Assembly (NCBI GenBank): GCA_947625545.1 | Contig: CANQOW010000006.1 | Location: forward strand, 1 to 35,133 | Source: an uncultured Clostridia bacterium | GTDB taxonomy: Bacteria; Bacillota; Clostridia; TANB77; CAG-508 | Length of the DNA: 35,133 bases | Direction of reading: 5' to 3' | Shown here: positions 1-35,133 of the stretch, piece after piece | Position numbering within the stretch: position 1 is the first letter of the stretch | How the letters are laid out: every line of letters starts with the position of its first letter | Program-made: the position numbers and the translations under genes | The notes under the pieces: model-generated | What the model was told of the DNA's origin: nothing | Database searches by the model: none | The model's input: only the letters and a program-made list of their open reading frames with translations

Positions 1-14
1 AGGTATTTGTGTTT

Positions 15-42
15 GGCTAGTCTTTTTTGACTAGTCTTTTTT
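15..42 (+). terminator. Rho-independent terminator at left edge
   Basis: The arms GGCTAGTC (15-22) and GACTAGTC (29-36) pair over 8 bp with one G-U pair around a six-T loop, and a T run follows from 37. The T tail lies on the plus-strand side. It would therefore end a plus-strand gene lying left of the window, not the minus-strand integrase that stops at 91. Confidence 0.6.
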
Positions 43-90
43 ATTTTTTATTTTGCCACGAAAAATTTAACTCATATAAAAAATAACTAT

Positions 91-1329
91 TTATATTAGT
101 ATTGTATTTAAATACTTATCTAATTTTCCCATTTCATCTATCTGTAATTCTGATAATACATGAGTATAAGTATCTAATGTAAATTGAACGCTTGTATGTC
201 CAAGTATTTTGCTAACAACTTTAGGTGACATATTACTTTCTAATGCTCTAGTTGCAAAAGTGTGTCTTAGTGCATGAAAAGTACATTTTTTAATCCCTGC
301 TTTTTTAGCTAGTTGTTGATATTTACTCAAAACAGTATCTGGGTCCAAATAATATCCATCTTCTCTACAAAATACCATATTATATTTATAATATTTTTTT
401 CCTAGCTTTCGCTTATATTCTTGTTGTAATTCTTTTTGTTGTTTTAATATGTCTTCCAAAGTTTTTGCCATTGGTATTATTCTAGTAGAATTATTTGTTT
501 TTGTATTATATTGAATAAATAGTTTTGTTCTCCTACTTGTAGTTGTTTCATAATCCTTAAGTCTACTAAGTTGTTTATTTACATTAATAGTTTTATTTTC
601 AAAATTAATATCATCCCATTGTAACCCTAAAATTTCTCCCTTTCGCATTCCAGTATATAAAGCCATTATAACTACTGTTCCATAAATTTTATCTTTTTTT
701 GATATTTCTATTAGTTTTTTTTGTTCGTCTTTTAAATATATTTCTATTTCTTTTTTCTTTTGATTAAGATTTTTTAATGTTGGAACTTTAGCTATATCAG
801 CTGGATTTTTATTTATATACCCTAATTCCAAAGCTTCTTGCAATGCTTCATGCAAAACTAAATGTATATTTCTTACTGTTTTTACAGATAACCCATTTCC
901 ATTTGTTCTATTTTTACTACATTTTATTAATTTATTATACATACTTTCAATATCAATTTTGCTTAAATTCACTAACTTTATATTTCCTATATAATGTATT
1001 AAATGATTATTAATAATACTTTCATAACTAATTCTAGTAGAAATTCTAACATTATTTATAACATAAGTTTCATACCAAATATTTAACCATTGAGAAATAG
1101 TATATTTTACAATATTTTCGTCTTTAAATTTATCCCTATTTGTTTTATAATCATCTAATTTTTTTATTACAACAGACTGTTTTTTACTAGAAAAAGTTTT
1201 CCAATGTTGCTTTCCATCTGAAGTATATCCATCTGTTATTCTAGCTTCCCATCTTCCATCTTTTAATTGCCTTATGCATCCTTCTCCATTAGCCCTTTTA
1301 CTTCTTTTATTTTTTCTATTTCTTTTCAC
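91..1329 (-). CDS. int: Tyrosine recombinase (integrase) of the mobile element
   Basis: Site-specific recombinase of the Tn916/phage integrase class, expected to insert and excise the element through a 3'-phosphotyrosine intermediate. The 412-residue protein has a basic N-terminus, an arm-site-binding AP2-like domain (about 12-45, GEGCIRQLKDGRWEARI), a SAM-like core-binding domain (about 75-180) and a complete catalytic domain. Catalytic residues visible are the Arg in TGMRKGEILGL, His352 and Arg355 in HALRH, His378 in GHT and Tyr388 in TLDTYTHV. Full length matches the family. The start is GTG, inside the end of the upstream serine recombinase gene (14-bp overlap), so translation is probably coupled. 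It is the leftmost gene of the element, so one att site should lie within the first 90 bp or beyond the window edge. Confidence 0.95.
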   Translation of the reverse strand: MKRNRKNKRSKRANGEGCIRQLKDGRWEARITDGYTSDGKQHWKTFSSKKQSVVIKKLDDYKTNRDKFKDENIVKYTISQWLNIWYETYVINNVRISTRISYESIINNHLIHYIGNIKLVNLSKIDIESMYNKLIKCSKNRTNGNGLSVKTVRNIHLVLHEALQEALELGYINKNPADIAKVPTLKNLNQKKKEIEIYLKDEQKKLIEISKKDKIYGTVVIMALYTGMRKGEILGLQWDDINFENKTINVNKQLSRLKDYETTTSRRTKLFIQYNTKTNNSTRIIPMAKTLEDILKQQKELQQEYKRKLGKKYYKYNMVFCREDGYYLDPDTVLSKYQQLAKKAGIKKCTFHALRHTFATRALESNMSPKVVSKILGHTSVQFTLDTYTHVLSELQIDEMGKLDKYLNTILI

Positions 1330-1924
1330 TTTTTATTCCTCTTTCTATTATATTAATATATTTATAAATTGTTGGATATGATAAATTGCATAATCTTGAA
1401 AATTCCATTTTATTGATTTCTTTATTTTTATATTTTGCATAATGTTTATAAAATATTGATGGAATATTATTTTCTGTTGTATATGGTCTTCCTAATACTT
1501 TACCTTTTGCTTTAGCATTTTGTATTCCACTTTTTACTCTTTCACTTATTATATTTCTTTCAAGTTCTGCAAATACTCCCATCATTTTTAACATACCTTC
1601 AGTCATAGGGTCTAATTCTTTTGTGCAATCTACTACAAAATTTCCTAGAATTAGTTTTATCTTTTTGTCCTTAGCTAATTCTATAATATCGCATAACTGT
1701 TTCGTGCTTCTTGTTATTCTACTAACTTCTGTTGAAATTATTGTATCTCCTTTAACTATAATATTTAATAATTTATTTAGCTCTATTCTATCTGCCTTTG
1801 TACCACTTTCATATTCCCAATATATATTTTGTTTTAATACATTTTGTTTTTCTAATTCTCTTTTTTGCCTATCTATATCTTGTTTTGTTTCATCTGTTGA
1901 ACATCTTGCATATCCATAAATCAT
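1316..1924 (-). CDS. Small serine recombinase (resolvase/invertase family)
   Basis: A 202-residue small serine recombinase. The N-terminal catalytic domain has the nucleophile Ser9 in YARCSTDETKQ, the SRITRS arginine segment, and the dimer helix GVFAELERNIISERVKSG. A short C-terminal Hin-type helix-turn-helix (about 170-192, FSRLCNLSYPTIYKYI) binds DNA. Length and layout match resolvases and invertases rather than large serine integrases. A GGAAG ribosome site precedes the ATG at 1924. It overlaps the downstream tyrosine integrase gene by 14 bp. Two recombinases from different families in one transcription unit suggest separate jobs: integration/excision for the tyrosine enzyme, and multimer resolution or inversion for this one. 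That division is inference. Confidence 0.93.
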   Translation of the reverse strand: MIYGYARCSTDETKQDIDRQKRELEKQNVLKQNIYWEYESGTKADRIELNKLLNIIVKGDTIISTEVSRITRSTKQLCDIIELAKDKKIKLILGNFVVDCTKELDPMTEGMLKMMGVFAELERNIISERVKSGIQNAKAKGKVLGRPYTTENNIPSIFYKHYAKYKNKEINKMEFSRLCNLSYPTIYKYINIIERGIKSEKK

Positions 1925-2167
1925 AATTATTACTTCCTTTTCTACTACATATATAAAAGAAAATATTACTTTAATTTCTTTTATATTTTTTACTATTTTT
2001 TTACCAAATTTTATTAATATTTTTATTCATTATAATTATAAATAAAATTATTTATTTTCTTTTATATCTTCTTTTTTTCTTTTTTCTTTTTAATAATATA
2101 TTTTTTTAAATGTAAAAGAAGATGAAATATATACCTTTTTAGCTTTTATTTTTCTTAAAAAAGTACT

Positions 2168-2671
2168 TTAAAAATATTCACTTTTAATTGCATTTCGTCT
2201 TTCTAAAATTTTATTAAATATTCCATTTTTACTTACACTATTTGCTTGTTTTAGAGAATAATTAATAAAATTTTTAGCCCATTTTCCTTTATCAGTAGCA
2301 ATTAACATACATATATTTGATTTAAATCTTTTATTAAAAGCATTTATTAAATTTTTGCCAAACTTATATGCTGAATGCTTTTCATTTCCAATTATGCATA
2401 AGTGTATATGTGTAGGAATTTTATTTCCAAATACTAAAGTTTTTGGTCTACCTCTTTTACCCTTTATCTTTATTTCTCTTTGTGCACAATGACTGCTGTC
2501 TGTATTACTAACTACTAGTAAATAACTAGCATATAGATACTTTTTGCTATATCTTCTTAAAGTATTTTTTATTGAATAAATATCTTTTTGTGTCAAATTT
2601 ACTTTAAAAAAATATATTTCATATAGCATTGCTGGTAAATTTTCTTCAAATTCTTTTAGCCTATATACCAT
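2168..2671 (-). CDS. HUH-type Rep-like single-strand nuclease
   Basis: A 167-residue protein with a probable HUH motif, His88-Ile-His90 in IPTHIHLCIIG, at the end of a beta strand. A candidate nucleophile, Tyr138, sits about 48 residues later in NFINYSLKQA, with a Lys three positions on. This order (HUH, then Y plus K) is that of single-tyrosine Rep and relaxase/TnpA enzymes that nick one DNA strand and stay covalently attached. The protein is shorter than most plasmid Rep proteins and near the size of Y1 transposases, but the rest does not read as a clear IS200/IS605 TnpA. It overlaps the excisionase gene by 11 bp, implying coupled translation, so it probably acts in element replication or mobilisation. 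The motif is seen directly; the function is inferred. Confidence 0.7.
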   Translation of the reverse strand: MVYRLKEFEENLPAMLYEIYFFKVNLTQKDIYSIKNTLRRYSKKYLYASYLLVVSNTDSSHCAQREIKIKGKRGRPKTLVFGNKIPTHIHLCIIGNEKHSAYKFGKNLINAFNKRFKSNICMLIATDKGKWAKNFINYSLKQANSVSKNGIFNKILERRNAIKSEYF

Positions 2672-2855
2672 TGCAATTTTTAGATAGCCATATTTTTAGC
2701 TCTTTTTCAGGAATCAATATTCTCTTTCCGCCTATTCTTATTATTGGAAAATTTTCTGCTTTTATTAATCTATATGCCATGCTTAATGAAATTTTTAATA
2801 TTTTAGATAGCTCTTTTACTGTATAGACAAGAGGTTCTATTGTGTTTTCTTGCAT
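2661..2855 (-). CDS. Excisionase (Xis)-like helix-turn-helix protein
   Basis: A 64-residue protein that is essentially one MerR/excisionase-type winged helix: YTVKELSKILKISLSMAYRLI (recognition helices, about 11-31), wing residues around IIRIGGKRILIP, then EKELKIWL. This is the standard helix-turn-helix-17 excisionase layout, and the length fits. Its ribosome site is near-perfect (AAGGAGGCG at 2860-2868), so it is probably well translated. It would bend DNA near the att site to favour excision by the tyrosine integrase. Its 3' end overlaps the HUH gene, which links excision with replication or nicking in one transcription unit. Confidence 0.88.
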   Translation of the reverse strand: MQENTIEPLVYTVKELSKILKISLSMAYRLIKAENFPIIRIGGKRILIPEKELKIWLSKNCNGI

Positions 2856-2880
2856 TATATCGCCTCCTTAAATACATTTT

Positions 2881-2976
2881 AATTTGAAATCCTTTACATC
2901 ATTTTTTCCTTTCCCTACCTTTACAATTTTTCCATTTCAAACCTTTATTTTTTCTCTTGCTATACAAATGTGTATA
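2881..2976. repeat. Short repeats and dyads upstream of xis
   Basis: The leader of the xis operon holds two direct CCTTTACA copies (2891-2898 and 2918-2925), with a third partial match ACCTTTAT near 2941. It also holds an ATTTGAAAT/ATTTCAAA inverted pair (about 2883 and 2934) and the dyad TATACA-aatg-TGTATA near 2961-2976. Such clusters can be integrase arm sites, Xis sites, or a nicking origin for the HUH protein. In DNA this AT-rich some matches are expected by chance. Confidence 0.3.
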
Positions 2977-3040
2977 TTATTTCATCTTCATATAATATAT
3001 ATAAAATTTTATGAAAATTTACATTTCTAATACAAAAAAA

Positions 3041-3313
3041 TTATATTTTTTTGTCAGAAAATAATATTAAGCTATCTTTAAAACCTGTTTTATATGCTTG
3101 TTCTAACTGCATTGTACACATATCAATTAGTATTTCTTCATAATAACTCATTAGTTTTTTATTATTAATTATATTTTTTATATTTGAAAATATAGCATAA
3201 CATTTATCTCTAGTTTCTTTATACTCTTTCGTATGTATTGTTTTTGTATAACTTTCATTTAATCTTTCCTCTATAAATTCATTAATGTTATCAAGCAATG
3301 TAACTTTATTCAT
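3041..3313 (-). CDS. Small helical protein of the element (DUF6809-like?)
   Basis: A 90-residue, predicted all-helical, charged protein. Its C-terminal pattern (YYEEILIDMCTMQLEQAYKTGFKDSLIL) resembles the short element-borne DUF6809 type, with a helix ending in a G-F-x-x-G/S-x-x-L segment. This is a loose visual resemblance only. It has no catalytic motif, signal peptide or membrane segment. A GGGGGTGA ribosome site precedes the ATG at 3313. It is the first gene of the minus-strand xis/HUH unit and lies directly under a well-formed promoter with dyads, opposite the HTH regulator. It is therefore an early gene of the element, function unknown. Confidence 0.7.
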   Translation of the reverse strand: MNKVTLLDNINEFIEERLNESYTKTIHTKEYKETRDKCYAIFSNIKNIINNKKLMSYYEEILIDMCTMQLEQAYKTGFKDSLILFSDKKI

Positions 3314-3341
3314 CTTTTCACCCCCATTTTTATCTTCAATA

Positions 3342-3366
3342 TATAAATTGTATTTATCAATTTATA
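3342..3366. promoter_or_regulatory. Inverted repeat at the start site of the minus promoter
   Basis: Perfect 9-bp arms TATAAATTG (3342-3350) and CAATTTATA (3358-3366) around a 7-bp centre. It sits just downstream of the minus-strand -10 box, over the expected transcription start of the 3313 gene. It could be an operator for the adjacent HTH protein or a leader hairpin. Confidence 0.45.
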
Positions 3367-3373
3367 TATTTAT

Positions 3374-3402
3374 ATTTTAAATTAAATTCTATATATTGTC
3401 AA
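3374..3402 (-). promoter_or_regulatory. Sigma-A promoter for the xis/HUH transcription unit
   Basis: On the minus strand, TTGACA (3402-3397) is followed by a 17-bp spacer and TAAAAT (3379-3374), 11 of 12 consensus positions. It points at the 90-residue gene and onward to xis and the HUH gene. It is divergent from the HTH gene promoter, with the two -35 boxes about 42 bp apart. Confidence 0.7.
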
Positions 3403-3405
3403 TAC

Positions 3406-3436
3406 ATTTATAAAAAATATCTATTATTTTATAAAT
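3406..3436. promoter_or_regulatory. Candidate operator between divergent promoters
   Basis: Perfect 10-bp inverted repeat ATTTATAAAA (3406-3415) and TTTTATAAAT (3427-3436) with an 11-bp centre. Its midpoint (3421) falls almost exactly midway between the two -35 boxes (3402 and 3444). That geometry is typical of a repressor switching divergent promoters. The likely binder is the HTH protein at 3515-3730. The dyad is visible; its function is inferred. Confidence 0.5.
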
Positions 3437-3443
3437 TTTAAAT

Positions 3444-3472
3444 TTGACATATTAAATTTTATATGTTATATT
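3444..3472 (+). promoter_or_regulatory. Sigma-A promoter for the HTH regulator
   Basis: TTGACA (3444-3449), a 17-bp spacer and TATATT (3467-3472), with a TG extended -10 at 3464-3465. It is a very strong match, pointing at the HTH gene that starts at 3515. Confidence 0.75.
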
Positions 3473-3514
3473 ATAAAAGTATTATTTTATATGTAAGATA
3501 AGGATGTGTTAAAA

Positions 3515-3730
3515 ATGGGTATGGCAGAAAAAATAAGAATTTTACTCATAAAAAGAGGAAATATTTCTGAAGCAGAATTAGCTAGAAGAATAAATACAAC
3601 TCCACAAAATTTCAATAGCAAAATGAAAAGAGATAATTTTACAGAAAGAGATTTAATAGAAATAGCAAATGTTTTAAATTGTTCTTATAATCCAACTTTT
3701 GTATTAAATGATACTGGAGAACAAATATAA
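3515..3730 (+). CDS. Cro/C1-type helix-turn-helix regulator
   Basis: A 71-residue single-domain DNA-binding protein. The segment EAELARRINTTPQNFNSKMKR is a lambda-repressor-type helix-turn-helix, followed by RDLIEIANVLNCSYNPTFVL, as in the small regulators of Tn916-like elements. A GTG lies upstream at 3506 but is only 2 bp from the AAGG ribosome site. The ATG at 3515 (11 bp spacing) is preferred, and an ATG at 3521 is also possible. It is transcribed divergently from the xis/HUH unit over a dyad-rich region, and it is followed at once by its own terminator. It probably represses or switches element excision genes. The family call is firm and the target is inferred. Confidence 0.87.
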   Translation: MGMAEKIRILLIKRGNISEAELARRINTTPQNFNSKMKRDNFTERDLIEIANVLNCSYNPTFVLNDTGEQI

Positions 3731-3761
3731 TTTTTTAATTTTATTTATAAATTAATATAAC

Positions 3762-3789
3762 TAAAACACTTACAGAAGTAAGTGTTTTA
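3762..3789 (+). terminator. Terminator of the HTH regulator
   Basis: Perfect 12-bp stem TAAAACACTTAC / GTAAGTGTTTTA around the loop AGAA. It lies 31 bp after the stop codon of the HTH gene and isolates it as a monocistronic unit. Confidence 0.75.
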
Positions 3790-3815
3790 AATTTAAAATT
3801 TATATAATTAATTTT

Positions 3816-3899
3816 TTATTTTAGATTTAGAAATTCGTTTTTTTGTGTAATTATTTCTGAATCAAGTAAATTTTTATACTTTAAAAATTCGTCTGGTTT
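3816..3899 (-). pseudogene. SHOCT-like C-terminal gene fragment
   Basis: A 27-codon open stretch ending in TAA and preceded by TGA reads KPDEFLKYKNLLDSEIITQ followed by KNEFLNLK. This closely resembles the short C-terminal SHOCT domain (pattern: E-x-L-x-x-Y-K-x-L-L-D-x-G-I-I-T-Q-x-E-F). No start codon or ribosome site is in frame. It sits just downstream of the HsdR-N-like nuclease gene in a different frame, so it looks like the remaining 3' end of a gene lost by deletion, or a frameshifted former tail of that nuclease. The homology is judged by eye. Confidence 0.45.
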
Positions 3900-3917
3900 T
3901 CACATATCTTTATTACT

Positions 3918-4967
3918 TTATTTTATAATATTTTCTAATCTTTCTATTAACTGTTGTTTTAATTTATAAATATCTGAAACATTTTCTATTTCATATCTAA
4001 TCTCTTTTTTATCCTTATCTGGAATTATTAAAAATTTAACATTTTCTTTTAAGAATACCCTACAAATCCATTTGGTTACCTTATTATCATATAGTATACC
4101 AAAATAACTATTAGTATCTTTATAGTATATTTGTTTTGAATTAACTGTTTCTGCGAGAATGGCTTTTACAGTATAATAACTTTCTAACTCTTCTTCTGTT
4201 GTAACAATTTCATCTTCTTCAATTATTTCCCCAATGTCATTATTCACCTCAGTAGGATTATTTAGTACTGTTTGTAACCTTTGATTTATCAAAGTATTTA
4301 TATAATGATTTATAGATTTCTTTAAAATTGCTCTGTATTTGTCTATTATATTTTGTGTTTTAACTCCATCATATACTCCTTTATTTAAAATTAATTTTAT
4401 AAAATCATCTGATGGATTATCGAATTCTTCTAATAATATTTTTTCAATGGAACTAGCATATTTTAAATTAGAAGCAGAACTCATGATTGTATCAATATCA
4501 AAATTTTCTTTACAAAACTTTTTTATTTCAACAATATCACTATCTTTTAAGTTTAATAAATCAATTTCTAAAAAAGGTGCAATGTCCATTTTATTAGCTT
4601 CCTCTAAATCTGTATAGAACTTATAAATCATACCATTTGTTAATATCCCTATTTTAGCAGTAGTAGTTCCAAAATACCTAAATAGTTGAGAACTATGCTT
4701 TTGTAAATTTTCATTTATTGATTTTGCTTCGATTAAAATTGTAACTTGATTATTAATAGTAATAGCATAATCAACTTTTTCTCCTTTTTTTATTCCTACA
4801 TCTGCAATATATTCTGGTGTGAATTCTATAGGATTAAATACATCATATCCTAATAAACTAAAAAATGGCATTATTAGTGATGTTTTAGTTGCTTCTTCAG
4901 TGTTAATAGATTTTTGCAATTTTTCTACTCGTTTCGAAAATTCTTTAATTTTTTCTTCAAATTCCAT
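3918..4967 (-). CDS. HsdR-N-like restriction nuclease (stand-alone)
   Basis: A 349-residue protein resembling the N-terminal nuclease domain of type I restriction subunit R (HSDR_N_2 type) without the helicase motor. After a coiled N-terminus comes NTEEATKTSLIMPFFSLLGYDVFNP, the family's opening signature. A PD-(D/E)XK core follows, with Asp66 (KVDYAI) and Glu80-Ala-Lys82 (ILIEAKS), then the QLFRYFG helix. The C-terminal half (about 200-349) is unassigned and contains an acidic run near 250. The start at 4967 is chosen because TAAGGAGGAA precedes it; a longer reading from 5045 lacks a ribosome site and would overlap the upstream gene. It lies 10 bp after the Mrr-FtsK-gamma gene, its ribosome site touching that gene's stop, so the two are co-expressed. 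No methyltransferase is present. It probably has a defence or DNA-processing role. Confidence 0.8.
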   Translation of the reverse strand: MEFEEKIKEFSKRVEKLQKSINTEEATKTSLIMPFFSLLGYDVFNPIEFTPEYIADVGIKKGEKVDYAITINNQVTILIEAKSINENLQKHSSQLFRYFGTTTAKIGILTNGMIYKFYTDLEEANKMDIAPFLEIDLLNLKDSDIVEIKKFCKENFDIDTIMSSASNLKYASSIEKILLEEFDNPSDDFIKLILNKGVYDGVKTQNIIDKYRAILKKSINHYINTLINQRLQTVLNNPTEVNNDIGEIIEEDEIVTTEEELESYYTVKAILAETVNSKQIYYKDTNSYFGILYDNKVTKWICRVFLKENVKFLIIPDKDKKEIRYEIENVSDIYKLKQQLIERLENIIK

Positions 4968-4977
4968 AATTTCCTCC

Positions 4978-5820
4978 TTATATATTATTTGATTTATTCC
5001 ATCTTTCTTTTGTAATAAGAACTTGTCTTGGCTTACTTCCTTCATAGCCAGATATAATGCCTTTTTCTTCTAACTGTTCCATAATTCTTCCTGCTCTTGC
5101 ATAACCTACTTTAAATCTTCTTTGTATAAATGATGTAGATGCTTGTCCAGTTTCTATTACTGTTTCAATAGCCTCGTTTAAAAATGGGTCTATTTCGTCA
5201 TTATCATCAATTATATTTTTATTATTCATATACATTTTTTTATCAATATTTTTTATATCAATTTCAAATGTTTCACATAGCATTTGAAGTAGTTTATCTC
5301 TATCCCATAATTCTACTGATAATATCTCAGCTTCTTTTTTAGCCTGTTTTGTAAAATAGTTATTTGTTATAACTATAGATTTATCACACTTATATATATC
5401 TTTTGCAGTATATACTTCTTGTATTGCTTTATTTCCTACAGTATCTGAATAATTTTTACATTGAAAAACATATTTTATATTCTCTTTTGTTGCAATTATA
5501 TCTCCTCCGTCATCTCCACTTGCTTTTGTAACTTGTGCATTATAACCCAATTTAATTAAAATTTTTGCAAAATATTCTTCAAATTCTATCCCACTTAATG
5601 TATCTACAAGTATTAATTCATGCTTTATAAAAAAATTTTCTCTATTTTTTATTTCTATGTCTAAATTATTTTTCTGTTTTAAAATTCCACTCATTTGTGT
5701 TTCTAATAAGTTTTTTTTCTTTTCCATAGCATTAATTTCTTTTGATAATATTGTTTTGCTTTCTTCTAACTTATTAATTTCTTTTTTTAGTTGTTCTTTC
5801 TTTAATATTGAAAATAGCAT
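4978..5820 (-). CDS. Mrr-type nuclease fused to FtsK-gamma DNA-binding domain
   Basis: A 280-residue three-part protein. Residues 5-65 form a Lys/Glu-rich coiled coil. Residues 75-182 are an Mrr-type restriction endonuclease domain with Glu79, Asp107 in GDDGGD and Gln120-Cys-Lys122, the complete D...QxK active site. Residues 211-271 are an FtsK/SpoIIIE gamma winged helix (DPFLNEAIETV, then ASTSFIQRRFKVGYARAGRI, then EQLEEKGII), the domain that reads polarised chromosome sequences (KOPS/SRS) near the terminus. No FtsK motor is present. The fusion suggests a nuclease steered to specific short host sequences, or one interacting with the host translocase. It is followed after 10 bp by a second nuclease gene, and opposite lies an Arc-like regulator. 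The ribosome site AGGTGA and a sigma-A promoter precede it. Confidence 0.88.
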   Translation of the reverse strand: MLFSILKKEQLKKEINKLEESKTILSKEINAMEKKKNLLETQMSGILKQKNNLDIEIKNRENFFIKHELILVDTLSGIEFEEYFAKILIKLGYNAQVTKASGDDGGDIIATKENIKYVFQCKNYSDTVGNKAIQEVYTAKDIYKCDKSIVITNNYFTKQAKKEAEILSVELWDRDKLLQMLCETFEIDIKNIDKKMYMNNKNIIDDNDEIDPFLNEAIETVIETGQASTSFIQRRFKVGYARAGRIMEQLEEKGIISGYEGSKPRQVLITKERWNKSNNI

Positions 5821-5842
5821 ATTATTTCACCTTTTTTATTTA

Positions 5843-5871
5843 ATTATATAATATAATTGTAAAATTTGCAA
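5843..5871 (-). promoter_or_regulatory. Promoter of the two-nuclease operon
   Basis: On the minus strand, TTGCAA (5871-5866), a 17-bp spacer and a perfect TATAAT (5848-5843), 23 bp before the nuclease start codon. It lies back to back with the promoter of the ribbon-helix-helix gene, so that protein could control both. Confidence 0.6.
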
Positions 5872-5907
5872 GTATAAATTATGTGTATTTTTTATATTTA
5901 AAGTGGA

Positions 5908-5913
5908 TATAAT
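5908..5913 (+). promoter_or_regulatory. -10 box of the ribbon-helix-helix gene
   Basis: Perfect TATAAT with no clear -35 box at 17 bp. It predicts transcription starting near 5920. That leaves only a short leader with the ribosome site GGGTGA (5920-5925), and it rules out the GTG at 5903 as a start codon. Confidence 0.4.
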
Positions 5914-5932
5914 ATTAATGGGTGAATTTTAT

Positions 5933-6109
5933 ATGGGAATAGCATTTCATAAAAAGGTAGAAAAAAAATATGTTCAATATACTTTAAGACTTGAAGAAGA
6001 ACTATTAGATAAAATAAGGGAAATTTCTAAAAAAGAAGATATTTCAATTAATGAAGTTGTAAATCAGTCATTATTATTTGCGATAGAAGACTACGAAAAA
6101 AATAAATAA
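5933..6109 (+). CDS. Arc-like ribbon-helix-helix regulator
   Basis: A 58-residue protein: a basic N-terminus, one beta strand (KYVQYTLRL), then two helices (EEELLDKIREISKKEDI and INEVVNQSLLFAIEDYEK). This is the Arc/MetJ ribbon-helix-helix fold used by small dimeric repressors and antitoxins. The ATG at 5933 is chosen because GGGTGA lies 7 bp upstream; a GTG at 5903 would overlap the -10 box. It is transcribed divergently from the two-nuclease operon, with about 60 bp between their promoters. The natural inference is that it represses the nuclease genes. No toxin partner follows it on the same strand. Confidence 0.8.
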   Translation: MGIAFHKKVEKKYVQYTLRLEEELLDKIREISKKEDISINEVVNQSLLFAIEDYEKNK

Positions 6110-6123
6110 TAATTATTAATTTT

Positions 6124-6375
6124 CTATTTTTCTTTAATACTGTCATAAGCTAATGTTCTTAAATCTTCAATAGGCAATTGTTTATAAATATCTATTTCTA
6201 ATGTTTCTTTGTTAAAATATTTTTTATAAGGTAGATTAATTGCTAATTTATGTCCTAGTGCATTTTCTAACATATCAATAACATCTTTTATATGTTCTTC
6301 AACATTAATATATTCTACTGGATATAATGCTTCTAATTTTGCTATTCTACTTTTTATTTTTTTATCTATCATCAT
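6124..6375 (-). CDS. Unknown small element protein
   Basis: An 83-residue protein of unrecognised family, starting MMIDKKIKSRIAKLEALYP. It appears helical at the N-terminus, has a hydrophobic patch (LGHKLAINLPYKKYF) in the middle and an acidic C-terminal half. No cysteine pairs, membrane segments or known motifs are seen. Its start overlaps by 14 bp the 3' end of the frameshifted terminase-small-like gene, and a GAGGA-type ribosome site lies inside that gene. The pair therefore forms one minus-strand unit, ending tail to tail with the ribbon-helix-helix gene. Function unknown. Confidence 0.65.
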   Translation of the reverse strand: MMIDKKIKSRIAKLEALYPVEYINVEEHIKDVIDMLENALGHKLAINLPYKKYFNKETLEIDIYKQLPIEDLRTLAYDSIKEK

Positions 6376-6749
6376 TTATCCTCTTTTCTATGTCATTTAA
6401 TCTTTCTATTATTTCTGTTTGTTCTCTTATTTTTAAACTATAATCTAATATTGTTTTGCATACATTTAGTCTTACAGAATTTGCACATGTTTTATCTTCT
6501 ATTATATTTATAATAGTATCAGTTGCCTTTAATGATGCATATTCTAACCTTTTTAGACTTTCTTCAATATATTTCTTTCTTATTTTGTTTATTTCTTCTG
6601 ATAAACCATTTTTTAAATACTTAAAGGCTGTAGTTTCTGTTATATTTGCCTTTCTTGCTGATTTCGATATATTACCGTGTTTCTAACATTGCAAATATAA
6701 AATCCACTTGTTTTTTATTATATTTTGATAAATTCTCTGAAAATTCCAT
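6362..6749 (-). pseudogene. Terminase-small-subunit-like HTH gene, frameshifted
   Basis: From ATG 6749 (ribosome site GGGGTG at 6756-6761) the frame reads MEFSENLSKYNKKQVDFIFA, then MLETR and stop. Removing one base, the G at 6677 on the plus strand, restores a continuous frame: LETGNISKSARKANITETT, then KYLKNGLSEEINKIRKKYI, ending in RLNDIEKRINDD(R) at 6364. The restored product has about 128 residues. It has an N-terminal helix-turn-helix (NISKSARKANITETTAFKYL) and a C-terminal helical part ending in (K)IREQTEIIERL. That is the layout of the phage terminase-small-subunit-like/phBC6A51-type HTH proteins carried by many integrative elements. The reading frame is otherwise intact, so this is a recent mutation, a sequencing error, or programmed frameshifting. 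It overlaps the next gene by 14 bp. Confidence 0.75.
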
Positions 6750-6877
6750 TAAAACACCCCAAAAAAACTATAATTTACTAATTTTACAATAATAGTATAT
6801 ATTTTTTTTTTAATTATTTTTATATAAATTTATTAAGTTTTTCTAGTATTAAGTGTAATATTAAGTAAAATTAAAAA

Positions 6878-6910
6878 AGTAACACTTGCTAGACTTTAGC
6901 AAGTGCTACT
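6878..6910 (-). terminator. Terminator of the initiator tRNA gene
   Basis: Arms at 6878-6891 and 6897-6910 form a 14-bp stem (one G-U pair in the minus-strand transcript) with a 5-nt loop, followed on the minus strand by TTTTTT. It starts 9 bp after the tRNA CCA end. A T run is present on the plus-strand side too, so it could also stop readthrough from the left. Confidence 0.8.
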
Positions 6911-6918
6911 TTTTCTTG

Positions 6919-6994
<76 letters not shown>

Positions 6995-7009
6995 ATATTG
7001 ATATTAATA

Positions 7010-7038
7010 ATTATATTACTAATTATGCAAAATGTCAA
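7010..7038 (-). promoter_or_regulatory. Consensus promoter of the initiator tRNA
   Basis: On the minus strand, TTGACA (7038-7033), a 17-bp spacer and TATAAT (7015-7010): a perfect sigma-A consensus. Transcription should begin near 7003, about 8 bases before the mature tRNA 5' end. Confidence 0.9.
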
Positions 7039-7146
7039 CACTTTATACGAAATTTTTACATATTTATGCAAAATGTGTCTTAAAAATTCTTTTGAAACTA
7101 TTATAACAAAAATTATTAACATTTAGCATCTTTTATTAAAACTAAT

Positions 7147-7171
7147 AAAAAACATATATAATTATTATATA
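7147..7171 (-). terminator. Possible terminator of comEA
   Basis: Perfect palindrome TATATAAT-T-ATTATATA (7155-7171), followed on the minus strand by TG and six T residues (7152-7147), 35 bp past the comEA stop. The stem is entirely A-T with a one-base centre, so it may be weak. Confidence 0.4.
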
Positions 7172-7205
7172 CCAATTAATAAAAAATATAACCAAAATTT
7201 TCTAT

Positions 7206-7835
7206 CTATTTTACTGTTATATAATTTTTTATATTATTAAATTTTGAATCTCCAATACCACTAACATTTTTTATATCTTCTATTGACTTAAATTTACCAT
7301 TTTCATTTCTGTAATCTAATATTTTTTGAGCGGTTGAATTTCCAACGCCCGGTAATTCTAATAATTGTGATAAACTTGCTGTATTAATATTTACTAATGA
7401 ATTATTAGAACTTCCTTCATTATTGTTATCTTGTATTACATTTTCCCCACTTTCCGTAGATATTTCTGCCTCTTCTCCTATAAATGGTATGTATATTTTT
7501 TGTCCATCTGAAATTATAAATGCTAAATTTACTTTTGATAAATCCGCATTTTCATTTAACCCTCCTGCTTTATTTATAGCATCAACTATTCTTGCTCCAT
7601 CATTTAATTCTACAATACCTTCTTTTCTTACTGCTCCTGCAATATGAACTACAATTGTTTCCACTTCTTCTTCAACTATTTCATTTTCTATTATTTCTTC
7701 TTCAAATTCATCATCTTCTAAATTTTCATAACTTATTTGTTGAAAATTAGTATATAAATAATATCCTACAACTCCTATTATTATAACTATTATAAATACT
7801 AAAATAATCCATTGTTTTTTACTTAAATTTTCCAT
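7206..7835 (-). CDS. comEA: ComEA-type DNA-binding competence protein
   Basis: A 209-residue membrane-anchored DNA-binding protein of the ComEA family, which captures double-stranded DNA at the cell surface for uptake. It has one N-terminal membrane segment (about 9-29) and an acidic linker (about 38-60). A SLBB-type domain follows (about 62-120, VVHIAGAVRKEGIVEL and YIPF). Paired helix-hairpin-helix motifs form the C-terminus (about 147-209, VNINTASLSQLLELPGVGNS and IKNVSGIGDSKF). The length and order are those of Firmicutes ComEA. An AAGGAGG ribosome site precedes the ATG. ComEB/ComEC do not follow in this window, so it is separate from a classical comE operon here. A role in DNA repair cannot be excluded. 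Confidence 0.93.
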   Translation of the reverse strand: MENLSKKQWIILVFIIVIIIGVVGYYLYTNFQQISYENLEDDEFEEEIIENEIVEEEVETIVVHIAGAVRKEGIVELNDGARIVDAINKAGGLNENADLSKVNLAFIISDGQKIYIPFIGEEAEISTESGENVIQDNNNEGSSNNSLVNINTASLSQLLELPGVGNSTAQKILDYRNENGKFKSIEDIKNVSGIGDSKFNNIKNYITVK

Positions 7836-7863
7836 TTTTTCCTCCTTGTTTTTTGTTAAATTA

Positions 7864-7892
7864 TTGATTTTTTCTCCATTTTAATATACAAT
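7864..7892 (+). promoter_or_regulatory. Candidate promoter of the D,D-carboxypeptidase gene
   Basis: TTGATT (7864-7869), a 17-bp spacer and TACAAT (7887-7892), 9 of 12 consensus positions, about 25 bp before the start codon. It lies between the divergent comEA and carboxypeptidase genes. Confidence 0.45.
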
Positions 7893-7917
7893 ATTAATTA
7901 TTCGAATGGAGGTTTTT

Positions 7918-9228
7918 ATGAATATAAAACGTTTTATAATTTTTCTATTAATTTTTTCTTTAATGCCAATGTGTGTATATGCTGAAACAGATAATGTTTC
8001 TTTAATAAATAATGAGGCAAATTTAGATATTCAATCTCCTGTTGCTTTATTAATGGAAAGTGAAACTGGAACAGTATTGTATGAAAAAAATGCTTATGAA
8101 AAGAAATACCCTGCAAGTACTACTAAAATGATAACTGCTATTTTAACATTAGAAAATTGTGATTTAAATGATACTGCAATAGTTAGTAAAGAAGCACTTT
8201 TAAGCGTTCCTTCTGATTATACTAATGCAAATTTACAAGTTGGTGAGGAATTAACTATACGTGATTTGTTATATGCTTTTTTAATTCCTTCTGCAAATGA
8301 TTGTGGTTTTGTTTTGGCTGAACATATTGCTGGAAGTATTGAAAATTTTGCTGAAATGATGAATTTAAAGGCCACTGAAATAGGATGTAAAAATACTCAT
8401 TTTACTAATCCTAGTGGTATTCAAGATGAAAATCATTATTCTACTGCTTATGATTTGGCTTTAATTGGTAGATATGCTATGCAAAATGATGTTTTTAGGG
8501 AAATTGTTTCAACTTCTTCTTATAATTTACCTGCTACTAATAAATATGATTCAACTGATAGAAGATTCGTAAATACAAATTTTTTAATTCGTGAAAGTCA
8601 AAAAAATTATTATTATGAATATGCTACAGGAATAAAAACTGGTTTTACTGATGATGCCGGTGATTGTATTGTTGCTAGTGCTAAGAAAGATGGCGTTGAA
8701 TATATTGCCGTAGTGCTACAATCTGGTTATGACACTACTACATGGCTTAAAGAAAAATTTATAGATTGCGTAACTTTATTTGATTACGCTTTTGAAAATT
8801 ATACAACAAAATCTTTAAATATGCAAGGAGAAGTTTTCGACAAAGTTAAAGTTTCTGGTGCTACAAAGGATACTAAATATTTAGATATTGTTTATGAGGA
8901 TAATATAGATGCTTTTATTTCTAATGAGCAATTAGATAATAATTTTTCTAGTAATATTGTAGTAAATGATAAGTTAAAAGCTCCAATTTCAAAAGGTGAT
9001 GTTGTTGGTTCTGTTTCTTATACTATAAATGATATTACTTATTCTTCTAATTTAATTGCTGGTAATGATGTTATAAAATCTAATCTTATACCAAATATTT
9101 TAAAAACTGTTCTTGCTATATTTATTTTATTTTTAATCCTTATGATTGTTAGATATATTAATTATAGAAGATATGTAAAAAGAAAGAAAAATTACAGAAA
9201 GAATAATAAAAAAATTAAATATATTTAG
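7918..9228 (+). CDS. D-alanyl-D-alanine carboxypeptidase (PBP5/DacA family)
   Basis: A 436-residue penicillin-binding protein of the low-molecular-weight S11 family, which trims the terminal D-Ala from peptidoglycan stem peptides outside the membrane. The signal peptide is residues 1-22. The active site is complete: Ser67-Thr-Thr-Lys70 (SxxK), Ser125-Ala-Asn127 (SxN) and Lys240-Thr-Gly242 (KTG). A PBP5 C-terminal beta domain spans about 300-375. It ends with a transmembrane helix (about 390-415) and a very basic cytosolic tail, instead of the usual amphipathic anchor. The start at 7918 follows GGAGG; an in-frame ATG at 7906 lies inside that ribosome site. It is the only long plus-strand gene in the window. 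Confidence 0.95.
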   Translation: MNIKRFIIFLLIFSLMPMCVYAETDNVSLINNEANLDIQSPVALLMESETGTVLYEKNAYEKKYPASTTKMITAILTLENCDLNDTAIVSKEALLSVPSDYTNANLQVGEELTIRDLLYAFLIPSANDCGFVLAEHIAGSIENFAEMMNLKATEIGCKNTHFTNPSGIQDENHYSTAYDLALIGRYAMQNDVFREIVSTSSYNLPATNKYDSTDRRFVNTNFLIRESQKNYYYEYATGIKTGFTDDAGDCIVASAKKDGVEYIAVVLQSGYDTTTWLKEKFIDCVTLFDYAFENYTTKSLNMQGEVFDKVKVSGATKDTKYLDIVYEDNIDAFISNEQLDNNFSSNIVVNDKLKAPISKGDVVGSVSYTINDITYSSNLIAGNDVIKSNLIPNILKTVLAIFILFLILMIVRYINYRRYVKRKKNYRKNNKKIKYI

Positions 9229-9250
9229 TTAAATTACATTACTCTAAATT

Positions 9251-9301
9251 TTAAGAAGTATAATATATTTTTTAAGATATATTATACTTCTTAATTTTTT
9301 T
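9251..9301 (+). terminator. Strong terminator after the carboxypeptidase gene
   Basis: Perfect 18-bp arms at 9251-9268 (TTAAGAAGTATAATATAT) and 9277-9294 around an 8-nt loop, followed by seven T residues. It ends the plus-strand gene. Readthrough from the convergent LCP gene would meet the same hairpin. Confidence 0.85.
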
Positions 9302-9331
9302 CTGTATACAAAAAGTTTAATTTACATTGAG

Positions 9332-9368
9332 TTGTGCATATTTGCGAAACAAAACGCACAATTTTCTT
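9332..9368. repeat. GTGCG/CGCAC hairpin repeat, copy 1
   Basis: TTGTGC (9332-9337) and GCACAA (9356-9361) form a hairpin, with TGCG/CGCA as an alternative inner pairing. On the minus strand the block AATAAGAAAATTGTGCGTT (9370-9352) is shared exactly with 35092-35110 on the plus strand. This copy begins at the LCP stop codon and lies between convergent genes. It may act as a terminator or be a dispersed repeat. Confidence 0.55.
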
Positions 9369-9369
9369 A

Positions 9370-10626
9370 TTAATTTTGATAATCTTTTCCTATTATTATT
9401 TTTATATTGTTTGAAGAATTACTTGAACTACTTGATGATATTATTCCTGTTCCTAGTATTTCTTGAATTTTACTTAATTCTTCTTCTGTTTCATTTGTTT
9501 GATTTATTATTGTTGTTTTTGAAGTTTGTGTTGTTGTTCCTGTTTTTGTTACATTATATCCTGCTTTTTTTAATTTTTCTGTTACACTACTTAAATTTGA
9601 AGCAACTCCTGAACCATTTAATAATTCTATTTTTATTGCATCTTCTTCATTTATTTCTTCTTCCTTATATATGAAAAAATCATCTACCATTGCTTTTGTT
9701 TCTTTTTGATTTGGTATAAATATCCATACCCCATTACATAGTTCAGATTGTCCCGGTAATAGTCCACTTTTTAGATTTTCTGTATCAAAGTTTACTAAAT
9801 GTGGTATGTATTTTTTTGCTAAATCTAAATCTATATTTGTATCTATATATGTGTTTACTATGTCCATTATTTTAAATATTTTAAATATATTAGATGGATT
9901 CATTGTTTGTTTAATTGTTGCTGCTATAAAGTCTCTTTGTGTTCTTGTTCTTCCGTAATCATTATCTCCATATTCCATTGGATATGATGTTCCATCATTA
10001 TTATGTCTGAATCTTAATAATTGTTCTGCCTTTTTTCCATCTATTAATTGATATCCTGCTTTTAGATGTATATATAAATCTTGTGTTTCATCATCATAAT
10101 CCATATCTATTGGAACATCAAAATATACTCCATCTATTTCATCTATTAATTTTATTAATGCTTCTGTATCTACTACGACATAATAATCTAAATCTATATC
10201 TAGTATTTGTTTTACATATTTTTTTACACCATCTACACCTTGCGCTATATATCTTGAATTTATTTTTTCATATGCTTGTGCATTATTTTTATTTTTTCCT
10301 GTATATGTATCTCTTGGTATTGATAGCATTGATGCTTGTTGTGTTTTAGGATTATATGAACATACCATTATTGTATCTGACATATCTTGACTTGTTCCTA
10401 ATAATAATATATTTATTGGTTCAACTTCTTCTATTGGTACATCTTCTTGCCCTAATACAGTTGTAAGCAAGCCTGATACTCCTCCACCATTTTGTTGTGT
10501 TTTATAATATAAATAAAAACCGCTTCCTATTATTAAAATTAAAAATATTATAAATATTTTTAATAGTATATGTCTCTTTTTCTTAGTCTTTTTATTTTTT
10601 TTCTTTTGCTCCTTTTTATTGCTCAA
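9370..10626 (-). CDS. LytR-CpsA-Psr (LCP) family cell-wall ligase
   Basis: A 418-residue membrane protein of the LCP family, which transfers undecaprenyl-linked glycopolymers (teichoic acids, capsule) onto peptidoglycan. It has a lysine-rich cytosolic N-terminus, one transmembrane helix (about 22-43) and an extracellular LCP domain: NILLLGTSQDMSDTIMVCSY, SIPRDTYT, KINSRYIAQG, LLRFRHNND and the R-x-R-x-Q-R-D segment. A C-terminal LytR_C domain follows (IELLNGSGVASNLSSVTEKL), then a serine-rich stretch. The start is taken as TTG at 10626, 8 bp after TAGGAG; a GTG at 10635 overlaps that ribosome site. A good promoter lies just upstream. Together with the carboxypeptidase it marks an envelope-assembly neighbourhood. 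Confidence 0.93.
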   Translation of the reverse strand: MSNKKEQKKKNKKTKKKRHILLKIFIIFLILIIGSGFYLYYKTQQNGGGVSGLLTTVLGQEDVPIEEVEPINILLLGTSQDMSDTIMVCSYNPKTQQASMLSIPRDTYTGKNKNNAQAYEKINSRYIAQGVDGVKKYVKQILDIDLDYYVVVDTEALIKLIDEIDGVYFDVPIDMDYDDETQDLYIHLKAGYQLIDGKKAEQLLRFRHNNDGTSYPMEYGDNDYGRTRTQRDFIAATIKQTMNPSNIFKIFKIMDIVNTYIDTNIDLDLAKKYIPHLVNFDTENLKSGLLPGQSELCNGVWIFIPNQKETKAMVDDFFIYKEEEINEEDAIKIELLNGSGVASNLSSVTEKLKKAGYNVTKTGTTTQTSKTTIINQTNETEEELSKIQEILGTGIISSSSSSNSSNNIKIIIGKDYQN

Positions 10627-10658
10627 TTTTATCACTCCTAAAAATTTTTACATCTACT

Positions 10659-10687
10659 AGTATAACAAAATATACATTTATTTTCAA
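10659..10687 (-). promoter_or_regulatory. Promoter of the LCP gene
   Basis: On the minus strand, TTGAAA (10687-10682), a 17-bp spacer and TATACT (10664-10659) with an extended TG. It lies in the 90-bp gap after the CvpA-family gene, so the LCP gene can be transcribed separately. Confidence 0.65.
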
Positions 10688-10726
10688 TATTTTTACTAAA
10701 ATATATTTATACTACGATTTTTTTAT

Positions 10727-11371
10727 TTAAAACAATATTTTTAATATTATATTGTTATTATATAAGAAACTACCTATAACTGATTCATTTATACTACTAA
10801 TAATTCCAAAGTTTTCTATCATTGAAGCACATAATGAAATAATAGCTAATATTACAAATACTACTAAAAGTCCTTGTAGTAATCCATAAATTATTCCACC
10901 TGTTTTATTAAATTGTTTTATTATTGGTAAATCTTCTAATACTTCTGATAATGCTTTAAATATTATTAATATTAATTTAGTTAAAATAAATAAACCTAAT
11001 GCTACTATTATATTTATACTTACTATTGATATTTCTTTTGCAACCATTCCTACTGTTGCATCTTGTACTTCTGATGTATAATCTGTAATATATTTTACTA
11101 AAACTTCTGACATATTTTGCATATCTTCTTCTTTTAATTGTTCATCTTTATCACTTGAAAATTTTTCTACTATCGCATTTTCTATATTTTCATCTATTTG
11201 TGTTTTATCTATAATTATATTTGATACAGGTTTATATAATAACAATGCTATTATTATTGCAGCAAAAAATGTTAATATTTTAAATGCTACTTTAATTAAT
11301 CCTCTGTAATATCCCCAAAATACAAATAATGCAATTATTGCAATTATTATAATATCAATAATTATCGCCAT
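10727..11371 (-). CDS. CvpA family membrane protein
   Basis: A 214-residue integral membrane protein of the CvpA family (named for colicin V production in E. coli). The biochemical role is unknown; links to envelope homeostasis are suggested in other bacteria. The family opening IIDIIIIAIIALFVFWGYYRGLIK is visible as two pieces either side of FWGY. About four hydrophobic helices are seen, with an acidic extracytoplasmic loop (about 65-105) and the LPIIKQFNKTGGIIYGLLQG segment typical of the family. A GTG at 11380 is an alternative start but lies only 2 bp from AAGGA; the ATG at 11371 is preferred with moderate confidence. It follows the DUF5711 gene by about 25 bp and is surely co-transcribed. 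Confidence 0.88.
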   Translation of the reverse strand: MAIIIDIIIIAIIALFVFWGYYRGLIKVAFKILTFFAAIIIALLLYKPVSNIIIDKTQIDENIENAIVEKFSSDKDEQLKEEDMQNMSEVLVKYITDYTSEVQDATVGMVAKEISIVSINIIVALGLFILTKLILIIFKALSEVLEDLPIIKQFNKTGGIIYGLLQGLLVVFVILAIISLCASMIENFGIISSINESVIGSFLYNNNIILKILF

Positions 11372-11395
11372 AACATTCACATTCCTTTCATTTTT

Positions 11396-12565
11396 TTATA
11401 AAGTTATAACCTCTATTTTATTTCTATAAACTATACCTGCTATTGAATCTCCAACAACTATGTCTGTTACACCTTGTGAAGATACATATCTTTTTATTAA
11501 CCAGCCGTTAGTATTAACAAAATGTACTTCTGTGCTGAAGTTTAATGCTGTTATATCTTCTCCAACTTCTATTGATTTTAAAACTCCACTTGTTAAATAT
11601 ATATTTTCAGTATTGTTGCTTACATTTTTTAATTTTAATTGTATATTAGATTTAAAAAATTCTGTTGTTTCTACTGTTTGTGCTACATAATTTTTTAAAT
11701 TTATATCTATAAAATCTGCATTTTGATCTATTTTATAAACTTCTGTATCTTGTCCATTTTGTATAGTATGAACTGAATTATCATATAAACATACTAAGTT
11801 TTCTCTTTCTTGATATTTTATATCTACTATTAAATTATTACTTTCTGCTTTATATGTATAAATAATTGAATTTGTAGGGTCTGTTTTTGCTTTTTCTATT
11901 GATATTATTTTTATATTTGATTGTATTATTGCAGATGTTGAATCTATTTCTGCTATTGCTAAATATTCATTGTTATTTGATATACTTGTTGTTATTGCAT
12001 TTGTTGATGCTAAATATGTTTTAAATATTTCTTTTCCTTTATTGTCTATTGTTATTACTACTGTTTTATAACTTGTACCTGTTACAATTACAGATACATA
12101 TCCATTTTTATTTACACTTATATCTATTATATTTCCTTCTACTTCTTTTTCAAACGAAATTTCTTCTTTATCTATTAAAGTTATTTTTTGTCCGTTTTTT
12201 TCTGCAATGCATAAATATCTATTGTTTTTTTCAAATATTGGATTGCTTATTCCTGTATTTAATTTTTTTATTTCTTTACCAGTGTTATCATATAATGTTA
12301 ATGTACTTTTATTTAATATTCCTATATATTTATCATAAGCATATATATTTTGTGTTTCTCCTGAATTTAATAATATTTGCGCAGTATTATTTTCTGTAAT
12401 TTCTTTTTTTAATATATGTATATCTATATTTTCTCTAAAATTTTCATCTGTGATGTATAATGATGCTATAATTATTCCTGCAATTATTAATATACTTAAT
12501 ATTATCATTATTATTATTTTTTTTATTTTATTATTTTTATTTGGTGTGTATTGCAATACTTCCAT
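11396..12565 (-). CDS. DUF5711 family membrane-anchored beta-propeller-like protein
   Basis: A 389-residue protein with a basic N-terminus, one transmembrane helix (about 14-38) and a long extracytoplasmic domain. That domain is made of repeated short beta strands (for example YAYDKYIGILNKSTLTLYDN, NEYLAIAEID, VEVITL-type ends), suggesting a seven-bladed propeller. This is the layout of the clostridial DUF5711 family, often found next to CvpA as here. No catalytic motif is seen and the function is unknown; a scaffold or sensor at the cell surface is plausible. The start at 12565 follows GGGGGT; an in-frame ATG at 12577 overlaps that site. It heads a DUF5711-CvpA operon. Confidence 0.8.
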   Translation of the reverse strand: MEVLQYTPNKNNKIKKIIIMIILSILIIAGIIIASLYITDENFRENIDIHILKKEITENNTAQILLNSGETQNIYAYDKYIGILNKSTLTLYDNTGKEIKKLNTGISNPIFEKNNRYLCIAEKNGQKITLIDKEEISFEKEVEGNIIDISVNKNGYVSVIVTGTSYKTVVITIDNKGKEIFKTYLASTNAITTSISNNNEYLAIAEIDSTSAIIQSNIKIISIEKAKTDPTNSIIYTYKAESNNLIVDIKYQERENLVCLYDNSVHTIQNGQDTEVYKIDQNADFIDINLKNYVAQTVETTEFFKSNIQLKLKNVSNNTENIYLTSGVLKSIEVGEDITALNFSTEVHFVNTNGWLIKRYVSSQGVTDIVVGDSIAGIVYRNKIEVITL

Positions 12566-12576
12566 AAAAACCCCCA

Positions 12577-12600
12577 TTTAAGTAATTTTTATTACTTAAA
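12577..12600. promoter_or_regulatory. Inverted repeat in the DUF5711 leader
   Basis: Perfect 10-bp arms TTTAAGTAAT (12577-12586) and ATTACTTAAA (12591-12600) with a TTTT centre. It abuts the GGGGGT ribosome site of the DUF5711 gene and lies 40 bp after the upstream transporter gene. There is no T run on the minus strand, so an operator or leader hairpin fits better than a terminator. Confidence 0.45.
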
Positions 12601-12639
12601 TATATTATTTATATTTTTCCTTATTAATTTATATCAGTT

Positions 12640-13656
12640 TTAACGTTTTTTTTCAAGTGGTATTGCAAATATTCTATAAATTTGTATTAATCCTAATACT
12701 CCAAATAACGGATATAATATGTTTAATAGTTTTGAAAAACCTATATTTGAAATAAATATTGAACTTATACATATGAATATATTTAATATTTTATATTGCT
12801 TATTATTTTTTGCATTATTTTGTAAAAAACCATAGCCGTCTGATATTGCTGTTGTAAATATTGATACTAATATTATTATTCCATATATGTATTTATATAT
12901 TGTTCCTGATTTATTTGCTATATATATTGTTGGTAATTCTATTTTATTTATATCTATATCTATTTTTAATAATAAATTATATATTATTAATGCTAATAAT
13001 ATTGTTATTATTGTTAATATTAAAAATATTATTTTATTTTGTTTATTTGTTTTTACTAATTTTCTTATTGTTACTATCATTGGTACTAATGTTATGCTAT
13101 TATAACTTGCATATAATATTGCAGAAATTATAAATTTTATATAATTTCTATTTTCTATTGTATTTTTTATTTCATAATTTATATTTATATTTTTTATTCC
13201 AAATATTATTATAAATATTACTAAAATTGGTACTAAAATTGTATTTGCTTTTATTATTCCATTTATATTTTTTGTAAAAATTAGGTAACATAAAATTATT
13301 ATTAGTAAACTTCCCAATATTTTTGGTAATTTCATTTCTTGTTCTACATATGCTGAAAATCCTGCTATCATTATATAAAATGATATTAATAAAAAAATAT
13401 TTATTATTGCTTTTATAATTGAATTTTTTGTTCCTATTTTTTCTAATAATTCTTCATAATTATTTATTTCGTATTTATTTGTTATTTTTATTACTTGATA
13501 TATTATTGCTCCTAAAAATGTAAATGATATTATTATTCCTATAATTCCTAATTTTCCATACTGATTAAAAAATATATATATTTCTTTTCCTGATGCAAAA
13601 CCTGCTCCTAATATTACTCCAATTATTATAAATGTTACGTTTAAGATATTTTTCAT
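12640..13656 (-). CDS. YkvI-like membrane transporter
   Basis: A 338-residue polytopic membrane protein with about ten hydrophobic helices. It opens with NVTFIIIGVILGAGFASGKEI, the discontinuous-helix glycine motif of YkvI (COG3949)-type proteins in the amino acid-polyamine-cation/LeuT-fold superfamily. The substrate is unknown. Length fits the family. The ATG at 13656 is unusual: its AAGGA ribosome site lies 13 bases upstream, inside the loop of a 9-bp hairpin whose stem ends at the start codon. The downstream DUF5711 gene lies about 75 bp away with its own dyad, so this is probably a separate unit. Confidence 0.82.
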   Translation of the reverse strand: MKNILNVTFIIIGVILGAGFASGKEIYIFFNQYGKLGIIGIIISFTFLGAIIYQVIKITNKYEINNYEELLEKIGTKNSIIKAIINIFLLISFYIMIAGFSAYVEQEMKLPKILGSLLIIILCYLIFTKNINGIIKANTILVPILVIFIIIFGIKNININYEIKNTIENRNYIKFIISAILYASYNSITLVPMIVTIRKLVKTNKQNKIIFLILTIITILLALIIYNLLLKIDIDINKIELPTIYIANKSGTIYKYIYGIIILVSIFTTAISDGYGFLQNNAKNNKQYKILNIFICISSIFISNIGFSKLLNILYPLFGVLGLIQIYRIFAIPLEKKR

Positions 13657-13683
13657 AAATGTACATCATTCCTTTGTACATTT
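13657..13683 (-). promoter_or_regulatory. Hairpin holding the ribosome site of the YkvI-like gene
   Basis: Arms AAATGTACA (13657-13665) and TGTACATTT (13675-13683) pair perfectly. In the transcript the 9-nt loop contains AAGGA, and the stem ends immediately before the ATG at 13656. Translation control by folding, or a protein operator built on TGTACA, are both possible. Confidence 0.5.
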
Positions 13684-13749
13684 TATGAATTTTGTTTATA
13701 AATATTCTTTTATTGTTTTGAGACTTAATATTATAAATTTTTTATTTTA

Positions 13750-14943
13750 CTAATCTTCCATTAACCATTCTAATGCATTTTTTATTATTATTCCTTCTTC
13801 ATTATATAATGGTATTTTATCTAATGTTAATATTATTTTTGTATAATTATCATTAATTTTATTTAATGAGTTCAATTCTCTTTTTAATATTTTATTTTCA
13901 TTATCTTTCAATGTTTCACAAACTTGTATATATTGTTTTCCATTACTATTTATTGCAACAAAGTCTATTTCATATTCATCAACTTTTCCTATATAAACAT
14001 CATATCCTCTTCTTAGTAATTCTAAATATATTACATTTTCTAAAATATGACCGCTATCTCCTATTTTTCTTCCTAACATAAAATATCTTAGTCCTAAATC
14101 AGAAATATAATATTTCTCTCCTGTTTTTAAATATTGTTTTCCTTTTACATCATATCTTGTCGCTTTATATAAAAAGTATGATTCCATAAAACCTTCTAAA
14201 TATTTTTCAACTGTTCTTATATTTATTGTTCTTCCATCACTTGTCATTGTATTTGCTATGTTATTGCTTGATAATAAATTTCCTATATTATCTAAAGCAA
14301 ATGTTGCAACACTTTTTAACATTGCTTCATCTGTAATGCCTTTTCTAATCATAATATCTTTTATTATAACGTCATTGAATAATGTTCCTAAATATTTGCT
14401 TATTTCATCTTCTTCTAGTTCTGTTGTATATGGAAATGAACCTAGTGTTATATATTCATTATATATTTTTTCTAAATCTTCATTTTCTTTTATACTTGCA
14501 AATTCTTTAAATGATAATGGTAACATTTTTATTTCTATATATCTTCCTGTTAATAATGTTGATAGTTCTGATGATAATAGTCTTGCATTTGAGCCTGTTA
14601 TATATAAATCTATATCTTTATTTAAATATAGGCTATCTGCGACTTTTTGAAATTCTGAAATTATTTGTATTTCATCTATAAATACATAATTTTTTTTATT
14701 TTTTATTAGATTTTTATTTATATAATTATATAAATCCATATAATTTTTTATAAAATGATATTTCAAGTCTTCTAAATTAATACTTATTATTTGTTCTTCT
14801 TGTATTCCATTTTCTAATAAATATTTTTTGTACAATTCCATTAATGTGCTTTTTCCACATCTTCTAATTCCTGTTATTACTTTTATTAATTCTTTATCTT
14901 TGAATTTTATTAATTCATTTATATATTTTGGTCTATTTATCAT
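13750..14943 (-). CDS. AAA ATPase with DUF4143 domain
   Basis: A 397-residue protein of the widespread AAA_14/DUF4143 type. It has Walker A GIRRCGKST (about 28-36), Walker B YVFIDEIQ (about 92-99) and sensor segment YITGSNARLLSSELSTLLTGR. A DUF4143 region covers about 190-360, including a PD-(D/E)XK-like stretch (GYDVYIGKVDEYEIDFVAI and KQYIQVC). Members occur in many copies in anaerobe genomes and have no settled function. The start at 14943 follows AGGAAGTGA; an upstream in-frame start at 14991 has no ribosome site and lies in a terminator. It is a single-gene unit with its own promoter. Confidence 0.9.
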   Translation of the reverse strand: MINRPKYINELIKFKDKELIKVITGIRRCGKSTLMELYKKYLLENGIQEEQIISINLEDLKYHFIKNYMDLYNYINKNLIKNKKNYVFIDEIQIISEFQKVADSLYLNKDIDLYITGSNARLLSSELSTLLTGRYIEIKMLPLSFKEFASIKENEDLEKIYNEYITLGSFPYTTELEEDEISKYLGTLFNDVIIKDIMIRKGITDEAMLKSVATFALDNIGNLLSSNNIANTMTSDGRTINIRTVEKYLEGFMESYFLYKATRYDVKGKQYLKTGEKYYISDLGLRYFMLGRKIGDSGHILENVIYLELLRRGYDVYIGKVDEYEIDFVAINSNGKQYIQVCETLKDNENKILKRELNSLNKINDNYTKIILTLDKIPLYNEEGIIIKNALEWLMED

Positions 14944-14962
14944 ATAATCACTTCCTGTATTT

Positions 14963-14991
14963 ATAATACAATATTTGCATAAAAAAGTCAA
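14963..14991 (-). promoter_or_regulatory. Promoter of the DUF4143 ATPase gene
   Basis: On the minus strand, TTGACT (14991-14986), a 17-bp spacer and TATTAT (14968-14963). The -35 box begins inside the last bases of the preceding terminator stem, so the terminator and this promoter share DNA. Confidence 0.65.
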
Positions 14992-15019
14992 GTTTTTGTA
15001 TTAGTAATACAAAAACTTG
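14981..15019 (-). terminator. Terminator of the ABC-FtsX gene
   Basis: Perfect 15-bp arms at 14989-15003 and 15005-15019 (CAAGTTTTTGTATTA and its complement) around one base. On the minus strand ACTTTTTT follows. It lies 28 bp past the stop of the 1104-residue ABC protein. The real loop must open some of the central A-T pairs. Confidence 0.75.
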
Positions 15020-15046
15020 TTATTATTATATGTATTTTTTTATTTT

Positions 15047-18000
15047 TTATTCTGTTCTTAATGCAATTACTGGATCTTTTTTAGATGCTGACCTTGCAGG
15101 GATTAAACCACCTATTAATGTAAGTATTACACTTAATATTACAAGTATTATTGCATTATTAGGATATAATATTACATTTAATGCTATATTTCCTGTAAAG
15201 TGACGAAGTACTGTATTTATTATTGGTATTAATGCATAAGATATTCCTATTCCAAATAGTCCTGATAATAGTCCTATTATGAATGTTTCTGCATTAAATA
15301 TTGATGAAATATTTCCTTTTGATGCTCCTATTGCTCTTAATATTCCTATTTCTTTCGTTCTTTCATATACTGAAATGTATGTAATTATTCCTATCATTAT
15401 TGATGATACAACAAGTGATATTGATACAAATGCTATTAATACATATGTTACTGCATTTACTATTGTTTTTACTGAATCTATTAGTATTCCTGTTGCATCT
15501 GTGTAGTTTACAACTTTATCTTCTTCTCCATCATTTTTTACTTTTTCGTTATAATTATCTAAAAAGTTTAAAAAGTTTTCTTTTCCTTCAAAACTATAAA
15601 AATAGAATGATATATATGTTGGTTCTTCTTTATCTTGATATCCTAATGATATTAAGTTTGTTTTTGCAGTTGCTTGTGTATCTGACATCATTGCTGTTAC
15701 TATTCTTGTTATTTCTTCTTCTGTCATTTTTAATTGAAATGCACTTGCTATTTTTTCTTCGTCTACATTGAAAGCTGATGCAAAACTATTTACTAAATTT
15801 GATGTTAATTCTCCTACTTTTGTTAAAATATTTTTTTGCATAACTGCTTCTGTCATTCCTTTTGCCATTTCATTTTCTACTAATTCTATTGCTGTATTAC
15901 TTACAAATCCTTGTACGACTAGGTTTACTAATTGTTTATTTACTTTTACTTTTTTATTAGTAGTTTGCTCATTTTCACTTGGGTTTCCATTTTGTGTTGT
16001 GTTATTTAATGTATTATTTTGTATTGTATTTTGATTTCCATTTTGTTTTGTTTCATTTTGTGTTTCGTTTGTTAATGTATTTTTAAATTCATCTGGTATT
16101 GTTGTTCCCGTAGTATTTCCTGAACCTTGATTTCCTGTATTAGCATCTATTTGTGGTATACTATTATATGTACCTATATATGCTACTAATAAATTTCTTA
16201 ATAATTCTGAATATGTGTTTTTAAATACATCTTTTGGAACTACATATTTTTCTTCTAATGAAGATAATAATTTTGCAGGTTCATATTCGTCTAAGTAGTT
16301 TGATACAATTTTATCTACATCTTCTGCTCCAAATTCTCCCTCTATACTATCAAATATTCCATTTGTTAATGTATTTAAAGCATTTGTAAATTCTGTTTTT
16401 GCAGGTGTTGTATCTGTTGTAATTGAATTACTTATTTCTGCCATATACCCTTCTGTTTGTTTTTGTATATCATTTTGGTCTATTTTTATATTAAATGCAT
16501 CTTCTAATTTTTTACTATCTACACTAACTAAATCTTGAAAATTTAGGTCTAAATTATTATTTTTTTCATCAAATCTAGATCCTGAAAATACATCTACTTC
16601 TGTATTATCTAGTTGTTTTTTTACTATATCTTTATCTTTTGAATAATCTATTATATAGTCTATTAAATCACTTGTATATTGCACTCCCGGACTTAGCATC
16701 ATTGATGTTGTTCCTTCTTTTGGACATACTATTCCTACGATTTTTAATTTTATTGCATCATTATATAGATTTTGTAAATATTCTTCATCTTGTGTCATGT
16801 CTTCATATATATCGTATTTTTCATTATATTTATATGTATCTGTTCCCATTATTAATTTTAAATCTATATTCATTAAGTCTTCATAACTAAATGTTAATGG
16901 CTCATTGTGTATGTCTACTGTTTCTCCACTCATTATTTTTGTAACTATTGTTTTTAATTCTTCTGTATCTCTTAATCCTAATGAATATACTAATAAATCT
17001 GAAATTGTATTTGGCTCAGACAATACTATTATCATTTCATCATATTTTTCTGGAAGATGCCCTGCAAGTATATCATAAGAATTTTTTATTGCTTCTTCAT
17101 TATCTATCATTTGTGAAAATGTTGATGTAAATGAACTCATATAACTGCTTGTTCCGCTAAATAAATTGCTTGGATTTATTTTTGCAATTCTTCCTGTTGC
17201 ATCTTTTGTGTATATTGTTGGTTCTACACTATATGCATATTTTACTGTTGATAAGTCTTTTTCTACTTCTTTTTGGTTTTCTTCTAAATATTTTTTAAAA
17301 CTTCTTAAATCGTTTGTACTTAGACTTTCTAGCATTGTTGATATGTATTGTTCTTCTTCTACAGTTTTTGTATCTTTTCTTTCAGTGTCTTCTGTTGTCA
17401 TGGATAATAATACACTTGTTATATCTGTTGTTTCTTCCATAATTGAAAGTGGATACGAAGTTAGGGTTTCTTCTTGTATGCTATCTACATAGGCTTGAAA
17501 TCCATTTGATACCGCTTGAACTAGGGCTATTCCTATTATTCCTATTGAGCCTGCAAATGCTACTAATATTGTTCTTGCTTTTTTTGTTAATAGGTTATTT
17601 AGGCTTAGTCTAAATGCTGTCCATATTTTCATTGATGTTCTGCCTATTTCGTTTCTATTTATTTTTGGTTGTATTTCTCCATCTTGAATAGGGTTTGAGT
17701 CTTCTGTTATTTTTCCGTCTAATATTTTTATAATTCTTGATGAGTATTTTTCTGCAAGTTCTGGGTTATGTGTTACCATTATTATTAATTTATTTTTTGA
17801 TATCTTTTTTAATATTTCCATTACTTGTACGCTTGTTTTTGTGTCTAATGCTCCTGTTGGCTCATCTGCTAATATTATATCTGGATTATTTACTAATGCC
17901 CTTGCTATTGCAACTCTTTGCATTTGTCCTCCAGATAGTTGATTTGGTTTTTTATGTATATGGTCTTTTAACCCTACTTCTTCTAATGCTTTTATTGCTC

Positions 18001-18361
18001 TTTCTTTTCTTTCTTTTTTTGATATTCCTCCTATTGTTAGTGCAAGTTCTACATTAGATAATACTGTTTGATGGCTTATTAAGTTATAACTTTGGAATAC
18101 AAATCCTATTTTATAGTTTCTATATGCGTCCCAATCTCTACTTTTAAATTTTTTTGTTGATTTATTGTTTATTATAAGGTCTCCTGATGTGTATCTGTCT
18201 AAACCTCCTATTATGTTTAATAATGTAGTTTTTCCACAGCCACTTTGACCTAATATAGAAACAAATTCTGATTCTCTAAATTTTAGAGTTATTCCTTTTA
18301 ATGCTTCTACTTTTTCATCTCCAGTTATGTATGTTTTTTTAATGTTTTTTAATTCTAGCAT
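15047..18361 (-). CDS. MacB-like ABC transporter: ATPase-FtsX permease fusion
   Basis: A 1104-residue single-chain type VII (MacB/FtsX) ABC protein. The N-terminal ATPase of the LolD/MacB class has Walker A Gly38-Thr46 (GQSGCGKTT), Q-loop Gln90, signature LSGGQ 142-146, Walker B ILADE 163-167 and His198. A membrane helix follows near 262-285. A very large extracytoplasmic region spans about 290-970, including an Asn/Gln/Thr-rich linker near 775-820. Three C-terminal membrane helices with the FtsX signature (YERTKEIGILRAIGASKGNI) end the protein, and it closes in RTE. It is not a bulk transporter by architecture; it more likely performs mechanotransmission, peptide or lipoprotein export, or resistance. 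It follows the histidine kinase gene and has its own promoter, so regulation by the adjacent two-component system is likely but inferred. AAAGGAG precedes the ATG. Confidence 0.9.
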   Translation of the reverse strand: MLELKNIKKTYITGDEKVEALKGITLKFRESEFVSILGQSGCGKTTLLNIIGGLDRYTSGDLIINNKSTKKFKSRDWDAYRNYKIGFVFQSYNLISHQTVLSNVELALTIGGISKKERKERAIKALEEVGLKDHIHKKPNQLSGGQMQRVAIARALVNNPDIILADEPTGALDTKTSVQVMEILKKISKNKLIIMVTHNPELAEKYSSRIIKILDGKITEDSNPIQDGEIQPKINRNEIGRTSMKIWTAFRLSLNNLLTKKARTILVAFAGSIGIIGIALVQAVSNGFQAYVDSIQEETLTSYPLSIMEETTDITSVLLSMTTEDTERKDTKTVEEEQYISTMLESLSTNDLRSFKKYLEENQKEVEKDLSTVKYAYSVEPTIYTKDATGRIAKINPSNLFSGTSSYMSSFTSTFSQMIDNEEAIKNSYDILAGHLPEKYDEMIIVLSEPNTISDLLVYSLGLRDTEELKTIVTKIMSGETVDIHNEPLTFSYEDLMNIDLKLIMGTDTYKYNEKYDIYEDMTQDEEYLQNLYNDAIKLKIVGIVCPKEGTTSMMLSPGVQYTSDLIDYIIDYSKDKDIVKKQLDNTEVDVFSGSRFDEKNNNLDLNFQDLVSVDSKKLEDAFNIKIDQNDIQKQTEGYMAEISNSITTDTTPAKTEFTNALNTLTNGIFDSIEGEFGAEDVDKIVSNYLDEYEPAKLLSSLEEKYVVPKDVFKNTYSELLRNLLVAYIGTYNSIPQIDANTGNQGSGNTTGTTIPDEFKNTLTNETQNETKQNGNQNTIQNNTLNNTTQNGNPSENEQTTNKKVKVNKQLVNLVVQGFVSNTAIELVENEMAKGMTEAVMQKNILTKVGELTSNLVNSFASAFNVDEEKIASAFQLKMTEEEITRIVTAMMSDTQATAKTNLISLGYQDKEEPTYISFYFYSFEGKENFLNFLDNYNEKVKNDGEEDKVVNYTDATGILIDSVKTIVNAVTYVLIAFVSISLVVSSIMIGIITYISVYERTKEIGILRAIGASKGNISSIFNAETFIIGLLSGLFGIGISYALIPIINTVLRHFTGNIALNVILYPNNAIILVILSVILTLIGGLIPARSASKKDPVIALRTE

Positions 18362-18394
18362 TTATAACTCCTTTCAAAATTTTTTAACTACGTA

Positions 18395-18423
18395 ATTATA
18401 TCACATTTTGTTTAATTTATCAA
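18395..18423 (-). promoter_or_regulatory. Promoter of the ABC-FtsX gene
   Basis: On the minus strand, TTGATA (18423-18418), a 17-bp spacer and a perfect TATAAT (18400-18395). The -35 box overlaps the stop codon of the histidine kinase gene, so the transporter can be expressed apart from the regulator operon. Confidence 0.7.
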
Positions 18424-19628
18424 TAATACTTGATTGTAAATTTTGTGCCATTTTCGTTTGATTCTACACTAATTGTTCCATTATCTTCTTCTATTATTGT
18501 TTTTGATAATGCAAGTCCTATTCCTATACTATCTTTACTTGCATTTTCTCCTTTATAAAATCTTTCAAATATGTGTTTTAAGTCTTTTTTTGATATACCT
18601 TCTCCATAATCTTGTATTTCTATATTTGAATAAATATTATTTTTTTCATATTTTACTACTATTTTATGATTATCTTGTGAATGTTCTATGGAATTTTTTA
18701 ATATGTTTGTGATTGCTTCTATTTGCCACTTTGCATCACATATTATTTTTGCATCTTCATCTCCATTTATTTCTATTTTTATATTTCTTAAATCACATAG
18801 TGTTGATACGTTTTTTACTGCTTCTTTTATTATTTTATTTAAAGTTGTTTCTTCTTTTATAAAGTGTATTGTGTTGGCATCAAATTTTGATAGTTTTAAT
18901 ATTGACTGTACTAGAAAGTTTATATTTATTATTTCTCTTTTTATATCTGTTAAAAAATCGTTTCTTGTTTCTATATTCATATTTTGGTCGTCTATTAAAT
19001 TGTCTAATAAAATTAATATGCTTGTTAATGGTGTTTTTAATTGGTGTGATATGTCTTCTAATGATTTTTTTAAGTTTATTTTATCTTGGTTTGAATTTTC
19101 TGCAGATTCTTTTAGCATTATTGTAGTTTTATATATTTCATTTTTTAATATTGATAATTCGTCTTCTGTTATTGAGTCTATTTGTAATTCGTAATTTTTT
19201 TTATTTATTTCTTCTATATATTTTGTAATTTCACTAATATCTTTTTCTTTCTTTTTATTGTATGATAAGAAAATTATCATTATTATTGTAAATGATAGTG
19301 AAAAAAATAATATGTTTATTATTAGGAATTTATTAAGGTTTTTTTCGTTTTCTTTTATTATTGATTTATTGTTTATACCTATACTATATTTTTTTAGTAT
19401 TAAATTGTTACTGTTTTCTTCATTATTTAATATTTCTACTATTTCATTTTCTGTTAATTCTGGATATTTTTCTTGTAATGTGTTTATTATTTGTATTATT
19501 TTTGTATTAAAATTTTGGGTATATATATTGTATTCATATATGTTTATTAATATAAATATTATTATTAAGATTATGCTTATAATTATTGTTTTTGTTAAAT
19601 ATTTTTTTAATTTTATTTTATTCTTCAT
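18420..19628 (-). CDS. Membrane sensor histidine kinase
   Basis: A 402-residue two-component sensor kinase. It has transmembrane helices at about 13-32 and 100-123, bracketing a roughly 67-residue extracytoplasmic sensor loop, then a HAMP-like linker. The dimerisation domain has the phosphorylated His195 (SHQLKTPLTS). The ATPase domain has an N box (NILKNSIEHS), G1 (DYGEGI), an F box (FERFYKG) and G2 (GIGLAL). It overlaps the response regulator gene by 11 bp, so the pair is translationally coupled. The downstream ABC-FtsX gene suggests a cell-envelope or antimicrobial-peptide signal, but the ligand cannot be read from sequence. Confidence 0.95.
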   Translation of the reverse strand: MKNKIKLKKYLTKTIIISIILIIIFILINIYEYNIYTQNFNTKIIQIINTLQEKYPELTENEIVEILNNEENSNNLILKKYSIGINNKSIIKENEKNLNKFLIINILFFSLSFTIIMIIFLSYNKKKEKDISEITKYIEEINKKNYELQIDSITEDELSILKNEIYKTTIMLKESAENSNQDKINLKKSLEDISHQLKTPLTSILILLDNLIDDQNMNIETRNDFLTDIKREIININFLVQSILKLSKFDANTIHFIKEETTLNKIIKEAVKNVSTLCDLRNIKIEINGDEDAKIICDAKWQIEAITNILKNSIEHSQDNHKIVVKYEKNNIYSNIEIQDYGEGISKKDLKHIFERFYKGENASKDSIGIGLALSKTIIEEDNGTISVESNENGTKFTIKYY

Positions 19629-20274
19629 CTATTCTATAACCTATTCCTTTTATTGTTTTTATAATGTCTGTTCCTATTTTTTCTCTTATTCTTTTTAAAT
19701 ATACGGTAATTGTGTGGTCATCTACAAAATTTCCTGTCCATTCCCAAATTTTATCTAATAATGTGTTTCTACTTACTACTTTATTTATGTTTAAAAATAA
19801 TATATTTATTATTTTTAGTTCTAGTGGTGTTAATTCTATTTGTTGTTGATTTTTATATAGTGCTAATTTTTCCATATCAAATGTAATGTCTTTTATTTTT
19901 ATTATGTTTTTCTTTTTTGATCGTAATAGTATTTTATTTATTCTTGCTAGTAATTCTTTTGTGCTGAAGGGTTTTGTAATATAGTCTTCTGCTCCTAAGT
20001 TTAGACCTTTTACAATGTCGTCTTCTTCGTCTTTTGCTGTTAAAAATATTGTTGGTATTTTTAATGTTTTTATTGTGTTTTCGAATAGTTCAAATCCGTT
20101 TCCGTCTGGTAAGGTTATGTCTATTATTATTAGGTCTATATTGGTGTTGTTTTTTAGATATTCTTTTGTTTCTTTTATATTCGTTTTGTATGTTATTTTA
20201 TAGTTGTTTTTTTCAAATGAATATGCTAATCCTTTTATTATTGATAGGTTGTCTTCTATTAATAAAATGTTCAT
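19618..20274 (-). CDS. OmpR/PhoB-family response regulator
   Basis: A 218-residue response regulator. Its receiver domain has the acidic pair Glu7-Asp8, phosphoacceptor Asp52 (IIIDITLPDGNG), Thr79 and Lys101 (ITKPFSTKELLARI). The C-terminal winged helix (about 125-218) has the typical LTPLELKIINILF and VDDHTITVYLKRIREKI segments. AAAGGAG precedes the ATG at 20274. It is first in an operon with the histidine kinase. Such regulators bind direct repeats spaced 11 bp; a candidate pair lies upstream of the other ABC operon at 27162-27177, but not visibly before the adjacent ABC-FtsX gene. Confidence 0.95.
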   Translation of the reverse strand: MNILLIEDNLSIIKGLAYSFEKNNYKITYKTNIKETKEYLKNNTNIDLIIIDITLPDGNGFELFENTIKTLKIPTIFLTAKDEEDDIVKGLNLGAEDYITKPFSTKELLARINKILLRSKKKNIIKIKDITFDMEKLALYKNQQQIELTPLELKIINILFLNINKVVSRNTLLDKIWEWTGNFVDDHTITVYLKRIREKIGTDIIKTIKGIGYRIDEE

Positions 20275-20358
20275 ATTTGCTCCTTTGATTTTTTTATTTT
20301 TTTTCCTATATTTTTGTTTTTTATTATTTTTTGCCTACCTTTTTGTTTATATTTTATG

Positions 20359-20501
20359 TTTTTGAATATAATATATTTAATTTTATGCAGTTCCGCGTAG
20401 CATGGAAGCGAGTTAGAGACTGTTTGAGCTTTGCTCAATACAGTTCTCTTACGAGACGACCAACAAGGAACAAATAAAAATAAATATATTATGTTCAAAA
20501 G
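20359..20501. repeat. Long imperfect inverted repeat (MITE-like or structured RNA)
   Basis: A roughly 143-bp palindromic block, clearly richer in G+C in its core than its surroundings. The outer arms are AT-rich: TTTTTGAATATAATATATTT from 20359, matched on the other strand by ACTTTTGAACATAATATATT from 20502. Inside these, GTTCC (20390-20394) pairs with GGAAC (20467-20471). The centre is a long hairpin: AGAGA, CTGT and TTGAGC pairing across a TTT loop (20430-20432) with GCTCAA, ACAG and TCTCT. It lies between the anti-sigma gene and the response regulator gene, about 85 bp before the latter's start codon. It could be a small non-autonomous mobile repeat or a leader/small RNA. Confidence 0.65.
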
Positions 20502-20538
20502 TATGCAAAATTATACTTTTATTATACTATAGAAATAT

Positions 20539-21507
20539 TTATTTGTCAGTACTTATTATAACATCTTCATCTTTGACTACATTTGGTTCTATTGTATATT
20601 TAGTATCAAATGTGTTATATTTATAATCACTATTTTTATATATTGGAACTTCTTGTTGAGCAAATATTCTATCAATTATCATTGTTTCTTTATTTATCCA
20701 ATACTCATATTTTGTATTAACTCCATTATATAAATATGTTAAAACATAATAATTTTTATTATTATATTTTTCTTCTCTTAAATTAAAGTCATCTAGCATT
20801 GAAATTTTACTTGATAAATTTTTTGAATGTGTTACTATTACTGAATATATATCTTCATATATTTTGCCTTTTTCTATATATTGCTTTTCTTCGCTAATAT
20901 TTGTTTCTCCTGTTTCTGCATTTTTTGTTATAATATTTGTATCTCCATCAGAATAATATATTGTTTTCATATTTTCATTTCTTATTATTCCGTCTTCAAT
21001 ATATTCTCCATTATCATAAAAAAATGTCATAGATCTTGTGTTTTCTTCCTTATATTTTCCGTCTTTATAATAATATGTTGTTATTTTTTTTTCTAATATT
21101 TCGTCAGTAATTTGTCCTATTTTTTCTATGGTTAATTTATAATTGTTCATTTCTTTTAATTCTTGAATTTTATTATATGTTTTTGCTCTTACAGAATTTA
21201 TTGGTATAAATCTAATAGCAAAATATATAGCATAAGATAATAAAATAATTAATAAAATTATAGTTATTATTTTTATTATTAATTTTCTTGTTTTTATTTT
21301 TTTTATTAATTTTATTTCTGCTTTTTCTTCTATATTATTTATTATTTTTTCAACATCATTATTATTTTCTTCCATTAATTTTAATGTTTCTTTACATTCA
21401 TTACAATTAGAAATATGATTATCTATATAACTTTTTGTTTCATCACTTACTAAATTTTCTATATAATTTGGTAGTAAATCTCTTATTAGTGCACAATTTT
21501 TTTTCAT
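20539..21507 (-). CDS. Zinc-finger anti-sigma factor
   Basis: A 322-residue single-pass membrane protein. The N-terminal anti-sigma domain carries a zinc-binding ZAS pattern: Cys5, then His31-x3-Cys35-x2-Cys38 (HISNCNECKE). A Lys-rich stalk and one membrane helix (about 74-97) follow. The roughly 220-residue extracytoplasmic part resembles DUF4367/lipoprotein-type beta domains, with repeated Tyr-rich strands (YYKDGKYKEEN, YYSDGDTN). It would hold the ECF sigma factor inactive until an envelope signal releases it. Its ATG overlaps the sigma stop by 4 bp (ATGA), the usual arrangement for a coupled sigma/anti-sigma pair. Confidence 0.88.
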   Translation of the reverse strand: MKKNCALIRDLLPNYIENLVSDETKSYIDNHISNCNECKETLKLMEENNNDVEKIINNIEEKAEIKLIKKIKTRKLIIKIITIILLIILLSYAIYFAIRFIPINSVRAKTYNKIQELKEMNNYKLTIEKIGQITDEILEKKITTYYYKDGKYKEENTRSMTFFYDNGEYIEDGIIRNENMKTIYYSDGDTNIITKNAETGETNISEEKQYIEKGKIYEDIYSVIVTHSKNLSSKISMLDDFNLREEKYNNKNYYVLTYLYNGVNTKYEYWINKETMIIDRIFAQQEVPIYKNSDYKYNTFDTKYTIEPNVVKDEDVIISTDK

Positions 21508-21995
21508 TTTGTTTCCCCTTTCTTGCTATTATTATTTATATTTTGTTTTAAATTAAGTTTTGTTCTATAAAAAACTACTCGTGCCCAATTTTCACTTTTA
21601 TTTAATATTTGTCCTATTTCTTTAAATGTAAATCCAGCAAATATTCTTAAATTAATTATTTTTTTTGATGTTTCATCTAAATTTTTAATTTTATTATGTA
21701 TTTCTATTTTTTCGATACTTTCTTCTGTATCGTCATTAGTTAACCAATTTTCTATATTTTCGTCATACTCTATTATTTTTATTTTATTATTTTTTATTTG
21801 ATAATTTTTCCACTTATTTTTTGCGATTTGGCATAACCACGAATAAATTTGACAATCATTTCTAAAACTATTTATATTTTTTATTGCACTATAAAAAGTT
21901 TCTTGCATTAATTCTTCTGAAAGTTCATGATTATGTGTCAACGTATATAAATATTTATATACATATTTGCAATATTTTTTGTATATTTGCTCCAT
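21504..21995 (-). CDS. ECF-type RNA polymerase sigma factor
   Basis: A 163-residue group 4 sigma factor. Region 2 is YKKYCKYVYKYLYTLT...SEELMQETFYSAIKNI, with SWLCQIAKNKWKNY as its end. After a short acidic linker, region 4 is LDETSKKIINLRIFAGFTFKEIGQIL...VFYRTKLNLKQ with a helix-turn-helix. The start at 21995 follows AGGTGA; a GTG at 22004 is part of that site. A TGTAAC-N17-TGTC promoter just upstream matches the one before the neighbouring membrane-protein gene, so it probably activates its own operon. The anti-sigma gene overlaps its stop codon. Confidence 0.94.
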   Translation of the reverse strand: MEQIYKKYCKYVYKYLYTLTHNHELSEELMQETFYSAIKNINSFRNDCQIYSWLCQIAKNKWKNYQIKNNKIKIIEYDENIENWLTNDDTEESIEKIEIHNKIKNLDETSKKIINLRIFAGFTFKEIGQILNKSENWARVVFYRTKLNLKQNINNNSKKGETK

Positions 21996-22017
21996 TATAA
22001 TCACCTATATTAAATTA

Positions 22018-22044
22018 GACAATTTATTTTACTATTTTGTTACA
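22018..22044 (-). promoter_or_regulatory. ECF-type promoter, copy A (sigma operon)
   Basis: On the minus strand, TGTAAC (22044-22039), a 17-bp spacer ending AATAAAT, then TGTCTAA (from 22021). The -35 element lies in the 15 bp after the upstream gene's stop codon. The same two boxes and the same spacing occur at 23726-23752. Such AAC...GTC boxes are characteristic of ECF sigma promoters in Gram-positives. Confidence 0.75.
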
Positions 22045-23688
22045 AAATTTGTCAAATTTATTTTTTTCATAAATAATATAAACAATAAAACTTATAATTC
22101 CAATTATTGATATAATTAATGATATTTTACTTAATTTTGTTCCAGTATATTTTACTTCTATTTTTCCATTTGTATTTTTGGGGATTTTAATACTAATAAA
22201 TCCATTTTCTGATTCTTCATAATTTATATATTTATTATTTAATTTTATATTATAACCTAAATAATAAATATATGGTAATTCTATAATACTATCTTGCGTA
22301 AATGTTTCTATGTAAAATTGCATATTTGTTTTTTCTTTTTTTTCGTTTTTTATTTTTGCATTTCCATTTAGTATTATGACTTTATTTTCTCTATTTTGTA
22401 TATATGGTGTTCTTGCTTTTACAGGTAAATAATCGTAATTTGTACATTGCTGACTAAATGCATATATATTTTCTATTTTTTCTGTTTTATATAAATATGA
22501 TATATCAAAATTAAAATCAAAATTTATTATTTTAGACATATATATTCCGCTATATATAATAGTTATAAATATTACTAATATAATTCTTATATTTTTTTCT
22601 TTTATAACACATATACTAATATTTATTCCTGATATAATGCTTAAGAAAAATGTTGAATATAATAACATTCTCCATGGAAATTGTATTATTAAAAATATAT
22701 CTGGTATATTATTCCAAGGAAAAATTTTTGTAGATATTAGAGAAGTTACAATTCCTATAATTAATATAGTAATATATAAATATCTTTTTTCTTTATTTAT
22801 TTTTTTATAGCAAATTGGTGTAAGTAATAGTGGTATTAATATTGTAAATCCTATTGTCATTATTATTTGTTTTAAATTTATTTCTGAATTTACTACAAGT
22901 TCTCTTGATGTCATTCCATCTTTTACCATAGCAATATATTCAGCACCTAATTTATGTTCTAATAATGGTATCATAAAAAAGGAAACTATTAAAATAATAA
23001 AAAATGCATTTATGAATAAATCTTTCCATATTTGTCTGCTATTTTTCCATAATTTTTTCCAATGAAATAAAATTATAATTATACTTAAAATTGCTAGAAT
23101 TAAACTACTAATATTATGTGATAATAAAATTCCTACTGCTCCAATAGTTAATAAATAATTTTTTTTACCTTTTTCATAAAAAATATTGTATAAACCATTA
23201 AATAATAATGGCATAAATACATATACCATTATTTCGCCTATTGCTAATCTTACATATATATCTGTTATAAAATATATAGAGGTTATATATATAGTTGATA
23301 CTATTAATGCTATTTTTTTATTTTTAGTTATTTCTTTTATAAATTGAAACATAAATATACTTGCTAAAATAATTGATAATATTATTATTAATTTCATATC
23401 TATTATATAATTTGGTATTATTAAATAAAATATAACATTTATATATGTACTTAGTGGAGGATAAAATAAATTCCATGAATATCCGAATCCTCCACAAAAA
23501 TTTGATACTATTTCTGGTAATAATTGTCCTGATTTTATTGCTTCAATAGTGGCATAATTTCTTGAAAAATGTGCAGTTCCATCATCTGTAATAAAAAATC
23601 CATTTATAAACAAAGGTATGCACATTAATATTGCGATTAATATTAAAATACTATAATATAATAAATTGTCTTTTTTTAATTTTTTCAT
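22024..23688 (-). CDS. Large GT-C-type membrane glycosyltransferase-like protein
   Basis: A 554-residue protein with about eleven to twelve hydrophobic helices and an extracytoplasmic C-terminal beta domain (about 410-520), closed by a last helix (about 525-543) and a basic tail. The first outer loop holds FITDDGTAHFSRNYATIEAI, an Asp-Asp motif placed as in GT-C lipid-sugar glycosyltransferases. The layout resembles the YfhO / 6-pyruvoyl-tetrahydropterin-synthase-related membrane proteins involved in modifying envelope polymers. The donor and acceptor are unknown. An ECF-type promoter identical in form to that of the adjacent sigma operon precedes it, so it is probably the main target of that sigma factor. 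AAAGGA precedes the ATG. Confidence 0.78.
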   Translation of the reverse strand: MKKLKKDNLLYYSILILIAILMCIPLFINGFFITDDGTAHFSRNYATIEAIKSGQLLPEIVSNFCGGFGYSWNLFYPPLSTYINVIFYLIIPNYIIDMKLIIILSIILASIFMFQFIKEITKNKKIALIVSTIYITSIYFITDIYVRLAIGEIMVYVFMPLLFNGLYNIFYEKGKKNYLLTIGAVGILLSHNISSLILAILSIIIILFHWKKLWKNSRQIWKDLFINAFFIILIVSFFMIPLLEHKLGAEYIAMVKDGMTSRELVVNSEINLKQIIMTIGFTILIPLLLTPICYKKINKEKRYLYITILIIGIVTSLISTKIFPWNNIPDIFLIIQFPWRMLLYSTFFLSIISGINISICVIKEKNIRIILVIFITIIYSGIYMSKIINFDFNFDISYLYKTEKIENIYAFSQQCTNYDYLPVKARTPYIQNRENKVIILNGNAKIKNEKKEKTNMQFYIETFTQDSIIELPYIYYLGYNIKLNNKYINYEESENGFISIKIPKNTNGKIEVKYTGTKLSKISLIISIIGIISFIVYIIYEKNKFDKFCNKIVK

Positions 23689-23725
23689 ATATTTTCCTTT
23701 TTTATTTTTTGTTTATATTATTTTA

Positions 23726-23752
23726 GACAATTTATTATATTAATTTGTTACA
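23726..23752 (-). promoter_or_regulatory. ECF-type promoter, copy B (membrane protein gene)
   Basis: On the minus strand, TGTAAC (23752-23747), a 17-bp spacer ending AATAAAT, then TGTCTAA (from 23729), about 38 bp before the start codon. It matches copy A at both boxes, in spacer length, and in the final seven spacer bases. Confidence 0.75.
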
Positions 23753-23767
23753 AAAAATGATTAAGTA

Positions 23768-26440
23768 TTATATATTTTCATTTCTTATTGTCTCTATTGT
23801 ATTTTGTTTATTTATTTTATTCATTGAATATCTCATTATTAATGAAATTAATATAAATACTGCTATTATTGTAATTAATATTGCTAATATTGGTAATTTA
23901 TAAGGTAAGCCATCTAATTCGTCTTTTAATAAATAATGTATTACGTAAGATAATATTATTCCTACGGGGATACCGAATATTAATGCTTTTATTCCCATAA
24001 ATGCAGTTTCTAATTTTATCATTCTGCTAAATTCTTTTGTTGTCATTCCAATTGATTTTAGCATTGCAAATTCTTGCTTTCTTAATTCCATATTTGTTGT
24101 AATTGTATTAAATATGTTTGTTATTCCTATTAATGTTATTACTATTATAAATCCATACAAGAAAATGCCAATTAATGTGAATAAATTATTCATTGCTTTT
24201 ACATTTTCATCTATGTTTGATATTGAATAACTGCCCTCATCTTTTAATGTTCGTTCTATATCGTCTTGTAATTTATTTGCATTACTTGTTTTAAATAATA
24301 TTTCTTCTGTATTTGCTTGTGCTATTTTATTAAATAATTCGTCACTTAATATTAATAATGAACATGTTGTTGAATTTTTTAACCAAATTGGTTTTTTATC
24401 TGTTAAATAACCTATTTCTATTGTGGTTGTTTCGTCATTTTGCATTATTCCTTTTATTTTATCTCCAACTTGATATGAATATACTCTCATATATTGTTTG
24501 TGTTCTTTATTATTTTCATCTTTTGATGTCATTGTTAAATAATCTATTAATATTCCTTTGTCTTTTATTTCTTCATAATCTAAACCTAATTCTTTTATGT
24601 ATTTTTTATATGGTTCATCTCCTAAAACCGTAAGGATTATTCCTGTTCTTACTTCTTCATTTGGTTCTATATTAAACCAATCTATATATTCTTTGCTAAA
24701 TGCTAATTGTTTTCCTATAAATGACATACCTTCTTGTCTTATTATTGCGTAATCTTCTATTCCGTCTAATTGTGTTATTTCTAGATATTTTTTATAATCA
24801 TCATCGTTTTTTAATTTTCTTACATATAGTGATAAATTATATTCTGTTAAATTTAACTCTTGTTCTACTAAATCAAATGCTATGCTCATAAAACTTGATA
24901 GCGATATAAATACCATTACTGATACTGCTATTGATATTATTGTTGTTCTATATTTTTTCTTATTTCTTTTTAAATTTTTAAGTGATATTTCTCCTCCCAT
25001 TCCAAATATTTTCTTTATTATTTTTGGTGTTTTTATTTTTTTATAATTTATTTTTATATCTGCACTATTTCTTATTGAGTCTATTGGTGTTATTTTTGAT
25101 GCTTTTTTTGCACTTTTTAATGCCGAAAAGTATATTGTTACTATTCCTAATATTATTGAAATAATTACTGCCATTATTGAAAATACAAATTCTAATTTTA
25201 ATCCTTCTTCTGTTAGGAAATTACTTAAATAATAATTGCTTACTATTATTAAAATATATGATGCTATAAAGCCTGAAATTATCCCTAATGGTATTCCTAT
25301 AATTCCTAATATTGTTGCTTCGTAAAATACATTTTTCTTTATCTGTTTTTTAGTTGCTCCTATACTTCTTAACATTCCATATTGTTTTATTTTTTCTGTT
25401 ATTGATATGTCAAAACTATTTTTTATACAAAATACTGATGTTACTATTATTATTCCTAATACTATACATACAACTGCACCTAAGCCTCCTATTCCACTAT
25501 CTTTAATTGGATTTGTTTCTAATCCTATTAAGTAATCGTTCATTTTTTCTTCATATTTTTTGTGTTCTCTTTGTTCTAGATATTGGTCGTAATTTTCTTT
25601 TGTAAATTTTCCTTGCATTATTTTTTCGTATAATTCTTCATCTATTCCTATTATGTTTGCGGTTACTTTATCTGCATTTTTTGTTCCTTCTTTTGTGTAT
25701 CTTGCATATACATCTACTTTTCCTTCTTGTATATTATTTTCTTCAATATATGTTATAAATGTATAACCTGGTGCTGAATATTCTTCTATGTTTGTTGCTG
25801 GTCTTTGTATTTTTCCTACTATTTTATATGTTATTGTTTTTGTGTCTATTATTTTTTCGTTACTTTGCTCTTTTAGCGTATTTTCTTGTCCATTTATTTC
25901 TTCTACTATTGCTTCTGATACATAAGGATTTGACTGGTCTAGTTCGTAGTTGTCATTTGTTACTCTTTTTCCTACTTCTAGTGTTATTGTTTCTCCTACA
26001 TTTAATTTTAATCTTCCGTTAGTTTCTAGGTGTGTTGGTATTAATATTTCGTTTTCATTTTCTGGTAGTCTTCCTTCAACTAATTTTATTGATAAATTTT
26101 CTAATGCTGATGTTGTAAATGCTTTTATGTATGCATAAGGTTTGTCTTCATTTTTTGATGCTATTTTTGCATATCCTATATTTTTTACTAGGTTTATTTT
26201 TTCTACTTCTCTATTGTATTTAAAAGTGTCTATTTCATTTATTGGTACATTATAGAATGCAACATGGAAGTTTCCTTTTTCTTGTTTTTCATAAGTTATT
26301 AATGATTTTATTGCACTTGCATATATTGATGCAACTGCCGTTATTAGTGCAACAGATAGTGTTATTCCTATTATTGTTACTATCGTTCTTTTTTTGTTTA
26401 ATTTTAAATTTTTTATTGTTAATTTATTAAGTAAGTTCAT
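23768..26440 (-). CDS. ABC transporter permease with two FtsX domains
   Basis: An 890-residue FtsX/MacB-type permease. It has an N-terminal helix (about 19-41), an extracytoplasmic domain, and a first FtsX block of three helices (about 315-445) with EKIKQYGMLRSIGATKKQI. A fourth helix (near 500) and a second extracytoplasmic domain follow. A final FtsX block (about 755-880) contains MELRKQEFAMLKSIGMTTKEF. Two FtsX modules in one chain are typical of clostridial peptide-resistance or lipoprotein-type exporters. Its ATPase partner is encoded 2 bp upstream. It lacks the single long outer domain expected of BceB, so a bacitracin-sensor assignment is not made. Confidence 0.9.
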   Translation of the reverse strand: MNLLNKLTIKNLKLNKKRTIVTIIGITLSVALITAVASIYASAIKSLITYEKQEKGNFHVAFYNVPINEIDTFKYNREVEKINLVKNIGYAKIASKNEDKPYAYIKAFTTSALENLSIKLVEGRLPENENEILIPTHLETNGRLKLNVGETITLEVGKRVTNDNYELDQSNPYVSEAIVEEINGQENTLKEQSNEKIIDTKTITYKIVGKIQRPATNIEEYSAPGYTFITYIEENNIQEGKVDVYARYTKEGTKNADKVTANIIGIDEELYEKIMQGKFTKENYDQYLEQREHKKYEEKMNDYLIGLETNPIKDSGIGGLGAVVCIVLGIIIVTSVFCIKNSFDISITEKIKQYGMLRSIGATKKQIKKNVFYEATILGIIGIPLGIISGFIASYILIIVSNYYLSNFLTEEGLKLEFVFSIMAVIISIILGIVTIYFSALKSAKKASKITPIDSIRNSADIKINYKKIKTPKIIKKIFGMGGEISLKNLKRNKKKYRTTIISIAVSVMVFISLSSFMSIAFDLVEQELNLTEYNLSLYVRKLKNDDDYKKYLEITQLDGIEDYAIIRQEGMSFIGKQLAFSKEYIDWFNIEPNEEVRTGIILTVLGDEPYKKYIKELGLDYEEIKDKGILIDYLTMTSKDENNKEHKQYMRVYSYQVGDKIKGIMQNDETTTIEIGYLTDKKPIWLKNSTTCSLLILSDELFNKIAQANTEEILFKTSNANKLQDDIERTLKDEGSYSISNIDENVKAMNNLFTLIGIFLYGFIIVITLIGITNIFNTITTNMELRKQEFAMLKSIGMTTKEFSRMIKLETAFMGIKALIFGIPVGIILSYVIHYLLKDELDGLPYKLPILAILITIIAVFILISLIMRYSMNKINKQNTIETIRNENI

Positions 26441-26442
26441 TT

Positions 26443-27114
26443 TTAATCCTCCTTAATAATTTTTCCATCTTCAATTTTTATTATTCTATCTGCTATTTTT
26501 GCTATTTCTAAGTTGTGTGTTATCATTATTATTGTTTGTTTTAGTTCTTTATTTGTCTTTTTTAATAATGATACTATTTCGTCACTTGATTTTGAGTCTA
26601 AGTTTCCTGTTGGTTCGTCTGCTAATATTATTGTTGGGTTTGTAATTAGGGCTCTTCCTATACTTGTTCTTTGTTGTTGTCCTCCTGATAGTTCATTTGG
26701 TAAATGTTTTCTTCTATTTTCTAGTCCTAGTAGTTTTAGCATTTCGTCTATTTTTTCTTTTTCTATTTCTCTATTGTCTAATGATAATGGTAAGGTTATG
26801 TTTTCTTCTACGTTTAATATTGGTATTAGGTTATAGAATTGATATATTAATCCTACTTGTCTTCTTCTAAATATTGCTAGTTTGTCGTCATTAAAGTTGA
26901 ATATATCGTTTCCGTCTATATATACTTTTCCTGATGTCGGTCTATCTACTCCTCCTATTAAGTGTAGCAGTGTTGATTTTCCACTTCCTGATGCTCCTAC
27001 TATTGCTACAAATTCTCCTTTTTCTATGCTGAATGATACGTTGTCTAGTGCTACTACTTTGTTTTGCTCTTTTCCGTATATTTTGGTTAGGTTTTCTACT
27101 TTTAGTATTTCCAT
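26443..27114 (-). CDS. ABC transporter ATP-binding protein (MacB/LolD class)
   Basis: A 223-residue ATPase with Walker A Gly40-Thr48 (GASGSGKST), Q-loop Gln92, signature LSGGQQQR from 142, Walker B ILADEPTGNLDSKSS and His200 (ITHN). Length and the DEPTGNLD segment place it in the LolD/MacB group that powers FtsX permeases. It lies 2 bp before the 890-residue permease gene, so the two form one transporter. The promoter region has a perfect TATAAT with two GTAAC direct repeats where a -35 box should be, suggesting activator control. Confidence 0.95.
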   Translation of the reverse strand: MEILKVENLTKIYGKEQNKVVALDNVSFSIEKGEFVAIVGASGSGKSTLLHLIGGVDRPTSGKVYIDGNDIFNFNDDKLAIFRRRQVGLIYQFYNLIPILNVEENITLPLSLDNREIEKEKIDEMLKLLGLENRRKHLPNELSGGQQQRTSIGRALITNPTIILADEPTGNLDSKSSDEIVSLLKKTNKELKQTIIMITHNLEIAKIADRIIKIEDGKIIKED

Positions 27115-27145
27115 TTTTTTATTTTCCCCTTTCTTGTTTTTTTTG

Positions 27146-27177
27146 ATTATATCATGGGTATGTTACAACTGGGTTAC
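27146..27177 (-). promoter_or_regulatory. Activator-type promoter of the ATPase/permease operon
   Basis: On the minus strand, GTAAC occurs at 27177-27173 and 27166-27162, exactly 11 bp apart. A gap of 10 bp and a perfect TATAAT (27151-27146) follow. No -35 hexamer sits at 17 bp. Direct repeats of 11 bp ending about 10 bp before the -10 box are the PhoB/OmpR-family arrangement. Confidence 0.5.
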
Positions 27178-27221
27178 TTTTATAAAAATATTTTTTTGTT
27201 TTTTATATTAATAATTTCATT

Positions 27222-27262
27222 AAAAAAAGTAATATAGTTTTATTTGCTATATTACTTTTTTT
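27222..27262. terminator. Bidirectional terminator after the DinD-like gene
   Basis: Perfect 16-bp arms at 27222-27237 and 27247-27262 around a 9-nt loop, with A and T runs forming tails in both directions. It ends the minus-strand DinD-like gene that stops at 27331. It is the first part of a direct repeat found again at 28343. Confidence 0.75.
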
Positions 27263-27294
27263 TCTTGATATATTGTATTTTATAGATTTGCACG
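27227..27294. repeat. Direct repeat flanking the DinD-like gene, left copy
   Basis: About 67 bp beginning AAGTAATATAGTTTTATTT and running through ATATATTGTATTTTATAGAT to TTTGCAC. It aligns over its whole length with 28343-28408, with about ten differences and a 2-bp gap. The two copies enclose one gene and its promoter. Confidence 0.6.
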
Positions 27295-27330
27295 TTTTTT
27301 ATTTTATTAATGTTTCATCATATTAATTTT

Positions 27331-28185
27331 TCAAGATATTTCTTTTACCTCTTTTTCATCTATATAATTATACTTCAATTTATTTGACTTTGTTACAACA
27401 GATTCCCCTAGATTTTTTTCAATATCATCTCTTGCAACTTTTGCAGCATGACCACCCATTTTTGCTACTTTAATATTTTCTTTTAAGCCATTTGGTTTTT
27501 GTTTAACGGCAAGTCTTTTAGTAGCTTCTTCAGATAAATCAGTTAATATTAATTCAATATTATCCATATTGTCTCTTAAATTTTCTTTTCTCAATCCTTT
27601 ATATTGTTTATATTCTTTAGCCGTCATTCCAGACCATTCTTTATATATTTCATTTGTTAATATTGCATACTCAATATTGCTTTCTATTCCATTTTCTTTC
27701 CATACATCAGTTAACTTTTTTCTTTCTTGAAGTGACTTTATTCTTTTAGCAATCCATTCTTCATCATATCCTTTAACACGATATAAATTAATTGCTCTTT
27801 GCAATGCTATTGACGGACTAAAAGTTTCATCAATTCTTTCTTTTCCTAGATGAGCTAACCATTGTTTTATAGGTTCAGCATTTTTTGATGGTATTGATTC
27901 AATTATACGAAACATTCCTTCTATATCAGTAACATCTGTTGCACGATATTTACCATCTTGTGCTTTTAATTTCAACTGGTGACAATTTGTCACCGTTTCA
28001 TTTCCTTCTGTTTTAAGTCTTTGCTTTAACTTATTCCAATATTTTCTTCCATCCTTACTTTCTGATATAATACTTACAATATCTACAACACTAATAAAAT
28101 ATTTTTCTTCATCTTTATTCCATATAGTTCTAATTGTTTCATTATTAAAAATTTTATTTATTAAATGCATATTACTTTCATTCAT
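27331..28185 (-). CDS. BRO-N / DinD-like antirepressor-type protein
   Basis: A 284-residue protein. The N-terminal half (about 10-110) is a BRO-N domain (TIRTIWNKDEEKYFISVVDI, KYWNKLKQRL, YRATDVTDIEGMFRII), used by phage antirepressors to bind DNA. The C-terminal half resembles DNA-damage-inducible protein D: IEYAILTNEIYKEWSGMTAK, then KGLRKENLRDNM and an AxxGGxxAKxAR segment. Members sit in phages and mobile islands or serve as stand-alone SOS-linked genes. The ATG at 28185 follows GAGGAAAAA; a TTG at 28221 has no ribosome site. It has its own consensus promoter, and no LexA-like box is obvious. Roughly 67-bp direct repeats flank it, consistent with acquisition as a cassette. Confidence 0.85.
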   Translation of the reverse strand: MNESNMHLINKIFNNETIRTIWNKDEEKYFISVVDIVSIISESKDGRKYWNKLKQRLKTEGNETVTNCHQLKLKAQDGKYRATDVTDIEGMFRIIESIPSKNAEPIKQWLAHLGKERIDETFSPSIALQRAINLYRVKGYDEEWIAKRIKSLQERKKLTDVWKENGIESNIEYAILTNEIYKEWSGMTAKEYKQYKGLRKENLRDNMDNIELILTDLSEEATKRLAVKQKPNGLKENIKVAKMGGHAAKVARDDIEKNLGESVVTKSNKLKYNYIDEKEVKEIS

Positions 28186-28268
28186 TTTTTCCTCTTTTTT
28201 ACAATTATTAAATAATTTCAAATAGTAAAACTTTATTAAATTGACGTTATTTTAATTATTTTACTAAA

Positions 28269-28297
28269 TTTATATAACATAATTTTATTTTTGTCAA
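28269..28297 (-). promoter_or_regulatory. Promoter of the DinD-like gene
   Basis: On the minus strand, perfect TTGACA (28297-28292), a 17-bp spacer and TATAAA (28274-28269). The leader is about 80 nt. Both this promoter and the gene lie inside the flanking direct repeats. Confidence 0.7.
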
Positions 28298-28340
28298 CAA
28301 AAATATTTCGACTTTATTTTACATTTTTTGACAATTTAAA

Positions 28341-28375
28341 AGAAGTAATATAGTTTTATTTTCTATATTACTTCT
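28341..28375 (-). terminator. Terminator of the copper/ABC operon
   Basis: Perfect 13-bp arms AGAAGTAATATAG (28341-28353) and CTATATTACTTCT (28363-28375) with a 9-nt loop, followed on the minus strand by TTTAAATT. It lies about 100 bp beyond the copA stop. Confidence 0.6.
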
Positions 28376-28408
28376 TCCTTCATATATTACATTTTCTAGA
28401 TGCGCACA
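28343..28408. repeat. Direct repeat flanking the DinD-like gene, right copy
   Basis: Second copy of the roughly 67-bp block at 27227-27294, starting with the same 19 bases AAGTAATATAGTTTTATTT and ending in TCTAGATGCGCAC. The unit includes the terminator hairpin and about 35 bp beside it. Confidence 0.6.
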
Positions 28409-28472
28409 TATTTTAACGTCCCCAATGTGCGATGTGCATGTGCGATTTTTTTGTTTCCCCGGCGTGCGCGTT
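28396..28472. repeat. G+C-rich GTGCG/CGCAC hairpin block, copy 2, downstream of copA
   Basis: Directly after the copA stop lies a G+C-rich block with tandem ATGTGCG, ATGTGC, ATGTGCG (28430-28444). Alternative pairings are visible: GCGCACAT (28401-28408) with ATGTGCG, and GCGCAC with the GTGCGCG at 28463-28469. TCCCC occurs twice. A T run (28446-28452) sits in the middle. It stands out sharply from the AT-rich surroundings and could be a 3'-UTR structure or a dispersed extragenic repeat. Confidence 0.5.
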
Positions 28473-30686
28473 TTAAGCACCTATGCGAATTTTCTTTAAT
28501 CTTAATGCGTTTAATACTACTGTTATACTGCTTAATACCATTGCAAGACTTGCTATCATTGGGTTTATTGATATTCCTATTGGTTTTAATATTCCTATTG
28601 CTATTGGTATCATTAAACAGTTATAGAAAAATGCCCAGAATAAGTTTTGTTTTATATTTCTTATTGTTTTTTTGCTTATGTTTATTAAATTTATTATGCT
28701 CATTAAGTTATTTCTTGTTAATATTACATCTGATGAGTCCATTGCTATGTCTGTTCCACTATTTACACTAATTCCTATATCACTATTTGCTAATGCTGGG
28801 CTATCATTTATTCCATCTCCACACATTATTACAAATTTATTTTCTGTTTTTAATTGTTTTATTGTTTCTGCTTTTTCTGCTGGTAGTACATTTGATATTA
28901 CTTTTGTTATTCCTATTTCTTTTGCTATTTTTTCTGCGGTTTTACTATTATCTCCTGTTAGCATTATTGTTTCTATTTTATTTTTGTTTAATATTTCTAT
29001 TACTTTTTTTACATTTTCTCTTACTATATCGTTTACACCTATTATTGCATTTATTTTTTTGTTTTTTACTACATATATAATGCTATTTCCTTTTTCTGCT
29101 AATTCTTGTTCGTCTTTTTCGTATTTATTTTCTATTTTGTATTTTTCTAATATTTTTTGGTTTCCTATTATTATTTCTTCATTTTCTATTTTTCCTACTA
29201 TTCCTAGTCCTGCTATATTTTCAAATTCTTCTACTTCTAATATTGGTAGTTTATTTTCTTCTAAATAGTCTGTAAATGCTTTTGCTATTGGGTGTGTTGA
29301 TTTACTTTCTAGGCTTCCTACTTGTTGTATTATTTTTTCATTTTCTATTTTGCTATAATTTTTTATTTCTGCTATTTTTAGTTTTCCATAAGTTAATGTT
29401 CCTGTTTTATCGAATATTATTGTATTTGCTTTTTGTGCGTTTTCTAATATTTCACTCTTTTTTACTAATATTCCATTACTTGCACATATTCCTTCACTTA
29501 TTACAATTGCGAGTGGTGTTGCTAGTCCTAAACTGCATGGACATGCTACTACTAATACTGTTACAAATGTTGATAGTGCTTCACTTATATTCTTTGTTGT
29601 TATTATATATATTAGAAATGTTAGTATTGCGATTATCATTACTGTTGGTACGAATATTCCTGATATTTTGTCTGCCGTTTTTGCTATTGGTGCTTTGGTG
29701 TTACTTGCTTCTATAACTAATTTTACTATTTGTGATATTGTACTTTCTTTTCCTATTTTTTCTGCTCTATATTCTATGTATCCGTCATAGTTTATACTTC
29801 CTGCTATTACTTTGTTTCCTATTTCTTTTTGTATTGGCTTACTTTCTCCTGTTATAAATGATTCGTCTAAGTGTGCTTTCCCTAAGATTATTTCTCCATC
29901 TACTGCTATTTTTTCTCCCGGTTTTGATATTATTATATCTCCTTTTTTTATTTCGTCTAGTGTAACTGTTTTTTCTATTCCATCTATTTTTATTGTTGCA
30001 GTTTCTGGTGTTATTTTTACTAATTTACTTATTGCTTCTTTTGTTTTGTCTTTGCTTATTTTATCTATATATCTGCCTAATTTTATGAAGTATATTATTA
30101 TTGCAGTTGATTCAAAGTATAGGTTCATTGTATATTGTTGGTTTCCTGTTATTATTTTATATGTTCCATATAGGCTATATATTAAACTGCTTAATACTCC
30201 TATTCCTACTAATGTGTCCATGTTTGGTGTTTTATGAATTAGGTTTTTATATCCATTTTTTAATATGTCTCTTCCATATATTAAAAATGCTATTGTTATT
30301 ATTAGCATTGTAATTGCATAGTTTATTCCATTTGTCATAGGGTTTATTATTTCTATTGTTGGTAATTTTAGCATGTGTCCCATTGATATATACATTAAGA
30401 TTATTGCTAGTATTGTGTATATTATAAATTTTATTTTTTCTTTTTTGTTTTTGTCTTCTATTTTTATTTCTTTAAATTCTCCTAGACTTTTAAATCCGGC
30501 TTGTTTTATATATTCTTCTATTTTTTCTTGATTTACTATTTTTTCGTCATATTCTACTAATGCGTTTGCCATTACTAAGTTTACGGTTGCTTTTTCTATT
30601 CCTTTTTGCTTATTTAGGTATTTTTCTAGTCCATTTGAACATGCTGAACATGTCATTCCTTCTATTGCTAATATTATTTTTTTCAT
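28473..30686 (-). CDS. copA: Copper-exporting P1B-type ATPase
   Basis: A 737-residue heavy-metal P-type ATPase that pumps Cu(I) out of the cytosol. It has one N-terminal metal-binding domain (GMTCSAC, Cys13 and Cys16) and eight membrane helices. The intramembrane CPC motif (VVACPCSLGLATPLA) and the phosphorylation site DKTGTLTYG are present. It also has the SEHP-type segment (STHPIAKAF), the TGDNSKTA and GDGINDSPAL hinge motifs, and the downstream MxxSS segment (AMDSSDVIL). CPC with one CxxC domain indicates copper or silver rather than zinc. It follows copZ by 28 bp and is last in a five-gene operon. No CsoR or CopY regulator is in the window. Confidence 0.96.
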   Translation of the reverse strand: MKKIILAIEGMTCSACSNGLEKYLNKQKGIEKATVNLVMANALVEYDEKIVNQEKIEEYIKQAGFKSLGEFKEIKIEDKNKKEKIKFIIYTILAIILMYISMGHMLKLPTIEIINPMTNGINYAITMLIITIAFLIYGRDILKNGYKNLIHKTPNMDTLVGIGVLSSLIYSLYGTYKIITGNQQYTMNLYFESTAIIIYFIKLGRYIDKISKDKTKEAISKLVKITPETATIKIDGIEKTVTLDEIKKGDIIISKPGEKIAVDGEIILGKAHLDESFITGESKPIQKEIGNKVIAGSINYDGYIEYRAEKIGKESTISQIVKLVIEASNTKAPIAKTADKISGIFVPTVMIIAILTFLIYIITTKNISEALSTFVTVLVVACPCSLGLATPLAIVISEGICASNGILVKKSEILENAQKANTIIFDKTGTLTYGKLKIAEIKNYSKIENEKIIQQVGSLESKSTHPIAKAFTDYLEENKLPILEVEEFENIAGLGIVGKIENEEIIIGNQKILEKYKIENKYEKDEQELAEKGNSIIYVVKNKKINAIIGVNDIVRENVKKVIEILNKNKIETIMLTGDNSKTAEKIAKEIGITKVISNVLPAEKAETIKQLKTENKFVIMCGDGINDSPALANSDIGISVNSGTDIAMDSSDVILTRNNLMSIINLINISKKTIRNIKQNLFWAFFYNCLMIPIAIGILKPIGISINPMIASLAMVLSSITVVLNALRLKKIRIGA

Positions 30687-30714
30687 TTTTTATTCCTTTC
30701 TTTAAAAGAATATT

Positions 30715-30921
30715 TTATTTTTCAATTTCAAATCCTAAATCTTCTATTTTTTCTTCTATTTCTTTTTGGTTTATTTCTTCTTTATATTCTATTGTTACTT
30801 CTCCTTTTTGATGGTTTGCTGTTACTTTTTCTATTCCTTCTACATTTTTTAATACATTTTCTATTCTTTTTTCACATCCTGTACATTCCATTCCTTGTAC
30901 TTTTATTATTGTTTCTTTCAT
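30715..30921 (-). CDS. copZ: Copper chaperone CopZ-like HMA protein
   Basis: A 68-residue single heavy-metal-associated domain of the ferredoxin-like fold, with Cys13 and Cys16 in GMECTGCEKRIE. It is the size of CopZ, which carries Cu(I) to CopA. The ribosome site AAGGAGA lies in the end of the thioesterase gene, whose stop is only 2 bp upstream. copA follows after 28 bp, supporting the copper assignment over mercury. Confidence 0.92.
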   Translation of the reverse strand: MKETIIKVQGMECTGCEKRIENVLKNVEGIEKVTANHQKGEVTIEYKEEINQKEIEEKIEDLGFEIEK

Positions 30922-30923
30922 AA

Positions 30924-31349
30924 TTAATTCTCCTTCTTTTCTAATAAATTTTCAAATTTTTTACTAAATTCTGGTGAATATTTTTTTAGGTTTATTGGTT
31001 TTAATTCTTTATTTGTAAAGCAATGTTTTGTTTCACCTGTTAAAAATATTCTGCCAGTTTCTTTATCTGTCATTTCATAGGCAACTGTCATTCTTACTCC
31101 TGTGTATTCTTTTGTGTAGGCTTTTATTATTATTGTGTCTCCAAATGTTGCATGGTATTTATATGTGCAATTTACTCCTATTACTGGTATTGTTACTCCA
31201 TTTTCTTCTAGTGTTGAAAATGCCATGTCTATATTTTCTAACCATGCAGTTCTTGCTTCTTCCATATATCTTATATAGTTTGAATGATGTACTACTCCCA
31301 TTTTATCTGTTTCGTAATAGTTTACTTTTCTTTCATATATATAACTCAT
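30924..31349 (-). CDS. YbgC-type acyl-CoA thioesterase (hotdog fold)
   Basis: A 141-residue 4-hydroxybenzoyl-CoA-thioesterase-like protein. The active-site segment NYYETDKMGVVHHSNYIRYM holds the catalytic Asp15, followed by EEARTAWLE in the long hotdog helix. Strands with GVNCTYKYHATFGDTI and FLTGETKHCF complete the single hotdog domain at the usual length. It hydrolyses short or medium acyl-CoA (or acyl-ACP) thioesters. It has a strong AAAGGAGGCG ribosome site, lies 13 bp after the ABC exporter gene and 2 bp before copZ. Why a thioesterase sits between an exporter and copper genes is not evident; lipid repair under metal or envelope stress is speculation. Confidence 0.92.
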   Translation of the reverse strand: MSYIYERKVNYYETDKMGVVHHSNYIRYMEEARTAWLENIDMAFSTLEENGVTIPVIGVNCTYKYHATFGDTIIIKAYTKEYTGVRMTVAYEMTDKETGRIFLTGETKHCFTNKELKPINLKKYSPEFSKKFENLLEKKEN

Positions 31350-31362
31350 TTTTTCGCCTCCT

Positions 31363-33237
31363 TTATTCTAGTTCAAATGCTCCTGTGTATAGTTTATAGT
31401 ATTGCCCTTTTTGTGCAATTAAATCTTCATGATTTCCTCTTTCTATTATTTTTCCATGATCTAATACTATTATTGCTTTTGAGTTTCTTACGGTTGATAG
31501 TCTATGTGCTATTACAAATACTGTTCTTCCTTCCATTAGTTTATCCATTCCGTCTTGTACTATTTTTTCTGTTCTTGTGTCTATGCTTGATGTTGCTTCG
31601 TCTAGTATCATTACTGGTGGATTACATAGTGCACATCTTGCTATTGCTAATAGTTGTCTTTGCCCTTGTGATAAACTTGCTCCATCTCCTGTAAGTTTTG
31701 TATCATATCCATTTGGTAATCTCATTATGAAGTCATGTGCATTTGCTAGTTTTGCGGCTTCAATTACTTCTTCATCTGTTGCATCTTCTTTTCCGTATTT
31801 TATATTTTCTTTTATTGTTCCTGTAAATAGGTTTGTTTCTTGTAATACCATTCCTAATGATAGTCTTAAATCGTCTTTTCTTATTTTGTTTATATTTATT
31901 CCATCATATCTAATTTTTCCGTCTTCTATATCATAGAATCTGTTTATTAAATTTGTTATTGTTGTTTTTCCTGCTCCTGTTGCTCCTACAAATGCTATTT
32001 TTTGTCCTGGTTTTGCGTATAGGCTAATGTTGTGTAATACTATTTTTCCTTCTTCATATCCAAAGTCTACGTCATTAAATTCTATGTGTCCTTCTAGTTT
32101 TACATATTCTAATGTTCCATCTGAATGAGGGTGTTTCCATGCCCATTTGTTTGTTTTTTCCGTAGTTTCTATAAGCTTTCCGTTTTCTTCTTTTACATTT
32201 ACTAATGTTACATATCCTTCGTCTTTTTCTGGTTCTTCGTCCATAAATTCGAATATTCTTTTTGCTCCTGCTATTGCCATTACTATTGAGTTTAATTGTC
32301 TTGATACTTCATTTATTGGTCTTATAAATGTTTTACTTAGTTGCAAGAATGCTATTATTAGTCCTACTGATACGTTTCCTATTCCTTTTATTGCTAGTAT
32401 TCCTCCTACCATTGCTAGTATTGCATATAGTGTATTTCCTAAGTTTCCATTTACTGGTCCTATGCAATTTACGTATTTATTTGCATTGTATACGTTTTTT
32501 GATAGTTCTTCATTTAATTTATCAAATCTTTCTTTTGCTCTTTCTTCATAACAGAATACTTTTACTACTTTTTGCCCATTTATCATTTCTTCTATATATC
32601 CATTTAATTTTCCTACTGATTCTTGTTGTTTTAAAAAGTATTTTCCGCTTCTTGATGTCATGTATCTTGATACTAATAATATTATTCCTAAAAATAGTAT
32701 TACTACTATTGTTAAGTATATATTTGTTGCTATCATTGATACAAATATTACTATTATTGATATTACTACTGAAAACATTTGTGGTATGCTTTGTGATATC
32801 ATTTGGCTTAGTGTGTCTGTATCGTTTGTGTATCTACTCATTATATCTCCATGTGAGTGTGTATCAAAGTATTTTATTGGTAGTCTTTGCATTTTTATAA
32901 ACATTTCGTCTCTTATTTGTTTTAGTGTTCCTTCTGTAACTTTTACCATTAGTCTGCTTGATAAAAATCCTGCTAAAACTCCTACTCCATATATTATTAT
33001 CATTGTTAAAATTGCTTGCATTAATGAATTGTATACTGGATTTTCAACTCCTACTAATGGTATTATATAGTCGTCTATTAATGTTTGTAGGTAAAGGTTT
33101 GCTGCTACTGATGATGCTGTACTTAATAATAGTGATATTATTACAAAGAATATTCTTAGTTTATAATTTTTTGTTAGGTATTTTAATACTCTTGCTAATA
33201 CTTTAAAATCTATTTTTCCTTTCATTTTATTATTCAT
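31363..33237 (-). CDS. ABC exporter half-transporter, catalytic subunit
   Basis: A 624-residue type IV (exporter) ABC protein: six membrane helices in about 1-330, then an ATPase domain. Walker A is GATGAGKTT, Walker B VMILDEATSSIDTRTE with the catalytic Glu, and the switch His is in IAHRLS. The signature is LSQGQ rather than LSGGQ. A roughly 40-residue insertion precedes the ATPase domain (near 345-385, with KWAWKHPHSDG). A degenerate signature here, together with the degenerate Walker B in the partner, is the pattern of heterodimeric exporters such as TM287/288 and BmrCD. It overlaps the partner gene by 8 bp. Drug or lipid export is likely; the substrate is unknown. Confidence 0.93.
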   Translation of the reverse strand: MNNKMKGKIDFKVLARVLKYLTKNYKLRIFFVIISLLLSTASSVAANLYLQTLIDDYIIPLVGVENPVYNSLMQAILTMIIIYGVGVLAGFLSSRLMVKVTEGTLKQIRDEMFIKMQRLPIKYFDTHSHGDIMSRYTNDTDTLSQMISQSIPQMFSVVISIIVIFVSMIATNIYLTIVVILFLGIILLVSRYMTSRSGKYFLKQQESVGKLNGYIEEMINGQKVVKVFCYEERAKERFDKLNEELSKNVYNANKYVNCIGPVNGNLGNTLYAILAMVGGILAIKGIGNVSVGLIIAFLQLSKTFIRPINEVSRQLNSIVMAIAGAKRIFEFMDEEPEKDEGYVTLVNVKEENGKLIETTEKTNKWAWKHPHSDGTLEYVKLEGHIEFNDVDFGYEEGKIVLHNISLYAKPGQKIAFVGATGAGKTTITNLINRFYDIEDGKIRYDGININKIRKDDLRLSLGMVLQETNLFTGTIKENIKYGKEDATDEEVIEAAKLANAHDFIMRLPNGYDTKLTGDGASLSQGQRQLLAIARCALCNPPVMILDEATSSIDTRTEKIVQDGMDKLMEGRTVFVIAHRLSTVRNSKAIIVLDHGKIIERGNHEDLIAQKGQYYKLYTGAFELE

Positions 33238-34963
33238 TGTCCTCGCCTCCCTTTACTTGTGAATAGTATACTTCTTGATATATTTCATTTGAAGCGAGTA
33301 ATTGTTCATGTGTTCCTATTGCTTTTATTTTTCCGTTATCTAATACTATTATTTTGTCTGCATCTTCTACAGATGATATTCTTTGCGCTATTATTATTTT
33401 TGTTGTGTTTGGTATTTCTTCTTTGAATGCTTTTCTAATTAGACTATCTGTTTTTGTATCTACTGCACTTGTTGAGTCGTCTAATATAAGTATTTTTGGT
33501 CTTTTTAATAGTGCTCTTGCTATACATAGTCTTTGTTTTTGCCCTCCTGATACGTTTGTTCCTCCTTGTTCTATGTATGTGTCATATCCTTCTGGAAATG
33601 TTTTTATAAATTCGTCTGCTTGTGCTAATTTACATGCTTTTTCTATTTCTTCGTCTGTTGCTTTTTCGTTTCCCCAACGTAAGTTTTCTTTTATTGTTCC
33701 TGAAAATAGTTCGTTTTTTTGTAATACCATTGCTACTTGGTCTCTTAATGATTTTATATCATAGTCTCTAACGTCTATTCCTCCTACTTTTAGTTTTCCA
33801 CTTGTAACATCATATAGTCTTGGTATTAGTTGTACTAGTGTTGTTTTTGATGAACCTGTTCCTCCTATTATTCCTACGGTTTCTCCTGATTTTATTTCTA
33901 CATTTATGTCTTTTAAACATAGTTTGTTTTCGTCATTTACATAGCTAAAATTTACATTTTCAAATGTTATTGATCCATCTTTTACTTCTTTTATTGCGTT
34001 TTCTTTGTTTGTTAGTGTGCTTTTTTCGTCTATTAATTCTACTATTCTTTCTCCTGATGCTCTTGATATCATTATTGTTACTAATACCATTGATAGCATC
34101 ATTAATGACATTAATATTTGCATTGTGTATGTAATTAAGCTTGTGAATTCTCCTGTTGTTAGGTTATTTGCTACTATTTCTTTTCCTCCAAACCATGATA
34201 TTAATACTATTATTGTTGCTACTGTGAATTGCATTAATGGATTATTTAGTGCTACTATTCTTTCTGCTCTTGAGAATTCTTTGTATATTAATTCTGATGT
34301 TTTTTCGAATTTTTCTATTTCTTTATCTTCTGTTACAAATGATTTTACTACTCTTACGCCTCTTACATTTTCTTGTACGGTATTATTTAGTTTATCATAT
34401 ATTGTTATTGCTTTTTCAAATATTGGGTGTGCTTTTGTTGCTATTAGGTATAGTCCTAGTCCTAATAATGGTACTGCTATTAGGAATATTAATGCTAATT
34501 TTACGTTTATTACAAATGTCATTACTAATGAAAATATTATCATTAATGGTGCTCTTACTGCCATTCTTATTATCATTTGAAATGCCATTTGTACGTTGTT
34601 TATGTCTGTTGTGTGTCTTGTTACTATGCTTGATGTTGAGAATTTATCTATGTTTGCAAATGAGAATTCTTGTACGTTGTAGTATATTTTTCTTCTTAGA
34701 TTTTTTGCAAATCCTGCTGTTGCTTTTGCTGAGTAGTCTCCTGATTTTACTCCTGTATATATTGCTATAAATGAGCATATTACTAAGGCTATTCCTATTA
34801 TTACTACTGTTCTTACGTCTCCTTTATTTATTCCGTTGTCTATTAAGAATGCCATTAGAAATGGTATTATTATATCAAATGCACATTCAAAGCCTACAAA
34901 TACTGGTGTTAGTATTGTTTCTTTTTTGTATTCTCCTATACATTCTGCTAATTTTTTTATCAT
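33230..34963 (-). CDS. ABC exporter half-transporter, degenerate-site subunit
   Basis: A 577-residue exporter subunit with six membrane helices and an ATPase domain. Walker A is GGTGSSKTT and the signature VSGGQ is intact. The Walker B reads ILILDDSTSAVD with Asp in place of the catalytic Glu, and the switch His is Gln in IAQRISS. These are the marks of the non-catalytic site in TM287-type heterodimers; its partner supplies the Glu/His and has LSQGQ. It is the first gene of the exporter-thioesterase-copZ-copA operon. AGAGGAAAG precedes the ATG and an extended -10 promoter lies upstream. Confidence 0.94.
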   Translation of the reverse strand: MIKKLAECIGEYKKETILTPVFVGFECAFDIIIPFLMAFLIDNGINKGDVRTVVIIGIALVICSFIAIYTGVKSGDYSAKATAGFAKNLRRKIYYNVQEFSFANIDKFSTSSIVTRHTTDINNVQMAFQMIIRMAVRAPLMIIFSLVMTFVINVKLALIFLIAVPLLGLGLYLIATKAHPIFEKAITIYDKLNNTVQENVRGVRVVKSFVTEDKEIEKFEKTSELIYKEFSRAERIVALNNPLMQFTVATIIVLISWFGGKEIVANNLTTGEFTSLITYTMQILMSLMMLSMVLVTIMISRASGERIVELIDEKSTLTNKENAIKEVKDGSITFENVNFSYVNDENKLCLKDINVEIKSGETVGIIGGTGSSKTTLVQLIPRLYDVTSGKLKVGGIDVRDYDIKSLRDQVAMVLQKNELFSGTIKENLRWGNEKATDEEIEKACKLAQADEFIKTFPEGYDTYIEQGGTNVSGGQKQRLCIARALLKRPKILILDDSTSAVDTKTDSLIRKAFKEEIPNTTKIIIAQRISSVEDADKIIVLDNGKIKAIGTHEQLLASNEIYQEVYYSQVKGGEDNE

Positions 34964-35003
34964 TTTGCTTTCCTCTTTTCTTATAAATTTGCTTTATCTA
35001 AGT

Positions 35004-35012
35004 ATTATATCA
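35004..35012 (-). promoter_or_regulatory. Extended -10 promoter of the five-gene operon
   Basis: On the minus strand, TGA directly before a perfect TATAAT (35009-35004) gives an extended -10 element. No good -35 box is found at 17 bp. It lies about 40 bp before the first ABC gene. No CopY-type TACA-N2-TGTA operator is seen nearby. Confidence 0.5.
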
Positions 35013-35091
35013 TATATTTATTAAATATTACATATTTTTTGGAGTTTTTTTATATATTTTTTAAGAAAAAATTTTTAATTATAGATGCAAT

Positions 35092-35133
35092 AAGAAAATT
35101 GTGCGTTAACGAAAGCAAAGCTTTCGACGCACA
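35092..35133. repeat. GTGCG/CGCAC hairpin repeat, copy 3, at right edge
   Basis: TGTGCGT (35101-35107) pairs with ACGCACA (35127-35133), and inside it GAAAGC pairs with GCTTTC across AAA. The preceding block AATAAGAAAATTGTGCGTT is identical to copy 1 on the other strand at 9370-9352. The window ends exactly at the last base of the stem, which fits an assembly end inside a repeated sequence. Confidence 0.6.

Follow-up and report, generated by a model that had tools for sequence, protein, structure and literature searches.

We analyzed a 35,133 nt stretch of DNA (the window) from an uncultured Clostridia bacterium, which forms contig C6 of an assembly of 1.1 Mb with approximately 85% completeness. 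On the minus strand of this window, genes for an ECF sigma factor and an anti-sigma factor were found to follow the gene for a GT-C-like membrane protein, which in turn follows genes for an ABC transporter. Together with two predicted promoters, termed P1 and P2, the features are, in the direction of transcription:

27114-26443, minus strand: ABC ATPase
23768-26440, minus strand: FtsX/MacB-type ABC permease (FtsX, 4.9e-37)
23720-23757, minus strand: P1; -35 box TGTAAC (23752-23747), 17-base spacer, -10 box TGTC (23729-23726) followed by TAA; exact motif
22024-23688, minus strand: GT-C-like membrane protein, the putative target
22012-22050, minus strand: P2; -35 box TGTAAC (22044-22039), 17-base spacer, -10 box TGTC (22021-22018); exact motif
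21504-21995, minus strand: ECF sigma factor (Sigma70_r2, 4.6e-11; Sigma70_r4, 1.1e-5)
20539-21507, minus strand: anti-sigma factor (zf-HC2, 1.8e-4, just under the cut-off)

Beyond the anti-sigma gene the minus strand continues with a response regulator, a histidine kinase and a large ABC/FtsX fusion. The nearest genome (Clostridia MAG CANRES01, isolate Lapin-024, a name that suggests rabbit gut; G002 below) is 98% complete and has the same gene order, with approximately 97.6% DNA identity in this region. About 60 bases between the anti-sigma and response regulator genes (20361-20419) were found in inverted orientation in this sister genome and are possibly a flipped palindromic element.

The sigma factor is 163 aa long when read from the ATG at 21995. 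A longer version starting from a GTG at 22004 is less likely, because P2 would then leave almost no leader. The protein contains Sigma70_r2 at residues 5-66 and Sigma70_r4 at residues 104-137 and has no other sigma region, as is characteristic of ECF (group IV) sigma factors, which measure about 160-200 aa. Its best named subfamily model is that of SigM (TIGR02950), with a score of 98.4 bits that falls short of the 147.95 bits needed for membership.

The anti-sigma gene starts within the end of the sigma gene, the start codon overlapping the sigma stop. It encodes 322 aa, with an N-terminal zinc finger, one transmembrane (TM) segment near residue 76 and an extracytoplasmic C-terminal domain. 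Its HxxxCxxC motif, single TM segment and position next to the sigma gene are those of a class I zinc-binding anti-sigma factor, and residues H31, C35 and C38 were invariant in 10 homologues. The match of the window's own copy to zf-HC2 lies just under the cut-off (21.9 bits against 22.2), and homologues exceed it, reaching 5e-8. The best match of the anti-sigma family profile to a solved structure is a weak one to RsiW (E = 0.14). Weak matches of the outer domain to a lipoprotein-sorting fold (3bk5, E = 0.18) and, in one homologue, to DUF2092 (0.002) give a hint and nothing firmer, and the single-sequence structure model of the outer domain was too poor for use.

The GT-C-like protein has 554 aa and approximately 11 TM segments by hydropathy, with an extracytoplasmic beta-rich domain before the last of them. 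The many TM helices and the beta-rich C-terminal stretch agree with a GT-C fold but do not prove it. A Pfam scan of the protein itself gave no significant family match, and its single-sequence model (pLDDT 45) was too poor for use. Two homologues of 39-41% identity match PF10131 (PTPS_related) above the cut-off (8.8e-8 and 4.2e-7) and the AftD GT-C family weakly, while a homologue of 67% identity matches the C-terminus of YfhO just below the cut-off (1.3e-5). The GT-C label is thus reached indirectly, via homologues, and appears reasonable.

The P1 and P2 sites

The motif TGTAAC-N17-TGTCTAA was found twice in the window, at 23752-23726 and 22044-22018 on the minus strand, and each copy lies where the first-pass annotation had placed it, that is before the GT-C gene and before the sigma/anti-sigma genes, respectively. 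P1 reads TGTAAC-AAATTAATATAATAAAT-TGTCTAA and P2 reads TGTAAC-AAAATAGTAAAATAAAT-TGTCTAA. The boxes, the spacer length of 17 and the last seven spacer bases (AATAAAT) are identical, also as annotated, and 14 of the 17 spacer bases agree. The mean number of copies per window in 300 dinucleotide shuffles was 0.007 for this motif and 0.017 for the relaxed form TGTAAC-N16/17-NGTCTWA, with two observed in either case. The -10 box of P2 is located 22 nt from the sigma ATG (21995), and that of P1 37 nt from the GT-C ATG (23688), with a ribosome-binding site in between.

The two boxes alone are not distinctive. A third bare copy is present at 29565-29540, within a metal-ATPase gene of the window, and a genome scan gave eight copies of TGTAAC-N15-18-TGTC against six in a reversed control, which is background; the raw-frequency test proposed with the first-pass annotation would therefore not have been decisive. 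The extended consensus did separate P1 and P2 from the rest: apart from these two, all sites matching TGTAAC-N15-17-NGTCTW in the assembled genome are found inside coding sequence. P1 and P2 are thus set apart from other copies by their position and by the extended consensus.

The two promoters appear not to head separate units but to be nested in a single transcription unit, and here the annotation needs to be revised. The -35 box of P2 falls in the final codons of GT-C (TTT TGT AAC AAA ATA GTA AAA TAA), and a search for terminator-like sites between the two promoters found none. Because the GT-C and sigma genes are contiguous, transcription from P1 should also read into the sigma and anti-sigma genes and so cover all three, whereas P2 should serve only the latter two. 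P1 starts 15 nt past the stop codon of the FtsX permease gene on the same strand, so transcripts of the ABC genes may run through the P1 region.

A promoter consensus for a group of ECF genes

The sigma protein was searched in 145 genomes of the family, and homologues were found in 129. At 33 ECF loci we read the 130 nt that precede the sigma gene. TGTAAC-N16/17-NGTC was present before the start codon in 26 of these, against 0.05 expected from shuffled upstream sequences, and mostly 20-35 nt 5' of the ATG. Several of the seven loci without the motif have near variants, with TGTAAT for the -35 box or GAC for GTC. Alignment of the 26 sites gave TTTGTAAC-RAAW followed by NGTC-TWA, which may also be written TTTGTAACRAAW...NGTCTWA. 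The spacer is 16 bases in 18 of the sites and 17 in eight, so the spacing of 17 given in the first-pass annotation holds for P1 and P2 and is one of two lengths used in the family. The base preceding GTC was not conserved, and the -10 box is therefore NGTCTWA and not TGTC as had been assumed from the two copies in the window. The predicted promoter of the sigma/anti-sigma operon has the AAC-type -35 box expected for ECF sigma factors. Recurrence before so many homologous genes strongly supports the autoregulation that had been predicted for this locus, and likewise a role of the motif as the promoter through which an entire ECF group regulates itself. A literature search for the TGTAAC motif in clostridial ECF factors found nothing relevant.

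We then counted a strict pattern, TTGTAACRAA-N14/15-GTCTWA, in the 145 genomes and in a reversed control. It was found 27 times against once in the control. Twenty-one sites precede ECF genes, assigned by matching the positions of ECF homologues, four are antisense within genes (the one in G002, L213, was assigned from identity with its copy, L224), and two are P1 in the two sister species. P1 is the only strict site in the 145 genomes that is neither an ECF promoter site nor located in coding sequence.

Promoter arrangement differs at some loci. In G096 (C19:3472-3601, L221) two tandem consensus promoters approximately 100 nt apart precede one ECF gene. In G071, which belongs to another genus, the ECF promoter occurs twice at an interval of approximately 1.5 kb (C8:3906-5485, L094), and the upstream copy is followed, 5' of the ECF gene, by a Spo0A/response-regulator-like frame that is disrupted in the assembly. 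Two cultured relatives (Faecalicatena and a Clostridiales isolate; L132 and L133) carry ECF genes of 44-45% identity in which TGTAACGAA lies approximately 40 nt ahead of the start codon; a GTC box is missing at the usual distance, and the anti-sigma factor is short and lacks the long outer domain.

P1 as the probable promoter of the GT-C gene

Eighteen promoters from other genomes were used to build a profile (R2) that omits every site of this genome as well as the sequences misaligned in the R1 profile described below. It ranked P2 first (22.9 bits) and P1 second (19.7 bits) in the window, the next best site scoring 11.3 bits. In a genome search with the same profile the identical site in G002 scored 18.5 bits. 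An alternative profile (R1), in which some 17-base spacers are misaligned at the -10 box, returned the promoter of a paralogous ECF gene on contig C51, P2 and P1 as the top three sites of the genome, P1 being third (E = 8.8e-4) and the other sites following at a distance. Around P1, 39 nt (23718-23756) are identical between the sister species; the leader that comes next, 29 nt up to the GT-C start, contains four differences. Such a pattern is suggestive, but its power is limited at this divergence, because the link to GT-C rests on two genomes that are approximately 97.6% identical here.

Outside these two species the picture is different. GT-C homologues were found in 62 of the 145 genomes, and the motif was absent before the gene in the 28 best loci read outside the genus, including that of the 67% identical homologue in G126, which adjoins a metG-like gene. 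Conversely, no GT-C neighbour was found in the other ECF loci fetched. The ECF module is common and, as far as these sequences reach, its neighbours differ by lineage; the GT-C link appears genus-specific and was seen in the two sister species alone. The first-pass annotation had named the GT-C gene as the dedicated target of the sigma factor. That it is a target of this promoter type is well supported by the strict count and the held-out profile, but the link is genus-specific and crosstalk is possible.

Since the assembly is only approximately 85% complete, other targets may be missing from it. Three further candidates were considered and rejected. The site at C9:10470, upstream of an ftsA-like gene, is a partial match, and that at C44:923 lacks GTC. 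The site at C42:2587 has a spacer of 14 bases and precedes a cotJ-like spore-coat operon. TGTAAC-N14-TGTC before cotJA/cotJB-like genes is conserved in both species (C42:2587-2620 here and C42:6112-6144 in G002); a sporulation sigma factor is more likely to act at these sites, because the spacer is too short for the present ECF group.

P1 could also be chiefly a second, distal promoter of the sigma and anti-sigma genes, with the GT-C gene a passenger between two autoregulatory promoters. There is almost no intergenic room and no terminator was found, tandem promoters before a single ECF gene do occur (G096), and the GT-C gene does not neighbour the other ECF genes fetched. On the other hand, P1 is placed before the GT-C start and its ribosome-binding site just as a promoter of that gene would be, and the second promoter in G071 precedes another gene, suggesting that neighbouring genes become targets lineage by lineage. 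We consider a passenger role of GT-C unlikely, though it deserves to be taken seriously.

The paralogous ECF factor encoded on C51 offers another reading. It is 46-48% identical to the sigma factor described here, belongs to the same group and has the promoter TGTAAC-N16-CGTC; its gene forms an ECF/anti-sigma pair (C51:2018-5027, L020), which is followed by a cardiolipin-synthase-like gene split by an assembly frameshift. Crosstalk with this factor is possible. If P1 were read mainly by the C51 factor, or by both factors, GT-C would belong to a shared and not a private regulon, and the use of one consensus by the whole ECF group fits with this. However, P1 matches P2 in its 17-base spacer, -10 box and last seven spacer bases, whereas the C51 promoter has a 16-base spacer and CGTC; P1 is located directly upstream of the adjacent sigma operon, and the 98% complete sister genome was found to lack a C51-type paralogue and yet to retain P1. 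A regulon shared in this way is improbable.

It is highly improbable that P1 and P2 are housekeeping promoters read by sigma-A, or that they arose by chance in DNA so rich in AT: a sigma-A-like match (TTGACA-N18-TAAAAT) does overlap P2 and the bare boxes occur at background level, but the shuffles gave almost no copies and the extended consensus is almost confined to ECF promoters and all but absent from the reversed control. Sigma-A-like matches are common in this DNA (101 found, 85 expected), and the one over P2 could be a source of basal expression.

A proposed circuit and related systems

Taken as a whole, a small, self-regulated ECF circuit of the envelope-stress type with a P1-driven GT-C gene is the best explanation of the locus and, judged from the DNA, very probably the right one. 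Its promoters, gene content and conservation are read directly from the sequence; the specificity of the sigma factor, the signal, the read-through, the enzyme activity and its acceptor are what we infer, as are an envelope signal at the input and a glycan or lipid at the output. In this circuit a membrane-spanning zinc-finger anti-sigma factor would hold the ECF sigma factor inactive until an extracytoplasmic signal releases it. RNA polymerase carrying the sigma factor would then start at P2, producing sigma and anti-sigma and thereby positive feedback together with its own brake, and at P1, transcribing the GT-C gene and reading on through the sigma and anti-sigma genes. Within the assembled genome, the strict regulon would consist of P1, P2 and the promoter of the C51 ECF gene, which has the same motif. 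Like YfhO, the GT-C protein would probably take a sugar from undecaprenyl phosphate and pass it on to a lipid or a polymer of the surface.

A GT2 enzyme that charges undecaprenyl phosphate, a GtrA-type flippase and a GT-C transferase are parts of a multi-component transmembrane glycosylation system (review PMC8035078). Candidates of all three kinds are present in this genome, unlinked, with the GT2 and GtrA genes on other contigs. The GT2 protein is PgfS/CsbB-like and has two TM segments at its C-terminus (314 bits to the PgfS model, whose cut-off is 500), and the GtrA protein scores above its family cut-off. The lipid-linked GT2 of the CsbB/PgfS type and the GtrA-type flippase could supply the remaining steps.

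More tentatively, and with some doubt on our part, the regulon may be near-minimal, its sole private target besides the sigma factor being one GT-C enzyme between two promoter copies, and the module may belong to a large, apparently undescribed ECF/anti-sigma group in a small-genome family of gut Clostridia, whose outputs beyond itself are lineage-specific. If so, induction of GT-C would be locked to amplification of the sigma factor.

A direct precedent comes from B. subtilis, where sigma-B and sigma-X control the genes csbB and yfhO for lipoteichoic acid glycosylation (PMC8035078). The present locus is similar in that an alternative sigma factor, here of the ECF type, would switch on a YfhO-like GT-C protein whose presumed task is to modify a surface polymer with a sugar carried by undecaprenyl phosphate. 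In B. subtilis, yfhO and its GT2 partner csbB share a transcript, and the regulon is larger; here GT-C stands alone beside the sigma gene with GT2 and GtrA elsewhere, and the strict regulon contains one non-ECF gene. The promoters also differ, the sigma-X -35 box being different from TGTAAC and the sites here being TGTAAC/NGTCTWA.

Sigma-M is the closest named subfamily by profile (TIGR02950), with 98 bits against a cut-off of 148. The sigma-M response to trapped undecaprenyl phosphate is the topic of PMC11081497, in which a passage citing earlier work reports that loss of yfhO activates sigma-M. On the strength of that passage, a GT-C step and an ECF factor would be physiologically linked; a sigma factor that regulates a GT-C gene is nevertheless different from one that senses its loss, and the partner here is a single zf-HC2 anti-sigma factor, not a YhdL/YhdK pair. 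Compared to the class I zinc-finger pair RsiW/sigma-W, the anti-sigma factor shares the zf-HC2 N-terminus, the single TM segment and a gene overlapping the sigma end, but has a long extracytoplasmic domain of a kind shared within its own family.

Circuits in which an ECF factor drives a decorating enzyme of the GT-C type are thus already known, given the control of csbB/yfhO by sigma-B and sigma-X and the activation of sigma-M on yfhO loss. New are the consensus of the ECF group, the very small strict target set and the nested double promoter. TTGTAACRAA-N14/15-GTCTWA provides a ready consensus for a widespread and apparently uncharacterized ECF group of uncultured gut Clostridia, together with one concrete target gene, GT-C, in which regulation can be tested. 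The small genomes of these Clostridia seem to retain many ECF modules that regulate themselves and have very few strict targets outside, which raises the question of how these modules act.

At the start of the contig, the window (91-5820) encodes an integrase, a resolvase, a type I restriction HSDR_N protein and an Mrr_cat protein fused to an FtsK gamma domain, likely a mobile or defence island.
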